Source of the DNA: a bacterium
GTDB lineage: Bacteria > Armatimonadota > Fimbriimonadia > Fimbriimonadales > Fimbriimonadaceae
Length of the DNA: 64,000 bases
Direction: 5' to 3'
NCBI GenBank assembly: GCA_027485645.1
Contig: JAIXQR010000007.1
Location: forward strand, 124,001-188,000
Shown here piece by piece: positions 1-64,000 of this stretch (its first letter is position 1; each line of letters begins with the position of its first letter). The translations under genes were made by a program, and so were the position numbers. The notes below the pieces were generated by a model. It did not search any database, was not told the origin of the DNA, and saw only the letters and a program-made list of their open reading frames with translations.

Positions 1-132
1 GGTGTAGAAACCCCGGCAACGACATCTGAAGAGACCCCAGCCGAAGCGCCAGCCGCCGAAGCTGTGGCAGAACCGGAAGCCACCGAGGCTCCGGCCGAAA
101 CCCCGGCGACCCCGGAAGCAGAAGGAAACTAA
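1..132 (+). CDS. rplJ: C-terminal tail of a protein upstream of rplL, probably ribosomal protein L10 (partial)
   Basis: The window opens inside a reading frame that stops with TAA at 130-132, five bases before rplL. The visible 43 residues are almost entirely Ala, Glu, Pro and Thr, a low-complexity acidic tail. L10 normally precedes L7/L12 and anchors its dimers on the ribosomal stalk, so position suggests rplJ. The diagnostic L10 domain lies outside the window, so the name rests on synteny. An extended A/E/P tail is not part of the usual L10 core and would be a lineage extension. Confidence 0.6.
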
Positions 133-137
133 AAACC

Positions 138-539
<402 letters not shown>

Positions 540-558
540 TTCGTTACAAGATGTTCAC

Positions 559-592
559 GGGCTTCGGCGGTTCTCGCCGAGGCCCTTTTTTA
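559..592 (+). terminator. Intrinsic terminator after rplL
   Basis: An 11-bp stem (559-569 pairing with 575-585, one G-U pair) is followed by a run of T residues (586-592). It ends the rplJ-rplL transcript, so rpoB/rpoC are not co-transcribed with it. Confidence 0.9.
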
Positions 593-681
593 TTTTGCGG
601 GGCCCATGTTGCATGAAGCTCGCGTGGGTACTTTTGCCATAGCCTTGCCAAACTTGCCTGCGTATACTTGGCCTCACGCAG

Positions 682-1584
682 ATGGCTCAGACCACAAGTG
701 CAACGTACATTGGCTCAATTTCCTGTTTAGAAAAAGCTAACGGCTACTTCTTCCAATCGCTAGATGTGAGCCAGCTCTCGTGCAAAGCCGGGGGTGTCTC
801 GATCAAGGCGATTTTTTCGCGGGACGATCAAGGATACGAAACGCTAACTTTCCGAAGTGAAGATCAAGAAATTGCCTCCTTTGGAACATACGCGGATCGA
901 TTCGTAGCAAAGACCCGGCACGGAGTGGACATCCGTCCGGTTGAAGAGGGCCTCGTTCCCCTCCAGTACGGATTCGCTCTGCCGCGTGCGATCTCCAAGC
1001 TGTTTTGCCGCCCGCCAACGGATCGTGAGAGCAAAAATTATGAGCTTGCAGGGACTGGTCAGAAGGCGTACTCCGTACAAACGGTGCTAACCGCATACGG
1101 AGCCGCAGAAGATTCAGGTGAATTCGTTCGGCTGGAATTGTTTGGTAAGCCTTGGTTGGTTGCTCAGGCAAGCCCCGAAATGGATGGCAAATTTCCAAAG
1201 AAGATCACGTTGTTCGAGAGTGAGCCGAAGCCGGTCGAACTGGGTGGCGGCTATTGGAACGGCGACGCTGCCGTGAGTAGTACGGCCAAGTGGACTCTGC
1301 TATCAGTTCAATCGAGCCCAAAACGTCTTAGCCACGAAGCGCTTACTAAAGGTATGCAAGTGACGGTCTTCCGAGGAAACGTCGGGTACGTCTCAACTTC
1401 TTCGCCCGGCAAAGACATCTGGAAAGACTATGAGGTCCAAGAAAAGCTTCATGCAAAGTTGGATAGCCGACGGGAACCTCCGTCCACACCGGCGCTTCCG
1501 GCGCTTTCCACGGTTGTCGCAGCAACCGGAGGCATCATCGTCGCTCTCGTCATTTCTGCCATGACTTGGTTCTTTCGGCGTTGA
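682..1584 (+). CDS. Unknown protein with a C-terminal membrane anchor
   Basis: The 300-residue product has no family I recognise. It lacks an N-terminal signal peptide but ends in one strongly hydrophobic segment (about 277-297) followed by WFFRR, the layout of a tail-anchored protein with its bulk in the cytoplasm. A -10-like TATACT at 662-667 lies 13 bases before the ATG, suggesting a very short leader. The gene is single, facing away from the convergent unknown operon at 1597-3834. Confidence 0.7.
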   Translation: MAQTTSATYIGSISCLEKANGYFFQSLDVSQLSCKAGGVSIKAIFSRDDQGYETLTFRSEDQEIASFGTYADRFVAKTRHGVDIRPVEEGLVPLQYGFALPRAISKLFCRPPTDRESKNYELAGTGQKAYSVQTVLTAYGAAEDSGEFVRLELFGKPWLVAQASPEMDGKFPKKITLFESEPKPVELGGGYWNGDAAVSSTAKWTLLSVQSSPKRLSHEALTKGMQVTVFRGNVGYVSTSSPGKDIWKDYEVQEKLHAKLDSRREPPSTPALPALSTVVAATGGIIVALVISAMTWFFRR

Positions 1585-1596
1585 ACTGGACTCTGC

Positions 1597-2526
1597 TTAA
1601 AGTGCCATAAAGGGTGTAAAGGAAACGCTTGAATAGGTTCCGTCTGGATTCTTCAAACGAAAGTTGAGGGAGAAGTAAATGCGACAGTCTGTTAGCTTCT
1701 CGTCAGGGGCTAGCCCCCTTTCGAAGAGCATGTCTTGAATCTTTTTCGGCAAGTTTGCCACTTGAGAATCTGGACTTACTTGGCCGAATTCGCCTGCGAA
1801 GCTGCCTAAGAATTCCGCCTGCAATTTTTTGTACTTTTCGCGATTTTGGTCTTGTCTTTTTCTGAGTTCGGCCAATACTTCCGTTAAGACCGAAGTCGCA
1901 AAAGATGCATTCTGCCTTGCGGAGTTTCCTAAAAGCGAAAAGCCAGGCTGCAAAACCTGAGCCTCCCTCATCGCGTCGATCTCAGGAGCTGAGTTACCGT
2001 CGGACGTTAGGCCAGGAGTAACGCGAATCCCCCCGCTATTAACAGCAGGTCCTTTAAGCAGCACACCAACGGTGTTGCCCCGTATAGATTTCGCCCTTGT
2101 TCCGCGAAAGCTAAGTTGCGGCGAGATCGAGAGGTCTGATTCCCAATTCGGCTCGCTAGTGTACGCCGAACTGAAGGAGCGCTCAAAGATTGATCTAAAC
2201 GCCGAAAAGTCACTCGGATCGTGCGTCGCCTTGGAAACTGGTTTCTCCCATGCCGAATTTGACTGCAGATACTGTAATAATCGAGCATTCAATTGCAAGC
2301 CCAAATCCCCGGTAAGCGCCGGGGAAATGTAGTATCTGCATAAACCGTCCCATTTGATGAGTCCCAGTTCTGCCGCTTTGGCGTCACGCTCCTTCCAAGT
2401 GCGCAACTGGCTCAATTGTCGGTAGGCCACTTCATCAGGTGAAACGACGTACCAGCCTTGAGAAGCCGATTCTTGAGCGTTTTGGGATTGTAGGAGAATT
2501 GCCGCTAAAAAATATGTGCTTAACAT
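1597..2526 (-). CDS. Secreted protein of unknown function, paralogue A of a tandem pair
   Basis: The 309-residue product starts with a short hydrophobic signal-like segment followed by Gln/Ser-rich sequence, so export is likely. It is clearly homologous to the gene just upstream (2597-3517): shared signatures are GWYVV/SWYVV near the mature N-terminus, an LTG motif, W-KP(I/V)S-A, FSAFRSI---F in the first half, P(Q)--FR, and a C-terminal NCR/DCR---SF-F----DG-----F-P pattern. No catalytic motif is recognised. It is the last gene of a three-gene minus-strand unit. Confidence 0.7.
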   Translation of the reverse strand: MLSTYFLAAILLQSQNAQESASQGWYVVSPDEVAYRQLSQLRTWKERDAKAAELGLIKWDGLCRYYISPALTGDLGLQLNARLLQYLQSNSAWEKPVSKATHDPSDFSAFRSIFERSFSSAYTSEPNWESDLSISPQLSFRGTRAKSIRGNTVGVLLKGPAVNSGGIRVTPGLTSDGNSAPEIDAMREAQVLQPGFSLLGNSARQNASFATSVLTEVLAELRKRQDQNREKYKKLQAEFLGSFAGEFGQVSPDSQVANLPKKIQDMLFERGLAPDEKLTDCRIYFSLNFRLKNPDGTYSSVSFTPFMAL

Positions 2527-2596
2527 GGTATAAGATTGAGTTGTTCCCTTGGAATAGTGAATCGAATGAGCGACATCTGGTCTTCCAATTTATGAA

Positions 2597-3517
2597 CTAC
2601 AGGATGGACGTCGGGGAAAATATTACAAGCGTATGGCTACCATCTGCCCGTTGAGCCTTGAATCCGAAGGAGACGACGAACCGGCAGTTCTTAAGCTGCT
2701 GGTTTGAACTTTCTGAGACGTTTAGGTCTCGTGCTATCGAGGCACGAAATGATGCTGGTAAGTCGCTAAGCGCTACCTCTTTCTTATCGAATCCGACACG
2801 ATATTGGTCCAGCACAGGCTCCCAAAGTTGTTTGGTCTTCTTTCGGTTCTCTTCAATCATGTGTGCCAGAGTTGCTGTGATTTTTGCGGTTACTTGCGCC
2901 GTCTGGCTTGGAGAAACAACTCGATCCTCACCTCGAATTTGGAATGCTACCGAGGAGATTGCCTGAGTCGCTTTGGGCACCGTCAACTTCATCAGTGGAC
3001 TTGGATCCGCCTCCATCGCGCTCGGGCTGAATCCCTTCACCGTAACTTCTACCGGCTTCGATTTTCCATTTCCGACGGTCGCATCAGCACGGAACTGAAC
3101 TTGCGGATAGATAACTAAACCTTGCTCCCAATCCTCGTGACCTTTGGCAATGGAAGGGAATCGTCGAGTTACGATGCTTCTGAAGGCAGAGAACTGATCC
3201 GGTCTTGATGCCGCTGATATCGGCTTGTCCCAGTCGCTCTGACCCAAAAACTTGAGTGCGCGGGTAGCCAATTCAATATCTTGCTCACCTGTGAGTGATT
3301 GATCAAGGTACAGGGTCGGTTCCCCAGGCACTACTGTTAACCTGAGGGACGACGCAGCGCGCTTTCGCTCGTCGACCGACATACATTTCTGCAAGTCGGC
3401 GAAGTCTGCATCATTGGTGGTAACTACATACCATGAACTAGCAGTGCTGGGTTGCTGAACCGGCACAGTCGAAATCTGAAACACTAACAGTGGTATCGCT
3501 ATGATCATGAAGCTCAC
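2597..3517 (-). CDS. Secreted protein of unknown function, paralogue B of a tandem pair
   Basis: The 306-residue product has a good N-terminal signal segment (MSFMIIAIPLLVFQIS) and is a diverged paralogue of the 1597-2526 product, with motifs in the same order and similar length. Its start codon overlaps the stop of the upstream small gene by four bases (ATGA at 3514-3517), indicating translational coupling. The function is unknown. Conserved aromatic and Cys positions near the C-terminus could be structural. Confidence 0.7.
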   Translation of the reverse strand: MSFMIIAIPLLVFQISTVPVQQPSTASSWYVVTTNDADFADLQKCMSVDERKRAASSLRLTVVPGEPTLYLDQSLTGEQDIELATRALKFLGQSDWDKPISAASRPDQFSAFRSIVTRRFPSIAKGHEDWEQGLVIYPQVQFRADATVGNGKSKPVEVTVKGFSPSAMEADPSPLMKLTVPKATQAISSVAFQIRGEDRVVSPSQTAQVTAKITATLAHMIEENRKKTKQLWEPVLDQYRVGFDKKEVALSDLPASFRASIARDLNVSESSNQQLKNCRFVVSFGFKAQRADGSHTLVIFSPTSIL

Positions 3518-3834
3518 TCAAAGGTTACGCGGTCAGAAACGTGATAGGGGTGACTGAGGTTACGTGTGTACTGCACATCGTCATCATTGATAAAGGACTG
3601 CTGCCCTTGCGTCCAAGCCCACAGTGGAATCCTTGACATCTCAGGTCGCTCATCGGTGCTAATTACCTTTCCGAATCCAAACGTGAATACCTGAGTCGGA
3701 ATCGTAGAGATCTGATTCGTCGAGTTTGAGCACGAGTAGTACTGCTCTTCGAACTCAACGGTGAAAACTTGATTCCAAATCTCATACCAAGTTGTGCTGT
3801 CCTCTGCGATGATTAGACTCGTCCTAGGAATCAT
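3514..3834 (-). CDS. Small unknown protein coupled to the secreted paralogue pair
   Basis: From the ATG at 3834 the product is 106 residues and shows no recognised domain; it is rich in aromatic and Ser/Thr residues. The frame stays open upstream to 4014, but that extension is antisense to the start of the SpoU methyltransferase gene, so I prefer the shorter form. A TTG near 3898 is another possible start. Its stop overlaps the next gene by four bases, which supports translation. Confidence 0.5.
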   Translation of the reverse strand: MIPRTSLIIAEDSTTWYEIWNQVFTVEFEEQYYSCSNSTNQISTIPTQVFTFGFGKVISTDERPEMSRIPLWAWTQGQQSFINDDDVQYTRNLSHPYHVSDRVTFE

Positions 3835-3927
3835 GAAGTCAGGCTGCGGGCGCGGTGGGGGGAGAATTCCAAACGTCTCAGGAAAACTATACAATAAGTC
3901 AATGATATTCCAGAGGGGTTTTTTGCT

Positions 3928-4470
3928 GTGAAACAGCTTCGCTCCAAAACCCAGATCAAGCGCTTCCTTGAAGCGGCGGAAATGCGGGAGATGGAAGTTG
4001 CGTTTCTCCTGCAAGACTGGGCGGATGGATACAACGTCGGCGGGATGTTTCGCGTGGCCGACGCTTGCGGGGCGGTGGAGATTTTTGCAAGCGGAAAGAC
4101 GCCGACGCTAGAGAATCCGATGGTTGGCGTCACCAGCATGGGGGCGCATCGGCGCGTGCCGTTTCATCACTTCGCTCGTCACGATGAGGCGATCGCGGCG
4201 GCAAAGGCAGTCGGTTACACGCTCGTAGCGGTTGAGGTTGCGGATTCGGCGGTGTCTTACACCGAATTCGAGTACCCCGAGAAGTTGTGCCTGGTGTTAG
4301 GCAGCGAGGGTGGGGGCATCTACGGCAACGTGTTGAAGCAATGCGATGCCGCCGTTTTCATCCCGATGGCGGGGAAGGGCCGCAGCATCAACGTTCACGT
4401 CGCGGCAGCAGTGGTGGCGTTCCACGCGCGTTGCGCGGCTAAGGTTTCATCTTCGGAATCGGATTGCTAA
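3928..4470 (+). CDS. SpoU/TrmH-family RNA 2'-O-ribose methyltransferase
   Basis: The protein transfers a methyl group from S-adenosylmethionine to a ribose 2'-OH in tRNA or rRNA. The 180-residue product has the SPOUT knot motifs: N-N-GG-FR-A-D-CG in motif 1 (YNVGGMFRVADACG), LVLGSEGGGI in motif 2 and IPMAGKGRSINVHVA in motif 3. It lacks the extra N-terminal domain of TrmB/RlmB-like members. The start is GTG at 3928 with AGAGGGG at 3912-3918 as ribosome binding site. The exact target nucleotide cannot be told from sequence. Its end overlaps the convergent gene at 4439 by 32 bases. Confidence 0.85.
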   Translation: MKQLRSKTQIKRFLEAAEMREMEVAFLLQDWADGYNVGGMFRVADACGAVEIFASGKTPTLENPMVGVTSMGAHRRVPFHHFARHDEAIAAAKAVGYTLVAVEVADSAVSYTEFEYPEKLCLVLGSEGGGIYGNVLKQCDAAVFIPMAGKGRSINVHVAAAVVAFHARCAAKVSSSESDC

Positions 4471-5059
4471 GAACGACCGTCATTCGGCGACAGTAGTCGT
4501 CGATCGTCTCAAACTTTTTGTGTGGTTCGAACTCAAGTCCGACGATCCCGTATGAATTTAACTGTGCCTTATCCTTTGATAGCCCGGCCACCCATGCTTT
4601 CGGTTTTGCGATTCCGGATAGGCGTTGTGTACCGTGGTAGGAACTTAGGATCATTGCCGTCACCGGGTGAATGGCTCGGAAACCAGCTGCGGTTTCCGCC
4701 ACGGTCAGGTGGACCAGTCCTCCCTTATAGCTTCGCTGAATGCTGATGGACGCTTCCTCTTTGATAATCTTTGCTTGTTCTAGCGGTTCGGACAGGACTA
4801 TTCTGGCGTCCATAAACTCACGTAAGAATCGGGACATTTCCTCATCCGACATGGGTTGGTCCCGCTTATCGAGCTCCCAGCGGTACTTGTTAACGCAAGC
4901 GCCATCACCCTTCTCAACGCAAGCCAAGACCTTTCGAGCCACGTCTTCTCCAGTTTCCGCCCGAGTCAAAACGTAGCCGACGATCCCCGAAACAAGAATG
5001 CCAAGCACGATGGAGACCGTTTTCTTCCACTGCAGCTGAGATCTGGCTTTCGACTTCAT
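4439..5059 (-). CDS. Unknown single-pass membrane protein, coupled to a pseudopilin gene
   Basis: The 206-residue product has a basic N-terminus (MKSKARSQLQWKK) and one membrane segment (about 13-31), with the remaining ~175 residues probably outside the cytoplasm. No family is recognised. The start overlaps the stop of the upstream pseudopilin gene by four bases (5056-5059), so the two are translated together and may act in the same surface apparatus (inference). Confidence 0.65.
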   Translation of the reverse strand: MKSKARSQLQWKKTVSIVLGILVSGIVGYVLTRAETGEDVARKVLACVEKGDGACVNKYRWELDKRDQPMSDEEMSRFLREFMDARIVLSEPLEQAKIIKEEASISIQRSYKGGLVHLTVAETAAGFRAIHPVTAMILSSYHGTQRLSGIAKPKAWVAGLSKDKAQLNSYGIVGLEFEPHKKFETIDDYCRRMTVVLSNPIPKMKP

Positions 5060-5643
5060 TCAGGATTCCGATCCTTCCAGAAAAGCGATGAGTCTGGGGA
5101 GCCCAGCGTCGTGAACCGAATCAAGTGACCATCCATAGCATTGCCGAGGAAAAGCGTCGGCAAATATGGGTTGTTTAGAGGCGTTCGCGGTGGAGTGCAG
5201 CCAATCGTATGGACCAGAGGAAAATCGCCTCGAAGCCTCTTCAGGATTGGCATCCACTCGTTGTCCTCTTCCTCGACAACACCGTAAGAGATCCCTGCCT
5301 CGAAGCCGTGCCAGTCACATGGTGCTTCGAACATCGATCGCTTGAAAAACGGATTGTCTTCACGCTTGATCAGCAAAGTCATCTGAAGAAGAGTCGGCAA
5401 CCCCATTTCCGCCGGAGTTCCAAAGTTGCCGTCGCCGTCATGCTCCGCGCGATACAAAGCCGTTGCGATGGAAATATTTCGCAACTTGGCAATCGTCTCG
5501 GTCGTTCGTGCACTACGCTGGGTCGAGACGAACACGGGGTAGAGCAGAGCAGCAAGCACAGCCAAGATGGCGATCACAACCAGCAACTCCAACAGGGAGA
5601 AGCCGGACATTGGCTGAGTTGCTGAGCGCGATCGCTTTTCCAC
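5056..5643 (-). CDS. Type IV pilin-like protein with prepilin cleavage signal
   Basis: The N-terminus carries a class III prepilin signal: a basic leader, a Gly at residue 14 followed by FSLLELLVVIAILAVLAALL, with Glu at mature position 5, then the YPVF...R-AR pattern typical of pseudopilins of the H-X9-DG/DUF1559-like type. A prepilin peptidase would cut after Gly14. The 195-residue length fits a pseudopilin or minor pilin. The start is GTG at 5643; an ATG at 5610 would leave only a two-residue leader before the Gly. It is the first gene of a coupled pair with 4439-5059. Confidence 0.8.
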   Translation of the reverse strand: MEKRSRSATQPMSGFSLLELLVVIAILAVLAALLYPVFVSTQRSARTTETIAKLRNISIATALYRAEHDGDGNFGTPAEMGLPTLLQMTLLIKREDNPFFKRSMFEAPCDWHGFEAGISYGVVEEEDNEWMPILKRLRGDFPLVHTIGCTPPRTPLNNPYLPTLFLGNAMDGHLIRFTTLGSPDSSLFWKDRNPE

Positions 5644-5684
5644 TTACGAAACATCATACAGCAGATTGATCGCAATAGTGAAAC

Positions 5685-5717
5685 AAAAAGGCCCCGCTGA
5701 CTAGGGTCAGCGGGGCC
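5685..5717 (-). terminator. Intrinsic terminator after the CxxC secreted-protein gene
   Basis: A perfect 11-bp GC-rich stem (5690-5700 with 5707-5717) is followed on the minus strand by five T residues. It lies 17 bases past the stop of the gene at 5734. Confidence 0.9.
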
Positions 5718-5733
5718 GCAAGGATCGGCTAAA

Positions 5734-6270
5734 TTACTTAGCGATCTTGGCGATGGCAGCGTTGAGCGACTTAACGCCCGCTTCGTCTGCCTTGAGGTTG
5801 GTCATCGTTTCCGCGACCTTCCAGTTCTTGTAAACGAGAACGGTGTTCTTGACTTCGGCCGAGGTGTTGATCTTGTATGCGCTGACGGCGTCTTCGTTCT
5901 TCTCGAGAACCGAAACCGCGGTTGGCTGCTTGAGGTTCGAGATCATTCCCTTAACCATGCTGACGTAAGCAGCTTTCTTTCCGGCTGGAGCGAGGATGAC
6001 GACCATGGCCTTGAATTCCTTTGCCTTGTTCGCTTCCATTGCCTTGTTGAGCGTGCTGACGATCTTGCCAACGTTTGCGCTGTCATCGCCGTTGACCCAA
6101 ACCTGAACCTGTGGTCGGTTCTGGAAGGTGCAAGGGAAGCAGTCGGTCGAACCAGCGAGAGGGCCGGCAACGTGCGTTGGGTGGAAAGGCGTGATGGCTT
6201 CGCCTGGCTTGAGACCAGAGTTAGGGCCAGCGAACGCGACGGCGCTGAGAGCGATAAGGGTGTTGATCAT
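5734..6270 (-). CDS. Secreted thioredoxin-fold-like protein with CxxC
   Basis: The 178-residue product has a short signal peptide ending near AFA (residues 12-14) and then HVAGPLAGSTDCFPCTFQNRP, where Cys44 and Cys47 form a CxxC. The pattern H-(V/T)-GP-AG---C--C-----P is one I associate with exported redoxin-like proteins of planctomycetes and relatives. The rest looks like an alpha/beta fold of thioredoxin size. A likely role is periplasmic or surface thiol chemistry, but this is inferred. An AGGAAAA ribosome binding site precedes the ATG, and a strong terminator follows the gene. Confidence 0.65.
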   Translation of the reverse strand: MINTLIALSAVAFAGPNSGLKPGEAITPFHPTHVAGPLAGSTDCFPCTFQNRPQVQVWVNGDDSANVGKIVSTLNKAMEANKAKEFKAMVVILAPAGKKAAYVSMVKGMISNLKQPTAVSVLEKNEDAVSAYKINTSAEVKNTVLVYKNWKVAETMTNLKADEAGVKSLNAAIAKIAK

Positions 6271-6380
6271 GGTCTTTTCCTATCAAGGGGCAGAATCACT
6301 GCCTACAAACTATCCTAAGCCTATCCGGTGCCCGATAGTTCCCATTTTTGAAGAAAATGAAGAATTAAACAGAAAATATT

Positions 6381-6412
6381 GCGATGGGTGGTTTCGGAAA
6401 ACCACCCATCGC
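6381..6412 (-). terminator. Terminator hairpin after the multidomain subtilase gene
   Basis: A perfect 14-bp stem (6381-6394 with 6399-6412) and four-base loop lie just past the stop at 6423. On the minus strand it is followed by an A/T-rich tract, so it most likely ends that transcript. Confidence 0.8.
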
Positions 6413-6422
6413 TTCGCTACCT

Positions 6423-9236
6423 TTAGTTCACCGAGAAGGTGCGAGGAGCACCGTTGACGAAGAACCGATTTGAGGTGGTGTGGCGGAATCCGACCTCAAA
6501 AGGATATTCACCCGGAACAAGAGGGCATTGGAGGTTGACCGACAAACTCAGCGTTCCTCCCGGCGGTACCGAGACACCGACCGGAATAGGTTCGCTCAGC
6601 CAGCCCCAAGTGGTGACCGCTTCTGGAATCAGCGATACAAGATCGAAGTTCCCGCGGGTCCAGGTGGAAGTCCCCGTGTTTCTCATGGTGATGGTGTAAC
6701 CGACCGTGCCGCCGGCAAAGAAGTCACCTTCAAACTGTTCGGAAACCAGGACACCTTTATCGGGGGTCACGTACACCGGAACGTTGTTCGTAAAGTCGCC
6801 GAAGTTCTCACGGCCGCCTTCCCGCATTCGCCACTGCATGTTCACAAACCCACGCGTGTTTGGTGCGATAACGGGGAAGAAGTACTCCTTCGACTGGTTC
6901 GTCCGAACGTTGTCGGTCACAGGAAGTGGCACGTTGTTTCGGCCCCAAGTGGTGTTGTTAAACGGGTTTTGCGAAACGAGATAATAGTTGCCGGCATTGG
7001 TCCAAGATCGCGTTCCGACGTTCTTCATGATGACCCGCACGTAATAGCGCTGACCCGCCTGCATAAACGTTGGAGTGGAGAAGCTCACGAACTGGGCATC
7101 GTTTCCGTCCCGGACCTCAAGCATTCGCCAAGGCGTGGTTTGGCCGAAGTTAGCGGCCGGCGCAGCGCCTCGCCGCATCTGCCACTGGAATAGGTGGAGA
7201 CCAACCGTATTCGGTGCGACGATGTTGAAACGGAACGTTTTGAGCATTCCCGGCGCAACCGTTTCCGAAGGTCCCAGGGCAACGTTGACTCGACCCCAAG
7301 TGCTCGATCCAAAAGGAATCGAGACTAGGCGGTAGGACTGGGCCTCGCTCCAAGTGGTCGATCCAGTGTTTCGAACGGTGACAGTAGCTTCCGTCTGAGC
7401 ACCTCGGTACAGCGGAGTGCGGAAGGTCGCATCAATGAACTGGGCATCGTTTACTGCTGCGCGGTTGATGAGCTGCCCGGTGTTTAGCCGAAGAATTGCC
7501 GCATTAACCGTACCGGCGGTGCCAAGGGCAAGGTCCCGAATGTTGAGTTGCCACGTTCCGGTGGCTGCTTCGCCCCAGAAAGTGTTTGCATTGAAGTTCC
7601 AGATAAGGCCATTGGTGGCGTCCGAAAAGTCTTCTGGTTTCAGCAGCGCAACCGTACCAGCGGGGCTCACCAGTTCAATTTGAAGCTGACCAATGTTGTT
7701 GTGGTCCGTGTTCAAGAAGAGCTGAACGTCTTCCACCGGAGCTCCGGCCGCCATGTCGAACGGAATCGTGACCATGTCGTTGTCGGGAATTCCGACGGGA
7801 TTCTCCGTTGCGTTCGAAGTGAAGCTCGCTGCCGTAACGCCGTCAAAATACGCGGCATCACGAATCATGTCCAGAACGCGAATCTGGCCGAATCCGTAGC
7901 TGTTGTTAAACTGCCGTCCGGCGGCGTTGGTGATCCAGCCACCTCGAGGATTGGTGTTGTCCTCCGAGTTGATCGGCGTGGAGTTTCTCGCGATCAAGTG
8001 CTTGATCACTCGAGTCTGGAACATGTTTGGACGGCTGAGAACCGATTCTTGGTACTGAGCCAGCGCGCCTCCCATAAGTGCAACCGAGGCGCTCGTTCCC
8101 TTGAACTGGTCGGTATAGTTGATCGGCATTCGAGATCCCGATCCGATTCCGCCAGAGAGCGATTCCGTCGTTCCAAATCCTCGAACAATCGTTGGCGCAC
8201 CAAACGTGGTGGGTTCTTGAGAAATCGAAGCCGGCGCCGTGCAGAACACGTTTGGCCCGAACGCGGAGTTCTCGATCATCTCGTTTTGGCCCGTGGACGC
8301 GTTGATGTTGTAACCACTCACCACAATGACGTCGCTGCTGGTCAACATTTCGTCGGCCTCGGCGGTCCGGTTAAGGTTTCCTGACGGCATCAAGTGCACG
8401 AGCCCAAGGCTATTGGTCGTTTGCAGAAGGGTGTCTCGTGCGAGCGGGGCGCTGAGCCAGGGGATGGCGAAGACACTACCGTGAACCGTCGCGCTGCTGG
8501 CATATCCGCTGTTCATCGCGTTCACGTACGCCGAAATTGGGCCAGAGACAACGTTGACCCGAACACCATTCGCAATGGCGTGCGGAGCAACACCACAAAC
8601 CCCGATTCCATTGCCGCCACGAGCAGTGGCCAAGCCCATCATGGCTGTGCCATGGAATGAACCAGGATGACGAACATCGTTATCGTTGTCGATGAGGTCG
8701 AAACCGTAAGTATTGATACCAACATCTGGGTGGGAGCCCTCGAATCCATCGTCCAGAAAGTTAATGGGAATTGGATATGGCGAGTAACCCTTTGATGATC
8801 CGGTGTAAGACTGCGCGAAGGCTTCAAAACCGATGATTGCCTGGCCGAGATAGTAGGAATCGTCCGTTGGCGCGTTTGGCTGCGTTTCGACCGGATACAC
8901 GAATGGATCGTTCGGCACGAACTGGCACTGCATCCGTGGCGCGATCATGTCTTGCCAAACGCCAACGACCGACCCGTCCTTGCGGAGCCGATTCATCTCT
9001 TTTGCTGCCGCAGAAGGAGAGGCAGCCGAAAAGATGTAGCTGTCCTTCATTGAGGGGAGAGCGCGTTTGTATTTCAGGCCATTGAGCGTGGCAAAAATCT
9101 GTGCGTTCTGGTTCGGTTTGAGTTTAACTACGATGTCAGAAAGCCATCGGACGCCGGTCTGGCGCGTTTGCGGGCTGTCTGCCAACGACATTGTTGAGAG
9201 CATTACGAGGGCGAGTGCAAATGGTCCGGCTTTCAT
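6423..9236 (-). CDS. Secreted subtilisin-like serine protease with P-domain and three NBR1/FW-like Ig domains
   Basis: The start is ATG at 9236, which places a good signal peptide (residues 1-19) at the N-terminus of a 937-residue protein; an upstream ATG at 9272 is possible. After a propeptide-like segment comes an S8 domain with Asp near 162-163 (INFLDDGFEGSHP), His195 (GSFHGTAMMG), oxyanion Asn287 (PSGN) and Ser382 (GTSAS). A proprotein-convertase P-like domain follows (about 450-570). The last ~360 residues are three copies of a domain with NTG(S/T)-(S/T)W and TTWG signatures, resembling the NBR1 central (FW) Ig-like domain. It is probably an extracellular or cell-surface protease. Confidence 0.85.
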   Translation of the reverse strand: MKAGPFALALVMLSTMSLADSPQTRQTGVRWLSDIVVKLKPNQNAQIFATLNGLKYKRALPSMKDSYIFSAASPSAAAKEMNRLRKDGSVVGVWQDMIAPRMQCQFVPNDPFVYPVETQPNAPTDDSYYLGQAIIGFEAFAQSYTGSSKGYSPYPIPINFLDDGFEGSHPDVGINTYGFDLIDNDNDVRHPGSFHGTAMMGLATARGGNGIGVCGVAPHAIANGVRVNVVSGPISAYVNAMNSGYASSATVHGSVFAIPWLSAPLARDTLLQTTNSLGLVHLMPSGNLNRTAEADEMLTSSDVIVVSGYNINASTGQNEMIENSAFGPNVFCTAPASISQEPTTFGAPTIVRGFGTTESLSGGIGSGSRMPINYTDQFKGTSASVALMGGALAQYQESVLSRPNMFQTRVIKHLIARNSTPINSEDNTNPRGGWITNAAGRQFNNSYGFGQIRVLDMIRDAAYFDGVTAASFTSNATENPVGIPDNDMVTIPFDMAAGAPVEDVQLFLNTDHNNIGQLQIELVSPAGTVALLKPEDFSDATNGLIWNFNANTFWGEAATGTWQLNIRDLALGTAGTVNAAILRLNTGQLINRAAVNDAQFIDATFRTPLYRGAQTEATVTVRNTGSTTWSEAQSYRLVSIPFGSSTWGRVNVALGPSETVAPGMLKTFRFNIVAPNTVGLHLFQWQMRRGAAPAANFGQTTPWRMLEVRDGNDAQFVSFSTPTFMQAGQRYYVRVIMKNVGTRSWTNAGNYYLVSQNPFNNTTWGRNNVPLPVTDNVRTNQSKEYFFPVIAPNTRGFVNMQWRMREGGRENFGDFTNNVPVYVTPDKGVLVSEQFEGDFFAGGTVGYTITMRNTGTSTWTRGNFDLVSLIPEAVTTWGWLSEPIPVGVSVPPGGTLSLSVNLQCPLVPGEYPFEVGFRHTTSNRFFVNGAPRTFSVN

Positions 9237-9252
9237 GACGGCAATTCCAGGC

Positions 9253-9266
9253 GGGACAATTGTCCC
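9253..9266. promoter_or_regulatory. Perfect 14-bp palindrome between divergent secreted-enzyme genes
   Basis: GGGACAATTGTCCC is a perfect palindrome located 17 bases before the ATG at 9236, between the divergent subtilase and S1/P1 nuclease genes. Such a site could bind a dimeric regulator. It could also be chance or, if the subtilase starts at 9272, part of the coding sequence. Confidence 0.35.
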
Positions 9267-9401
9267 TCTCATATGATGGTCATTTAGTAGATTCGGTTCG
9301 AAAGAATCAGTGCAATTTTTAATCCTTCGCCCTGAATAGATCTGATCACAATAGACTCGAATACTTGTATGCAACCCGGCATTTGTGAGGTATTCATAGG
9401 C

Positions 9402-10400
9402 ATGCGCCGCATCACCTGCCTCGTGCTCACCCTTGCCGCCGGATCATCGGCTTTTGGTTGGGACGGCATCGGTCACCAGCAAGTCAACGACATCGCGTGG
9501 AAGCTCCTGAAGCCATCGGTCAAGTCCAAAATTGCCCGCGCGCTGATGGAAGGTGACTCGGCATACCGACCCAAGCGGCCATTCGACAACGCATTTTCCG
9601 AGCAGTACCTCGAGAGCCAAGTTCGCCCCTGGTTCCGAGAAGCTGGTCTTTGGCCAGACGACATTAAGGGCAAGCCGTCGGAGAGTTTTGAAGTCTGGGT
9701 GAACAACCTCAACAAACAATCTCCGGGCACCAAGCCGACTCAAGATCCGTTCCAGCGGGGAAGCGAAGAGAACCGCCTCAAGACTTGGCACTACGTGGAC
9801 TTTCCGCTGTTCTTTGCTGGTCGCGGAACGCCAACGCCGCCACGTCCATCGAACGCTCTGTACGGCCTGAAGCAGATTGAGAACGGGCTGAAAACCTCGC
9901 TGAGCGGCTCCAACCAAAAGTACAAGGAAGGGGCGTTCTGGATCTACTGGGCCACCCACGTCATCGCGGACATCCACCAACCACTCCACTGTTCCGAACA
10001 CTTTGGCCAAGAGTTTTTGCCCGGAGGCGATGACGGCGGAAATCAGTTCTTCATCAAAGTCGCACCAAATGCCACCGATACTCGGTTGCACGGCTACTGG
10101 GACGACGGAATCGAGAAGGCTCTGAAGCAAGATGGACTTACGAGCTTCGTCGCGGTCACGAACGCGTGGCTGTCGCGGTCCGACCTGAAGCCAAAGGATG
10201 AGGATGTGGCGAATCTGAATTGGGAGGCCATCGCAAAGCGCCAAAGCGAAATTGCCGTCGCGGAGGTGTATCGCGGCCTGACCAACAAGGGCGTCGTTCC
10301 GGCAGGCTATGAGCGTCGAACGGCGGATCTTTCGCGCAAGATGGCGGTTCTCGGTGGCTACCGACTAGCCGCCTACCTGAACGGCCTACTCGGCGATTAA
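9402..10400 (+). CDS. Secreted S1/P1-type zinc nuclease
   Basis: From ATG 9402 the product is 332 residues with a signal peptide ending ...SSAFG before Trp. In S1/P1 nucleases the mature N-terminal Trp itself ligates zinc, and here W-D-G-I-G-H follows as expected. Further zinc-ligand motifs are KTWHYVDFP, THVIADIHQPLHC and LHGYWDDGIE, with GGDDGGNQ between them. The family cleaves single-stranded DNA and RNA to 5'-nucleotides, probably for phosphate or nucleotide scavenging outside the cell. An upstream ATG at 9369 would add residues before the signal peptide and is less likely. The end overlaps the convergent HMCES-like gene by 15 bases. Confidence 0.88.
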   Translation: MRRITCLVLTLAAGSSAFGWDGIGHQQVNDIAWKLLKPSVKSKIARALMEGDSAYRPKRPFDNAFSEQYLESQVRPWFREAGLWPDDIKGKPSESFEVWVNNLNKQSPGTKPTQDPFQRGSEENRLKTWHYVDFPLFFAGRGTPTPPRPSNALYGLKQIENGLKTSLSGSNQKYKEGAFWIYWATHVIADIHQPLHCSEHFGQEFLPGGDDGGNQFFIKVAPNATDTRLHGYWDDGIEKALKQDGLTSFVAVTNAWLSRSDLKPKDEDVANLNWEAIAKRQSEIAVAEVYRGLTNKGVVPAGYERRTADLSRKMAVLGGYRLAAYLNGLLGD

Positions 10401-11045
10401 TCTCGTTCCCATTTGGGCTGAATCAAACGGTCGAAGAAGCGCTTGTGCTTCTTCGACCGTTGTGCTTTGGCGAAGCCAAATTTCTGCATCCTCGTTGCTC
10501 AGCAAACACGGCATCCGGTCATGAAACTCCCCGGCAAGGTCGTTCGGCGCGCACGTGAGAATCGTGAAGGTTTCAAGTGGTCCGCCGGGAGCCATCCACC
10601 GCTCCCATAGTCCGGCAAGAATGGTCACGTCAGCATCTGCCCGGAAGAAGGCGTATTTCGACTTCTTGGGCTTAGAAATCGAAGTCGGCTCGCCAAAGAG
10701 ATTGAGTTGGACGTCGCCCGGTTCGTCTCGCCACTCAACGTAGTAACTCGCCGGAACGACGCACCGCCGCTTCGCCATGGCTTCTCGGAAGGAAGGCTTT
10801 TCCGCCGCAGTCTCGCTCCGTGCGTTGATCAGGTTCGCCGCCGATCGGTCGTCCTTTGCCCAAGCAGGAACCAGACCCCATCGCACTTGCTTGTACCTCG
10901 GCTGTTCTTGATCCGAAGCAAGAACAAGGGAAGTGTCCGTTGGCCGAATCTCCGGCTGGTCAAGCAGGTCGTCTGCCTCCGGAGCGATGCCAAACGTCAG
11001 TTCAAGTTGTGCTTGCGAAAGTTGGACGCCGAACCTGGCGCACAT
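10386..11045 (-). CDS. SRAP/HMCES (YedK) abasic-site processing protein
   Basis: The 219-residue product has the hallmarks of the SRAP domain: catalytic Cys2 exposed after Met removal (MCARFG), the INARSET motif (Asn for abasic-site binding), RRCVVPASYYVEW with the conserved Glu, and HDRMP with the catalytic His. YedK/HMCES forms a thiazolidine crosslink with abasic sites in single-stranded DNA, protecting replication forks. The ATG begins one base after the purB stop, so the gene is translated as part of a purB unit. Confidence 0.92.
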   Translation of the reverse strand: MCARFGVQLSQAQLELTFGIAPEADDLLDQPEIRPTDTSLVLASDQEQPRYKQVRWGLVPAWAKDDRSAANLINARSETAAEKPSFREAMAKRRCVVPASYYVEWRDEPGDVQLNLFGEPTSISKPKKSKYAFFRADADVTILAGLWERWMAPGGPLETFTILTCAPNDLAGEFHDRMPCLLSNEDAEIWLRQSTTVEEAQALLRPFDSAQMGTRLIAE

Positions 11046-11046
11046 C

Positions 11047-12342
11047 TCAGTCGCTCAATCCAACCGCGCTGATCGTGTGACCGGCGTGGCGCAGGTGGTG
11101 CTCAAGGCTAAAAATCTCATCGATCTGCTCCTGGTTCAAACGGCTCTGAACGTCTGGATCATTGGTGACCGAAGTTCGGAAGTCCTCGCCCTCCCAACTC
11201 TTTGCCGCATTGCGCTGGGCGACCTTGTAGGCGTCCTCTCGGGCCATTCCCGCCTGAACCAGAGCGATCATGACGTGCTCGGAGAATACGAGATCTCCCA
11301 TCAGGCGCAAGTTCTGGTGCATCCGCTCCGGGAACACCTGAAGGCCAGACAGGATGCTGGTCAAGCGGTTCAGCATGAAGTCGGCAAGCTGACACGAATC
11401 CGGGAAAATGATGCGCTCGAGCGATGAGTTGGTGAGGTCGCGCTCGTGCCAAGTCGCCACGCTCTCAAGCATTGCGTGCGAGTTGGCGCGAAGAAGTCTT
11501 GCCAGACCGCACACGGTTTCGCTGTTCCATGGGTTGCGCTTGTGCGGCATCGCGCTACTGCCGGTTTGTCCTTTCGCGAACGCTTCCTGAACCTCCAGAA
11601 TCTCGGTTCGTTGAAGGTTTCGCAGCTCGGTGGCAATTCGCTCTAAGCCGGCACCCAACAGTGCGAGCACATTCAGGAAGTTCGCATGCCGATCTCGGTT
11701 GATGATCTGCGTGCTTGCCGGGTCTGGTGACAGGCCGAGGCGATTGCAAACCCAGGTCTCAAGTTCGGGAGAAGCAATCGCATGAACGCCGACCGCGCCG
11801 CTGACTTTGCCGACCGAGACTTCTTCTCGGCAGACCTTCAAGCGCTCCAGGTTTCGCTGAAGTTCGGCGTACCAGTTCGCGCACTTGAATCCAAAAGTGA
11901 TCGGCTCCGCGTGAATGCCGTGAGTTCGTCCGATGCAAGGCGTGTTTGCGTGCGCTTTGGCGAGGCGAGCAATCTCTTTTGACAGTCGTTCGCCGCTGGC
12001 CAAAAGCACGTCGCAGGAGTTGCGAAGCATGATGCCAAGCGCCGTATCGATGACGTCGTAGCTGGTGACGCCGAGGTGGACAAAGCGCCCCTCGGGCCCA
12101 ATGTTCTCGCTAAGGTTTCGAACAAACGCCATGAGATCGTGGCGCGTTTCTTTCTCCAACTCTTCGCATCGCTCAACCGTGAAGGAAGCCCGGTCCTGAA
12201 TCGCGGCAAGCGCGTCCTCAGGAACTTGGCCGAGGGCCACGTGCCCTTCCACAATCGCGACCTCCACGTCTTGCCAAGTCTGGTACTTGGCTTTTTGGGA
12301 CCAAATCTCGGTCATCGCGGGGGTGCAATAGCGGTCAATCAC
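11047..12342 (-). CDS. purB: Adenylosuccinate lyase
   Basis: PurB cleaves SAICAR and adenylosuccinate to release fumarate in purine synthesis. The product contains the fumarase-superfamily signature GSSAMPHKRNP, the SYDVIDTA segment and the RTHGIHAEP motif with a catalytic His. Starting at GTG 12342 gives 431 residues beginning V-I-D-R-Y-C-T-P-A-M, which matches the usual MI-RY--PEM N-terminus. A TTG at 12399 would add 19 atypical residues. A TACCCT hexamer lies exactly six bases upstream of the GTG, suggesting leaderless expression. The HMCES-like gene follows after one base. Confidence 0.95.
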   Translation of the reverse strand: MIDRYCTPAMTEIWSQKAKYQTWQDVEVAIVEGHVALGQVPEDALAAIQDRASFTVERCEELEKETRHDLMAFVRNLSENIGPEGRFVHLGVTSYDVIDTALGIMLRNSCDVLLASGERLSKEIARLAKAHANTPCIGRTHGIHAEPITFGFKCANWYAELQRNLERLKVCREEVSVGKVSGAVGVHAIASPELETWVCNRLGLSPDPASTQIINRDRHANFLNVLALLGAGLERIATELRNLQRTEILEVQEAFAKGQTGSSAMPHKRNPWNSETVCGLARLLRANSHAMLESVATWHERDLTNSSLERIIFPDSCQLADFMLNRLTSILSGLQVFPERMHQNLRLMGDLVFSEHVMIALVQAGMAREDAYKVAQRNAAKSWEGEDFRTSVTNDPDVQSRLNQEQIDEIFSLEHHLRHAGHTISAVGLSD

Positions 12343-12348
12343 AGAAAG

Positions 12349-12354
12349 AGGGTA
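12349..12354 (-). promoter_or_regulatory. -10 hexamer of a leaderless promoter, purB
   Basis: TACCCT (minus strand) ends exactly six bases before the purB GTG, and no Shine-Dalgarno sequence lies between. Transcription would start at or next to the start codon. Confidence 0.6.
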
Positions 12355-12439
12355 CCAGCCGAAAATTTTTTGGAACTTTCTTTTGTTGGCCGGAGTCAAC
12401 GATCCGTTGCTTCGTTCTATTGTGTGATGAAAGGAGAGC

Positions 12440-12466
12440 GGGTGCCTTCGGGCACCCCTTTTTATT
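12440..12466 (+). terminator. Plus-strand terminator with no matching plus-strand gene
   Basis: A 7-bp stem GGGTGCC/GGCACCC closed by a UUCG loop (12440-12457) is followed by C then TTTTTATTT on the plus strand. Both flanking genes (purB, purD) are on the minus strand. On the minus strand the hairpin lacks a clear T-run, though it may still help end the purD transcript. Confidence 0.6.
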
Positions 12467-12482
12467 TATCCGCGACGCTTCC

Positions 12483-13745
12483 TTAACTGAGTTCCGCAAT
12501 ATCGGATCGAAGCTGCATCCCCTCAAACTGAACGGATTCCGTTGCCCGATACGCGGCTTCGCGTGCGGAGGCAATCGTTGGTCCAGTTGCGGTCACGCTC
12601 ATCACCCGACCACCGCTCGTAACGAGTTGGCCATCGACAAGCTTCGTCCCGGCGTGGAATCGCTTCACATTCCCATCAACGGGAGAAAGCGTAATGGGCT
12701 TTCCGCGGGCGTAATCTCCGGGATAACCCGCACTGGCCAGCACAACGGTGACGGCTGCATCATCGGAGTACTGCACCGGCGGGATGGCCTCGCCGACTGC
12801 AGCAGCATATAGAGCCGCCGCGAACCCGCCGGAAATTCTCGCCATCAGACTCTGAGTCTCCGGATCGCCAAACCGAACATTGAACTCAAGACAATGGGGC
12901 CGGCCATGATGCAGCATCACGCCGGTGAACAGATTGCCGCGATAAGCAATTCCGCGACGATGCAATTCCACCACGGTGGGCCGAATGATGCGCTCCTCCA
13001 CCTCTTCTAGAAGCTCGGGAGTGATCGAAGGGTCGGGCGAAAATGACCCCATTCCACCGGTGTTTGGTCCTGTATCGCCCGTGCCGATGCGCTTGTAGTC
13101 TCTTGCTACGGGCATGCTGGAAACGTAGGCGTCGCTGATGAGGGTGAACAGCGAAAACTCGCGGCCCTCAAGTCGATCTTCGATGACAATCTCAGATCCA
13201 GCTTCACCGAAGACCTTGTCGATCATGATCCGGTGAATGGCATCTTCGGCCTCAAAAATGTCTTCACAAACAATGACGCCCTTTCCAAGTGCGTTCCCGG
13301 ATGCCTTCACCACGACGCCGCAACCGTCGGCAAATCGAATTCGGGCGTACTCTTTGGCGGTTTGCGCATCGACAAAACTCTCGTGCGTCGCGGTTGGAAT
13401 TCCGGCCGAGACCATGAACTCCTTCGAGAACGCCTTCGAACCTTCCAGCTGCGCCCCGGCCGCTCCGGGCCCGAAAACTGCAAACCCTGCCTCGCGAAAA
13501 GCGTCCGCCCCACCAAGCACCAACGGATCCTCGGGGCCATACACAACGAGGTCAATCCGGTGCTCTCGAGCGAGCCCGATGAGTGAAGCGGTGTCGGTCG
13601 CCGCGATCGGGAAGCAAGGGACTTCAGCTTCAATCCCGGGATTTCCCGGAGCACAAATGACATCCGCTTCCTGAGCAAGGCGCCACACTAGCGCATGTTC
13701 GCGCGCTCCCGATCCGATAACAAGAATTTTCATGCCTGATGCCAT
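12483..13745 (-). CDS. purD: Phosphoribosylamine-glycine ligase
   Basis: GARS joins glycine to phosphoribosylamine using ATP in step two of purine synthesis. The product has the N-terminal MKILVIGSGAREHAL nucleotide-fold motif, the ATP-grasp core (SKAFSKEFM, GCGVVVKA, EAGSEIVIEDRLEGREFS) and LEFNVRFGDPE with metal-binding residues. The ATG at 13745 directly abuts the stop of the upstream metallo-hydrolase gene; the ATG at 13733 (416 residues, beginning MKILVIG) matches the family N-terminus better. The two genes form one transcript. Confidence 0.96.
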   Translation of the reverse strand: MASGMKILVIGSGAREHALVWRLAQEADVICAPGNPGIEAEVPCFPIAATDTASLIGLAREHRIDLVVYGPEDPLVLGGADAFREAGFAVFGPGAAGAQLEGSKAFSKEFMVSAGIPTATHESFVDAQTAKEYARIRFADGCGVVVKASGNALGKGVIVCEDIFEAEDAIHRIMIDKVFGEAGSEIVIEDRLEGREFSLFTLISDAYVSSMPVARDYKRIGTGDTGPNTGGMGSFSPDPSITPELLEEVEERIIRPTVVELHRRGIAYRGNLFTGVMLHHGRPHCLEFNVRFGDPETQSLMARISGGFAAALYAAAVGEAIPPVQYSDDAAVTVVLASAGYPGDYARGKPITLSPVDGNVKRFHAGTKLVDGQLVTSGGRVMSVTATGPTIASAREAAYRATESVQFEGMQLRSDIAELS

Positions 13746-15125
13746 TTATAGAAGCTCAAAGGACTGATCCATCGCCGGGATCTCAACGTTCCAACCAAGA
13801 TCGGCCTTGATCCTCGCCTCAAGACCTTTCTGAGCATCTGGCTCGCCGTGAACCAGGAACGTGGTCTTCGGCGCTCGCTTGAATCCGCCGAGCCACTTCA
13901 GAATCTCGTCTTGGTCGGCATGAGCAGAGAGGGAGTTTAGCTTGTCCACCGTCGCGCGAACCGGAATTTCCGTTCCCAGCATCTTCACTCGGTCTGCCCC
14001 GTCCATCAGCCGCCGCCCTAACGTTCCCTCCGCTTGGTAACCGGTGAAGAGAACCTGAGTGTTCGCCTGACCGAGTCGATGCATCAGGTGATGGACGACT
14101 CTTCCACCGTTTGCCATACCGGAGCCCGCGATGACGACAAATGGGCCAGGGCGGAAGTTCAACTCTTTCGAGCTGTCACGATCTCGAACAATCGTGAATC
14201 CTTCTGGCTCCAATTGGTGCTCGCCTTCGCTGACCGCGATGAGCATGTCTTCGTCGTGCTCTTCTTTACTCTCGGCGTAAAGCTGGGTCGCCGACACCGC
14301 CATCGGGCTATCCAGATAGATTGGAATTTTCGGGCATTGGCCTGCGGCTTGGAGCTCGCTGATGTAGTACAGCAGTTCTTGGGTTCGACCGATGCTGAAG
14401 CTCGGCACCACGACGACTCCGCCCGACTCAACGGCGTTGGTCATCACCTCGGCCAGCCGCGCCCGGGGATCCTCGTGGCTATGGAAGCGATTTCCATAAG
14501 TGCTTTCGATGACCAGGTAATCAGCATGATCGACCGTTTCCGGATCTCGAATGATCGGTGTGTTATAGCGACCCAAGTCGCCGCCCATCAGGAGAATTTG
14601 CCCATCTGGGCATGCGATCTCGGCGAAAGTTGATCCAAGAATGTGACCGGCAAAGCGGTATCTCAGCTGAGCTCCGCCGGGTAGCGGCGTCCAGGTGTTG
14701 TAGCGGATCGGCTCAAAGCGCTTGAGAGCTTCGTAGGCTTCTTCTTCACTAAACAGCGGCTGAGGGTCAGCGTGCCGACTGCCATGCTTTCGAGCGCGCT
14801 TGGCATCTTCCTCTTGAATCCGGCCTGCATCCGGCAGAGCAATACGAGCAAGGCCGATCGTTGCTTTGGTCGCGAGAAACTTGCCCTGGTACCCCTCTTT
14901 CACCAACTTTGGCAGTCGCCCGATGTGGTCTTGGTGCGCGTGGGTAACGATCACCAAATCGATCTCGCTCGGATCAAACGGAAATGGAGCGTAGTTTTGG
15001 TCGCGAAGCTGGCGAGAGCCTTGGAAGATTCCGCAGTCCACGAGAATATTGGTGGACCCAAACTGGATGAGGTGGCAAGAGCCGGTCACGGTTTGCGCGG
15101 CACCATGGAACGACAACGATTGCAT
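13746..15125 (-). CDS. Beta-CASP metallo-beta-lactamase RNase/exonuclease
   Basis: The 459-residue product belongs to the YSH1/CPSF73-like branch of metallo-beta-lactamase proteins. It shows HAHQDH (motif II), AGHILGS (motif III), MGGDLGRYN (motif IV), the beta-CASP motifs (ESTYGNR, FSIGRTQELL, SGMANGGR) and the C-terminal SAHADQ---W and LVHGEP motifs. Such enzymes are zinc-dependent RNA endo/exonucleases; bacterial members of this branch usually have no assigned substrate. A TAAAGT hexamer six bases before the ATG suggests a leaderless transcript, which continues into purD. Confidence 0.9.
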   Translation of the reverse strand: MQSLSFHGAAQTVTGSCHLIQFGSTNILVDCGIFQGSRQLRDQNYAPFPFDPSEIDLVIVTHAHQDHIGRLPKLVKEGYQGKFLATKATIGLARIALPDAGRIQEEDAKRARKHGSRHADPQPLFSEEEAYEALKRFEPIRYNTWTPLPGGAQLRYRFAGHILGSTFAEIACPDGQILLMGGDLGRYNTPIIRDPETVDHADYLVIESTYGNRFHSHEDPRARLAEVMTNAVESGGVVVVPSFSIGRTQELLYYISELQAAGQCPKIPIYLDSPMAVSATQLYAESKEEHDEDMLIAVSEGEHQLEPEGFTIVRDRDSSKELNFRPGPFVVIAGSGMANGGRVVHHLMHRLGQANTQVLFTGYQAEGTLGRRLMDGADRVKMLGTEIPVRATVDKLNSLSAHADQDEILKWLGGFKRAPKTTFLVHGEPDAQKGLEARIKADLGWNVEIPAMDQSFELL

Positions 15126-15131
15126 GCCAGA

Positions 15132-15137
15132 ACTTTA
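15132..15137 (-). promoter_or_regulatory. -10 hexamer of a leaderless promoter, beta-CASP gene
   Basis: TAAAGT (minus strand) ends six bases before the ATG at 15125. It is divergent from the TACCAT hexamer at 15167. Confidence 0.6.
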
Positions 15138-15144
15138 CGCCTTT

Positions 15145-15160
15145 CGCACATTCTTGTGCG
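15145..15160. promoter_or_regulatory. Operator-like inverted repeat between divergent promoters
   Basis: CGCACA-TTCT-TGTGCG is a perfect 6-bp inverted repeat with a 4-base spacer. It sits between the two divergent -10 hexamers (15132-15137 and 15167-15172), covering the -35 region of the rightward one. A dimeric regulator could control both genes from here (inference). Confidence 0.45.
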
Positions 15161-15166
15161 CGCGGG

Positions 15167-15172
15167 TACCAT
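15167..15172 (+). promoter_or_regulatory. -10 hexamer of a leaderless promoter, small lipoprotein gene
   Basis: TACCAT ends six bases before the GTG at 15179. Confidence 0.6.
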
Positions 15173-15178
15173 TTAGGA

Positions 15179-15553
15179 GTGCGCAAAGGCTCAGTTCTTC
15201 TCGCGGTTTTGACGGTTCTTTTGCTATCCGGTTGCCGGATTAAGAGCTGGGAGAGCTTTGAGTCGGCAACGACTCCAAACGAGCCTGGTACCTGGAAGGG
15301 AGACGAATATGCTCTCGCTGGCACCGCAAACGCTACTGGCGGTCAGAACATCAAAACCCGCTACTCCGAAGGCGCAAAGAACGGCCAGACGCAGGGTCTC
15401 ACAACGACCTACGGCGAAGCCGGAAAGGGAACCGGTCTTCAGCCTGGCGAACCAACGGTTGCCAACCGAGCCGGACACGGAAACCAAAACGCCCCAGCGT
15501 TCCAGGAAACGCCAGGAAATCTGGGTTCTCCGGCATCGAAGTCCGGTCGCTAA
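15179..15553 (+). CDS. Small lipoprotein of low complexity
   Basis: The 124-residue product has a lipoprotein signal with lipobox LLSGC (Cys19), so it should be lipidated and membrane-anchored. The mature part is rich in Gly, Thr, Asn, Pro and Glu with no hydrophobic core, suggesting a disordered surface or periplasmic protein. No family is recognised. The start is GTG, placed by the TACCAT hexamer six bases upstream. It is divergent from the beta-CASP gene. Confidence 0.7.
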   Translation: MRKGSVLLAVLTVLLLSGCRIKSWESFESATTPNEPGTWKGDEYALAGTANATGGQNIKTRYSEGAKNGQTQGLTTTYGEAGKGTGLQPGEPTVANRAGHGNQNAPAFQETPGNLGSPASKSGR

Positions 15554-15628
15554 ATTTTCTTTGAACGCTTTCCGGCGTTTCTGACACTTCACTTGTGCGC
15601 AGGTCCACTGCGCAAATGGAGCTATGAA

Positions 15629-16543
15629 ATGATGCCCGGAAAGTTCTTCGTCCCATCCCTGATCATCGGGGTTGCCAGCTTCGGCTGTAGCCAGTCCGGA
15701 AGCGCGGATTACGCCACCGCAGTTAAGGCCAGCCCCGAGGCAGCTTCGGCAGCGTTCAGTGCCGAGGCAAACGCACCGGCCGCAAAATCCGCGGACGCCT
15801 CCCTGGCGGCCAACCGAACACAACCTGCGCCCCAGATTCAGAACCGCGACATCATTCAGTCGGCCCAAATCAGCATCCGAGTCGTTGATGTTGAGAAAGC
15901 CGAACGAAAGGCTACGGACTGGATTCGCTCGAACAACGGATTTGTCGAGTCATCTACTGGATCTGGTCTCGGCGCACCGTCGGCCCAAGTGACGCAGGTT
16001 CTTCGCATTCCCGCCGGACAGTTCTATTCGGCCCTCAATTTTCTGCAGTCGCAAGGCGTTCGGACCAGCCAGTCCATAACGACCCAAGACGTCACGGCTC
16101 AAGTTGCTGACCTCAGCGCCAGGCTTCAAACCATGCTTGCACAAGAGAATTCGTACCGTCAAATGCTCTCTGCCTCGCGAAAACTGGAGGACCACATTGC
16201 TCTGAGCGATCGATTGATGGGACTACGCTCGGAGATTGAAGGAATGGCGGCTCAACATAAGTCTCTCCGCGCGCAGGCCGCGATGTCGAACATCACGGTC
16301 AATTGGGTGCAATCGGCAGATGCTGCCGCACCCGTGAAGGACACCGGCTGGTTTAGTCAGGCCTGGGGCGAAAGCATGATCTCCATGCGCGCGACCCTGC
16401 AAGGCATCGTCTCAGTTTTGCTTTGGTTCGTGGCCATGGGCCCCATCTGGCTTCCCGTGCTATTGATCGGTCTTTGGCTTCGCCGAGCGCATCGAAAGCG
16501 GGCTCCGAAACCGACCGAACCGTTTGCTCCACCGGTACGATAG
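15629..16543 (+). CDS. DUF4349-type lipoprotein with C-terminal membrane segment
   Basis: Starting at ATG 15629 (GGAG at 15617-15620 as ribosome binding site) the 304-residue product has a lipobox-like signal ending VASFGC. An Ala/Ser-rich linker is followed by a domain with RDIIQSAQISIRV-DVEKA, RIPA-QF---L and a coiled-coil stretch around LEDHIALSDRLMGLRSEIEGM, then a C-terminal transmembrane helix and basic tail. This order matches DUF4349 proteins, whose function is not established. A longer start at 15593 would bury the signal peptide. Confidence 0.75.
   Translation: MMPGKFFVPSLIIGVASFGCSQSGSADYATAVKASPEAASAAFSAEANAPAAKSADASLAANRTQPAPQIQNRDIIQSAQISIRVVDVEKAERKATDWIRSNNGFVESSTGSGLGAPSAQVTQVLRIPAGQFYSALNFLQSQGVRTSQSITTQDVTAQVADLSARLQTMLAQENSYRQMLSASRKLEDHIALSDRLMGLRSEIEGMAAQHKSLRAQAAMSNITVNWVQSADAAAPVKDTGWFSQAWGESMISMRATLQGIVSVLLWFVAMGPIWLPVLLIGLWLRRAHRKRAPKPTEPFAPPVR
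16536..16541 (+). promoter_or_regulatory. -10 hexamer of a leaderless promoter, oxidoreductase gene
   Basis: TACGAT ends six bases before the GTG at 16548 and overlaps the end of the upstream lipoprotein gene. Confidence 0.55.
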
Positions 16544-16547
16544 TTTC

Positions 16548-17582
16548 GTGATTCGGATTGGGATTATTGGCTGTGGGAGCGTGGCCGGGTTTGGGCATGC
16601 TCCCGCAATTCATCGGACGGCAGGCGTCGAGCTCGCCGCCGCTTATGATCCCGTTCCCGGCAAAGCGGCCGAGTTCACGCAGCGCAATGGCGGTCAGCCA
16701 TTCGACGATCTCGATGCGTTCTTTGCACATCCCTTAGATGCGGTCAGCATCTGCTCGCCGGTAGGAGTCCATCACGACAACGTTTTGCGTGCCGCCGCCG
16801 CAAAGGTCCACGTGCTCTGCGAGAAGCCGGTGACGACGACACGAGCGCACGCGGACGAGATGTGCAAGGCCATGAGCTTTGCGGATCGACTCTTGATGGT
16901 CGGTCTGGTCTATCGCTTCAGCCACGCGGCACAAGACATTCGCCGCTGGGTGCGAGAAGGAGTCATTGGCGAAGTCCGGAGCCTGCGGTTGGTTTATCTC
17001 TGGAATCTGCATGGCCAGTGGATGAACGACAGCACCGGTAATTGGGTCGAGAGTCCACTTTGGAAGGGCCGAATGCTGGAAGGAGGTCCGATGGTGGATT
17101 GCGGAGTACACCAAATCGATCTCGCGCGATGGTGGCTGGGTTCGGAAGTCACTCGCATTCAAGGCGCAGGCGCTTGGGTGAGCAACTACGAAGCCCCCGA
17201 TCACGTTTACTCGCACTTGGACCATGAGTGTGGTGCACACACGATGGTGGACATGAGCTTCACCTACGGTCATACCGCCAAAGAACCAACCTCAACGTTC
17301 ACCTACGAGCTGATCGGGACTGGCGGAGTGATTCGTTACAACCGCGAAGGCTGGAAGCTGGAAATCCTTGACGGCAACAATACTCGTGCCGTGCCTGGCG
17401 CTTCGGAAAAGAACTTTGAAGGCATGTACGAAGCCTGGCGCGACGCAATTCAGGCCGGTTCGCTGGGCGACCTGCCCGATGTGGAAGCAGGAATGCGGGC
17501 GATGGAAATTGCGCAGGAAGCTACTCGTCAGGCGATAGAGCAGCGCGTCGTGCCGTCTCGTCCCTCAACCATCGTAAGTTAG
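16548..17582 (+). CDS. Gfo/Idh/MocA-family NAD(P)-dependent oxidoreductase
   Basis: The 344-residue product from GTG 16548 begins with the Rossmann motif IRIGIIGCGSVAG and has the family motif CEKPV (Lys-Pro), then MVGLVYRF and the GGPMVDCGVHQIDLARWW region with the His that commonly assists catalysis. These enzymes oxidise or reduce sugars, inositols or related polyols; the substrate cannot be fixed here. The TACGAT hexamer six bases upstream supports the GTG start. The 3' end overlaps the convergent nucleotidyltransferase gene by 62 bases. Confidence 0.88.
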   Translation: MIRIGIIGCGSVAGFGHAPAIHRTAGVELAAAYDPVPGKAAEFTQRNGGQPFDDLDAFFAHPLDAVSICSPVGVHHDNVLRAAAAKVHVLCEKPVTTTRAHADEMCKAMSFADRLLMVGLVYRFSHAAQDIRRWVREGVIGEVRSLRLVYLWNLHGQWMNDSTGNWVESPLWKGRMLEGGPMVDCGVHQIDLARWWLGSEVTRIQGAGAWVSNYEAPDHVYSHLDHECGAHTMVDMSFTYGHTAKEPTSTFTYELIGTGGVIRYNREGWKLEILDGNNTRAVPGASEKNFEGMYEAWRDAIQAGSLGDLPDVEAGMRAMEIAQEATRQAIEQRVVPSRPSTIVS

Positions 17583-18015
17583 CCGCGTCCTGAAGGTCAT
17601 AAGAGCGCTCGCCAGCTTCTTTCATCGCGATGAGGTCGTCAATGTGGGCGACTCGAACTGCGTGCTCGCCGAGGTCAAAGACAACTGATCGATCCCTAAG
17701 CGCTTGAAAGCTCTCAATTCCTTTGAGCCGATGCATGATGTCCAACTCGCCAGCGCTTGTGTAGATCTTTGTGGACTCACGGCCAAGCGGCGCGGAGTCA
17801 AGCACAATTCTCGCTCCGTTCCTGCTCGTTCTGGGTTCGAGGGGATTGATGGCATCAGCGAGGCGCTGAAGATTTTCTTGCGAATGGGTGACGCAGATGT
17901 CAATGTCCACGGTGACCCGAGGGTTACCATAGATGACGGCGGCAAAGCCACCGACAACGACATAATCCACGTTCTCGGCTTCCAGCCGACTAAGGATTTG
18001 GATTAAGCCCGGCAC
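17521..18015 (-). CDS. Nucleotidyltransferase-fold protein (AbiEii/DUF6036-like)
   Basis: The 164-residue product has the polymerase-beta-type nucleotidyltransferase signature: VVGGFAAVIYG followed by DIDICV, i.e. the GG and DxD metal-binding motifs. Related proteins include AbiEii-type toxins and many uncharacterised proteins that may modify nucleic acids or proteins with NMPs. The start overlaps the upstream small gene by 26 bases, so the two form a co-translated pair, as in toxin-antitoxin modules. Whether it is a toxin is not shown by the sequence. Confidence 0.7.
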   Translation of the reverse strand: MPGLIQILSRLEAENVDYVVVGGFAAVIYGNPRVTVDIDICVTHSQENLQRLADAINPLEPRTSRNGARIVLDSAPLGRESTKIYTSAGELDIMHRLKGIESFQALRDRSVVFDLGEHAVRVAHIDDLIAMKEAGERSYDLQDAANLRWLRDETARRAALSPDE

Positions 18016-18220
18016 GCTTTCCTGCCTCGGCGAGCAACAATCTTAGATCGAGCGCTCCCTGGTGAAACTGAATTCGTTGTAGCGGTGTCATGAGAAGGCT
18101 GTCTTCAAGCATCTCCACCGGGATGTACGAAGCATTGTAAGGTTGCCCAAGTTCTCTCACGGAGAATTCAGTCGAACTTGGCCCTTGGCTCGCCGGGATC
18201 TTTGGATCGCTTGGCTGCAT
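17990..18220 (-). CDS. Small partner protein of the nucleotidyltransferase
   Basis: The 76-residue product has no named domain. Its C-terminal half (MTPLQRIQFHQGALDLRLLLAEAG) looks like an amphipathic helical segment of a type I recall in small proteins encoded just before nucleotidyltransferases. Overlap with the downstream gene (17990-18015) indicates a functional pair, possibly an antitoxin or adaptor (inference). Confidence 0.55.
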   Translation of the reverse strand: MQPSDPKIPASQGPSSTEFSVRELGQPYNASYIPVEMLEDSLLMTPLQRIQFHQGALDLRLLLAEAGKRAGLNPNP

Positions 18221-18341
18221 AAACTAAAGAACACTTTAACGTTTGATGTTTGAGCGGCGGGTGGCAATAAATGTGCCTTTCTGCCCAATGCCTTCCGTGA
18301 AATGTTTGAAGGCGGGCCGGTCAATCAACAACCGCGTGAAT

Positions 18342-18368
18342 TGTGCTCCCCGAGTAACGGGGAGCACA
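18342..18368 (-). terminator. Probable terminator after glnA
   Basis: A 10-bp inverted repeat (18342-18351 with 18359-18368, extendable by one pair) begins ten bases past the glnA stop. The following minus-strand sequence is not a clean T-run, so termination strength is uncertain. Confidence 0.5.
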
Positions 18369-18377
18369 GAAGTGTTC

Positions 18378-19787
18378 TTACTCGCTCGCGTACAGGTAGT
18401 ACTCGTATGGGTGTGGTCGGAGGTCGACCGCATCGCATTCGTGCTCGAGCTTGTACTCGATGTAGCTCTCGATGAGCTCCTTCGAGAAGACGTCGCCACG
18501 GAGAAGGAACTCGTGGTCGTTCGCCAGGGCGGTGAGCGTTGCTCGGAGCGAACCTGGAGTCTGTTCGATGCCGGCCTTTTCGAGCGGTGGCAGTTCGTAC
18601 AGGTCCTTGTCGATTGGCTTCGGTGGCTCAATCTTGTTCGTGATTCCGTCGAGGCCAGCCATCAAAAGCGCCGCGAACGTCAAGTACGGGTTAGCCATTG
18701 GGTCTGGAGCGCGGAACTCGATTCGCTTCGCCTTTGGCGACTTGCTGACCATCGGAATTCGGACGCAAGCCGATCGGTTTCGAGCCGAGTAAATCAGGTT
18801 GATTGGCGCTTCGTAGCCCGGAACCAGTCGTCGGTACGAGTTGGTCGTTGGAGCAGCGAAGGCAAGCAGCGCTGGAGCGTGCTTGAGGATGCCGCCGATG
18901 TACCAGCGAGCGGTGTCGCTGAGGCCTGCGTAGCCAGCTTCGTCGTAGAAAGTCGGGTCTCCGTTCTTCCAGATCGACTGGTGGCAGTGCATACCGGAAC
19001 CGTTGTCTCCGAAGAGCGGCTTTGGCATGAACGTCGCGAAGAAGCCCTGCTGGTAAGCGGTGTTCTTAACCACGTACTTGTACTTCATGACCTGGTCGGC
19101 CATCTTGACGAGGGTGTCGAACCGCATGTCGATTTCGCACTGACCGGCAGTGGCGACTTCGTGGTGGTGCATTTCGACGTTGATGCCAACGTCCTGCATC
19201 TTAAGCACCATGAGCGATCGAAGGTCCTGGAGCTTGTCGACCGGTGCGCAAGGGAAGTAACCACCCTTTGGCTTGATCGTGTAGCCGGTACCGCTTTCGG
19301 AGCCGCTGTTCCAGTGAGCTTCGTCCGATTCGATCTTGACGAAGGTGTCTTCTGGCTTGGTCGAGTAGCGAAGGCTATCGAAAACGAAGAACTCGGCTTC
19401 TGGTCCGAAGAAGACGGTGTCGCCGATTCCGGTTGACTTCAGGTACTGCTCGGCCTTGATCGCGGTGAAGCGTGGGTCCTTGCTGTATGGCTGTCGGGTG
19501 AGCGGGTCCTCGATGTTGCAGATGACGACCGCGGTCGGGGCGTCGGTGAACGGATCCATGAACATGGTCGATGGATCTGGAATCAGCAGCATGTCCGATT
19601 CGTTGATGGCCTGGAAGCCCCGAATGCTGGAGCCGTCGAAGGCAAGACCGTCTTCGAACTTGTCGTGGTCGAAGTGGTCCACCGGAACGGTGAAGTGCTG
19701 CCACGTTCCGAGCAGGTCGGTAAACCGAATTTCAACGAACTGGGCGTCGTTTTCTTGAATGTAACTCAGGGCGTCTGATGGCGTCAT
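18378..19787 (-). CDS. glnA: Glutamine synthetase, type I
   Basis: GlnA makes glutamine from glutamate, ammonia and ATP. The 469-residue protein has every GSI landmark: FDGSSIRGF, EAEFF metal-site Glu residues, the KPLFGDNGSGMHCHQS ATP/metal motif, NSYRRLVPGYEAP and RIEFRAPDP. Tyr397 lies in LYELPP, the segment that carries the adenylylated tyrosine in enterobacterial GlnA, so adenylylation control is possible but not shown. A GGAG ribosome binding site is seven bases before the ATG, and the leader contains a stable hairpin. The gene stands alone, with no glnB or glnK nearby. Confidence 0.97.
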   Translation of the reverse strand: MTPSDALSYIQENDAQFVEIRFTDLLGTWQHFTVPVDHFDHDKFEDGLAFDGSSIRGFQAINESDMLLIPDPSTMFMDPFTDAPTAVVICNIEDPLTRQPYSKDPRFTAIKAEQYLKSTGIGDTVFFGPEAEFFVFDSLRYSTKPEDTFVKIESDEAHWNSGSESGTGYTIKPKGGYFPCAPVDKLQDLRSLMVLKMQDVGINVEMHHHEVATAGQCEIDMRFDTLVKMADQVMKYKYVVKNTAYQQGFFATFMPKPLFGDNGSGMHCHQSIWKNGDPTFYDEAGYAGLSDTARWYIGGILKHAPALLAFAAPTTNSYRRLVPGYEAPINLIYSARNRSACVRIPMVSKSPKAKRIEFRAPDPMANPYLTFAALLMAGLDGITNKIEPPKPIDKDLYELPPLEKAGIEQTPGSLRATLTALANDHEFLLRGDVFSKELIESYIEYKLEHECDAVDLRPHPYEYYLYASE

Positions 19788-19802
19788 TGTTGCTCCAAAT
19801 AG

Positions 19803-19831
19803 ATGCCCCGACTCAGGTCGAGGCAGATACC
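19803..19831 (-). promoter_or_regulatory. Hairpin in the glnA 5' leader
   Basis: Eight base pairs (GCCTCGAC with GTCGGGGC on the minus strand, one G-U) close a four-base loop, in the untranslated region 15-40 bases before the glnA start. No T-run follows and it does not match the glutamine riboswitch consensus. It may affect mRNA stability or translation. Confidence 0.3.
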
Positions 19832-19928
19832 CGCTCGCCTACACTGCCGAACGATTACGAGGATTATCCTCAATTATTTGAAATCATGCAAAGACAAAGT
19901 TTCAAGCGCCCTCATGTTCGTTCAATTT

Positions 19929-20936
19929 TCAGCCTTGTAGAAGCTGTTTCTTGAATTCCGCATGCGCTTTTCGCGGGGTGCCGTCCGCCTTTCGGAGCCC
20001 GAGCGAGCCTAGGAATGCTCGGAATCGTGGGTCATCCGATCCGTAGTACTTCGCGTACACGTCCAGCAAGTCGCGGTTGAAGTCGACCTGGATAAAGTAC
20101 GTTGCCATTTCGATTTGGCTCTTGTGCTTTCGCAGGAGGTCAAACACGGTGGTGACAAATTTCGCCTGAATGTCCTCGTTACTCGAGATCGTCTCGGAAG
20201 CGGGAAGACCAATTTCCTGAAGCGCCAACTTGCGTGTACCGGCGAAGCTCAGCATCGTAGCGAAGTTCTTCGGGACTTCGGTGAGCGGCAAGGGGGTGAA
20301 GTCAGGCTTGGTCGGATAGTAGGTCATGAACACGACATCGCTGCCGGTTTGCAGTTTCTCGATGAGCGGTCGATTCTTTTGAAGCCCTTCAAAGGTTGTC
20401 GTCACGCCGGACTTCATGTCGGGTGCACTCTCCTTCAGCACCGCGCGTCCGGCCGCGAGGAAGTCGAGATATGCCGGGACTTCCTCCGGGTGAGCCGTCA
20501 GATAAACATCGACTTCGTTGCCCAGACTGATCGCTTTGACTTTGTTGTTAAACCGAGACAACAAGTTCCGCAGTAGGGTCGCAAATCGCTCCTTCATCTC
20601 TGGAGAGTTGAGCGCTTGGCCCTTAAGGTCTTCTGGCACCATCTTGTTGGTAGTGTCGAGAACCTTGATCGTGACGTACGCATCGCCGCCAACAAACTTG
20701 GCAATCCCGATCGAGTCGTCTGCCTTCTTGAGGTCAAACGCGCCAGGCGTGGGCTCGAGCTCGTTCCAACTGTAGGAAATGGTGCTTGCGGTTAGGCCGA
20801 AGCGAATCTGCTCGCGGGCGCTATCCAGAAAATCTTCTTCTTTGGCGCTTTCCTTCACGTTCAGCGCAAGGCCGATCGGAGGAAGGGTAGAAGGGGTCTG
20901 GACGAGAAGCGAGCCGAGGAGCAACGATGCAAGCAT
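19929..20936 (-). CDS. Secreted glycosidase-like TIM-barrel protein (clan GH-A type)
   Basis: The 335-residue product has a weak N-terminal signal (MLASLLLGSLLVQTPS) and a (beta/alpha)8-like pattern. It has ISYSWNELEPTPG in strand 2, an acid/base-like SLGNEVDVY and a nucleophile-like ALQEIGLPAS, the spacing expected of clan A glycoside hydrolases such as GH5/GH53. The substrate is unknown. The ATG is supported by a TAGACT hexamer exactly six bases upstream. Confidence 0.7.
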   Translation of the reverse strand: MLASLLLGSLLVQTPSTLPPIGLALNVKESAKEEDFLDSAREQIRFGLTASTISYSWNELEPTPGAFDLKKADDSIGIAKFVGGDAYVTIKVLDTTNKMVPEDLKGQALNSPEMKERFATLLRNLLSRFNNKVKAISLGNEVDVYLTAHPEEVPAYLDFLAAGRAVLKESAPDMKSGVTTTFEGLQKNRPLIEKLQTGSDVVFMTYYPTKPDFTPLPLTEVPKNFATMLSFAGTRKLALQEIGLPASETISSNEDIQAKFVTTVFDLLRKHKSQIEMATYFIQVDFNRDLLDVYAKYYGSDDPRFRAFLGSLGLRKADGTPRKAHAEFKKQLLQG

Positions 20937-20942
20937 GCAGAT

Positions 20943-20948
20943 AGTCTA
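20943..20948 (-). promoter_or_regulatory. -10 hexamer of a leaderless promoter, glycosidase-like gene
   Basis: TAGACT (minus strand) ends six bases before the ATG at 20936. Confidence 0.6.
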
Positions 20949-20986
20949 TGGGTAGCCGCTGCTACTCCTCGGCAAAAGGTCCTAGC

Positions 20987-22453
20987 TTACAAACCGGTCC
21001 ATGGGCGGCCACGCTCAAGCGTGGCCGCGCCGATGGCCTCGACATCCGGTTCCGGAAAGTCGATGTCGCCGTCTCCCTTAATCCTCGAGTTCGCCAAAAT
21101 TCGCTTCGGCGCCAGGATCTCTGTCAGTACTTCGTACAACGGGGCAAGGCTCGGGAACCGTTCACTCCGTAGGCGGGCCGATTCCAAGATGAAGTCGTAC
21201 ATGGCAAGGTCGGCAGCCGCAGCCTGCTCGATTTGGCGCTCGAAGGTCGGCATCGCGCCTTCTTTGGCCAGGCGTCCCGCGATGAAGAGTCGGTTGATTT
21301 CGTTCGTCCCTTCGTAGATTCGGCTCACGCGAGCGTCGCGGTAGACACGAGCAATAGGAAACTCTTCCGTGAACCCGTACCCGCCGTACACCTGCAATGC
21401 TTCGTCAACGATTTCCGACTCTGCCTCTGTGCTGAATACCTTCACCATCGCGCACTGGATGGCGTACTTTTCGGCGGCTTTTCGGTTGCCATCAACGGTC
21501 CCGCCGGTTTCGGCGAAGGCGTCGTCGATCAAAGCTCCAACGCGATAGATCGCGCTTTCGGCTCCGAAGAACAGGGCAGCCATGCGGGCGAACTTTTCTT
21601 GGATCATGCCGAAGGAAGCCAAGGATTGGCCGAACTGCTTGCGGTTCTTGGCATACTCGGCGGCAATTTCGATCGCGTATCGCGCCGGTCCGATGCTCAT
21701 GCTAGCCAGCTTGAAGCGGCCGATGTTGAGCGCATTAAAGGCGACTTGGTGGCCTTTACCTTCCTCGTGGAGGAGGTTTTCCGCTGGGATCCACGCATCG
21801 TTGAGCGTCACCCGCGCGGTGCTGGAGCCCTTGAGGCCCATCTTGTATTCCTCGCGCTCGACCGTCAATCCCTCGGTGTTTCGCGGGACGAGGAACGCGG
21901 AGAACTTTTCGCCATCGACTTTCGCCATGACGAGGAAAACATCGGCCCATTGGGCGTTGCTGATCCACATCTTGGTGCCGGTCAGCGAGTAGCCGCCGTT
22001 TGTTGGGATCGCCTTCGTAGTTGCGCTGAGGGCGTCGGAGCCGCTGTTCGGCTCGCTGAGGCAATACGCACCGATCTGTTCGCCCATGGCAAGCTTAGGG
22101 AGCCACTGGGCTTTCTGAGCGTCTGTGCCGAAGAGTGAGAGGCCGACTTGGCTGATGCCGCTGGTGATGCCGTAGGTAACGCTGAAAGAGCCGTTCAAAC
22201 TCAGCATTTCCAGCATCCGCGCGGCAAGGTTTTTGCTCTGACCCAAACCGCCGTATGCATCGGCGGTGTCGATCCCGCAAAGTCCGAGCTGACCAGCTTC
22301 GCGAATGAGGCGCGGCATGAGGCCGGGTTCTTGGTGATCGATCGCTTCAGCCCTCGGAACGACTTCTTCTCGGGAGAACCGCTCGGCGGTTTCGATCATT
22401 AAGGCGTCGTCGCCGATGAAGTCTTCGGGAGCGAAATTGGACGGCGTCGTCAT
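20987..22453 (-). CDS. Acyl-CoA dehydrogenase
   Basis: The FAD enzyme introduces the 2,3-double bond in fatty acyl-CoA. The 488-residue product shows the family signatures AYCLSEPNSGSDA, TGTKMWISNAQWAD, RKQFGQSLASFGMIQEKFA, QVYGGYGFTEEFPIARVYRDARVSRIYEGTNEINR with the catalytic Glu in YEGTNE. The C-terminus is about 80 residues longer than minimal short/medium-chain enzymes. Chain-length specificity cannot be read. A CATAAT hexamer six bases before the ATG fits the window's leaderless pattern, though GAGGAT there could also pair with 16S rRNA. Confidence 0.92.
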   Translation of the reverse strand: MTTPSNFAPEDFIGDDALMIETAERFSREEVVPRAEAIDHQEPGLMPRLIREAGQLGLCGIDTADAYGGLGQSKNLAARMLEMLSLNGSFSVTYGITSGISQVGLSLFGTDAQKAQWLPKLAMGEQIGAYCLSEPNSGSDALSATTKAIPTNGGYSLTGTKMWISNAQWADVFLVMAKVDGEKFSAFLVPRNTEGLTVEREEYKMGLKGSSTARVTLNDAWIPAENLLHEEGKGHQVAFNALNIGRFKLASMSIGPARYAIEIAAEYAKNRKQFGQSLASFGMIQEKFARMAALFFGAESAIYRVGALIDDAFAETGGTVDGNRKAAEKYAIQCAMVKVFSTEAESEIVDEALQVYGGYGFTEEFPIARVYRDARVSRIYEGTNEINRLFIAGRLAKEGAMPTFERQIEQAAAADLAMYDFILESARLRSERFPSLAPLYEVLTEILAPKRILANSRIKGDGDIDFPEPDVEAIGAATLERGRPWTGL

Positions 22454-22459
22454 ATCCTC

Positions 22460-22465
22460 ATTATG
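22460..22465 (-). promoter_or_regulatory. Probable -10 hexamer, acyl-CoA dehydrogenase gene
   Basis: CATAAT (minus strand) ends six bases before the ATG at 22453, a near match to the TANNNT-N6-start arrangement. Confidence 0.45.
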
Positions 22466-22493
22466 GTTCGTGGCGGTACCCTACAGATTGCCA

Positions 22494-22569
<76 letters not shown>

Positions 22570-22708
22570 TCCCTCGGTGACGCAAAAATTTTTTTATTAA
22601 TGCTCCGGCCTTAGGGCACGGTCGTAAATTTTTAACCTGACCGCGTGCATCCTGTCTCTTTGGCGCCAAAAAGAGAAAAGGTCAACCTAGTTGTCCGCGC
22701 TTTGGGGA

Positions 22709-23683
22709 TTACTTGGTGAGACGAATTCGGCTCAGCGGGAACCAGATGGCTTCAGCTCGGCCGACGATCTCGGATTCCGGCACGATTCCCCAACCGCGAC
22801 CATCGAAGGAGTAGTTTCGATTGTCGCCCATGAAGAGGTAGTAGCCTGCCGGCAATTTTTCGGCCGGGGCGTTTTTGAGTCGCTTCGCTTCTTCAATATC
22901 TGGAATCACGTAGGCAGCAGCGACCGCGTAAGCCGGACCTTCAGACCAAGACTTCGACATCGGGATCGCAGCGTTCGCGTCGAACTCCGTGTAGTTGAAC
23001 GGAATGATCTTGTCCCCACGCTTTACGAGTTTGAAGCTCGCGCGGGTTCGCTCCGCGATTTGTTCCGGAGTGAGCTCAACGTAGTTGTTCTCGCATCCTC
23101 GTCGGTCGGGGCAGTCGGTAAGTCGCTTGCTCGGTTCTTCGACCTGCTTGCCGTTACGGAATAGGACGCCTTCCCGGAGTTCCACAACGTCTCCAGGAAC
23201 ACCGACGCACCGCTTGATGTAGTCGACCTTGGGTTGACCGTCTTCGTACAACTGCGAGGCTTGGAGAGCTTCGATCGGTGGCCGGAAGACCACGATATCG
23301 CCTGCCTTTGGCTTCGAGAAGCGATAGACCGCTTTGTTGAGCACGATCAGATCGTTCACGTACAGCGTCGGCCACATCGATCCCGAAGGAATGACGAACG
23401 CCTGCAGCGCAAAGGGCCGAATCAGCATGAACACGAAGACGCCAGCGTAGATGACGGCGTCAAAGAATTCGTTCAGGAACTTGGCGATTCGGTAAATGAA
23501 CCCGCGCTTGTGAATCTCGGTTTTGGCGAGAATCGGATAGGCGGCCAGGCGAAGGATCGTCAGCCCCAGCGAAAGATAAAAGATTTCGCTGAGGGGCGTT
23601 CGCGCTACTTTGTCAATAAATTCGCGGGAACCAATAGCTTGAGCCAGCAGGCACGACGGATCGAAGTACATCAGCTGGCTCAT
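22709..23683 (-). CDS. lepB: Signal peptidase I
   Basis: The membrane serine protease removes signal peptides from exported proteins. The product (324 residues) has N-terminal membrane segments, catalytic Ser102 in PSGSMWPT, general-base Lys157 in YIKRCVGVPGD and the late GDNR-YS-DGRGWG box. The region between (about 165-260) is expanded relative to minimal enzymes and has two Cys residues (DCPDRRGCENN). It follows rplS by 23 bases in the common trmD-rplS-lepB order. Confidence 0.95.
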   Translation of the reverse strand: MSQLMYFDPSCLLAQAIGSREFIDKVARTPLSEIFYLSLGLTILRLAAYPILAKTEIHKRGFIYRIAKFLNEFFDAVIYAGVFVFMLIRPFALQAFVIPSGSMWPTLYVNDLIVLNKAVYRFSKPKAGDIVVFRPPIEALQASQLYEDGQPKVDYIKRCVGVPGDVVELREGVLFRNGKQVEEPSKRLTDCPDRRGCENNYVELTPEQIAERTRASFKLVKRGDKIIPFNYTEFDANAAIPMSKSWSEGPAYAVAAAYVIPDIEEAKRLKNAPAEKLPAGYYLFMGDNRNYSFDGRGWGIVPESEIVGRAEAIWFPLSRIRLTK

Positions 23684-23706
23684 AAGTTCTATGCCGGAAT
23701 TTGGGA

Positions 23707-24057
23707 TCAGCGCTTTTCGCGGATTCGAGCGTCCTTACCAACCTTGTCTCGAAGGTAGTAAAGCTTGGCTCGTCGAACTCGACCACGTCGAGTTACTTCG
23801 AACTTGGCAACGTTTGGCGAGTGGAGAGGGAAGGTTCGCTCCACACCAACGCTGTTGGAAATCTTTCGGAGAGTAATCGTTTCTGCGATTCCTCCGTTCT
23901 TGATGGCAATAACCGTGCCTTCGAAGAGCTGGATTCGCTCTTTGCCGCCTTCACGTACTTTAACGGAGGCCTTTACGGTGTCGCCAGGCCAAATCTTTGG
24001 CAAATCCGTCTTGAGGTACGGCTGGGCGACGGTGTTCAAAATCGCTTGCTTTGACAT
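23707..24057 (-). CDS. rplS: 50S ribosomal protein L19
   Basis: The 116-residue product matches L19 across its length: [13 protein letters not shown]-like start, [39 protein letters not shown] and the basic [21 protein letters not shown] end. L19 lies at the interface of the ribosomal subunits. A GGAAGGAAC ribosome binding site precedes the ATG, unlike many neighbouring genes. Confidence 0.98.
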
Positions 24058-24209
24058 ATCTGTTCCTTCCTTTTCGTTGAGCTCATCTCAGGTCAATGAA
24101 CCTGAAGGTGGCCCGGTAGAGCGCTTTCGGCCCCAATCGAGTCCAGCGGCGCCAGGAAGAGGCGCATGAACGCAAGAAGCAAGTATGACACATCAACCGA
24201 GGCGATTCT

Positions 24210-24932
24210 CTACGGTTTGTCCAAAGACGTGATGAGTTTTACGTCATCAGGACTGAGCTCGGCTTTTGCGATCAGGTCTGGCCGGTAATTCAGGGTGGTT
24301 TGGAGCGCCTGTGCGCGTCGCCATTTGGTGATCTCCCGATGGTTTCCGCTTCGGAGGACACTCGGCACTTCCAATCCACGCCAAGTTTCCGGCTTTGTGT
24401 AGTTTGGAGCGCTGAGCAAGCCGTCCGAATGGGAGTCTGCCGCGAGGCTGTTGGCATCGCCGAGGACACCCGGGAGGTTGCGAACGATGGCATCTGCCAT
24501 CACCATCGCTGCTAATTCGCCGCTCGTAAGAATGTAGTCGCCAATGCTAAACCGCTCGGCTTCCAGAAAGCTCGCGGCTCGATCATCGATCCCTTCGTAG
24601 TGGCCGCACAGGAAAACCAGCTCGGGCGCGTCCGCGAGGCGGATGGCGTCGGATTGCTGGAAGGATTTGCCCGCAGGATCAGTGAGGATAACAATCGGCT
24701 TGCTCCAGCCGAGCGACTCAACAGCGAGAGCGACGGGTTCCGCCTTAATGAGCATGCCGGGCTCACCACCAAACGGAGTGTCATCGACTTTGTTGTTTCG
24801 GTCGTAGGTGAAGTCCCGGGGATTGACCGCCTCGACATTGATCAGACCTCGCGATGCAGCGCGGCCAATCATGCTAGAAGTCGCCCAAGGCACAACGTGC
24901 TCGGGAAACAGGGAAACAAAGGCGATTTTCAC
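24210..24932 (-). CDS. trmD: tRNA (guanine-N1)-methyltransferase
   Basis: TrmD methylates G37 next to the anticodon to prevent frameshifting. The 240-residue product has the SPOUT-knot motifs: VDDTPFGGEPGMLIKAEPV, LTDPAGK, LVFLCGHYEGIDDR, FSIGDYILTSGELAAMV and the C-terminal HREITKWRR. The start is GTG at 24932, eight bases after a TACTCT hexamer. rpsP and rimM, often just upstream in other bacteria, are absent. Confidence 0.96.
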   Translation of the reverse strand: MKIAFVSLFPEHVVPWATSSMIGRAASRGLINVEAVNPRDFTYDRNNKVDDTPFGGEPGMLIKAEPVALAVESLGWSKPIVILTDPAGKSFQQSDAIRLADAPELVFLCGHYEGIDDRAASFLEAERFSIGDYILTSGELAAMVMADAIVRNLPGVLGDANSLAADSHSDGLLSAPNYTKPETWRGLEVPSVLRSGNHREITKWRRAQALQTTLNYRPDLIAKAELSPDDVKLITSLDKP

Positions 24933-24957
24933 CGTCGGTCAGAGTACCGGGACCGGT

Positions 24958-25737
24958 TCAAAACTCCGGCTTGCGGGCATCGATAGTGGCGAACGCTCGC
25001 CATTTAGCTTGTTGAGCTGGGGTCAAGAGGGCAAAGAACGCCTTGAATCGATTCGCGGCTTTTCGCTCAAGTTCTTCCTCTTGCTTCAGCGCGAGAAGTC
25101 GCTTGATTGCATCGGTGAACTGGGCGGTCAGCGCATCGAACTCCGCAGCGGTGAGCGTCTTCTCGACCGCGAGCTCATAGGCATTATTGATTTGAGCGAA
25201 CAGGCCGGCCGTCTTTTCAATCGGCGAAACCACCTCGTCGGCAGACTTTAGAGGGCTCGATGCGGCGATCTGGGCAAACTTTTTCTTTTGGGCTGCGGTC
25301 AGGCCCAAGTACGCCTGTATTTCGGGCAATCGGAGAGTGCCGACGCTTTCGAGGTTGGCGAGTGCGCGTGCCGCATTTCGTCGTTGGGCAGCGTTGAGGA
25401 TCGCCGGATCAAGTACGAGCCCAGGCCAGAACTCAGCGCCAATCTGAACATCGTTCTCCGGATTCTTGTATAGCACGAAGTTAGCGGTTTGGGCGGAGTG
25501 TCGGAACATCGCGGCGGCGGTAGTGACCTGAAAGCCCGTCCGCAGTTCCTCAAGTTGTGGTTTGGTGAGTCGAGACGCGATGATTACTTCAAGGTTTGTA
25601 ATCTGTGGATGCATCCGCAAAATGGCGTCTACGACCGGTTTATCGGACGGAGCCGCCGGCTTCTTTGCCGCTTGATGGGCGGAAGCCGTTCCTAGACAAA
25701 CAAGGGACGCCAAAACCGAAAGCACCAATGGTCGCAT
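24958..25737 (-). CDS. Secreted helical protein with LTxxQ-like motifs
   Basis: The 259-residue product has a clear signal peptide (cleavage near ASAH). The mature part is helical and contains LTAAQKKKF and LTPAQQAKWRAF, resembling LTxxQ motifs of Spy/CpxP-like periplasmic proteins. No further family assignment is possible. It precedes trmD on the same strand by 25 bases. A TAAATT hexamer eight bases before the ATG may be its promoter. Confidence 0.55.
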   Translation of the reverse strand: MRPLVLSVLASLVCLGTASAHQAAKKPAAPSDKPVVDAILRMHPQITNLEVIIASRLTKPQLEELRTGFQVTTAAAMFRHSAQTANFVLYKNPENDVQIGAEFWPGLVLDPAILNAAQRRNAARALANLESVGTLRLPEIQAYLGLTAAQKKKFAQIAASSPLKSADEVVSPIEKTAGLFAQINNAYELAVEKTLTAAEFDALTAQFTDAIKRLLALKQEEELERKAANRFKAFFALLTPAQQAKWRAFATIDARKPEF

Positions 25738-25866
25738 TGGGCACTAATTTATCACGCAAACCGCAAAAATAGATGCAGGGGAGCGGCCCAATCCATCATT
25801 CCTGGCAAATTCATGGGTTCAAATTCTTCTGATGAGGGGGACTGGTAATCTTCCGTATACCGAGCT

Positions 25867-26247
25867 ATGTCCAACGTCCCTGCAGATCTAAAGTACGTCG
25901 AGTCGCACGAGTGGGTGAAAGTTGATGGTGATGTGGTCACCATCGGGGTAACAGATTTCGCGCAAAGTGAACTTGGCGACGTTGTTTTTGTTGAACTTCC
26001 CGAAGTCGGACGCATGCTCCAAGTCGGCGATGTGTTCGGCCAGGTTGAGTCCGTAAAGAGCGTGAGCGATCTCTATGCGCCCGTCGCTGGTGAAGTCATC
26101 GAGGCTAATCCCGCCCTTGCCGTTGACACTGCGCTCGTCAACTCAGACCCTTACGGTGCCGGATTCATGCTGAAGGTTCGCCTCTCGAACCCTGCCGACG
26201 TTGACGCGCTCATGGACGCCGCTCGCTACCAGGCGATCGTCGGCTAA
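25867..26247 (+). CDS. gcvH: Glycine cleavage system H protein
   Basis: GcvH carries the lipoyl arm that shuttles the aminomethyl group between the P, T and L proteins. The 126-residue product has Y-ESHEWV, GITDFAQ-like GVTDFAQSELGDVVFVELPEVG and the lipoylation segment VESVKSVSDLYAP with Lys64. The ATG is five bases after a TATACC hexamer. gcvPA follows after six bases. Confidence 0.97.
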   Translation: MSNVPADLKYVESHEWVKVDGDVVTIGVTDFAQSELGDVVFVELPEVGRMLQVGDVFGQVESVKSVSDLYAPVAGEVIEANPALAVDTALVNSDPYGAGFMLKVRLSNPADVDALMDAARYQAIVG

Positions 26248-26253
26248 TTCGAA

Positions 26254-27591
26254 ATGCCATACATTCCACACACCGAAGCCGACGTGCGCGAAATGCTCGC
26301 CACGATCGGAGCTGATTCTATCGACGAGCTTTTCCGGGAGATTCCGGATGAGTTGCGGGTTAAGGTCGGAGCGCTTGCGCTACCTAATGCGCTGGACGAA
26401 AGCCGCCTCGCCTCGCACCTTAAAGAGCTCAGCGCGAAGAACGTCAATCTTGAAGATAACCTTTGCTTCCTTGGCGCAGGGATCTACGATCGTTACGTGC
26501 CAAGCACGGTCAGCGCGATCATCAGCCGCGGCGAATTTTTGACTTCGTACACGCCGTACCAGCCTGAAGCATCGCAAGGCTATCTCCAGACGATTTACGA
26601 GTTCCAATCCATGATTGCCGAGCTTTACGGCATGGATCTGGCCAACGCCTCGATGTACGACGGCGCGACCGCGCTTGCCGAAGCGGCAATCATGGCTGTG
26701 GGGATCAAGGGACACGACAAGGTTGCGGTCAGCCAAGCGGTTCATCCGCACTATCGCCAGGTTCTGGATACCTACTGCTGGTCCATGGGAATTGAAGTTG
26801 TCACGCTGCCGATCCAGGACGGTCAGACGACGGATTACTCGCAAGCGGCCGGCGCCTCTTGCATTCTTGTCCAAAGTCCGAACTTCTTCGGCGTGATAGA
26901 GGACCTTAAACTCGCGAAGGCAGCGTCGGAAACTCACGGAGCGATGTTCATCGTTTCCGCCGATCCGGTCGGATGCGCGTTGATGAGCCCTCCAGGGGCG
27001 TACGGCGCGGACGTCGTGGTTGGCGAAGGCCAGCCGATGGGAGTTGCCATGGGGCTTGGCGGTCCGCTAGTCGGATTGTTCTGCACTAAGAAAGAGTTCG
27101 TTCGTAGTATCCCAGGGCGAATTGTTGGGCGAACCAAAGAAGCTCACGGCGATCTTCCGGGTTACGTCATGACGCTCCGAACTCGAGAACAGGACATTCG
27201 ACGAGAGAAGGCGACTTCGAACATCTGCACCAACGAAGCTCTAATGGCCTTGGCCTGTACCGTCCATATGAGCGCACTTGGCAAGAACGGCATGAAGGCG
27301 GTTGCGGAGTCAAGCGTCCGCAATGCGCACTACTTGATGAGTGAACTTGCTTCGATCGGAGTCCATCGCCGTCACCCGAACGCGAAAATCTTCTGTGAGT
27401 TCGTGATTGATCTGCCAAAGAACGCTACCGAAGTTCGAGATCAGTTGCTTGGAGACGGCATTCTCGCGGGCTTGCCTTTGGGCTCTTACTACTCAGAGAT
27501 GGAGAACTCGCTCCTCGTTGCGGTAACCGAAAAGCGGACACGGCCCGACCTAGATCGGTTTGTTGCCTCGCTGAAGAACGCCCTGGCGTAA
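26254..27591 (+). CDS. gcvPA: Glycine dehydrogenase (decarboxylating) subunit 1
   Basis: This is the N-terminal half of the two-subunit P protein, which decarboxylates glycine on PLP and loads the H protein. The 445-residue product has MPYIPHTEADVREML, the FLGAGIYDRYVPS and YTPYQPEASQGYLQTIYEFQSMI blocks, and DIRREKATSNICTNEAL near the end. The PLP lysine sits in the partner subunit (gcvPB), encoded 1.2 kb downstream beyond an opposed gene. A bidirectional terminator follows. Confidence 0.96.
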   Translation: MPYIPHTEADVREMLATIGADSIDELFREIPDELRVKVGALALPNALDESRLASHLKELSAKNVNLEDNLCFLGAGIYDRYVPSTVSAIISRGEFLTSYTPYQPEASQGYLQTIYEFQSMIAELYGMDLANASMYDGATALAEAAIMAVGIKGHDKVAVSQAVHPHYRQVLDTYCWSMGIEVVTLPIQDGQTTDYSQAAGASCILVQSPNFFGVIEDLKLAKAASETHGAMFIVSADPVGCALMSPPGAYGADVVVGEGQPMGVAMGLGGPLVGLFCTKKEFVRSIPGRIVGRTKEAHGDLPGYVMTLRTREQDIRREKATSNICTNEALMALACTVHMSALGKNGMKAVAESSVRNAHYLMSELASIGVHRRHPNAKIFCEFVIDLPKNATEVRDQLLGDGILAGLPLGSYYSEMENSLLVAVTEKRTRPDLDRFVASLKNALA

Positions 27592-27602
27592 TCGTAACTC
27601 AC

Positions 27603-27639
27603 AAAAAAGCCCTCCCCGAAATTTCGGGGAGGGCTTTTT
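27603..27639. terminator. Bidirectional terminator between gcvPA and the metalloprotease gene
   Basis: A 26-base perfect palindrome (27609-27634) is flanked by six A on the left and five T on the right, so it can stop transcription from either side of these convergent genes. Confidence 0.93.
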
Positions 27640-27649
27640 GCTGTCTGGG

Positions 27650-28573
27650 TTACAGGCGGTACGTGGTGTACAGGCTCTGCATTCGGCTGGACTGACCAGC
27701 GGTGAACAGGAACATGCACGAATCGTCGGTGTAGTCCATGAAGTTGGTGATCGGGTCCGTTCCGGGGTAGCTTCGACCCGTACAAGAGTCTCGATTCGCC
27801 GGGCAACCGTAGGCAGGCGATCGCTCTGCCGCCGTGTCTGCGACGTAGTCGTTGGTCTTGGTGCATCCGCCCTGGAAGGTGTGGTACAGGCCGAGCCAGT
27901 GTCCAACTTCGTGGGTGCCAGTGTCGCCAAGGTTGTATGGAGCAGCGGTTCCGCCAGGTACCGAGGAGAAGAGAAGGACGACGCCATCGCTCTTTGGTGC
28001 GCTTGCGTACGAGGATGGGAAGGTTGCCCATCCGAGGAGGCCCTGGCCGATGTTCGCCGAGTAAACGTTGAGAGCGTTCTTTCCACCCAGTCGCAGCGCG
28101 TTCTTCGCCTGCGTTTCAGCGGTGGTGCCTGGGGTCATGGTGTACCAAGTTGCGTTGGTGGTTCGGTCAACCGAGATCAGCTGGAATCGGAAGCCGGTGT
28201 CCACGCCACCGGTGGCACCGGAGTAAGCGTTGTTCAAGACCTGAATCTGTGCATCGATCTGGGATTGTGGGATGTCGCCGTTTGCGATGCCCGTTCCCTT
28301 GTTGATAACGTGCCAGTAGACCGGGATCGTAACGGTGGTCCATGCCTTCGCATTGACTGGTCGGAGTCCGAGCTCGATTCGAGTCTGCTCGGCCGCCGAT
28401 GGCTCAACGAAGCCGCAGTGCTTAACGGCCATCAATGGAGCATCTTCTTGTTCGGTAACGAGGCCAGCTCGAACGCTGGTGGCGGCATCAGACGCGGATC
28501 CACCGCAACCGGCAGAACCAAGCACGAGCGCAAGAGCGCAAAGGGGAAGGGCAAATTTTAGGTTTAATCGCAT
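27650..28573 (-). CDS. M43 (pappalysin-type) zinc metalloprotease lipoprotein
   Basis: The 307-residue product has a lipoprotein signal with lipobox GSAGC (Cys23). The metzincin motif [11 protein letters not shown] (His221, Glu222, His225, His231) is followed by a Cys-rich region and the Met-turn [11 protein letters not shown], the arrangement of cytophagalysin/pappalysin-like M43 peptidases. It is probably a membrane-anchored extracellular protease. It lies opposite to, and between, gcvPA and gcvPB. A GGAG ribosome binding site precedes the ATG. Confidence 0.88.
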
Positions 28574-28741
28574 GACTACACTCCGCTCCCAAATCAGGGT
28601 CGGTGCGCAATTCTATAGGCACTTTGTCCTTTCTGCAATACGGTCTGGGGGTATGTAACGCGAAATTTTTCAAAAAATCTTGACTTTTGTTGAGAGAATT
28701 TCGCCGTTTTCCGATAGTGATGATGTTTTCGGGTGCGTAGG

Positions 28742-28747
28742 TACAAT
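28742..28747 (+). promoter_or_regulatory. -10 hexamer of a leaderless promoter, gcvPB
   Basis: TACAAT ends six bases before the GTG at 28754, showing that gcvPB has its own promoter separate from gcvH-gcvPA. Confidence 0.6.
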
Positions 28748-28753
28748 TTTGGG

Positions 28754-30256
28754 GTGAGACCGACGCGTTCTAAGCGAGTCCCCGAGCCACAACTCATTTT
28801 TGAAAAGTCCAGATCTGGACGCTTGGGTTGCAACGTTCCAAAGTGCGATACGCCAGCAGTGGATCTGTCCGATGCGCTGGGTGATTTAAGGCAAGAACTC
28901 CACCTGCCAGAAGTTAGCGAACTGGACTTGGTTCGACACTTTACGAACCTGAGCCAGATCAACTACGGTATCGACACCGGCTTCTATCCGCTGGGGTCGT
29001 GCACGATGAAATACAACCCGAAGATCAACGAGGTCACGGCCCGGTACGCCGGCTTCGCCGCGTTGCATCCGATGCAACCGGTCGAGACGATTCCAGGGGC
29101 GCTAGAGCTCCTGAACGGCGTCCAAGAGATTCTTTGCGAGGTCACTGGTTTCGACGCCATTACTCTGCAGCCGCTTGCCGGAGCGCACGGTGAGATGACC
29201 TGTCTGATGCTCATCAAGGCTTACCACGAGCGTTTGGGGCAATCGCAGCGCAACATCGTACTGGTTCCCGACAGCGCTCATGGCACCAATCCAGCTTCAG
29301 CCGCTCGTTGCGGTTACGACGTGAAACCAGTTCCGACCGACGCAGACGGCAACACCGATCTGGCTGCACTGACGAAGTCGCTTGAAGAGCATGGAGATCG
29401 CGTTGCGGCGTTGATGCTCACCAACCCATCGACCTTAGGACTGTTTGAACCCAACATCTCGCTGATCTGCAAGATGATCCACGATGCCGGTGGCCAGGTC
29501 TTCTGCGACGGGGCCAACATGAACGCCATGGTGGGCACCACTCGTCCGGGCGACCACGGCTTCGACTGCATGCACTTGAACCTGCACAAGACGTTCAGCA
29601 CGCCTCACGGCGGCGGCGGCCCTGGCTGCGGCGCAATCGGGCTCCAGGCTCATCTGGCCCCGTACCAGCCGGTACCGGTGATCCAGCGAGACGCCGAAAG
29701 CGGGCAAGTGGTGGCCGAATACGAGCGACCGCTCAGCATCGGCCGCGTGAGCGCGTACTACGGGCAGTTCCTGATGGAAGTGCGGGCATACACCTACCTC
29801 ATGGCTTACGGCCGAGAGAACATGGCCGACATTTCGCGATACGCCGTTCTCAATGCGAACTACGTTCGGGCTCGCTTGAAGGACGTCTTGCCTCCGGCAC
29901 ACGATCGACCATGCATGCACGAGTGCATCCTCACGGCCGAGAAGTACAAGAAGAATCACGGAGTGCGGGCGCTTGATATCAGTAAGCGGCTGATCGATTA
30001 TGGATTCCACCCGCCGACGAACTACTTCCCATTGATCGTTCCGGAGTGCCTCATGATTGAGCCAACCGAAACGGAATCGAAGGAAACGCTCGATGCGTTC
30101 TGTGATGCGATGATCGAGATTTGTCACGAGGCCATGACGACGCCGGATGTACTCCACGCCGCGCCATCGACGGCCGTTGTGGGCCGGTTGGACGAAACGG
30201 CCGCGGTCAAGAACCTCGACGTTCGTTGGCAGGCGCCCCAGCCGGTTTTGGCTTAA
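28754..30256 (+). CDS. gcvPB: Glycine dehydrogenase (decarboxylating) subunit 2
   Basis: This is the C-terminal half of the P protein and carries the PLP-binding Lys in NLHKTFSTPHGGGGPGCG. Other landmarks are LIFEKS-SGR at the start, GFYPLGSCTMKYNPK, PLAGAHGEMTCLMLIKAYH, DSAHGTNPASA and the C-terminal NYFPLIVPECLMIEPTETESKE. GTG 28754 gives 500 residues and fits the TACAAT hexamer; a GTG at 28733 would precede the hexamer and is unlikely. A lipoate ligase gene follows after two bases. Confidence 0.96.
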   Translation: MRPTRSKRVPEPQLIFEKSRSGRLGCNVPKCDTPAVDLSDALGDLRQELHLPEVSELDLVRHFTNLSQINYGIDTGFYPLGSCTMKYNPKINEVTARYAGFAALHPMQPVETIPGALELLNGVQEILCEVTGFDAITLQPLAGAHGEMTCLMLIKAYHERLGQSQRNIVLVPDSAHGTNPASAARCGYDVKPVPTDADGNTDLAALTKSLEEHGDRVAALMLTNPSTLGLFEPNISLICKMIHDAGGQVFCDGANMNAMVGTTRPGDHGFDCMHLNLHKTFSTPHGGGGPGCGAIGLQAHLAPYQPVPVIQRDAESGQVVAEYERPLSIGRVSAYYGQFLMEVRAYTYLMAYGRENMADISRYAVLNANYVRARLKDVLPPAHDRPCMHECILTAEKYKKNHGVRALDISKRLIDYGFHPPTNYFPLIVPECLMIEPTETESKETLDAFCDAMIEICHEAMTTPDVLHAAPSTAVVGRLDETAAVKNLDVRWQAPQPVLA

Positions 30257-30258
30257 GG

Positions 30259-30915
30259 TTGAGCACGTCCCGTTTTGAAGTCCAAGGTCCGCAGAGCGGG
30301 CCAAGGAATATGGAACGGGACGTTCATCTTTTGTCTGAGGCAGAAGCAGGCGTACCAGGGGCGAGAGCGTATTTTTGGGATGACGCGTGGGTCTCCCTCG
30401 GCCGATTCCAGCGACCCGAGCGCGTCTTTTCGGGCACCGTCCCGGAGCTTTGGGTCCAGCGCCCGACGGGCGGGCGGGCCGTCCAACATGGGCAAGATGT
30501 CTGCCTGTCAGTTGCAGTACCGCTCACCACGCAGGACACCATTCGAAGCTTACGGCCGATCTACGAGCGCCTGACCTCGCCTATTCTCGCTGCATTTCAA
30601 TCGATGGGTATCGATGCGGTCATAGCAAATGACGACACCGGGGCGGATGGCGGAATCTCAGCAGATTGTTTTGCGCTTCGCACCGGATACGACGTGACGG
30701 ATCGGGCTACCGGAAAGAAGCTAGGCGGCTGTGCCCTGAGGGTGACCAGCCAGGCAGCGTTGCTGCAGAGCAGTTTTCCGTTTGGCCCGATGGAGTCTGA
30801 AATTCAGGGATACGTGGGAGTTTTCACGCCGTTTGATCCCGCCAAGGTGATCGAAGCGTTTGGAATTGCGGTCGAACGGGTACTTTCGACGGAGCTTGTG
30901 GGCAAAACGATCTAG
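30259..30915 (+). CDS. Lipoate-protein ligase / octanoyltransferase family (LplA/LipM-like)
   Basis: The enzyme attaches or transfers lipoyl/octanoyl groups to lipoyl domains such as GcvH. From TTG 30259 (two bases after gcvPB) the product has 218 residues. Landmarks are GPRNMERDVHLL (equivalent to the family NMA-DEALL), WVSLGRFQ, QRPTGGRAVQH, ADCFALRTGYDV and GKKLGGCALR with the conserved Lys. The Asp-Cys-Phe resembles the LipM active-site region, so ligase and octanoyltransferase roles are both possible. Coupling to gcvPB supports a role in lipoylating GcvH. An ATG at 30310 would cut off part of the first motif. Confidence 0.82.
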   Translation: MSTSRFEVQGPQSGPRNMERDVHLLSEAEAGVPGARAYFWDDAWVSLGRFQRPERVFSGTVPELWVQRPTGGRAVQHGQDVCLSVAVPLTTQDTIRSLRPIYERLTSPILAAFQSMGIDAVIANDDTGADGGISADCFALRTGYDVTDRATGKKLGGCALRVTSQAALLQSSFPFGPMESEIQGYVGVFTPFDPAKVIEAFGIAVERVLSTELVGKTI

Positions 30916-30945
30916 GGATTGTCGTCTACAAGTTGGTATTTCGTT

Positions 30946-31374
30946 ATGTCAATTGTTAAGGAATTCAAGGACTTCGCGCTACGCGGAAACGTAATCGATC
31001 TCGCGGTTGGCGTGATCATCGGAGCTGCATTTGGAAAGATCGTCACCGGTTTGGTGGATGAAATCATCATGCCGCCGATCGGACTTGCGATCGGAAAGGT
31101 GGATTTCACGAACCTGTACTTGCCCCTCGATGCGAAGGTGCCGGGTGGGCTGGCGCTGGTTGAAGCAAAGAAGCTTGGCCCGGTCATCGCTTACGGCTCG
31201 TTTTTGAACAGCCTCATTCAGTTCCTCATCGTGGCGGCGGTGGTCTTCTTCTTGGTGAAAACGGTCAATCGACTGCAACCGAAGGAAGAGCCAGCTCCGG
31301 CCCCAGCGCCAGAGCCAACGGCAGAAGAGAAGCTTCTGGTTGAGATTCGCGACTTGCTGAAAGCGGGTCGATAA
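30946..31374 (+). CDS. mscL: Large-conductance mechanosensitive channel
   Basis: MscL opens under membrane tension to release solutes during hypo-osmotic shock. The 142-residue product from ATG 30946 has the N-terminal amphipathic helix and first membrane helix ([29 protein letters not shown]), a periplasmic loop, a second helix ([21 protein letters not shown]) and a Pro/Glu/Ala-rich cytoplasmic tail ending in a helix. An in-frame ATG at 30919 would add nine residues and is not expected for the family. Confidence 0.96.
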
Positions 31375-31387
31375 GAAGGCTGGAAAC

Positions 31388-31424
31388 AAAAAAAGGGAGC
31401 GGACCAATCGGTCCGCTCCCTTTT
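31388..31424. terminator. Bidirectional terminator between mscL and the sigma factor gene
   Basis: An 11-bp stem (31395-31405 with 31410-31420) has seven A on its left and four T on its right, serving both convergent genes. Confidence 0.92.
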
Positions 31425-31435
31425 CGTACGTTTGA

Positions 31436-32479
31436 TCAGCCGTTCGCCGGGGAAGGCGTGATCGTGAATCCTTGCGCGTTGAGCTCTTGGCCAATGTGGC
31501 GGAGCTTCTTCATCGCTCGGAGTTCGATCTGTCGAACGCGCTCTCGGGTGACGTTGAGCTCGGTGCCCACCTCTTCCAAGGTGCGCTGTCGTCCGTCATC
31601 AAGGCCAAACCGAAGTCGAACTACATCTCGCTCTCGCGAAGTGAGTCGACCGAGGATGCCGTCAATTTCTTCACGCCGGATGAGCGTGAAGGTGACGTCT
31701 CCAGGCGACGGCATGTTCTGCGACTGAACGAAGTCGCCGATGCTTGAGTTATCCTTTTCACCAACCGGAGTTTCGAGGGAGATCGGCTCCACCGCAACTC
31801 GCATCATTTCGCGAACACGGTCGATCGAAAGTCCAACTTCTTTCGAAATTTCTTCTTCGGTCGGTTCTCGCTGGAGTTCCTGCTGTAATCGCGAGGCTGT
31901 CTTGACAACCTTGTTGATCAGTTCCGCAACGTAGACCGGGATTCGGATCGTTCGGCCTTGGTTGATAATGGCTCGAGCGATGGCTCGGCGAATCCACCAA
32001 GTGGCGTACGTGCTGAATCGGAAACCTTTTCGCCAGTCGAATTTCTCAACCGCACGGATGAGACCGAGGTTGCCCTCTTGAATCAAGTCGGCGAGCGGAA
32101 TCCCACGTGCGTTGTACTTTTTCGCGATAGAGACGACGAGTCGCAGGTTGGATTCAATCAGAATCCGCTTTGCATTCATGTCTCCGGCTTGAACCTTTCG
32201 GGCGAGATCGACTTCCTGCTCTGGAGTCAAAAGCTGTGCGCGGCGAGTTTGCCGCATCCACATCTCAAGTTCTTCAGAGTCGTCGGAAGTAGGCTTGGCC
32301 TCTTCCTCTTCTTCGTCCGCCGCCTCAAGGTCTAACAGATCATCTTCGCCCGGCTCTACGGTCGGGTCATCTAGAACGGGGGTGCTGCCGGCTTCGGCGT
32401 ACATTTGGCGTCCTGGTGTGCGAACCGTAATCGCACGCCCTCGCCTTGGCGCCGTGGCAATCCCGTTTTCTACTGGCAT
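31436..32479 (-). CDS. rpoD: RNA polymerase primary sigma factor
   Basis: The 347-residue product has an acidic N-terminal stretch (about 35-70), region 1.2 ([29 protein letters not shown]), region 2 with [30 protein letters not shown] and [13 protein letters not shown] for -10 recognition, region 3, and region 4 with [15 protein letters not shown] and a helix-turn-helix for -35 recognition. The RpoD-type region 2.4 fits the TANNNT hexamers found upstream of many genes here. It lacks the large region 1.1/non-conserved insert of proteobacterial RpoD. Translation likely uses AGGAGG-like sequence 14-19 bases upstream. Confidence 0.93.
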
Positions 32480-32613
32480 GTTGTTTTCGTTATCCTCCGA
32501 AGCAGGCTCTTACTGCTTCACTTGTTGGTCACATTCTCGAATGTTCGTCATTGAACTTTTCGATTCCGTGTTCTAAAAATTCTTCACGTCCCAATGGACG
32601 ACTAAGAAGTCAT

Positions 32614-32642
32614 ACGTTAACACTCGGAAGTACACGTGTCAA
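32614..32642 (-). promoter_or_regulatory. Sigma-70 promoter upstream of the sigma factor gene
   Basis: On the minus strand TTGACA (32637-32642) and TAACGT (32614-32619) are separated by exactly 17 bases. The start of transcription would be near 32607, giving a leader of about 128 bases. This consensus -35 contrasts with the -10-only pattern of the leaderless genes. Apart from this promoter I see nothing else in the 313-base gap 32480-32792. Confidence 0.65.
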
Positions 32643-32792
32643 GGTGCTCATCTCGCAGAATAAATCGTTGGCGCCTCTGCCAAGCATTCTCACTCTGTTT
32701 TTCGATGAAGTTTTTTTCCCGTTCTTATCGGTGCGTTAACAAAGTATTACGACGTAAAAATCGTTCGGTTACGTTGCCGGCAGGACAAAAAC

Positions 32793-33899
32793 TCAAGACT
32801 TTTGGCGTAAACGATCCAAAGAGACCCGAAGAAATTGGCCAAGCGCACGTGCCGCTTCCTTAGAATTGTACCGGCCGAAGCTAATTCTTGCTGTCCCGCG
32901 AATCCACTCCGACGGAACACCCATGGCCGTCAGCACATGGCTAGGCTCGGTTGACCCTGAACTGCAGGCGGCGCCCGCGGAGATCGCGAACCCGGCGGAG
33001 TCGGCTTCGATGACGAGAGTTTCGCCTTCGACGCCGAGGAAACTGAGCGATAGGATGTGAGGGACGTTCCAAATCGGGCGTTCTTCGGTGCCGATCCAAT
33101 CCTCATCGACGCCGTTTATCTGCCAGTCAGAGACTGGTTCCAGTTCTGCGAGCAAGATCGATCGGAGTTCTTCGGCGTGCTGCCAATCGGATTCTCGGCG
33201 TTCTTCTGCTATTTGGGCTGCTAGGCCAAAGCCAACGATGGAAGGGACGTTGAGCGTTCCTGCGCGCAGACCGTTTTCCTGTTCGCCGCCAAGGAGCATG
33301 GGGCCTATGGAATTTCCCGTAATGAGCGCCGCCGCTCCCTTAGGGCCATAGCACTTGTGTGAACTCAAGGTCATGAAGTCAGCCGACAAGGCAGCTAGGT
33401 CCACCCGGCCTAATCCTTGACTAGCGTCGGTGTGTATCCAACCTTGGTTAAGCTCGACAAAGGCGTTCGGGCGCCAAACCGTCCCGGTTTCGTTGCTCAC
33501 GAGAATCTTGCTTACGAGCGGCACTCTGGTGGTGCTGGCGATCGGAGAAAGGTTAAGGCCGTCGTTCGGAATGACGGTGTAACCGTTTGCCAGCGCCGGC
33601 GCGCGCACCGCTTCGTGCTCAAATGGGCCGACTTCGCCGTTCGGAAACTGGCTGAGGACCCAGTTGTTGGCTTCGGTCGCGCTGGCGGTAAACGTGATGC
33701 AATCGGGTGGCCAGCCGGTCGCTTCGGCGAGTCTTTCGCGAGCGAGTTCTACGGCGGCACGGGTGCGTTGGCCCCAAGAATGGAGCGAGTTTGGGTTACC
33801 AAATGCTTCGCCCAGGTAGGGAAGCATCTCTGCCCGAACGGCTTCGTCTACTGGCGTAGTGGCCGCGTAGTCGAAGTACCGTTCGAGCTGAAAGGACAA
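32793..33899 (-). CDS. Cysteine desulfurase (NifS/IscS-like)
   Basis: The PLP enzyme takes sulfur from cysteine for iron-sulfur clusters or thio-cofactors. The 368-residue product has YFDYAATTPVD, GNPNSLHSWGQ, SATEANNWVL, the PLP Lys in SSHKCYGPKG, LRAGTLNVPSIVGFG and the sulfur-carrying Cys in SAGAACSSGSTEPSHVL. The extended Cys loop is that of group I (IscS/NifS). The start is TTG at 33899, three bases after the sucD stop, so the two genes are one transcript. Confidence 0.92.
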   Translation of the reverse strand: MSFQLERYFDYAATTPVDEAVRAEMLPYLGEAFGNPNSLHSWGQRTRAAVELARERLAEATGWPPDCITFTASATEANNWVLSQFPNGEVGPFEHEAVRAPALANGYTVIPNDGLNLSPIASTTRVPLVSKILVSNETGTVWRPNAFVELNQGWIHTDASQGLGRVDLAALSADFMTLSSHKCYGPKGAAALITGNSIGPMLLGGEQENGLRAGTLNVPSIVGFGLAAQIAEERRESDWQHAEELRSILLAELEPVSDWQINGVDEDWIGTEERPIWNVPHILSLSFLGVEGETLVIEADSAGFAISAGAACSSGSTEPSHVLTAMGVPSEWIRGTARISFGRYNSKEAARALGQFLRVSLDRLRQKS

Positions 33900-33902
33900 G
33901 GA

Positions 33903-34781
33903 TTAGCCTACTTTTGCGAGGGCTTCTTGGAGCAAGCGGGGAACGTCGCTGGTGCGATCTGCAACCGCGGCTCCGGCTTCGAGGAGTGCGTTCACCTTCG
34001 ATTCTGGCGTTCCGGTGTTTCCGCTGATAATGGCACCGGCGTGACCCATTCGCTTTCCTGGAGGAGCCGTTCGGCCCGAGATGAATCCGACGACCGGCTT
34101 GGTCATCGACTTCATGTACTCACAAGCGGCTTCTTCGTCTGATCCGCCGATTTCGCCAACCATCACGACCGCCTTGGTTGCGGGGTCCTTTTCGAACATC
34201 TCCATGACTTCGATGAATCGAGTGCCGGGGAGTGGGTCGCCACCGATACCAACGCAGGTGGTCTGGCCGAGATCCGCGCGGGTCATTTCCCACACGATTT
34301 CGTAGGTCAAGGTTCCGGATCGGGAGACCATGCCCACGGGGCCGGGCTTGAAGATGTTGCCGGGCATGATGCCCATCTTGCACTCGCCGGGAGTGATGAT
34401 TCCGGCGCAGTTTGGTCCGAGCAATCGGCTTGTGTTGTTATCGCGAACTCGGTTGACCATTCGGATCTCGTCGTGAATGGGCAGCCAGTCCGAGATGCAG
34501 GTGATGAACTCAACGCCGGCGTCTTCGCACTCGAGCACAGAGTCAGCGGCAAACGGGCCAGGAACAAAAATGATCGCGGCGTCGGCTCCGGTTGCTTCTC
34601 GAGCTTCCTTCACGCTGTCAAATACGGGCCGGTCGAGGTGGGTCGTGCCGCCTTTGCCGGGGGTAACTCCCGCTACCACTTGCGTTCCGTACTGAATCAT
34701 TTGTTCGGCGTGGAAACTGCCTTCCTTTCCGGTCATGCCGCAAACGATAACGCGGGTGTTTTTATCGACAAGGATCGCCAT
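33903..34781 (-). CDS. sucD: Succinyl-CoA synthetase alpha subunit
   Basis: The subunit binds CoA and carries the phosphohistidine, generating ATP/GTP from succinyl-CoA in the TCA cycle. The 292-residue product has VIVCGMTGKEGSFHA, GVTPGKGG, LLGPNCAGIITPGECKMGIMPG, GMVSRSGTLTYE, GIGGDPLPGTRF and GKRMGHAGAIISG with the phosphorylated His. sucC, normally just upstream, is not in the window. A TATCCT hexamer lies 11 bases before the ATG. Confidence 0.95.
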   Translation of the reverse strand: MAILVDKNTRVIVCGMTGKEGSFHAEQMIQYGTQVVAGVTPGKGGTTHLDRPVFDSVKEAREATGADAAIIFVPGPFAADSVLECEDAGVEFITCISDWLPIHDEIRMVNRVRDNNTSRLLGPNCAGIITPGECKMGIMPGNIFKPGPVGMVSRSGTLTYEIVWEMTRADLGQTTCVGIGGDPLPGTRFIEVMEMFEKDPATKAVVMVGEIGGSDEEAACEYMKSMTKPVVGFISGRTAPPGKRMGHAGAIISGNTGTPESKVNALLEAGAAVADRTSDVPRLLQEALAKVG

Positions 34782-34847
34782 AGTCGTGAAAGAGGATACC
34801 GCCGAGGCTGGGGTGAGAAAGTCTGATCCGGGCTTCTTTTGTTCGTG

Positions 34848-34853
34848 TATAGT
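34848..34853 (+). promoter_or_regulatory. -10-like hexamer upstream of the c-di-AMP riboswitch
   Basis: TATAGT lies about 15 bases before the start of the riboswitch core, so a transcript starting near 34860 would include the complete aptamer. No consensus -35 is seen. Confidence 0.4.
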
Positions 34854-34867
34854 TTTGTTGGCGATAA

Positions 34868-34990
34868 AGCCAAGCGCTTAATCTCTGGTTTCAGAGAGCG
34901 GGGGAACCGTACTTATAGGGGTGAATGGGGCAGAAATGCCACTAGGGGAGCTCTTGACCCGAACCCGACAGCTAACTCCGTAAGCGATGT
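34868..34990 (+). ncRNA. Cyclic di-AMP riboswitch (ydaO-yuaA type)
   Basis: The plus strand carries the ydaO aptamer landmarks in order: CGCTTAATCTCTG...CAGAG, AGCGGGGGAACC, GGGGTGAAT, a variable hairpin GGGGCAGAAATGCC, then CCCGAACCCGACAGCTAAC and CCGTAAGCG. The closing helix pairs CGCTTA (34875-34880) with TAAGCG (34981-34986). The class binds c-di-AMP and usually turns expression off in genes for potassium transport, osmolytes or cell-wall hydrolases. Here it points at hisB, 230 bases downstream. The identification rests on consensus recalled from knowledge, and the match is extensive. Confidence 0.9.
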
Positions 34991-35057
34991 GAGAGTCGAA
35001 TCTCGTGCACGAAGCAGGTTGAACGACCTGTGGATAGACAGGACGATGTTGTTCTTT

Positions 35058-35091
35058 CGACGAGTTTGTGACCCTTGCCTTTGTCGTTTTT
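35058..35091 (+). terminator. Weak candidate terminator downstream of the riboswitch
   Basis: CGACGAG (35058-35064) can pair with TTTGTCG (35080-35086) including two G-U pairs, and five T follow (35087-35091). It could be the riboswitch expression platform, but the long loop makes it weak. The gap 34782-35222 contains otherwise only the riboswitch and the hisB hexamer. Confidence 0.3.
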
Positions 35092-35210
35092 CGGGGGCGC
35101 GACCGATTGGTCTCGACGAAATGGCTTCGATGTTGAAGCTGGAGGCGAGCACTTTTCCAAGCGCACCCGTTTTTTGGTTCGGTTAATCCTCGCGACACAT
35201 GACGTTAGAG

Positions 35211-35216
35211 TAGATT
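35211..35216 (+). promoter_or_regulatory. -10 hexamer of a leaderless promoter, hisB
   Basis: TAGATT ends six bases before the hisB ATG at 35223. Confidence 0.6.
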
Positions 35217-35222
35217 TATCGG

Positions 35223-35825
35223 ATGGCAAAGTCTGCACCGGGCGTCCGGTACGCCGAACTAGAGCGCGAAACGAGCGAAACGCGGGTGACGGTGGTTTTG
35301 GATCTTGACGGCGGCACGCGTCAGGACATTTCGACCGGAGTCGGGTTCTTTGACCACATGCTGCAGCTGATGGCCTTCCATGGTCAGCTTGATCTCGGCA
35401 TCACTTGCGAAGGCGACCTTGAAGTGGATGATCACCACTCGGTCGAGGATTGCGGAATTGTGCTCGGGCAGGCCTTTGCGCATGCGATTTCTGAGGAAAA
35501 GAGCATTCAGCGTTACGCGAGTAACCACACGCCGATGGATGAAGCGCTTGTGCTCGTTGCGCTCGATATCAGCGGTCGCGGAATTCTCGGCTACAACGTG
35601 AACTTCAAGCGCGAGAAGATCGGCGATCTTTCGACCGAGTGCATTCGGGAGTTTTTCCGAGCTTTCACGACGCACGCTAAGGTGACGCTTCACATTCATC
35701 AGATCGCAGGCGAGAACGATCACCACATCTGCGAGGCTATTTTCAAAGGCGTCGGAAGGGCGTTGAAGTTTGCGGCGGAGAAGTCGGAACGTCGATCGAG
35801 TTCCACTAAGGGTAAGCGGGACTGA
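35223..35825 (+). CDS. hisB: Imidazoleglycerol-phosphate dehydratase
   Basis: HisB removes water from imidazole glycerol phosphate in histidine synthesis. The 200-residue single-domain product has the duplicated metal-binding motifs: GVGFFDHMLQLMAFHGQ and DDHHSVEDCGI in the first half, HIHQIAGENDHHICEAIFKGVGRAL in the second. There is no N-terminal phosphatase domain as in the enterobacterial fusion. A TAGATT hexamer six bases upstream indicates its own leaderless promoter, although a c-di-AMP riboswitch lies 230 bases further up. Confidence 0.97.
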   Translation: MAKSAPGVRYAELERETSETRVTVVLDLDGGTRQDISTGVGFFDHMLQLMAFHGQLDLGITCEGDLEVDDHHSVEDCGIVLGQAFAHAISEEKSIQRYASNHTPMDEALVLVALDISGRGILGYNVNFKREKIGDLSTECIREFFRAFTTHAKVTLHIHQIAGENDHHICEAIFKGVGRALKFAAEKSERRSSSTKGKRD

Positions 35826-35839
35826 TTGGGCTTGGTCGG

Positions 35840-35845
35840 TAAAAT
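35840..35845 (+). promoter_or_regulatory. -10 hexamer of a leaderless promoter, hisH
   Basis: TAAAAT ends six bases before the hisH GTG at 35852, inside a 26-base gap after hisB, so hisH may also be transcribed independently. Confidence 0.55.
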
Positions 35846-35851
35846 TCAGCC

Positions 35852-36442
35852 GTGGTAACCATCCTGGACTACGGCATCAACAACCTGAGCTCGGTTGCTA
35901 AGGCCGTACGATCCCTCGATTTTGAGTGCGAGATCCGCGATCAGGTTGCCGGGGCATCTAAGCTCATCATTCCGGGCGTCGGCGCCTTTGGCGCAGCAAT
36001 GGAGCGTTTAATTCCGTTGCGGGACAGCATCCGTGGCTTAGCGTCAGACGGGGTTCCGATCTTGGGAATCTGTTTGGGAATGCAACTTCTTTTTGATGCC
36101 AGCGAGGAGTTTGGGCACCACGAGGGCTTGGGGCTTATTCCGGGCCAGATTCAATTTTTGCCCAAACATGACGGGATCAAGATCCCGCACATGGGTTGGA
36201 GCGCGCTGGATTTTCCCCAGCCAACTCCGTTGTTTGAGGGCATCCGAGCCGGGGAGCAGGTCTACTTTGTTCACTCGCTGGTTGCCAAGTGTGAAAGTCC
36301 GGACAACGTGACGGCAATCGCCTTTCACGGGGAGCCGTTTACCGCGGCGGTTCGGCGGGAGAACGTGCAAGGTACGCAGTTCCACCCAGAAAAAAGCGGT
36401 TCAGTTGGGATTCGAATATTGGAGAACTTTCTTCGTTGCTAA
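35852..36442 (+). CDS. hisH: Imidazole glycerol phosphate synthase, glutaminase subunit
   Basis: HisH hydrolyses glutamine and passes ammonia to HisF. The 196-residue product has the class I glutamine amidotransferase triad: Cys in GICLGMQLLF, and His-Pro-Glu in GTQFHPEKSG, plus LIIPGVGAFG at the oxyanion strand. hisF is not adjacent; hisA follows with a seven-base overlap. The start is GTG. Confidence 0.96.
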   Translation: MVTILDYGINNLSSVAKAVRSLDFECEIRDQVAGASKLIIPGVGAFGAAMERLIPLRDSIRGLASDGVPILGICLGMQLLFDASEEFGHHEGLGLIPGQIQFLPKHDGIKIPHMGWSALDFPQPTPLFEGIRAGEQVYFVHSLVAKCESPDNVTAIAFHGEPFTAAVRRENVQGTQFHPEKSGSVGIRILENFLRC

Positions 36443-37155
36443 TTCTTCCAGCCATCGACTTGATCGATGGAAATTGCGTTCGGCTCTTCCAGGGCGATTA
36501 CGGCCAGGTTACGAAATACTCCGACGACCCCGTCGCAACGGCTCAGTTCTTTGTGGATGGCGGGGCGGAGTGGTTACACGTGGTCGACCTTGACGGGGCG
36601 AAAGCGGGGCAGCCGAAGAATCTGGAAGTAATCCGCAAGATCGCCTCCCAGGTGAACGTAAAGATCGAACTTGGTGGCGGGATTACATCTTCTGAGCATC
36701 TCGAGGCGGCGCTGGCGGCCGGAGTTTCCCGGGTCATTCTCGGCTCGGCCCTCGTTCGCGATCCTGAGTTTGCGAAGGAAGCGCTGAAGCTTGGGCAATC
36801 GGTTGTTTGCGGCCTTGATGCGCGGGACGGAAAGGTGGCCGTCGGCGGTTGGCTGGAGACATCCACTGCGGACCTGATTGAGTTTGCGCAGGAGCTCGAA
36901 ACCTATGGAGCGACGCGATTCATTGTCACCGACATCGCGACGGACGGGGCATTGCAGGGACCGAATTTTGAACTCATGCAGCGGTTCCTCAACGGAGTGT
37001 CTTCGCCAGTCATTGCTTCAGGCGGAGTGGCGGAATTGTCCGATATCTCGGGACTTCGTCAGCTCACTCCAGCGCCAGAAGGAGTGATCGTTGGGAAGGC
37101 ACTTTACGAGAATCGGTTCACTTTGCCAGAAGCGATTGCCGCAGGTCGAATCTAA
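36436..37155 (+). CDS. hisA: ProFAR isomerase
   Basis: HisA isomerises ProFAR to PRFAR by an Amadori rearrangement. The 239-residue (beta/alpha)8 product has LILPAIDLIDGNCVRLFQGDYGQ with the catalytic Asp, ELGGGITSSE, VGGWLETS, TDIATDGALQGPNFE with the second catalytic Asp, and IASGGV. The start is TTG at 36436, overlapping the end of hisH, so translation is coupled. Confidence 0.96.
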   Translation: MLILPAIDLIDGNCVRLFQGDYGQVTKYSDDPVATAQFFVDGGAEWLHVVDLDGAKAGQPKNLEVIRKIASQVNVKIELGGGITSSEHLEAALAAGVSRVILGSALVRDPEFAKEALKLGQSVVCGLDARDGKVAVGGWLETSTADLIEFAQELETYGATRFIVTDIATDGALQGPNFELMQRFLNGVSSPVIASGGVAELSDISGLRQLTPAPEGVIVGKALYENRFTLPEAIAAGRI

Positions 37156-37181
37156 AGTCCCAGAGGGGCTAGTTCATGACT

Positions 37182-37187
37182 TATAAT
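37182..37187 (+). promoter_or_regulatory. Consensus -10 box before the PspB-like gene
   Basis: TATAAT ends ten bases before the ATG at 37198, predicting a leader of only a few bases. No consensus -35 is seen. Confidence 0.5.
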
Positions 37188-37197
37188 CGTCGGAGCC

Positions 37198-37467
37198 ATG
37201 TTTCCTGTCGAAAATGTAGCCATCATGATCCCGATTCTCGCGCTGCTGATTCCGGTGGTCGCGATTCTTACGAAGCACCAGCAGAGAATGGCTGAGCTCA
37301 TTCACGGCGGAGATCAGAATCGACAATCCAGTCAGGAAATTCTTGCTTTGCGCCATGAAATTGCCGAGCTCAGAAGTCTTGTCCACCAGCAGTCGATCGC
37401 GGTCGATAACTTGGTGAGCCGATCGGTCGTGCTTCCTTCCGAAACCGTCGAGCAGCGCTTGCGCTAA
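37198..37467 (+). CDS. Small membrane protein with coiled coil, PspB-like
   Basis: The 89-residue product has one N-terminal membrane helix (about 7-25), a basic turn KHQQRM, and a helical, heptad-like stretch (EILALRHEIAELRSLVHQQSIAVDNL). This is the layout of PspB and related small stress-associated membrane proteins, but no other psp gene is nearby and the name is only structural. It sits between hisA and rpoB. Confidence 0.6.
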   Translation: MFPVENVAIMIPILALLIPVVAILTKHQQRMAELIHGGDQNRQSSQEILALRHEIAELRSLVHQQSIAVDNLVSRSVVLPSETVEQRLR

Positions 37468-37494
37468 TCCAAAAATCGGGTCCTAACCGTTGCG

Positions 37495-37516
37495 CTACCG
37501 GGCGAAATCCCGGTAG
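37495..37516 (+). promoter_or_regulatory. Perfect hairpin just upstream of rpoB
   Basis: CTACCGGG (37495-37502) pairs perfectly with CCCGGTAG (37509-37516) around a six-base loop. The right arm overlaps a -10-like TAGTAT (37514-37519). If transcribed it would form a stable hairpin in the rpoB leader and could be a site of regulation. Confidence 0.4.
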
Positions 37517-37550
37517 TATGCATGTTCGCCTCCGTGCGCTCCCGATTCCT

Positions 37551-40500
37551 ATGCGAGTCATTTCACCTTCCAGCAAGCGAATTGGACGCTTTATTGATGT
37601 CCCCAACCTGATCGAACTCCAGCTTAACTCTTACAAGTGGTTTCTGGAAGAGGGACTTCCTGAGCTGTTCGAAACTTTCAGTCCTATTTACGACTTCACC
37701 ATGACCAACTTTATCGAGTTGGTCAGCTTCTCCCTTGGAGAACCTAAGTACTCGCTTCAGGAATGTCGAGATCGCGACATGACGTTTGAAGCTCCGATCA
37801 AGGCAATTGTTCGCTTTGGCGGAAAAGAACGAGACATCATCGAATCGGAGGTCTATCTTGGCGACCTTCCGCTGATGACCGACAAAGGAACTTTTGTCAT
37901 CAACGGCCGAGAGCGAGTCATCGTTTCTCAGCTGAGCCGATCGCCAGGTCTGTACTTCGAAGAAGGCGTGGACAGCTCGATGCAAGTCGTTGTCTCCGCT
38001 CGAGTCATTCCAAACGAAGGCCCTTGGCTGGAAGTTGACAGCGATGCGAACAACGTGGTTCGAACGCAGATCAGCCAAACCAAGAAGCTGCCTTTGACTC
38101 AGATGATCAAGGCACTTTACTACTTCGAAAAGGGCCGCGGACGAATCACTGCCAAGCTCTCCGAATCGGTAGGCAAGCGAATCGCCGAGTCGGTTGTAGA
38201 CACCTCGACCGGAGAAGTTCTGGTTGAAGTAGGCACGATCTTCACCCAGGAATTGCTGAATGCACTCACTCCTGAGCAGCAGCAGTTTGAAACTAAGGTT
38301 GAGCAGCCTTTCGCGAACAACGAAGACCTCGTTCGATTCTTCACCGACGACATCGTTCTCGAAAATCCAGATCAGGAAAAGCTGATCGGATGCCGACCTC
38401 ACGAAGACTTGTACGACAACGGCGAGCTTTTGGTGAAGCGCGGAGAGAGAATCGACGCGACCACGGCCAAGCGAATCGAAGCGATGCAGTTGCCAAGCCT
38501 GAAGGTTCGGTACACGAACTCGCTCGCCGAAGCTACGATTGATGCCGACCCAACCAGCGGAGCCCGAGAAGCCGTCCTTGATATCTACAAGCGACTTCGA
38601 CCAGGTGAAGCAGCGAACGAAGAAGCCGCGAAGCAGCTGATCTACGGTCTGTTCTTCGATATCAAGCGATACGACCTCGGAAAGGTCGGACGACGATTCT
38701 TGAACCAGAAGCTGGGTCTCAAGATCCCGCTGAGCATTCGAAACCTGACTTGCGACGACCTCGCCGCGATTCTGAAGGCCATGGTGCCGTACGTCCGACG
38801 AGAATCGGAACGAGACGACATCGATGACCTTCGAAACAAGCGAGTCCGCTCGGTTGGAGAACTTCTCCAGAGCCAGCTCCGACTCGGCTTTGTCCGAATG
38901 GAAAAGGTTGCTCGAGAGCGAATGACTTCGACCGACCAAGAGAACTTGCTGCCGGGAATCATCCTTTCGGTTAAGCCGGTCTCTGCGTCGATCAAGAGCT
39001 TCTTCTCATCCAACCAGCTGTCCACGTTTATGGACCAGACGAACCCGCTTTCCGAAATCACGAACAAGCGACGTTTGTCCTCCCTTGGACCTGGTGGTTT
39101 GCAGCGAACCAGCGCCAAGCTGGAAGTCCGTGACGTCCACCGTTCGCACTACGGTCGAATCTGCCCGATCGAAACCCCAGAAGGTCCGAACATCGGTCTG
39201 ATCAGCCAGCTCACGAGCCGAGCTCGAGTTGACGAATTCGGCTTCATCATGACGCCGTACCGAATCGTTAAGGACGGAACGGTTAGCGACGAAATCATTT
39301 ACTTGACCGCACAGGAAGAAACGGGTCAGTTCGTTGCTCCGGCTGACGTTGTACTTGACGAATACGCGAAGATCATTTCCGAGCGAATTCAGGTTCGAGT
39401 TGCTGGTGCAGAAGTTGGTGGTGCGTCCTACCCAATCGTCCGACGTGAGCAGATTGAGCTCATGGACGTTGCTCCGACGCAGATCATCTCGGTTGCCACG
39501 GCGTTGATTCCGTTCCTTGAGAACGACGACGCTAACCGTGCTCTGATGGGCGCGAACATGCAACGACAAGCAGTTCCTTGTCTCCGATCCGAGAAGCCAC
39601 TTGTTGGCACCGGATATGAGCGAGTTGCTGCCGTTGACTCCGGCGCGGCAGTTATCGCCAAGCGCGGAGGAATCGTTGAGTACGTTTCCGCTCAGGAAAT
39701 TCGCGTGCGAACCGACGAAGGTCAGCTGGACACCTATCCGCTGATGCACCTCGTGCAGAGTAACAAGTCGACTTGTTTCACCCAGCGACCAATCGTGGAC
39801 CTCGGTCAGCGAGTTCTCGACAAGGATCCCCTTGCTGATGGCGCCTGCGTTGACAAGGGCGAACTCGCGCTCGGAAAGAACGTTCTCGTCGCGTTTACGC
39901 CTTGGAATGGCTACAACTATGAAGACGCCATCCTGATCTCGGAGCGGTTCGTGAAGGACGACGTTTACACGTCGATCCACATCGAGCGACACGAGTCGGA
40001 AGCCGTTGACACCAAGCTCGGGCCAGAAGAAATCACCCGAGACATTCCAAACGTTGGCGAAGATGCGCTGAAGGACCTCGACGAAAACGGAATCATCCGA
40101 ATCGGCGCTGAAGTTCGACCAGAAGACATTCTTGTTGGAAAGGTTGCTCCGAAGGGACAGGTAGAAATGACCGCTGAAGAGCGACTCATCATCGCGATCT
40201 TCGGTAAGAAGGCTGAAGAAACCCGAGACGTCTCCCTCCGATTGCCACACGGCGAAAAGGGAATCATCGTCGATGTCATGGTGTTCAGCCGGTATAAGTA
40301 CCTCTCGCCGAGCATCAACTACATCTATAAGGAATCGAAGAAGCGCGACCGACTGGTCTGCGATCGAACCGACGAGCCACTCCTCCAAATTCCTGGAGAC
40401 GAGTTGCCAGCCGGAACGAACATGACCGTCCAAGTGTATGTTGCTCAGAAGCGAAAGCTGATGGTCGGTGACAAGATGGCCGGACGACACGGCAACAAGG

Positions 40501-41573
40501 GAGTTATCTCCCGCGTTCTGCCGGTCGAAGACATGCCGTTCCTTGCGGATGGTACGCCGGTTGACATCGTGTTGAACCCGCTTGGTGTTCCTAGCCGAAT
40601 GAACATCGGACAGCTCCTTGAAACCCACTTGGGTTACGTTGGAAAGCACCTTGGAATCGAGTACAAGTGCCCAGCCTTCGAAGGCGCATCCGAGAAAGAA
40701 ATCCTCGGCGAAATGGACCGACTTGCGAACTACATGCGCGGACAGGCTCTAGCGGCTTACGTGAATGCGGAACTCTTGCTGGACATCAAGTTCGAGAAGG
40801 ACGATACGTTCCTTCAGATGCTGGAAAAGGTTGAGCTTCGCTTGCGAAAGCTCGGCGTGAACGGCCTCGAGCGCGTTTCACGAATCGTTGGTGGAACCCC
40901 GGTTAAGTCGCTTGGTGAACTGAGCGAAATCGACCTGGACACCTTCGTTCCAGAACAGCCCGAGGACGAAATTGGAGAAGCCGCATTCGCTGCTTCGGAC
41001 GAAATCTACGCAAACCTCATGGAGCGAATCGAGAAGAACGTCTTCCAGCGCGCCGGTATCGATCCGAAGACCTGTAAGAGCATTCTTCGTGACGGACTTT
41101 CGGGAGAAACCTTCCCGAACGCGATCACGGTCGGAATGATCTACATGCTGAAGCTCGAGCACTTGGTCGACGAGAAGATTCACGCTCGTTCGATCGGACC
41201 ATACTCGCTCGTCACGCAGCAGCCGCTCGGTGGTAAAGCTCAGTTCGGTGGACAGCGATTTGGAGAAATGGAAGTGTGGGCGCTCGAAGCTTATGGCGCG
41301 GCGTACACCCTCCAGGAACTTCTCACGATCAAGTCGGACGATGTCAACGGCCGCGTCAAAGCGTACGAAAGCATCGTGAAGGGCGAAACCATCGCCGAAC
41401 CGGGCATTCCAGAATCGTTCAAGATTCTCGTCAACGAACTTCGATCTTTGGGTCTGAAGGTATCGGTCGAGGACGCGAACAACAAGGAACTGCCGCTCAA
41501 GGACCTCGACGAACTGTCCGGTGGCAACACCGACGACATGCGCCTGGCGCGAACCGTCGGCTTCTTCAACTAA
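37551..41573 (+). CDS. rpoB: RNA polymerase beta subunit
   Basis: The 1340-residue product from ATG 37551 (MRVISPSSKRIGRFIDVPNLIELQ) spans the protrusion, lobe, fork, wall and clamp parts. It includes the rifampicin region (FFSSNQLSTFMDQTNPLSE...KRRLSSLGPGG), HRSHYGRICPIETPEGPNIGLI, the NAYKxYEDA-like GYNYEDAILISE, KLMVGDKMAGRHGNKGV and GKAQFGGQRFGEMEVWALEAYGA. An in-frame ATG at 37518 would add 11 residues; neither start has a clear ribosome binding site. CGA is the dominant Arg codon. The gene is unlinked to rplJL and separated from rpoC by a hairpin. Confidence 0.97.
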   Translation: MRVISPSSKRIGRFIDVPNLIELQLNSYKWFLEEGLPELFETFSPIYDFTMTNFIELVSFSLGEPKYSLQECRDRDMTFEAPIKAIVRFGGKERDIIESEVYLGDLPLMTDKGTFVINGRERVIVSQLSRSPGLYFEEGVDSSMQVVVSARVIPNEGPWLEVDSDANNVVRTQISQTKKLPLTQMIKALYYFEKGRGRITAKLSESVGKRIAESVVDTSTGEVLVEVGTIFTQELLNALTPEQQQFETKVEQPFANNEDLVRFFTDDIVLENPDQEKLIGCRPHEDLYDNGELLVKRGERIDATTAKRIEAMQLPSLKVRYTNSLAEATIDADPTSGAREAVLDIYKRLRPGEAANEEAAKQLIYGLFFDIKRYDLGKVGRRFLNQKLGLKIPLSIRNLTCDDLAAILKAMVPYVRRESERDDIDDLRNKRVRSVGELLQSQLRLGFVRMEKVARERMTSTDQENLLPGIILSVKPVSASIKSFFSSNQLSTFMDQTNPLSEITNKRRLSSLGPGGLQRTSAKLEVRDVHRSHYGRICPIETPEGPNIGLISQLTSRARVDEFGFIMTPYRIVKDGTVSDEIIYLTAQEETGQFVAPADVVLDEYAKIISERIQVRVAGAEVGGASYPIVRREQIELMDVAPTQIISVATALIPFLENDDANRALMGANMQRQAVPCLRSEKPLVGTGYERVAAVDSGAAVIAKRGGIVEYVSAQEIRVRTDEGQLDTYPLMHLVQSNKSTCFTQRPIVDLGQRVLDKDPLADGACVDKGELALGKNVLVAFTPWNGYNYEDAILISERFVKDDVYTSIHIERHESEAVDTKLGPEEITRDIPNVGEDALKDLDENGIIRIGAEVRPEDILVGKVAPKGQVEMTAEERLIIAIFGKKAEETRDVSLRLPHGEKGIIVDVMVFSRYKYLSPSINYIYKESKKRDRLVCDRTDEPLLQIPGDELPAGTNMTVQVYVAQKRKLMVGDKMAGRHGNKGVISRVLPVEDMPFLADGTPVDIVLNPLGVPSRMNIGQLLETHLGYVGKHLGIEYKCPAFEGASEKEILGEMDRLANYMRGQALAAYVNAELLLDIKFEKDDTFLQMLEKVELRLRKLGVNGLERVSRIVGGTPVKSLGELSEIDLDTFVPEQPEDEIGEAAFAASDEIYANLMERIEKNVFQRAGIDPKTCKSILRDGLSGETFPNAITVGMIYMLKLEHLVDEKIHARSIGPYSLVTQQPLGGKAQFGGQRFGEMEVWALEAYGAAYTLQELLTIKSDDVNGRVKAYESIVKGETIAEPGIPESFKILVNELRSLGLKVSVEDANNKELPLKDLDELSGGNTDDMRLARTVGFFN

Positions 41574-41587
41574 GAAAGTCGCCGATT

Positions 41588-41623
41588 GCCCTTGCCCTCC
41601 ATCCGCGGAAGGCAAGGGCTTTT
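41588..41623 (+). terminator. Terminator-like hairpin between rpoB and rpoC
   Basis: GCCCTTGCC (41588-41596) pairs perfectly with GGCAAGGGC (41611-41619) and is followed by TTTT. It begins 15 bases past the rpoB stop. It may be a full or partial terminator, making rpoC expression partly independent. Confidence 0.7.
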
Positions 41624-41663
41624 CCATTTGTGTTCATAAATTGCACGAAGTCGAGATATTGGC

Positions 41664-41698
41664 TTGCTTAATAGCAAAGTGAGGCGGTATCTTATACG
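41664..41698 (+). promoter_or_regulatory. Candidate rpoC promoter
   Basis: TTGCTT (41664-41669) and TATCTT (41688-41693), 18 bases apart, overlap a second -10-like TATACG (41693-41698). They sit after the rpoB terminator-like hairpin and about 100 bases before rpoC. Confidence 0.4.
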
Positions 41699-41793
41699 TT
41701 CCGGTCATTTTGCTCGCCAACTGTAACGCGTTCAACCTTTCGGTTCGTTGCGGTTCGGTACGGCAGTTTTGATTTGGATTTCGAGCGAACGCA

Positions 41794-44700
41794 ATGGCAG
41801 ACGTTAGTCTTTTTGACAAGATCCGCATCGGTATCGCCGCTCCGACAGACATTGTCTCTTGGTCGCACGGCGAAGTAAAAAAACCAGAAACTATCAACTA
41901 CCGCACGTTCAAGCCAGAGCGAGACGGCTTGTTCTGCGAGAAAATTTTCGGTCCAACAAAGGACTGGGAATGTTCTTGCGGTAAGTACAAGAAAATTAAA
42001 TTCCGCGGCGTCGTTTGCGAACGATGCGGCGTCGAAGTTACCCGCAGCAAAGTCCGCCGAGAGCGCATGGGCCATGTGTCCCTTGCTGCCCCGGTCTGCC
42101 ACATTTGGTACCTGAAGGGCGTTCCTTCGCCTCTGTCCCTCCTGCTGGACATCTCTCCGCGACTCCTCGAAAAGGTCATCTACTTCGCGAGCTTTATCAT
42201 CATCGATATCGACACGGAGCAGATCGCCGAAATGCTCCCTCAGATTCGAATCGCGGTTGAAATTGAAAAGCGACGAATCCAGGAAGATATGCGAAAGCTG
42301 GAAGAGGACTCCCTCGACCGCTTCGCCGAAGACTTGAACAACAACCGCGAGGAGTACGACGAAATGTACGCTCGCGAGCGAGCGAAGGCGGTCAACGACC
42401 GAATTCGAGCGGAGTACCGAGATGCCGACGACCGACTGAAGGATCTCGACATCGCGGTGGAAATTCTCGGCAAGCTCGAAAAGAACCAGCTGATCGATGA
42501 AGACAAGTATCGAGCGGTCAGCAAGTTGCTCTACAGCGTTGGCGACCAGCTTGGTCACAACCTGGGCAGCTTGGTTCGCGCCAACATCGGCGCCGAAGCG
42601 GTGAAGGAACTCCTCACCCGCATCGACCTCGAAATGCTCGCTCGATCGCTTCGACAGGATGTCGTTATGACCACGAGCCAGAAGCGAGCTCGTGCGATCA
42701 AGCGACTGGAAGTCACGGAAGCCCTGATTTCTTCGAAGAGCCGACCCGAGTGGATGATCCTGGACACCGTTCCAGTCATCTCGCCTGAGCTTCGACCAAT
42801 GGTCCAGCTCGACGGTGGCCGATTCGCGACTTCCGACCTTAACGATCTTTATCGACGAATCATCAACCGAAACAACCGGTTGAAGAAGATCATCGAGATT
42901 CACGCGCCAGAAAGCATCATCAACCACGAAAAGCGACTTCTTCAAGAAGCCGTCGACGCGTTGATCGATAACGGCCGCCGTGCCCGACCCGTCGTTGGTA
43001 GCAACCAGCGACCTCTGAAGTCTTTGAGCGACATGCTCAAGGGTAAGGAAGGTCGATTCCGAAAGAACCTTCTCGGTAAGCGAGTCGACTACTCCGGTCG
43101 ATCCGTTATCGTCGTCGGTCCGCACTTGAAGCTGCACCAAGCTGGCCTTCCGAAGGAAATGGCCCTCGAGCTCTTCAAGCCGTTCGTCATGAAGTCTCTG
43201 GTTGAAAAGAAGATCACCCAGAACATTAAGACGGCGAAGCGAATGATCGACCGAATGCACCCAGCCGTTTGGGACGGACTGGAGGAAGTGATTCGCGAGC
43301 ACCCGATTCTTCTGAACCGTGCTCCGACCCTTCACCGACTTGGTATCCAGGCGTTTGAGCCAATCCTCGTTGACGGAAAGGCGATCCAGGTTCACCCGCT
43401 CGTTTGTAACATGTACAACGCGGACTTTGACGGTGACCAGATGGCCGTCCACATTCCGCTTAGCACGGAAGCTCAGGCCGAAGCCCGAGTTCTGATGCTC
43501 TCGAGCCAGAACCTCTTCACCCCTTCGGACGGACGACCAACGTGTGCGCCGATGCAGGACATCGTTCTCGGCAACTACGCGGTCACCTTCATGTCCATCG
43601 AAGGCCGCGCGAAGTTGGAAGAGCAGGTTCGACTCCACAAGGAAGACCCAACGGTCAATCCAGCACCTCCGATCTACAGCGGTCCGGACGAAGTGCTGTA
43701 CCTGATGGTGGCACCTGGCATCGAGACGCGACTTCCAATCAACGAGCTTGTCCACGTTCGCCTGAAGCGCCCGATCTTCCGACCAGCGGAAGAGGTTGCT
43801 TTCCGAGACACCGAAACCGGTGTTGAGTACTACAAGCACACCGTTGTGAACGAGGACGGCGACGAATCGGAAGAACTGGTTGCTTACGAGCAAGAGTTCG
43901 AAACGGTTATCCGAACGGTAACCCCGGGCCAGTTGCTGGTCCACGGAAAGCTTCCGTACCCGCTTCGCCACTCCGACGAGTATCTGAACGTTGAACTCGG
44001 CAAGAAGGCGCTTGCGACTCTGATTCTCGACTGTAACCGGGTTGCCGGCTACGGTGCGACAATCAAGTTGCTTGACGACATCAAGGATCTCGGATTCAAG
44101 TGGGCCACGGCTTACGGAATCTCGGTTGCCATCACGGACATGGATCCGCCGGCACGACGAGAAGAGATGATCGGCACCGCCGACTCGAAGTCGAACCAGA
44201 TTACGAACCAGTACCGACGCGGCATGCTTTCGTATAACGAGATGACGCGACAGCTGACCGCGCTCTGGCAGGAAACGTACGACCTCGTTGGTAAGGAAAT
44301 CGTTAACGGTCTTAAGCAGTTCAACCCGTTGAACATCATCACCGTCTCCGGTGCTCGTGGTTCGATCAAACAGCTCGCCCAGCTCGCTGGAATGCGCGGC
44401 TTGATGTTGAACCAGTTCAACGAAACGATTTACGAGCTTCCGGTTAAGAGTTCGTTCCACAAGGGACTGAACATGCTGGAATACTTCGTGACTACCCACG
44501 GAGCCCGTAAGGGTCTGGCGGACACCGCTCTCCGAACGGCTGACGCTGGTTACCTTACGCGACGTCTTTGCGACGTCGCTCAGGATGTCATCGTCAAGGC
44601 GATCGACTGCGGCACCAGCGAAGGAATCCAGGGACGACGAATCGTTGACCAGGGCCAGACTCTGGAAGAGATCGACGAGCGAATCCACGGACGAATCGCC

Positions 44701-46503
44701 CTCGAAATCATTCGCGACCCAGAGACCGGCGACCACCTCACCGAATATCAGGTTCCAATCACCAAGGACGCGGCAAAGCGAATCAAGGCGATTGAGAACA
44801 AGTTCGTGGTCGAGCACAACGGCGCCGAAACGGAAGCCGATCGAGAAGCGATCGTCGAGCGATACCGACAGTACGGTTTCGAGTACGACGAGCACGGTTA
44901 CCTCAGCGTCACCATCCGCTCGCCGTTGACCTGCGAACTCCACCAGGGCATCTGCTCCAACTGCTACGGAACGGACCTTTCGACCGGCAAGCTGGTTGAA
45001 GTCGGAGTTGCCACCGGAATCATCGCTGCACAGTCGATCGGTGAACCTGGAACGCAGCTTACGATGCGAACGTTCCACACCGGTGGTGTTGCCGGTTCGG
45101 CCACCATCGCTAAGACGAACCAGTACAAGACCGGTAAGTTCATCCGACAGTTCATGGAAGACTTTGCCCAGGCCACGGAAACGGACCTGAAGCAGTTCGA
45201 CCCAACGAAGTTGCTGGAAACCCAGGAGAGCATCGTCAAGTCGCTCTTCAAGGGCAAGGAAGCTCCTCTTACCATCGAGGCTGCGGAAGTTGATCCTGAG
45301 GATCCAAAGCAGAAGCGAAAGGTTGAACGAGCCACGAAGGCTGCCCTCAAGGCCGCCGAGAAAGCCGACAACGACTCCCGAAAGATGTGGGAGAAGAGCC
45401 GAAAGACGTTCTTCTACTCTTGGACGGGTCAGTCGAGCGGTATCGTCCGTGTCGAAGAAATCTTCGAAGCGCGACGCCAGCCACGAGGTAAAGCGATTAT
45501 CTGCCCAGTCTCGGGAATGGTTCGAAAGGTCGAAGAATCGAGCTTTGGACGATTCGTTGTTGTCGAATCCACGGTTCCAGTTGTTGGACCGCTCAAGGAT
45601 GCGTACATCACCGATGAGCAGAATTGGCCACAGAACGAGTACGGCGAGTACGAAGGTGCTCTCCAGAAGCTCGTGGGTCAGAAGCTGTCCACGCAAGCCG
45701 TGTCGGCGCTAAAGAAGCTTGAGATCGAAAAGGTCAACATCCTTTATCCGATCTTGGTCCCACCAAGCGGCAACCTTCCGGTCAAGGCCGGTGCTCGTGT
45801 GGTTAAGGGTGACCCGCTCACCTACGGTCCACGAGATCCGCACGAAGTTCTAGAACTCGCCGGCGCGAATGCGGTTTACGACTACTTTGTCGAAAACCTG
45901 CAGAGCGTTTATAAGAGCCAGGGCGTTGACATCAACGACAAGCACGTTGAAGTCATCATCCGCCAGATGCTGCGAAAGCGACAGGTTAAGGAACCAGGAG
46001 ATACTCCGTTCCTGCCAGGTCAGATCGTTGACCGGTTCACCTTCCAGCGAGCCAACGAAGCCGTCCGCAAGATGATTGCCGAGGGCACGAAGATTCGCTA
46101 CGAAGACCCGATCACCGGAGAGAACGTCGAGCGAGATCCTAAGGAAGCTAACGCAACCTGGATTCTCCTCGGAATCACCGAAGCCTCCTTGGCAACGGAC
46201 TCGTTCCTTTCGGCAGCGTCGTTCCAGAAGACCACTCGCGTCCTTACGGAAGCAGCAGTTCGAGGAAAGAAGGATACGCTTGTCGGTCTGAAGGAGAACG
46301 TCATCATCGGTCGGTTGATCCCGGCGGGTACCGGCGTCAAGCAGTACCGAGACATCGCGGTCGACGTTCAGCGCGGTCCAAGCTGGGCCGAGCAGTCGCT
46401 CACCACGTTGGTCGAGGCAGAAGAGGGCGAGCTCAAGGCATCTTACGATGAACTTGCGTTCCCATCGCTGGCCGATATGGCCGCCGACGAAAGCGACGAT
46501 TAA
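41794..46503 (+). CDS. rpoC: RNA polymerase beta' subunit
   Basis: The 1569-residue product has the N-terminal zinc ribbon ([20 protein letters not shown]), the [24 protein letters not shown] switch region, the absolutely conserved [12 protein letters not shown] with three Mg-binding Asp, the bridge helix and trigger loop region, and a second zinc site ([13 protein letters not shown]). A Lys/Glu-rich insert lies near 1170-1205. Expression may depend on its own promoter because a terminator-like hairpin separates it from rpoB. Arg codons are mostly CGA. Confidence 0.98.
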
Positions 46504-46518
46504 GGTTGCAAATTCAAA

Positions 46519-46550
46519 GGGCCCGAAGCATTTGCTTCGGGCCCTTTTTT
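46519..46550 (+). terminator. Intrinsic terminator after rpoC
   Basis: A perfect 12-bp stem (46519-46530 with 46533-46544, closing to a four-base loop in practice) is followed by six T. Confidence 0.93.
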
Positions 46551-46656
46551 GTTGATGTGCTCTTGAACAAGTGAAATTACTAGTTCAGCGATGTATTAGG
46601 TCAAATCTTAAAAGTGTGACTCCGAAACTGATCCTGTTCGGCCGTCATTAAAAGCG

Positions 46657-49182
46657 ATGTTTGGCTTGGCCGTTCTGACCCCCATTTCTGTAGTCCCCAG
46701 TGATATAAACCGTTTAACGAACCGACCCGAGAACATTTCGCACTCTGCCTATCAAGAGAACCGCGGCCAGTGGCCAGCAAATGTCCGGTATCTACTTCAA
46801 AAGCCCGGACTCAACTATTGGATTACGGACCGCGGAGTTCGGTTAGATTTTCATCGGACCGAACTGGTCCAAGCCGAAAGCGATAGGGCGCCCCAAATAT
46901 CACGTTCGGTCGGCCACGTTGTTGATGTTGAGTTTCTTGCTGCCACCGGAGCTCCAGAAGCCGAACATGGCGAGGCTCTGCCTTTTGTTACCAACTACTT
47001 GCGGGGAGACGCGAACAAAGGCGCTACCGGTGCTAAGAGCTTTAGTGAAGTGACGCTAAAGCAGGTTGCTCCCGGTATTTCTGCCAGATACTATCAAGAT
47101 GCTGGTGCACCACGGTACGACCTTATTTTGCAACCAAAAGCGAAAGTATCTGATCTCCAAATGCAGTACAAGGGTGCGCAGAACCTTCGAGTGCAGCCGG
47201 ATGGTTCGCTCACATACGAGACTGCGGTCGGCACGATTCGAGAGCAAGGACTCTTTGCTTTTCAGAAAATTGCGGGCAAAGTCGTTGAAGTGAAGTCGCG
47301 GTTTGTGGTCTCACCACATGGGGTCGTTGGGTTCCAACTCGGCGCTTACGATCCGACTCAGCCTGTCGTGGTCGATCCTCAGGTCACCGTGAACTCGGCC
47401 ATCGTGGGCGGAAGCGGAAATGAATCGATCGGTGAACTTGAAGTTGTTGGCGACACGATATTTGCCGTTGGAAGCACGCCCTCTGCCGATTTTCCTGTCA
47501 CAACTGGTGCTTACGATACGATTAAAAATGGCGACGATGCTTTCGTAGCGAAGTTTAAATCCAATCTTAGAGGCGCATCGTTGACCCTCACCACTCTCAC
47601 CTACCTTGGCGGGGATGCGAACGAGTCTGAAGTCAAGCTGGCCTACATCACGAACAACGTGGTCGTTGCATGTCGTGTGTCCGGAGCCACAACAAACCCG
47701 CTTCCAATCGTGACGGACCCTTCGGGTGATGGATCAGCCGCAATCGCAACGAAGCCTGGAGCAAATGACGTGTGGCTGGGACGTTTGAACACGGATCTCA
47801 GTGCTATCCGATCGAGTACGTGGGCGAGTGGTAGCAACAATGACGAACTAGGTGATATCTGTGTCGCCCCAGACGGAAAGGTTGGCCTAACTGGAAATGT
47901 AGGAACGGGTTCTAACATCACGGTTAAGAGCGTAAACAACGTGAACGGAACCCGAACTGGCAACGGAGAGGGGTACGTGATGGTCTTCAGCAAAACGCTG
48001 GACAACCTAGACACCTCAATCTACTACGGCGGCAGCGGTACGGGACAGAGTGGCGAAAAGGGATTTGCGATCTGTTCAAGCAACGAATCCGACGGCTTCT
48101 TTGTTGCCTTTCGGATGCAGAATCCGGATGTCCTAGCCGGTACGCAAACGGTGAGTACAAGTCCGCTGATCACGGTAACCCCTCAAGGTCACAACAAGAC
48201 TTTCCAAGCTCCGACTACAGATAACGAAGTGGTTGTTGTCCGCATGGCATCCGACACGAGATCCGGAACCACGAGCCGGAATGGAGTCATAACTTCCGAA
48301 ACCGTCCTCAGCACAACGGGTGCAGATCAGCCGAGCAAAATTCGGATCAGCCGCGGGGGAGCGGTGACCGTCTTATCAACTGTCGGCGCACCGGTAGCGG
48401 TTACAGACCCCGAGTTTGTCACCACGGCGAATGCATATGATCGAACTCGGAACGGCGGAACCGATATCGCAATCACGCGCTTCAATGCCTCGCTGAGTTC
48501 GGTCATTTCGAGCACTTTGTTCGGCGGGTCCGGGAATGAATCCGGCCTCGACTTCGTCCAAAACGCCAGTGGGAACCTCTACGTTCTCGGTTCGACCAAC
48601 TCGACCGATCTTCCCGTGACTTCGGAGAGCTACGTTGCGCCAAATTCTGGCTTTGCGATGCCGTTCGTCATCCGGATCAACTCGGCTACGTCAAGTTTGC
48701 TCTCTAGCACCTATCTGCATACTTCCGGTGCTAACTCCGCCTCGGTTTCCGCGAATGCTCTGGGCTTGCTCGGTGACTTTAATGACGTCATCTTTGGAGG
48801 CGGCGTCACCGGAAGCCTGGCAAACAGCACGTCGAACACCTACGGGCCTGGTGGCGGCACTGACGCGTACATCTCCCGGCTCTGCTTCTCATCCGACCTC
48901 GTTACCGCGAACTTGAGTTCCTCTTCGGTTGTCGGTGGCACGAAGGTCTTTGCCGAAGCCGTGCTGAACTGTCCGGCTGGTGGAGTCGGGAAGAATATTG
49001 CGGTCGTGAGCAGCAATCCTGCGGTGGCATCGCCCGCAGCGGCTTCGTTCCTGATTCCGTCTAACGCGAGCCGCGGCAGCATTCGGGTCTTCACCTCGCC
49101 GGTATTGGTGCCGACGCCGGTGACGATCACCCTCAGCAACGGCGGCATTTCTCAGGTTTTAAACCTGATCGTGAATCCTTAA
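46657..49182 (+). CDS. SBBP/DUF7948-type beta-propeller surface protein
   Basis: The 841-residue product begins with a short hydrophobic segment and then the DUF7948-like domain (YQENRGQWPANVRYLL...LNYWITDRGVRLDF), found at the start of SBBP-repeat proteins. A propeller-like region follows with repeated YLGG/FGGSGNES, GNLYVLGSTNSTDLPVTSESY and DAF/DIAI-RFN patterns. The C-terminal ~90 residues form an Ig-like domain (SSSVVGGTKVFAEAVLN...). It is probably exported and part of the cell envelope. Its 5' hydrophobic stretch is short for a signal peptide, but a stop at 46609 limits any extension. It is homologous to the larger protein starting at 59457. Confidence 0.75.
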   Translation: MFGLAVLTPISVVPSDINRLTNRPENISHSAYQENRGQWPANVRYLLQKPGLNYWITDRGVRLDFHRTELVQAESDRAPQISRSVGHVVDVEFLAATGAPEAEHGEALPFVTNYLRGDANKGATGAKSFSEVTLKQVAPGISARYYQDAGAPRYDLILQPKAKVSDLQMQYKGAQNLRVQPDGSLTYETAVGTIREQGLFAFQKIAGKVVEVKSRFVVSPHGVVGFQLGAYDPTQPVVVDPQVTVNSAIVGGSGNESIGELEVVGDTIFAVGSTPSADFPVTTGAYDTIKNGDDAFVAKFKSNLRGASLTLTTLTYLGGDANESEVKLAYITNNVVVACRVSGATTNPLPIVTDPSGDGSAAIATKPGANDVWLGRLNTDLSAIRSSTWASGSNNDELGDICVAPDGKVGLTGNVGTGSNITVKSVNNVNGTRTGNGEGYVMVFSKTLDNLDTSIYYGGSGTGQSGEKGFAICSSNESDGFFVAFRMQNPDVLAGTQTVSTSPLITVTPQGHNKTFQAPTTDNEVVVVRMASDTRSGTTSRNGVITSETVLSTTGADQPSKIRISRGGAVTVLSTVGAPVAVTDPEFVTTANAYDRTRNGGTDIAITRFNASLSSVISSTLFGGSGNESGLDFVQNASGNLYVLGSTNSTDLPVTSESYVAPNSGFAMPFVIRINSATSSLLSSTYLHTSGANSASVSANALGLLGDFNDVIFGGGVTGSLANSTSNTYGPGGGTDAYISRLCFSSDLVTANLSSSSVVGGTKVFAEAVLNCPAGGVGKNIAVVSSNPAVASPAAASFLIPSNASRGSIRVFTSPVLVPTPVTITLSNGGISQVLNLIVNP

Positions 49183-49190
49183 TATAGAAA

Positions 49191-49211
49191 TGGGTCCCAC
49201 GTGGGGACCCA
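49191..49211 (-). terminator. Hairpin between the SBBP and PEP-CTERM genes
   Basis: TGGGTCCC (49191-49198) pairs with GGGACCCA (49204-49211). On the minus strand it is followed by TTTCTATATT, so it probably terminates the PEP-CTERM transcript and may also serve the convergent gene. Confidence 0.6.
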
Positions 49212-49220
49212 ACTTTGTTC

Positions 49221-49898
49221 TTACTTTCGAACCGTTCGACGGCGGAGAAGGGCAAGTCCACCAAAGCCGAGCACAAGCATGCTCGCAGGCTCTGGTACCG
49301 GTGCGGAAGGCTTCGTGCTGGTCCCAGAGCCGATGATTTTTCCGGTCGAGAAGCTCACGACTTTGTAGCCACCTCCAAGGGTGAACCATGCGTTCTTGGT
49401 CGAGTTGTGAGTCGCCGGGAAGTTCTTAGCGTACGAGCCAAAGGCGCTGACCACTTCGAGTCCGCCATTGATTTCTTCCTGGCTCTGGCCGTTCGTTGCG
49501 GCCTCGATGTTTGCGATCAGGTCTTCCTCTTCGATGTCTTGAGAGAGGGTGCTCCAAACATTTTTGTCGGCAAAGTCCGCGGCGTCGTCGTTCATGAACA
49601 GAACGGCATGCTTCTGTGGATCTTCGATTTCAGACGCGAAGGTTGCGATGCCGAGCACGAACGAAATGTCATGGTTTGGGCTGGAGCCACCATTCGTCCA
49701 GGTGGTGGATCCTGGTCCGCTCGCCGAAAACGGCAGAGTAAGCGAGCCGGAAGTTTCACCCGATTCCATTACGATCATCGACTGCAGAGTGACCTCTTCA
49801 TCGAGCGAAAAACTATACGTGGAAACGAACTGCGCTTTTGCCGCCGAAGCGAGCGCGCACAGTGCCAACGCAACCAATCCAAATTTCTTTAATCGCAT
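49221..49898 (-). CDS. PEP-CTERM domain secreted protein
   Basis: The 225-residue product has an N-terminal signal peptide (cleavage near AKAQ) and ends with the sorting signal VPEPASMLVLGFGGLALLRRRTVRK: the VPEP motif, a hydrophobic helix and an Arg cluster. Such proteins are processed by an exosortase and usually released to the surface or extracellular matrix. The middle of the protein is Ser/Thr/Asp-rich with no recognised domain. The genome should therefore encode an EpsH/exosortase, not seen in this window. Confidence 0.85.
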   Translation of the reverse strand: MRLKKFGLVALALCALASAAKAQFVSTYSFSLDEEVTLQSMIVMESGETSGSLTLPFSASGPGSTTWTNGGSSPNHDISFVLGIATFASEIEDPQKHAVLFMNDDAADFADKNVWSTLSQDIEEEDLIANIEAATNGQSQEEINGGLEVVSAFGSYAKNFPATHNSTKNAWFTLGGGYKVVSFSTGKIIGSGTSTKPSAPVPEPASMLVLGFGGLALLRRRTVRK

Positions 49899-50062
49899 GA
49901 GGTCCCGAACTCCAAGGTTCTCTAGTCACGTTATTCCGTTTCACGCTCAAAGTCTGCAACCCGAATGTGCGTCATCTGTTTCCGGTACGGATAAAGTTGC
50001 GATATTGGAAGCAATTAATTGAAATTGAGAACCATGGCCGGTAATCCTGAGTTCAGAAACAC

Positions 50063-50689
50063 ATGATTGCAAGCCAAGCGCTGACCACATCTCTCTGTCT
50101 TTCCGTCGGCTGTATGGCCGCTGCTCAACTGCCGAATAACCCGTCATTGGTTAAGCCCCTCAAAGTTGGCGTGATGGCTCCGCAGGCTCAACTGATGGCG
50201 ATGGACGGAAAAGCAACCTCGCTCAAAACGTCCCTCAACGGCAAGCCGACGGTGCTGATTTTCTACCGCGGTGGCTGGTGCCCCTTCTGCAACCGTCATC
50301 TCGCCGAAATTGGAAAGGTCGAGAAAGACATTGCGAAGGCTGGATACCAAATCGTCGCCCTGACTCCAGACCAGCCGAGCTTCTTGGGTGAAACCGCTAC
50401 CAAGAACCAAACGGGCTACAAATTGATGTCAGATGCCAGCGGCGCGGCCGCAACGGCATTCGGCGTGGCATTTCGTCTTGACGACACCACTTTCGACAAG
50501 TACAAGAACCAGTACGGGCTTGATCTTGAAAAGCGAAGTGGCAAGACGCATCACCTGCTCCCCGTCCCCGCCGTGTTCCTTATCGACGCCAAAGGAATGA
50601 TTCGCTTCGCGCATACCAATCCGGACTACACGAAGCGACTTTCGAGCGATGAGATCATGAACGAGGTCAAGAAGTTGTCGGCAAAATAA
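50063..50689 (+). CDS. Secreted peroxiredoxin-like (AhpC/TSA family) protein
   Basis: The 208-residue product has a signal-like N-terminus (residues 1-21) and a redoxin domain with GKPTVLIFYRGGWCPFCNRHL: Cys73 and Cys76 form a CPFC motif in the Prx-like_2 arrangement. DLEKRSGKTHHLLPVPAVFLIDAKG follows, with the cis-Pro region. It probably reduces peroxides or thiols outside the cytoplasm. The 3' end overlaps the convergent S10 peptidase gene by 23 bases. Confidence 0.8.
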   Translation: MIASQALTTSLCLSVGCMAAAQLPNNPSLVKPLKVGVMAPQAQLMAMDGKATSLKTSLNGKPTVLIFYRGGWCPFCNRHLAEIGKVEKDIAKAGYQIVALTPDQPSFLGETATKNQTGYKLMSDASGAAATAFGVAFRLDDTTFDKYKNQYGLDLEKRSGKTHHLLPVPAVFLIDAKGMIRFAHTNPDYTKRLSSDEIMNEVKKLSAK

Positions 50690-52097
50690 AGCTGGCAACA
50701 TCCTGCGCGAGCTGGCTTAAGCAGCCCTCGTGAACGTACATCATGTGTCCGGCCTGGTAGTACCGCGTTTCAATGTTCTTTCGAAGCGCGGCGTCGAGGC
50801 CAAGATGGGCCACCGTGAACTCCGTCGCGAAGTACGGAGTCGCGAGGTCGTAGTAACCGGACGCGATCAAGATGCGCATGTGCGGGTTCTTGGAGATCGC
50901 CTCTCGCAGGGATTCGCTCGTGTCGGGGTGACCTTGGCTGGCGTCGCCGTAGCTCCAATGCTTCCAGAGTTCTCCGGGATTGAACACGTGATACGGCAGG
51001 TCCGTCGTCCAGCCGAGCGTCCGGGTGAGGTAGTCGTTGATTGTCGCGGTGTACGGAGGCACGATGGAGGACATCGAAGGGTCATGTTGCGGGCTTTCGT
51101 TTACGGCCAGCTCATCAATGCCTTTGAAGCGACTATCAAGTCGTCCGACCGTCCGCTTCTGGTTTCGCAAAAGCTCTTTGCAGAACCGCTGGATCTCGAT
51201 CCGAATGTCTGAGTTGTCGATGAACTCCGCACTCAAGCCCGTGAGTCGCCGCAGTTTGGCGATGACCGAGCTGCGCGCTTCAGAAGTCAACCGGTCACCC
51301 TGCGCAAGGGCGAGGGTGTATTCGCCAAGCGCAAACTCTTCGGATTCCTTGAGCACTTGTTCTAGCGAACTGAAGCCCGTAAGAGCGCCGTGGTACCAAG
51401 CGGTTGCCGCATAAGTTGGCAAAAAGACGATGTACGGAAGATCGTTGCCCTTGTGGAACCTTGCGGTTTGGAAGTTCAGAATGCTGCTGACCAAGATGAT
51501 GCCGTTGAGGGCAATCCCGCGGTTCACCAAGTAGCTACTCAAGGCCGCCGCGCGGGTGGTTCCGTAACTCTCTCCAACGATGTAAAGCGGTGAGGCCCAG
51601 CGCTTGGCCCGCGTGAGATACAGCCTAATGAACTCGGCGACGGATTCGACGTCCCCGTTCAAGCTCCAAAACTTCTTCGACTTTTCTTCGTCTTCCGCGC
51701 GGCTATATCCCGTTCCAACCGGATCGATGAAAACCAAATCGCAATGCTCCAGCCAGGTGTCTGGGTTGTCAACGAGCACGAACGGCGGGGAAGGCATGTC
51801 CCCCTTCGGTTCCAGCTTGACTCGCTTCGGGCCCAAAGCGCCGAGGTGGAGCCAAACCGAGGAAGAACCGGGCCCGCCGTTAAAGCTGAACATCAGCGGG
51901 CGTTCGCCGGGCTCGTACCCAGCCTTGGTGTAGGCGGTGTAGAAAATGGCGGCTTCTGGTTTTCCGGCGTTGTCGTCAAGCGGCAGCGTTCCTACCGTGA
52001 CGGAGTACTTCCAGCCGTTGATCTCGTGCTCGGTGGTGACGGGCTCAATTGCGAGCAGTTCGGGAAGGACGCTGGGTTTTTCGGGAGTCTCTGCCAT
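50667..52097 (-). CDS. S10 serine carboxypeptidase family protein
   Basis: The 476-residue product has the S10 alpha/beta-hydrolase landmarks: FSFNGGPGSSSVWLHLGALGP (oxyanion), FIDPVGTGYS, the nucleophile Ser177 in VGESYGTTRAA, the Asp in ASGYYDLATPYFA and the His in YQAGHMMYV. The family removes C-terminal residues from peptides, usually at acid pH and usually secreted. No signal peptide is visible here, implying a cytoplasmic enzyme unless the start is wrong. Confidence 0.88.
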   Translation of the reverse strand: MAETPEKPSVLPELLAIEPVTTEHEINGWKYSVTVGTLPLDDNAGKPEAAIFYTAYTKAGYEPGERPLMFSFNGGPGSSSVWLHLGALGPKRVKLEPKGDMPSPPFVLVDNPDTWLEHCDLVFIDPVGTGYSRAEDEEKSKKFWSLNGDVESVAEFIRLYLTRAKRWASPLYIVGESYGTTRAAALSSYLVNRGIALNGIILVSSILNFQTARFHKGNDLPYIVFLPTYAATAWYHGALTGFSSLEQVLKESEEFALGEYTLALAQGDRLTSEARSSVIAKLRRLTGLSAEFIDNSDIRIEIQRFCKELLRNQKRTVGRLDSRFKGIDELAVNESPQHDPSMSSIVPPYTATINDYLTRTLGWTTDLPYHVFNPGELWKHWSYGDASQGHPDTSESLREAISKNPHMRILIASGYYDLATPYFATEFTVAHLGLDAALRKNIETRYYQAGHMMYVHEGCLSQLAQDVASFILPTTS

Positions 52098-52141
52098 GGT
52101 TTGTCGCCTGTTCTGGCGTCATACCCGGAATCACCTGGAAG

Positions 52142-53404
52142 CTACCGGCGGTTGGGCGGGTTCGCCAGCCACTTCAATGACTTCAGTACGACGGTTGGTA
52201 CTCCGATAGTTTCTTCCACCTTGTAGAAGAACACAACCGCGCCGCTCACCCCGATGAGCGCGGCGGAAAGAAACATCGCGCTCATTCCGAACGCCTCAAC
52301 AATCTTGCCAAGAACAATCGGTGCCGTCGCACTTGAAAATCCCGTCACCATCGCTAGTCGAGCCTGAGCCTGGCCCCGGGTGTCATTTGTGGCTAGGTCG
52401 TTGATCAGAGCAACTGCAATGGCACCCATGATTCCGAAGTTGATGCCGTGCAAAATCTGGACGGCCAAAACCCCAAGCGGTGCCGTGGCGAGTGCGTAAA
52501 AGGCGAGACGTATTGGGAGGAGAACGTACGTAATCAGGAGGACCGGACGGCGACCGTAGATGTCCGACAGTCGCCCGGACCACCGCATCACGATCACCTC
52601 GCAAACCACCCCTGCGGCAAACATTCCGGTAACCCAAATCGGCGAGCCGCCGACTTGCCGCATGTAGATGCTCAGAAAGTTGCTCGCGCCGTAAAGCGCA
52701 AAGACGTACAGGAAATACGAAAGCAAGAACCACTTGAGATTCTCCGGGAATGGCGCCTTTGGAACCTCGCGTTTCGGTGCATCAGGTTCGGAATTTGACG
52801 TTTTCTCGTCCGGAATCCACAAGGCAATCGCGGCGATCACAAAGAAGAGTAGCGGCCCGACCTGATAAACGCGGTTGAGCGCCTCGCGATTAAAGCCCGA
52901 GCTCGATTGCGTAAGGAGTAGCCCCGTAACAAGCGTAACGATGATGTAGCCGACGGATCCCCAGACGCGCAGGTTGGCATAGGCCGCGCCACCACGCTCG
53001 CGACTGACCATCCTGCCGATGAGCGTGCCTCCGGCCGAGTTGAGATAGATCGAGCCATTGCTCCCGATGGCCATTAGCACCAAGAAGTGCCAGGGCAGAG
53101 TGGCCAGATGGAAGCTGAGATAGGCGATTCCGGCCCCGAGGGCCGACAGAATAATGATTGGACGCCGCGAGTCAATCCGGTCCGTCAATCGACCCCAAAG
53201 AGGCTGAACCAACAGACCGATTCCGGACCCAAGGCCAAAAATCCAACCGATCTGTCCCGCATCCATCCCCGCGCTCTGAAGGTAAAGCGGTGTAAATGGC
53301 TGCAAAAATCCGAAGGTGCTAGTGACTCCGAAAAGGAACAAGCTCAGCAGAACCTGGTTTCGCCGACTGATTTCTGCGGAGACGACCGGTCGGGTTGCGG
53401 GCAC
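52142..53404 (-). CDS. Major facilitator superfamily transporter
   Basis: The 420-residue product from GTG 53404 has about 12 membrane helices, with the loop 2-3 motif GRLTDRIDSRRPII and the equivalent GRLSDIYGRRPVLL in the second half. The first helix (RNQVLLSLFLFGVTSTFGFLQPFTPLYL) resembles LacY/nucleoside-permease-like MFS members. The frame stays open to 53761, but that part is antisense to the DinB gene. The GTG start is preceded by TAACCT at five bases. The substrate is unknown. Confidence 0.85.
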   Translation of the reverse strand: MPATRPVVSAEISRRNQVLLSLFLFGVTSTFGFLQPFTPLYLQSAGMDAGQIGWIFGLGSGIGLLVQPLWGRLTDRIDSRRPIIILSALGAGIAYLSFHLATLPWHFLVLMAIGSNGSIYLNSAGGTLIGRMVSRERGGAAYANLRVWGSVGYIIVTLVTGLLLTQSSSGFNREALNRVYQVGPLLFFVIAAIALWIPDEKTSNSEPDAPKREVPKAPFPENLKWFLLSYFLYVFALYGASNFLSIYMRQVGGSPIWVTGMFAAGVVCEVIVMRWSGRLSDIYGRRPVLLITYVLLPIRLAFYALATAPLGVLAVQILHGINFGIMGAIAVALINDLATNDTRGQAQARLAMVTGFSSATAPIVLGKIVEAFGMSAMFLSAALIGVSGAVVFFYKVEETIGVPTVVLKSLKWLANPPNRR

Positions 53405-53454
53405 GGTGTAGGTTACCGTTGAGAGGAATCGTGATTCAGGGCAAACTAACGGGG

Positions 53455-53925
53455 ATGAAAGTCGTTGAGTTCTTGATCCATCAAACGGAGTCGCAGATAG
53501 ATAAGTTGTTTGCTGCGGCACGAGCCATTCCGGCAGACAAACTTGATTGGGAAGCCTCTTCCGAATCTCGCTCGGTCCGGTGTCAGCTGCAGGAAGTGGC
53601 GACGGCGATCGATCAGTTTTGGGGCATGTATGCCGACCGAAAACTGGAGTGGTCCCCTGAGAAAACGGAACTGTGGCTAACCGAACGAAAGTCGATTGTA
53701 GAACTCGACGAGCTTGAAGCCACGACTCGAGCCCAGTTCGCTCGACTTTCAGAGTTTGCACGAGCGCTCAGCGAAGAAGATCTGACTGCGACGATCGAAT
53801 CACCGATGCCGACGCCCTGGAGCATGGCCGACATCCTCACCTACCCGCTGTGGAACATGGCCTACCACGAAGGCCAGATCAACTTCATTAGCGCACTTCT
53901 GAAGGCGGAGGCGAAGAATGTCTGA
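53455..53925 (+). CDS. DinB-superfamily protein with reduced metal site
   Basis: The 156-residue four-helix-bundle protein begins MKVVEFLIHQTESQIDKLFAAARAIPADKLDWEA, typical of DinB/YfiT. The usual metal triad is not complete: the helix-2 position reads VATAIDQFWG with no His, and the C-terminal motif is WNMAYHEGQI, with Asn where the first His of HxxxH normally lies. It may be non-catalytic or use different ligands. A GTG at 53431 is an alternative start. It overlaps the second DinB gene by eight bases. Confidence 0.75.
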   Translation: MKVVEFLIHQTESQIDKLFAAARAIPADKLDWEASSESRSVRCQLQEVATAIDQFWGMYADRKLEWSPEKTELWLTERKSIVELDELEATTRAQFARLSEFARALSEEDLTATIESPMPTPWSMADILTYPLWNMAYHEGQINFISALLKAEAKNV

Positions 53926-54400
53926 CTTCTCCGAAACTTGGTCCCTCGTCCGTGGGCGACTGATTCGCGATCTAGAGGGCCTTAGCCACGAGCAATTGAA
54001 CTGGCGCCTGCACCCTGGCGTGCTCACGCTGGCAGAGCTTGCCGTGCACGTGGCCGGCGTTGAGGTCTCCTTCGGATCACAGCTCATCGGGGCCGAACTC
54101 GATGAATTGCAGCTTCGATTGAAGGCGGCGGCGACCGACGGTAGCGTCAATGACAAGCCGTTTCCATTTGCGCCGGAGGAACTGACTCCGGAGTTCGTCG
54201 CAAAGGCCTTTGAGATCGGGAACGCCATGATTCAGCCGCTCATCGAGAATCCGACCGACGAAATTCGAGCCAAGGAAATCGTGAGTGCGCTGGGACCCGT
54301 GATCAACGGAACCGGTGCCTTTGCCCGACTCGCTTACCACCCCGGATACCACCAGGGACAGGCGTACATCATCAAAACCGCTCCTGGATTCCCGAGCTAG
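53918..54400 (+). CDS. DinB-superfamily protein with intact metal site
   Basis: The 160-residue product has a DinB four-helix layout with LTLAELAVHVAGVE (first His) and LAYHPGYHQGQAY (HxxxH), giving the three His of the DinB metal site. Family members include thiol-dependent S-transferases and hydrolases acting with bacillithiol, mycothiol or glutathione. The eight-base overlap with the preceding DinB gene suggests the two form a heteromer or a duplicated pair. Confidence 0.8.
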   Translation: MSDFSETWSLVRGRLIRDLEGLSHEQLNWRLHPGVLTLAELAVHVAGVEVSFGSQLIGAELDELQLRLKAAATDGSVNDKPFPFAPEELTPEFVAKAFEIGNAMIQPLIENPTDEIRAKEIVSALGPVINGTGAFARLAYHPGYHQGQAYIIKTAPGFPS

Positions 54401-54429
54401 CACGCAGCTGGTTCGGCTAGGCTTAAGAG

Positions 54430-54795
54430 ATGAAGCGGCCCTCTCGGAATGTACTTGGCGGGCCGCTTGGCGTCTGTGGCACGAGGCCAATGACCGGATT
54501 CTTTCGCAACGGCTGTTGCGATACCGGTCCGGCAGACTCGGGCAGTCACACCGTATGCGCGATCATGACCCAAGGATTCCTCGCCTTCTCGAAGGCGTCC
54601 GGGAATGACCTCAGTACGCCGCGGCCGGAATACGACTTTCCTGGGCTTCTTCCGGGAGATCGATGGTGCCTTTGTGCTTTGCGCTGGCAAGAGGCGTTTG
54701 AAGCTGGTATCGCGCCGCAGGTCGACCTCGAATGTACGCACGAATCTGCCCTCGAATTCATTCGATTGGAAGATCTATCCCAGTATTCGGCTTAG
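54430..54795 (+). CDS. DUF2237 family protein
   Basis: The 121-residue product matches DUF2237 throughout: NVLGGPLGVCGTRPMTGFFRNGCC, TGPADSGSHTVCAIMTQGFLAFSKASGNDLSTPRPEYDFPGL, PGDRWCLCALRWQEAFEAG and ATHE-AL-like CTHESALEFI. The family has several conserved Cys and no established role. It lies 29 bases after the DinB pair on the same strand and may share their transcript. Confidence 0.88.
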   Translation: MKRPSRNVLGGPLGVCGTRPMTGFFRNGCCDTGPADSGSHTVCAIMTQGFLAFSKASGNDLSTPRPEYDFPGLLPGDRWCLCALRWQEAFEAGIAPQVDLECTHESALEFIRLEDLSQYSA

Positions 54796-54833
54796 GATCG
54801 ATCGCTGGATTAGGGATATTCGGACCCCTGCGT

Positions 54834-54839
54834 TATAAT
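54834..54839 (+). promoter_or_regulatory. Consensus -10 box before the TlpA-like gene
   Basis: TATAAT ends ten bases before the ATG at 54850, again predicting a leader of only a few bases and no clear -35. Confidence 0.5.
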
Positions 54840-54849
54840 CCCGGGGACC

Positions 54850-56013
54850 ATGCTAACTACGGCTCTTTTCGTTCTCGCAGCCACCGGCGATACGGTTGCG
54901 CTCAAACTCATCGCTTCTGGAGCGTCCGAAAAGGCTGGCGGCTATCGACCCGTTCAGTCCAAGTTCACGGCCGAGCCAAATTTGAAGGCAAAGCCAGCCG
55001 GCCTGGAGAGCCCGAAGTACGGCTCCATTCAACTTGGCAAGAAGTCATTTGCCTACATTCTTGATGAGCCGGTCGGAAAGCCAGGCAAGTTTTACGTTGA
55101 TGCCAACGGCGACACCGATCTGACGAACGACCCGGCTGCGTCTTGGGAAGCCCGAAAGAATGGAGCTTCGACGATCTTCTTCGGTGCCGCGAAGGTCAAC
55201 ATCGGAAAGTCCGAGCCAGTTGAAGTCAAGTTCTATCGGTTCGATCCGCAGGACCCTGCTCGCGCCGCCCTTAAGGAAACCGTGCTCTACTACCCAGACT
55301 TTGGTTATGAGCTCAACTTTACGCTTGACGGCAAGCCGTACACGACATTCATCGCCGGCGAACCATCTGCCGAAATGTCTCTCGGTATTGATCGAGATGG
55401 CAACGGATCGATCAGCACGTTTAAGGAGCGAGTAAACGTGGGCCGGTCCTTCAACTTTACCGGGACCACATACATGTTGAACTACAAGGACGAGAGTCTC
55501 GTTCTTGAGGTCTCGCCGGAGAAGTTGCCGGTCGCTCCACTACCGCCCAACCTCGCCATCGGTCAGAAAGCCCTGACCTTCGAAGCGAAGACGCTTGACG
55601 GAAAAACCCTGAAGTTCCCCGAAGACTACAAAGGCAAGCTGGTCATGCTGGACTTCTGGGCCACTTGGTGCGGACCCTGCATCGCCGAACTTCCGAACGT
55701 GAAAGCGGCCTACGAGAAGTGGAACGCTCAAGGTTTCGAAATTGTCGGGATCAGCTTCGACCAAGCCAACCAAGGCGACAAGGTCAAAGAGTTTGCGACC
55801 AAAAACAACATGTCCTGGAAGCACATCTACGAAGGCAAGTTCTGGGAAACCACATTGGGCAAGCAATACGACGTTGACGGCATCCCGTTCGTCCTTCTCG
55901 TCGACGGCGATACGGGCGAGATCCTCGCAGATGCGCGACAACTTCGAGGACCAGGAATCACCGAGTTCATCGGCAAAGCCCTGGCCAAGAAGAAGTCAGC
56001 CCAGCAAAACTAA
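54850..56013 (+). CDS. Exported thioredoxin-like (TlpA/ResA-type) protein with large N-terminal domain
   Basis: The 387-residue product starts with a weak signal segment. Residues ~20-235 form a beta-rich domain containing calcium-loop-like DANGDTDLTND and DRDGNGSIST. A TlpA-type thioredoxin domain follows: GKLVMLDFWATWCGPCIAELPNVKAAYEKW with Cys274 and Cys277, then IVGISFD and the cis-Pro segment VDGIPFVLLVD. It should reduce or exchange disulfides outside the cytoplasm. It converges on a cysteine-less relative at 56019. Confidence 0.82.
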   Translation: MLTTALFVLAATGDTVALKLIASGASEKAGGYRPVQSKFTAEPNLKAKPAGLESPKYGSIQLGKKSFAYILDEPVGKPGKFYVDANGDTDLTNDPAASWEARKNGASTIFFGAAKVNIGKSEPVEVKFYRFDPQDPARAALKETVLYYPDFGYELNFTLDGKPYTTFIAGEPSAEMSLGIDRDGNGSISTFKERVNVGRSFNFTGTTYMLNYKDESLVLEVSPEKLPVAPLPPNLAIGQKALTFEAKTLDGKTLKFPEDYKGKLVMLDFWATWCGPCIAELPNVKAAYEKWNAQGFEIVGISFDQANQGDKVKEFATKNNMSWKHIYEGKFWETTLGKQYDVDGIPFVLLVDGDTGEILADARQLRGPGITEFIGKALAKKKSAQQN

Positions 56014-56018
56014 GGTCC

Positions 56019-57044
56019 TCACTTTTCTGCCAGCAGCTTGTTGAGCGTGCTGCGCAGATTTGAAGGATTGATCGTTCGAAGCATCCCTTTCTTGTCGTAA
56101 ACCAAGCGGCAAGGAAGGGATTTCACATTTAAGCTCTTGGGAAAGGCGTCGTTCATTCCCTTACCGGTGAACTGTTGCGGCCAGGGGATGCCCGTTTCGG
56201 AGATCAGCTTTTTGACCGCAGCGATCGGTTCCGCGCCGTCTCCCAGGTCCAAGTTGATGCCGATGAATTCGGCCCCCTTTGGAGCAACCTGTGCGTAGGT
56301 TTCCTTCAGCGCCGGCAGATCGTTGAAATAGACATTCCAGGAGGAGGTCCAAAAGTCGACCACGACGACCTTTCCGGCCAGGGAAGCGAGGGAGACCTTT
56401 CGACCAGAACTCACATCGTCGAACTCCAGCGTCCCTGGTTTCCCGACGTTCTTCAGCAGTTCAAGCGATTCCTTTACGCTGGGCACCATTCGGTGATTGG
56501 GGAATTTCTCTAGGAACTTCGCATAAGCCACCTTTCGCTGCGGCGGGTCGGCGACAAACCCAGAGACAAAGAGCAGGCGCGCCGCCCGTGGGCTGTTGGG
56601 GTAGTCGGTCAAGAAATTGAGCGCTGGCTCGGTCGGATCAAGCTCGGTGCCATCGCGCTGTTCGATCAAGATCTCCTGTCGCGCGGCCAGCGTGATCTCT
56701 TTGAACGGCTCGCTCGGTTTCTCTAGCAGGAAGCCGTCGATTGCCGCGAGCTTTTGAACCCGAAACTCAGCCATCGACACGTCTCCGGTGGGAAGGAAAA
56801 GCTGCCAGCGGTTTTCAAAGAACTCTGCCGCGCGAGGATGCTTCGCGTCCACCCGAACGAGGTTCATAATAAGTTCGGCGCGACGATTGAGGTAGCTCGT
56901 TTGCTCCGTCACGTATTGCTGCCGATACTCCGGCTGGTCAAGTTTCGTCTGATCCAATGCCGGTGCCTTTTGGGCCTCTAGTTGGGCAACCACGGCGTCT
57001 CCCGGGCGTTGTTGGTAAATGGCCAGAAAAGCCAGTGGAGTCAT
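56019..57044 (-). CDS. Thioredoxin-fold protein lacking the active-site cysteines
   Basis: The 341-residue product has a helical N-terminal half and a C-terminal TlpA-like fold: SLASLAGKVVVVDFWTSSWNVYFNDLPALKE, EFIGINLDLGDG and the NVKSLPCRLVYDKKG cis-Pro region. In place of WCxxC it has SSWNVY, so both redox Cys are missing, while the fold signature is kept. It may be a binding or scaffold protein. ATG 57044 lies seven bases after TACTAT; the adjacent ATG at 57047 is equally possible. Confidence 0.75.
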   Translation of the reverse strand: MTPLAFLAIYQQRPGDAVVAQLEAQKAPALDQTKLDQPEYRQQYVTEQTSYLNRRAELIMNLVRVDAKHPRAAEFFENRWQLFLPTGDVSMAEFRVQKLAAIDGFLLEKPSEPFKEITLAARQEILIEQRDGTELDPTEPALNFLTDYPNSPRAARLLFVSGFVADPPQRKVAYAKFLEKFPNHRMVPSVKESLELLKNVGKPGTLEFDDVSSGRKVSLASLAGKVVVVDFWTSSWNVYFNDLPALKETYAQVAPKGAEFIGINLDLGDGAEPIAAVKKLISETGIPWPQQFTGKGMNDAFPKSLNVKSLPCRLVYDKKGMLRTINPSNLRSTLNKLLAEK

Positions 57045-57089
57045 CATGCGGATAGTACGGCAAAACAGACGCGGGTTTCTTCCGCGCGT

Positions 57090-57095
57090 TACGAA
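57090..57095 (+). promoter_or_regulatory. Probable -10 hexamer of a leaderless promoter
   Basis: TACGAA ends six bases before the ATG at 57102, a one-base departure from TANNNT. Confidence 0.35.
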
Positions 57096-57101
57096 CAGAT
57101 C

Positions 57102-57608
57102 ATGTTGGACCTAAATTCACTCTCCGGCCCTTGGATGGGTTGGTCAATCCAGTACGGAAATCGAATTTCGGAACGCATGAAATTGACGATTGCAGATTGC
57201 GTGATCATTGGGACCGGAGTCGACAAGGACGGCGAGTTCGAACTCACTGGCCAGTTCCAACCTCGCCGCGAACGCGTGACCCTGACTCGCGTGTATGTGG
57301 TGACGACCGAGCCGACCCAGTCAGGGGTCGGGATTCCGTATGACTACGACGGCAAGTGGGATGGTCAAATGATCAGTGGGTTGTGGCACCGTAGAGGCGA
57401 CTCGCGGGATGGTGGTCCGTTCGAAATGTGGCCTGCGCGGGACGAAGACATAGAGAGCCTTAGCCTAGAGGCACTGTTCCAGCAAGACCTTTCGCTACCA
57501 AGAGAGTTGGTGAAAGGTGCGTTGCTCGTCAATCGTGGCTTGAAAGCAAGCGCTTCACCGCTCATTCTCGAGCGAGTTCGTCCAGCGTCTTGGGCCAATC
57601 GGCTTTGA
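57102..57608 (+). CDS. Unknown small protein, possible beta-rich binding fold
   Basis: From ATG 57102 the product is 168 residues. It begins LSGPWMGWSIQYGNRISERMKLTI and continues with alternating beta-like segments (IIGTGVDKDGEFELTGQF, VTLTRVYVV, YDGKWDGQMISGLWH), reminiscent of lipocalin-like 'G-W-G' proteins, but no family is certain. Its last 47 bases overlap the convergent mutM gene. The frame remains open upstream to 56982, antisense to the neighbouring gene. Confidence 0.55.
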   Translation: MLDLNSLSGPWMGWSIQYGNRISERMKLTIADCVIIGTGVDKDGEFELTGQFQPRRERVTLTRVYVVTTEPTQSGVGIPYDYDGKWDGQMISGLWHRRGDSRDGGPFEMWPARDEDIESLSLEALFQQDLSLPRELVKGALLVNRGLKASASPLILERVRPASWANRL

Positions 57609-58461
57609 ATAGCCGGCTCAAGCTACGATCGGCAAGCAGCCGACCCTCGTTCTGGCACTTGGCGCAGTAATTGGTCTCGTTGTCCTCGTGAGCGATGCGT
57701 TGGACCGGAGATTCACAAACCGGACACGGGAGTCCGTAGCGACCATGCACGGCGAAATCTGGCCGGAAGGCGGTGATTTGGGCGGGAACGGGGAACCCGG
57801 GAAAATCGCTGGCCAGTTTCTCCGCCCACCGCGATAGCGTCTCCTGAGTGGCGGTAAACAACTGTTCCCATTCTGAGTCGCTCAGCTTTTGGGTTTGTCG
57901 CATCGGTGACAACCGGGCCCAGAAGAGGATTTCGTCGGAGTAAGCGTTGCCGATTCCGCTGATCGTTCTTGGATCGGTGAGGGCCCTTTTGACGGTCCGG
58001 TTCTGCTGACTCAGAGCACTCCGAAACTCTGAAAGGGTTGCCCGCAAAGGTTCAAAACCTCCGGGGTTGATGGCTTGAACTTCGGCTTGGCTTCCATAGA
58101 TTGCGACCGAAGCCCGTTTCTTGTTCGCGATTTCTCGCAGAACCAGCGTTCCGGTCGGAAACTCGATTGCGGCAATCTGCACCTTGCCGTTCGGTCGTTT
58201 CGCAAGCTTTTGCGCATGCCACTCAAACCGACCCGCGATCATGAGGTGAATCACCACGTACGCTTCCGGCTCGGTCACCAAAACAATTCGCTTGCCAAGC
58301 CTCTCCACCCGGACGATCTTTCGATCCACAAGATCGGACGGCTTTGGGGTCACCGTACGGAGCACGAACGGATTGAAGCAACCAAAGGAAAGGATCGGCT
58401 GATTCAGGACCCGCTCGCTGATTCGAGCGACGTATAGCTCCACGTCTGGCAGCTCCGGCAC
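57562..58461 (-). CDS. mutM: Formamidopyrimidine-DNA glycosylase (Fpg/Nei family)
   Basis: The enzyme excises oxidised purines such as 8-oxoguanine and cuts the strand. The start is GTG 58461, which gives the obligatory PELPDVE N-terminus with catalytic Pro2 and Glu3 (299 residues). Other features are LGKRIVL with the conserved Lys, the H2TH region RTISGIGNAYSDEILF, and a C-terminal zinc finger CPVC...NYCAKC. Several positions differ from classical MutM, so a Nei-like specificity is possible. TACCAT lies exactly six bases upstream. Confidence 0.92.
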   Translation of the reverse strand: MPELPDVELYVARISERVLNQPILSFGCFNPFVLRTVTPKPSDLVDRKIVRVERLGKRIVLVTEPEAYVVIHLMIAGRFEWHAQKLAKRPNGKVQIAAIEFPTGTLVLREIANKKRASVAIYGSQAEVQAINPGGFEPLRATLSEFRSALSQQNRTVKRALTDPRTISGIGNAYSDEILFWARLSPMRQTQKLSDSEWEQLFTATQETLSRWAEKLASDFPGFPVPAQITAFRPDFAVHGRYGLPCPVCESPVQRIAHEDNETNYCAKCQNEGRLLADRSLSRLFKADWPKTLDELARE

Positions 58462-58467
58462 ATTCTC

Positions 58468-58473
58468 ATGGTA
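58468..58473 (-). promoter_or_regulatory. -10 hexamer of a leaderless promoter, mutM
   Basis: TACCAT (minus strand) ends six bases before the GTG at 58461. This start is independently fixed by the need for the PELP N-terminus, so it is a strong example of the pattern. Confidence 0.65.
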
Positions 58474-58527
58474 ACTCGGAAAACCTCTTGGTAGGAAGTT
58501 CCGCCGAAAGGGTAAAAGCGGCCCGAC

Positions 58528-59283
58528 ATGAAAATTCCTGTCGGTGTTCAACTGTATTCAATCCGTCAAGACTGCGAAGCGGATTTGCTGGGCAGTATTG
58601 CCAAAGTGGCCGAGATGGGCTATCAGGGCGTCGAGTTTGCGGGCTACTTCGGACATTCCGCCGAAACCCTGAAGGCGACGCTTGATGCGGCGGGAATCAC
58701 CGCACCTTCGACGCACATTGGCCTAGGCAACTTTGACGCCGACAAGTTCGATGCGACGATCGAGTTTCACAAGATTCTTGGCATCCGCAACCTGATCATC
58801 CCAGGCTTGCCGATGGAGATGCACGATACGGCCGAGCACACGCTTGAGACCAGTAAATTGCTCTCTGATCTAACCGCAAAGGTTCGCGAGCACGGATTCC
58901 GCCTCGGCTTCCACGCGCACGGCACCGACATGGTTGTCATCGAAGGAGGGAAGTCGTCTTACACGATCCTCGGCGAAAACACTCCGGATGACTTCGTGAT
59001 GCAGTACGACACGGCAAACGGCATGTCGGCCGGCGCCGACCCCGTGCAGCCAATCCTCGAATTTCCCGGCCGAGGGCTATCGACTCACCTTAAAGAATGG
59101 AGCGGCGAGCACGGCGCAAAGGTGATCGGCGAAGGCATGATCCCTTGGATGGATGTCTTCCACGCCTGCGAAACGGTGGCGGGAACCGAGTGGTACATCG
59201 TGGAGCATGAGTCGTACGAAGGCATGTCTCCGCTAGAGGCAATTCGCCTTTGCCTGGTAAATATCCGCGAAATGGGGCGCTAA
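58528..59283 (+). CDS. Sugar phosphate isomerase/epimerase (xylose isomerase-like TIM barrel)
   Basis: The 251-residue product begins KIPVGVQLYSIRQDCEADLLGSIAKVAEMGYQGVEFAG, typical of AP-endonuclease-2/xylose-isomerase-like TIM barrels. It has metal-ligand candidates in VEFAGYFGH, GFHAHGTDM, QYDTANGM and WYIVEHESYEG. Such enzymes isomerise or epimerise sugars and inositols. The substrate is unknown. Confidence 0.85.
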   Translation: MKIPVGVQLYSIRQDCEADLLGSIAKVAEMGYQGVEFAGYFGHSAETLKATLDAAGITAPSTHIGLGNFDADKFDATIEFHKILGIRNLIIPGLPMEMHDTAEHTLETSKLLSDLTAKVREHGFRLGFHAHGTDMVVIEGGKSSYTILGENTPDDFVMQYDTANGMSAGADPVQPILEFPGRGLSTHLKEWSGEHGAKVIGEGMIPWMDVFHACETVAGTEWYIVEHESYEGMSPLEAIRLCLVNIREMGR

Positions 59284-59373
59284 GGTGCACTCGCTTCGCA
59301 CCATTTGACGTTCATATCGCGTCTAAACGTTGGCTTAGGACTGTCTTTTTGGGTCTTGTGATCTATACTGACG

Positions 59374-59379
59374 TCCAAC
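59374..59379 (+). promoter_or_regulatory. -10-like box upstream of the giant surface protein gene
   Basis: TATACT lies in the 173-base gap after the isomerase gene, about 80 bases before the TTG at 59457. No good -35 is visible. The rest of the gap holds a GGTGC/GCACC hairpin at 59284-59302. Confidence 0.35.
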
Positions 59380-59456
59380 TAGTAGGGCTTTTGGTCGGCT
59401 TCGTGCGGACCAGATGCCTGACGAACTGAGGGTTAACCGATCGAGAGGTGGCTTAC

Positions 59457-62400
59457 TTGCTGTTGAAATCAAAAAGATTTAGCGTTCTGAGTGCTGTAGC
59501 GCTTGGAATTTTTTCACTCGTGGGCATGGCGCTGGGAGGCGCTCAGGTCCCGCAAACCAAGGGTAAAGACATGGACTTGTCTGAGGCCAATCGAAAAGTG
59601 AATGAGCGTCCGCTCTCCTTTATCGAAAACGCCGGGCAGTGGAATTCCAATGCCAAGTTCTTGCTCCGCTCTTCCGAGATTGACTACTGGGTCACTTCGA
59701 AGGGGTTTGTCTTGGACTACAAGGCCGCTAAGCCAACCGACAAGCTGGCTGGACATGCGGTTGCGGTGGAGTTTGCGGGTGGAAACCAGGCAAAGGTCGC
59801 GGGCGAATTCCGAAAGGATGTCGTCCGAGACTACATCACGAATGCTGGATCGGTCACCCGAGCCAACGGATTTAACGAAGTCCGATCTGAGGGCGTTTAC
59901 AAGGGTATCGACCTCCGAAGCTACGTTGATGGCCGAGCCGCCCGGTACGACATTGAAGTTTCGCCAAACACCGATCCTTCGGTAATCGAGCTGAAGTTCA
60001 CCGGCGCTAAGTCGCTTTCCGTCACTTCGAAGGGCGATCTCGCGATCGGAACCTCCCTCGGCACCAAGGAAATGGTCGGCCTTAAGGCTTACCAAATGGT
60101 GAACGGGAAGCAGAAGACGGTTGCTTCGAAGTTCGTCAAGCTCTCCTCCAACTCGATCGGCTTCAAACTTGGAGGCTACGATTCGAGCAAGAAGCTCATC
60201 ATCGACCCATTGATTTACGGTAGCTACTACGGTGGCGACAACGGTCCTGACACGGTACAAGCCGTCAGCTCCGATATCGATGGCGGCGTTTACCTCACTG
60301 GAAAGACTCGAGCTTCTCAGTTCCCAGCCATCTTCGGACCTTACGGTTTCAACCTTCAGGGCGGATACGATGCCTACCTGACGAAGCTTCAGGGAGACGC
60401 TTACAGCCATGACTATGCGGCTCTCTTCGGTGGAAACCGAGACGATGAGGGTACGCGGATTGGCGTTGATCCATTCGGCAACGTTTGGATTGCAGGTATC
60501 ACGGGCTCGCTCAACTTCCCAACGAACACGCGAAATAACATTCAGCTGATCGAGCTCACTTCGGCGAGCGCTCCAACTGGCGGCACCTTCACGATGTCGT
60601 ACCAGGGCACCACCTTTGGACCGATTCCGTTCAATGCGAGCCCTGCTGACATTCAGGCCCTCCTTGAGCCATTCTTCGGCGTTGGCAACGTGGTTGTCAC
60701 CCTGAAGGCCGGTGCGGGCACGCTTGCAGATGGAGCAACTTATAAGGTCGAGCTCAATCGCGCATTCAACGGAACGTTGTCGATCAACAGCACCGGTATG
60801 CGACCTCGCTATCGAGAAGTCGAATCGATTCAGAACTTCTCACAGATTTTGCGTGCGGTAAACGATACGGTTCCGACTGCCGGCTTCTACACCCTGAGCT
60901 ACAACGGTGTTGACACGGTGCCATTGGCATTCAACGCGAACGGCCAGAACGTATTCAACGCGCTCAACGCGATTCCTGAGCTCAACGGCAACATCGAACT
61001 GCGATCTGCTGCGCTCCCAGCCGACATCGGTCAGGTTCCATACCTGATCTACATCAACCTCCCTGACCCAATCAGTCAGATTACGGTTAACAACGCGAAC
61101 CTCACTGGTGGCGTGTTCGAAATCGTTTCACCCCGAACATGGTTCACGTTCTGGGACAGAGCCACCACAATTCCAACAGGCGGAAGCTTCTTGTTGCAAT
61201 TCGGCGCTGATGCTGGCGCTTTCAACTTCAACTCGACTGCTGCGCAAATGCAGGCTGGACTTTCAGCTTTCCCTGGAATCGGCGATGGCAATATTCTCGT
61301 AACCTCACTTAACGCAGCCGCTTTGCCAAACGGCATCATGCGCAAGACCTTCATTGGTGACCGAGCCACAGACTCCGTTGCCTTGACGATCAACGACAAC
61401 GGCTTGCAGCCACGACCGACGTATGAAGTTCGACGGCCATCCGACATGTTCGTGATGCGCTTTGCGAAAGCGGGAACCTTGTTGGATCCGCTTCCTTCCC
61501 AAGCCCTCATCTTTGGTGGCGACGGCGAAGACCAGCTGGCTGGATTCAGCATCAAGCCTTCGGAAAGCCCAGTGGCTGGCGATCCGGTCGAGTTCATCCT
61601 CGCGGGTAACAACGAGTTCGATATCCCGAACATCACAACCGCTTGGAACAACAACACGAGCTACTTCGCTCGGTACCAGTACAACGGAACCGCCTTCGCG
61701 ATTCAATCGGCAACTTCTGGCTACTTCAGCGACAGCCGATCCACCATCATCGGTGGTGCGGTCCTCGACGCGGAAGGCAGTATGTACATTGGCGGTGGTG
61801 TCATCAACAATGGCAACATCGACACCGCAATCAACCCCGTCTTTGTGACGACGCCAAATGCGTTTGAGGGCGGCAGACTTCTGCGCAACTCGGACCTGTT
61901 TGCACGAAAGTACAACTCGTCTGGAACGATGCTTTACTCCGTCCTTGTTGGCGGAAACAATGCGGAGATCATTGGTGGATTCGGAACCGACAGTACAGGC
62001 GCTGCCTTCAATGTTGGCTCGGCAATCGCTGTCGACCTTCAGGGTAATGCCTACATCGTTGGTCGAACAAACTCGTTCAACTACCCTCGAACCCGAGGCG
62101 TGTTTGGTGAAACCTTCACTAACAGCCTCGTTATGGTGGCTACCAAGATCAACTCCGATGGCTCTGCCATCTCGTACTCGACGAACCTGCGCACTTCCAA
62201 CGGCGCACGCGACGCGGCTAACTTGCTTCCTGCAGGTATCGCCGTTGACCTTGCTGGAAATGTTCACATCACCGGCAACCTGCACCCATACGCTTGGTTC
62301 CCAGAGAACAACGGCGCTGATCCAGCAGATCCAAACGAGCCCGTAGAGAACGTCATTGGTTCGGTTCCGGTTTCGGCCGACGCCTTGGACCCCGACATTG

Positions 62401-64000
62401 AGATCCCAGAGCCAGGTCAGTTGCCAACTTCGGAAGGCTTCTACATGGTGCTTAACAACACCGCGACCAACCTCTTGTACTCCTCCTATCTCGGTGGAAT
62501 TCTCGATGACATCGTGTACGGCCCGTACGTGGACGCATTCGGCGATTCTTGGCTCTGTGGATACACGGATTCTTATCGACGATATGTCATCTTCAGCTCG
62601 ACCGGAACTCCAACGATCCATGAGCTGAGCTCTTCGCTACCAGCTAGCCTGATCACTCCTCTCGCCTTTAAGGCCAACGGCGATGCCGCTGGTGGATTCA
62701 GCGTCAACGGCGTACTTTACGGAGCGCTCAACCCGAGCTATCCGTTCGTTGATCCGCTTGCGTTCCCACCACCAGATGGTCAGGCTCCGCAACCATTGCC
62801 AACGGTTACTGCAAACTATCAGCGAGATGGATACGTCCTTCGACAACGAGTTGCGTTCCCTTCGGCCGATTCGGTCGTCCTAACGCCTAACACGATCCCT
62901 GGTGGACTCGGTGCCAACAGCATCGCAACCTTCACCCTCAGCGCCCCAGCACCGGCTGGCGGAGCTGACGTCACCGTCACGCTCAACAACAGTGCGGTTG
63001 CTTCGTTTGCGAACGGAGCCGACCAAACGACGCTCCAGTTCAACATTCCTGCGGGCCAAACCACCGCGACGTTCCCTGTCTTCTCCAAGCCGGTGAACCA
63101 GAACGCGACGGTCGATGTCCGAGCCACCTACCTTGGTAGCTTCAAGATCGCTCGACTGAACGTCATTCCTTGGCTTCAGCAGCTCGGTCTCACGCCAACC
63201 GACGTGGTTGGTGGAAACACCGTTAGCGGCCGAGTGACCTTGGCAGCGGCAGCACCAGCAAGCGGTGTGACCGTTGACCTCTTGACCGACAGCCCAAGCC
63301 TGATCAACTTCGGCACAGGCGTTACCACTGTAACGATCCCAGCCGGACAGCAGACCGGTAACTTCACGATCAACACGCTCGGAGTTGCGCAAACGCGATT
63401 CCCAACCGTGACCGCCTCGCTCCTCGGAGTGGGTCGAACTCAGTCGATCACCGTCCGACCAATCACCTTGTCTAGCCTCACCTTCGCTCCTTCGCGAATT
63501 GCCGGTGGCGCAACGACGGCTGGAACGGTCGTGTTCAGCGGTCGAACCGGTGAAGCCTTCAACCTCAAGGTCACGCTCAACGCTGGAACCGGTGGATACC
63601 GATTCCGAGCCGACGCTGCCTCCCCACAGGTTGCAGAACTGATCCTTCCAATCCCTGCGAACACAACTTCGGCAACGTTCCTTCTGGATACGAAGTACGA
63701 AGCGGTGAACACGCAACGAGTCGCAACCGCGACCATCCTGTCCTCGACGGGAACGGCGGTTGGAAGTCCAACCAGCGGAACGATCTTCGTGGATGCGGTC
63801 AACCTGACCGGATTCTCGATCAACCCAACGTCGATCCTCGGCGGCGGAACCGCACAGGCAACTGTCACCATCGGTGCACCAGCACCTCAGGGCGGCGTTA
63901 CGATCAACCTCGAATCTGCTAAGCCAGCAATCGCACCGGTGCCTGCATCGGTCACGATCGAGCCAGGCCAGACTTCGGTGGTCTTCGACATCCCAACCAC
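59457..64000 (+). CDS. Giant SBBP/DUF7948-type surface protein (partial, runs off the window)
   Basis: The frame is open from TTG 59457 (GAGAGG eight bases upstream) to the window end, over 1,510 residues. A signal peptide (about 5-30) is followed by a DUF7948-like domain (ERPLSFIENAGQWNSNAKFLL) homologous to that of the 46657 product. A propeller-like region follows (YGSYYGGDNG, GGVYLTGKTRA, GNVWIAGITG), interrupted by three ~80-residue copies of a G-F-L-Y-G----PFNA domain (about 60560-61400). From about 62870 come at least four Ig-like repeats of ~90-100 residues with GG-T---V-L-APAP-GG-V-V and IPAGQ----F. It is probably a cell-surface adhesin or coat protein. Confidence 0.85.
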   Translation, partial: MLLKSKRFSVLSAVALGIFSLVGMALGGAQVPQTKGKDMDLSEANRKVNERPLSFIENAGQWNSNAKFLLRSSEIDYWVTSKGFVLDYKAAKPTDKLAGHAVAVEFAGGNQAKVAGEFRKDVVRDYITNAGSVTRANGFNEVRSEGVYKGIDLRSYVDGRAARYDIEVSPNTDPSVIELKFTGAKSLSVTSKGDLAIGTSLGTKEMVGLKAYQMVNGKQKTVASKFVKLSSNSIGFKLGGYDSSKKLIIDPLIYGSYYGGDNGPDTVQAVSSDIDGGVYLTGKTRASQFPAIFGPYGFNLQGGYDAYLTKLQGDAYSHDYAALFGGNRDDEGTRIGVDPFGNVWIAGITGSLNFPTNTRNNIQLIELTSASAPTGGTFTMSYQGTTFGPIPFNASPADIQALLEPFFGVGNVVVTLKAGAGTLADGATYKVELNRAFNGTLSINSTGMRPRYREVESIQNFSQILRAVNDTVPTAGFYTLSYNGVDTVPLAFNANGQNVFNALNAIPELNGNIELRSAALPADIGQVPYLIYINLPDPISQITVNNANLTGGVFEIVSPRTWFTFWDRATTIPTGGSFLLQFGADAGAFNFNSTAAQMQAGLSAFPGIGDGNILVTSLNAAALPNGIMRKTFIGDRATDSVALTINDNGLQPRPTYEVRRPSDMFVMRFAKAGTLLDPLPSQALIFGGDGEDQLAGFSIKPSESPVAGDPVEFILAGNNEFDIPNITTAWNNNTSYFARYQYNGTAFAIQSATSGYFSDSRSTIIGGAVLDAEGSMYIGGGVINNGNIDTAINPVFVTTPNAFEGGRLLRNSDLFARKYNSSGTMLYSVLVGGNNAEIIGGFGTDSTGAAFNVGSAIAVDLQGNAYIVGRTNSFNYPRTRGVFGETFTNSLVMVATKINSDGSAISYSTNLRTSNGARDAANLLPAGIAVDLAGNVHITGNLHPYAWFPENNGADPADPNEPVENVIGSVPVSADALDPDIEIPEPGQLPTSEGFYMVLNNTATNLLYSSYLGGILDDIVYGPYVDAFGDSWLCGYTDSYRRYVIFSSTGTPTIHELSSSLPASLITPLAFKANGDAAGGFSVNGVLYGALNPSYPFVDPLAFPPPDGQAPQPLPTVTANYQRDGYVLRQRVAFPSADSVVLTPNTIPGGLGANSIATFTLSAPAPAGGADVTVTLNNSAVASFANGADQTTLQFNIPAGQTTATFPVFSKPVNQNATVDVRATYLGSFKIARLNVIPWLQQLGLTPTDVVGGNTVSGRVTLAAAAPASGVTVDLLTDSPSLINFGTGVTTVTIPAGQQTGNFTINTLGVAQTRFPTVTASLLGVGRTQSITVRPITLSSLTFAPSRIAGGATTAGTVVFSGRTGEAFNLKVTLNAGTGGYRFRADAASPQVAELILPIPANTTSATFLLDTKYEAVNTQRVATATILSSTGTAVGSPTSGTIFVDAVNLTGFSINPTSILGGGTAQATVTIGAPAPQGGVTINLESAKPAIAPVPASVTIEPGQTSVVFDIPT

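Follow-up and report, generated by a model that had tools for sequence, protein, structure and literature searches.

Between the divergent genes sucD and hisB, in the 64,000-nucleotide stretch of a Fimbriimonadaceae genome analysed here (the window), lies an element that we consider rather probably to be a stand-alone noncoding RNA gene, which would sense c-di-AMP and end before hisB. Its layout is that of an aptamer, a conserved noncoding segment and a predicted terminator, with no conserved open reading frame (ORF). The features are as follows; promoter, terminators and RNA ends are predictions.

33903-34781, minus strand: sucD (succinyl-CoA ligase alpha; PF02629/PF00549), divergent neighbour, in conserved synteny
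34848-34853, plus strand: putative -10 box for the RNA gene (TATAGT), some 12 nt 5' of the aptamer
34865-35000, plus strand: c-di-AMP (ydaO/yuaA) riboswitch aptamer, RF00379, found by cmscan
34997-35088, plus strand: conserved structured noncoding tail, from the match to model R1 and covariation
35015-35020/35025-35030 and 35040-35045/35050-35055, plus strand: tail helices, from covariation
35058-35091, plus strand: weak terminator-like hairpin (35058-35086) followed by T5, fold -5.6 kcal/mol, putative role
35092-35175, plus strand: terminator-like closing stem CGGG.GCGC/GCGC.CCCG followed by T6, fold -32.3 kcal/mol
35211-35216, plus strand: putative -10 box TAGATT of hisB, 6 nt 5' of the ATG, without a Shine-Dalgarno sequence
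35223-35825, plus strand: hisB (imidazoleglycerol-phosphate dehydratase; PF00475, E=4.6e-63)

The initial annotation had described a near-complete ydaO-type aptamer on the plus strand upstream of hisB, and had proposed a covariance-model search as a check. The aptamer is real and complete: the match to RF00379 scores 88.2 bits (E=2.9e-19), exceeding the gathering cut-off of 38 bits, and covers the full model, positions 1-134 of 134. It is the only copy that a whole-genome search found in the 3.19-Mb genome (G000). The same genome encodes a diadenylate cyclase, the c-di-AMP synthase domain PF02457 (E=4.4e-41), which is present in 60 of the 61 genomes searched, and we infer that the window's aptamer binds c-di-AMP. 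The TATAGT box is kept in the nearest relative, G014, and boxes resembling TACAAT, TATGAT or TAGAGT were seen by eye at the equivalent position in other relatives. A consensus scan found no full sigma-70 promoter for the RNA gene.

Downstream of the aptamer, the segment from 35001 to approximately 35175 consists of a second conserved RNA domain and a terminator-like stem, rather than of an empty leader. Tails differ between genera, so that a single alignment of all of them was unconvincing, and covariation was therefore tested in the window's genus only, where nine other relatives can be aligned over the first 90 nt of the tail. A covariance model (R1) built from nine relatives of the genus, leaving out the window and G014, gave a single match in the 64 kb, with 36.3 bits (E=1.8e-6), abutting the aptamer. 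Among 85 genomes of the family, R1 matched in 11, all from the window's genus, once in each and always abutting the aptamer. In the two tail helices, 89.6% of the cells are paired versus 80.8% after shuffling, a value reached by none of 500 shuffles, and the covariation score is 0.437 versus at most 0.259 for slid controls. Taken alone, hairpin a has a covariation reached by none of 5000 shuffles, and hairpin b is weakly supported. Identity between G000 and G014 is 98.5% in the aptamer, 91.5% in the tail up to the T-run, 66% from the T-run to hisB and 84.4% in the hisB coding DNA. At the 3' end, the closing stem pairs 35092-35100 with 35161-35169, ahead of T6 at 35170-35175, and the weak hairpin sits inside the tail. 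Relatives have stronger or more canonical terminator-like structures than these two.

The comparison set comprised about 100 relatives, in which the DNA around RF00379 matches was examined. RF00379 was found in 84 of 113 genomes of the order (Fimbriimonadales) and in 120 of 291 genomes of the phylum (Armatimonadota). Most aptamers of the order fall into two groups. In group A, the aptamer is followed, after 20-110 nt, by a Shine-Dalgarno sequence and the gene for a small, mostly basic protein of approximately 90-130 aa. In group B, it is followed by some 50-190 nt without an ORF and then by a terminator-like hairpin with ACCUCC(U) immediately ahead of it. By its position and tail, the window's element is assigned to group B. 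Within the family, this group precedes hisB at 25 loci, spread over 11 genera (the few motif-less copies included), at 185 to approximately 870 nt (once 1.4 kb), often with the divergent sucD on the opposite side; the placement between sucD and hisB recurs in many relatives. Group B is also found at other sites. Elsewhere in the phylum, RF00379 occurs in ordinary cis arrangements, with no ACCUCCU motif. The same-locus comparison suggested by the initial annotation thus yielded no element that always precedes a transporter gene: in many relatives the next gene is hisB, or there is no co-directional gene after it.

Several other arrangements were recorded in this survey. Group A loci include L031, L052, L055, L066, L071, L101, L053 and L072, and their proteins are of the MLTEFEVRRR..PMRKAR..LLRL.. 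and MRLL.RVERAF.. types; no Pfam match was obtained in the examples tested, and these uncharacterised small proteins are probably under c-di-AMP control. A third arrangement, seen in the roughly 300 nt downstream at L017, L069, L073, L090, L117, L124 and L129, has a long leader. Several copies carry GGAGGAGGAG as a stretch close to the aptamer, several have ACCTCC near +130 to +177, and most have a membrane-transporter-like gene (..LTVxxDxLSF..IPD..) beyond the leader. At L029 (genome G011), the aptamer and its tail are separated from hisB by an ORF of 357 codons. The RNA's motif and terminator are missing there, as if an insertion had interrupted the RNA gene. At L043 and L080, from other families of the order, the aptamer lies directly before an asparagine-synthetase-like gene (M.GI.C.I...HRGPDG). 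Genomes G022, G080 and G081 and most of family f2 gave no RF00379 match, although almost every one of them that was searched for a diadenylate cyclase has one; this is a lineage-specific absence of the riboswitch.

The group B motif is strongly tied to its place. Within 240 nt downstream of the aptamer, ACCTCCT is found at 50 of 137 loci in the order versus 0 of 44 in the rest of the phylum; upstream of the aptamer it occurs at 2 of 137, and in control windows at 1.3%. It usually stands directly 5' of the terminator: at 43 loci, ACCTCC lies 25 nt or less from a terminator-like hairpin; among 244 other terminators of the same DNA, used as controls, 2 have it so close. The letters ACCUCCU are those of the anti-Shine-Dalgarno end of 16S rRNA. 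Around this constant core the tail varies with the family, as AGCACCUCCUGUUGAGC in f1 and GA[CU]ACCUCCUGAC in f5. In f5, a strong hairpin and a T-run come directly after the aptamer, before the tail that bears the motif, a layout that would be that of a switch gating a noncoding product.

A partner for ACCUCCU in cis was considered and rejected, its complements being weaker than in shuffled upstream sequence (-11.2 versus -12.4 kcal/mol). The motif is predicted to be somewhat more unpaired than its surroundings (0.45 versus 0.35), ACCUCC being partly paired in many copies. Weak cis complements and greater unpairedness are what one would expect if the motif is to stay available for another partner. 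Tests for specific partners were negative. In 85 genomes, the complement of an extended 13-nt motif showed no excess over a reversed-pattern control, the RNA gene itself aside, and the ACCUCCU RNA paired no better with the riboswitch-controlled small-protein mRNAs of its own genome (-16.4 kcal/mol) than with those of other genomes (-17.8 kcal/mol). Because of these results, we infer, rather than observe, an action through the anti-Shine-Dalgarno-like motif.

The CCUCC motif, present in about 50 relatives, is absent from the window's copy. Both the window and G014 have AGCACTTTTCC in its stead, and the window's closing stem occupies the place of the relatives' ACCUCCU and terminator. An altered 16S 3' end was rejected as the cause: that of the window's genome is ordinary (TGGATCACCTCCT), so the loss of the motif is not explained by a changed ribosome.

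Could the element simply control the gene next to it? As an ordinary cis riboswitch, it would let c-di-AMP favour the terminator and lower read-through into hisBHA, one of the options raised by the initial annotation. The co-directional hisB that follows it in 25 relatives of 11 genera, with a terminator-like stem between, is what speaks for this. However, some 6-15 nt before the hisB ATG, approximately 20 of these 25 loci carry a hexamer resembling a -10 box (GTATAA, TANNNT or similar), and 24 of the 25 are devoid of a Shine-Dalgarno sequence; such a pattern would fit a leaderless mRNA transcribed from a promoter of its own, as the initial annotation had surmised for the his genes. Most of these loci also have a terminator-like hairpin between the RNA and hisB (a few more were identified by eye). 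Given this promoter pattern and the intervening hairpin, control of hisB by the riboswitch appears unlikely, and hisB is probably a neighbour of the RNA gene, not its target. At five loci (L005, L019, L025, L054, L084), moreover, the next called gene after the element is on the opposite strand, so that there is no directly downstream gene to control. Cis regulation also leaves the conserved structured tail and ACCUCCU unexplained, and we regard it as quite unlikely; read-through into the his genes does not fit these loci. The last option of the initial annotation, an orphan or trans-acting RNA, is the one that the relatives support. The remaining candidate target named by the initial annotation was a 46-codon ORF at 35046-35186. 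The frame does exist and is open in the window, but a one-base insertion breaks it half-way in G014, it has no counterpart in other relatives, no Shine-Dalgarno sequence precedes it, and substitutions follow the RNA pairing. Across the compared relatives no conserved ORF was found downstream of the aptamer. We thus hold a riboswitch acting on this frame to be very improbable and discard the frame as a product; the tail is best read as RNA, not as a peptide gene.

Two further explanations concern the motif and its loss. The window's copy might be a decaying relic, whose function went with ACCUCCU and the original terminator. CCTCC is indeed missing only in the window, G014, L029 (where a separate gene precedes hisB) and a few diverged copies, and the window's tail scores far below the tails of relatives (36 versus 69-106 bits). 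Against decay, the aptamer, with its 88 bits, is intact and nearly identical in G014. The tail, at 91.5% identity, has also diverged less than the hisB coding DNA (84.4%) or the spacer beyond the T-run (66%), which makes a relic improbable in our opinion. Alternatively, ACCUCCU could be a protein-binding, processing or termination signal, and the RNA could act otherwise, for instance by sequestering a protein as Rli55 does. The failure to find a specific RNA target agrees with this, as does the fixed place of the motif beside the terminator. What such a signal does not account for is the exact match of the seven conserved letters to the anti-Shine-Dalgarno core, within tails whose remainder varies from one family to the next. 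We think this explanation unlikely, while taking it seriously.

The stand-alone RNA gene that we favour would run from its own promoter through the c-di-AMP aptamer and a structured tail to a terminator. The aptamer would sense c-di-AMP, and ligand binding would decide whether the tail is transcribed, or which fold it presents. In most relatives, the ACCUCCU beside the terminator would then probably base-pair in trans with G-rich translation start sites, and it is through this anti-Shine-Dalgarno-like motif that the RNA probably acts there. In the window and G014, the motif is gone and the aptamer and tail are conserved, so the output would be a c-di-AMP-sensing RNA whose 3' end is altered. 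Having kept the sensor and tail and lost the presumed seed, it may act differently or be losing its function. A broader proposal can be put forward only tentatively, and we would sooner doubt than believe it: an RNA found throughout the Fimbriimonadales might place an anti-Shine-Dalgarno element like that of 16S rRNA under the direct control of a c-di-AMP aptamer, and so let this messenger tune the translation of Shine-Dalgarno-led mRNAs in trans and spare leaderless genes like hisB.

As a second messenger, c-di-AMP reports on the osmotic condition of the cell and on its wall, and its riboswitches are regarded as cis regulators of genes for transport, osmolytes and the cell wall. The window's aptamer is a full-length, high-scoring member of this class; it differs in having no plausible cis gene downstream and in running into a conserved noncoding tail. 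Short C-rich motifs complementary to Shine-Dalgarno sequences, such as that of the window element's relatives, are known from C-rich small RNAs of the RsaE, LhrC and RNAIII type, which target Shine-Dalgarno sequences. To our knowledge, those RNAs carry no ligand-binding aptamer; here the relatives' motif adjoins the terminator, and it has been lost in the window's genome. Riboswitch-headed regulatory RNAs have been described for B12 (Rli55, AspocR) and SAM (SreA) (PMC8079631). Rli55 and EutX, the B12-riboswitch-headed small RNAs of the eut locus, resemble the present element in that a metabolite aptamer stands at the 5' end of a noncoding RNA near, but separate from, a protein operon; there the ligand decides whether the noncoding part is made, and Rli55 acts by sequestering a protein (PMC8079631). 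In our case the ligand is c-di-AMP, no ANTAR sites were seen, and the relatives' tail has an anti-Shine-Dalgarno-like motif. SreA, a SAM riboswitch that acts in trans on prfA mRNA (PMC8079631), is likewise a terminated riboswitch RNA able to act in trans; it also controls a gene in cis, whereas none is evident for the window's element. In a review, c-di-AMP riboswitches are presented as elements that regulate in cis and are linked to many genes (PMC7266159). In the open papers searched, with partial coverage, we found no c-di-AMP riboswitch heading a noncoding RNA, and no paper on a Fimbriimonas riboswitch.

Since the comparison with relatives suggests an RNA that ends before hisB, the puzzle of why histidine genes should follow a c-di-AMP aptamer dissolves, and the neighbouring hisB should not be read as the regulated gene. 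Within the literature searched, this conserved stand-alone RNA with its aptamer would be the first c-di-AMP-sensing noncoding RNA. If this is true, c-di-AMP would gain a possible direct route to translation.
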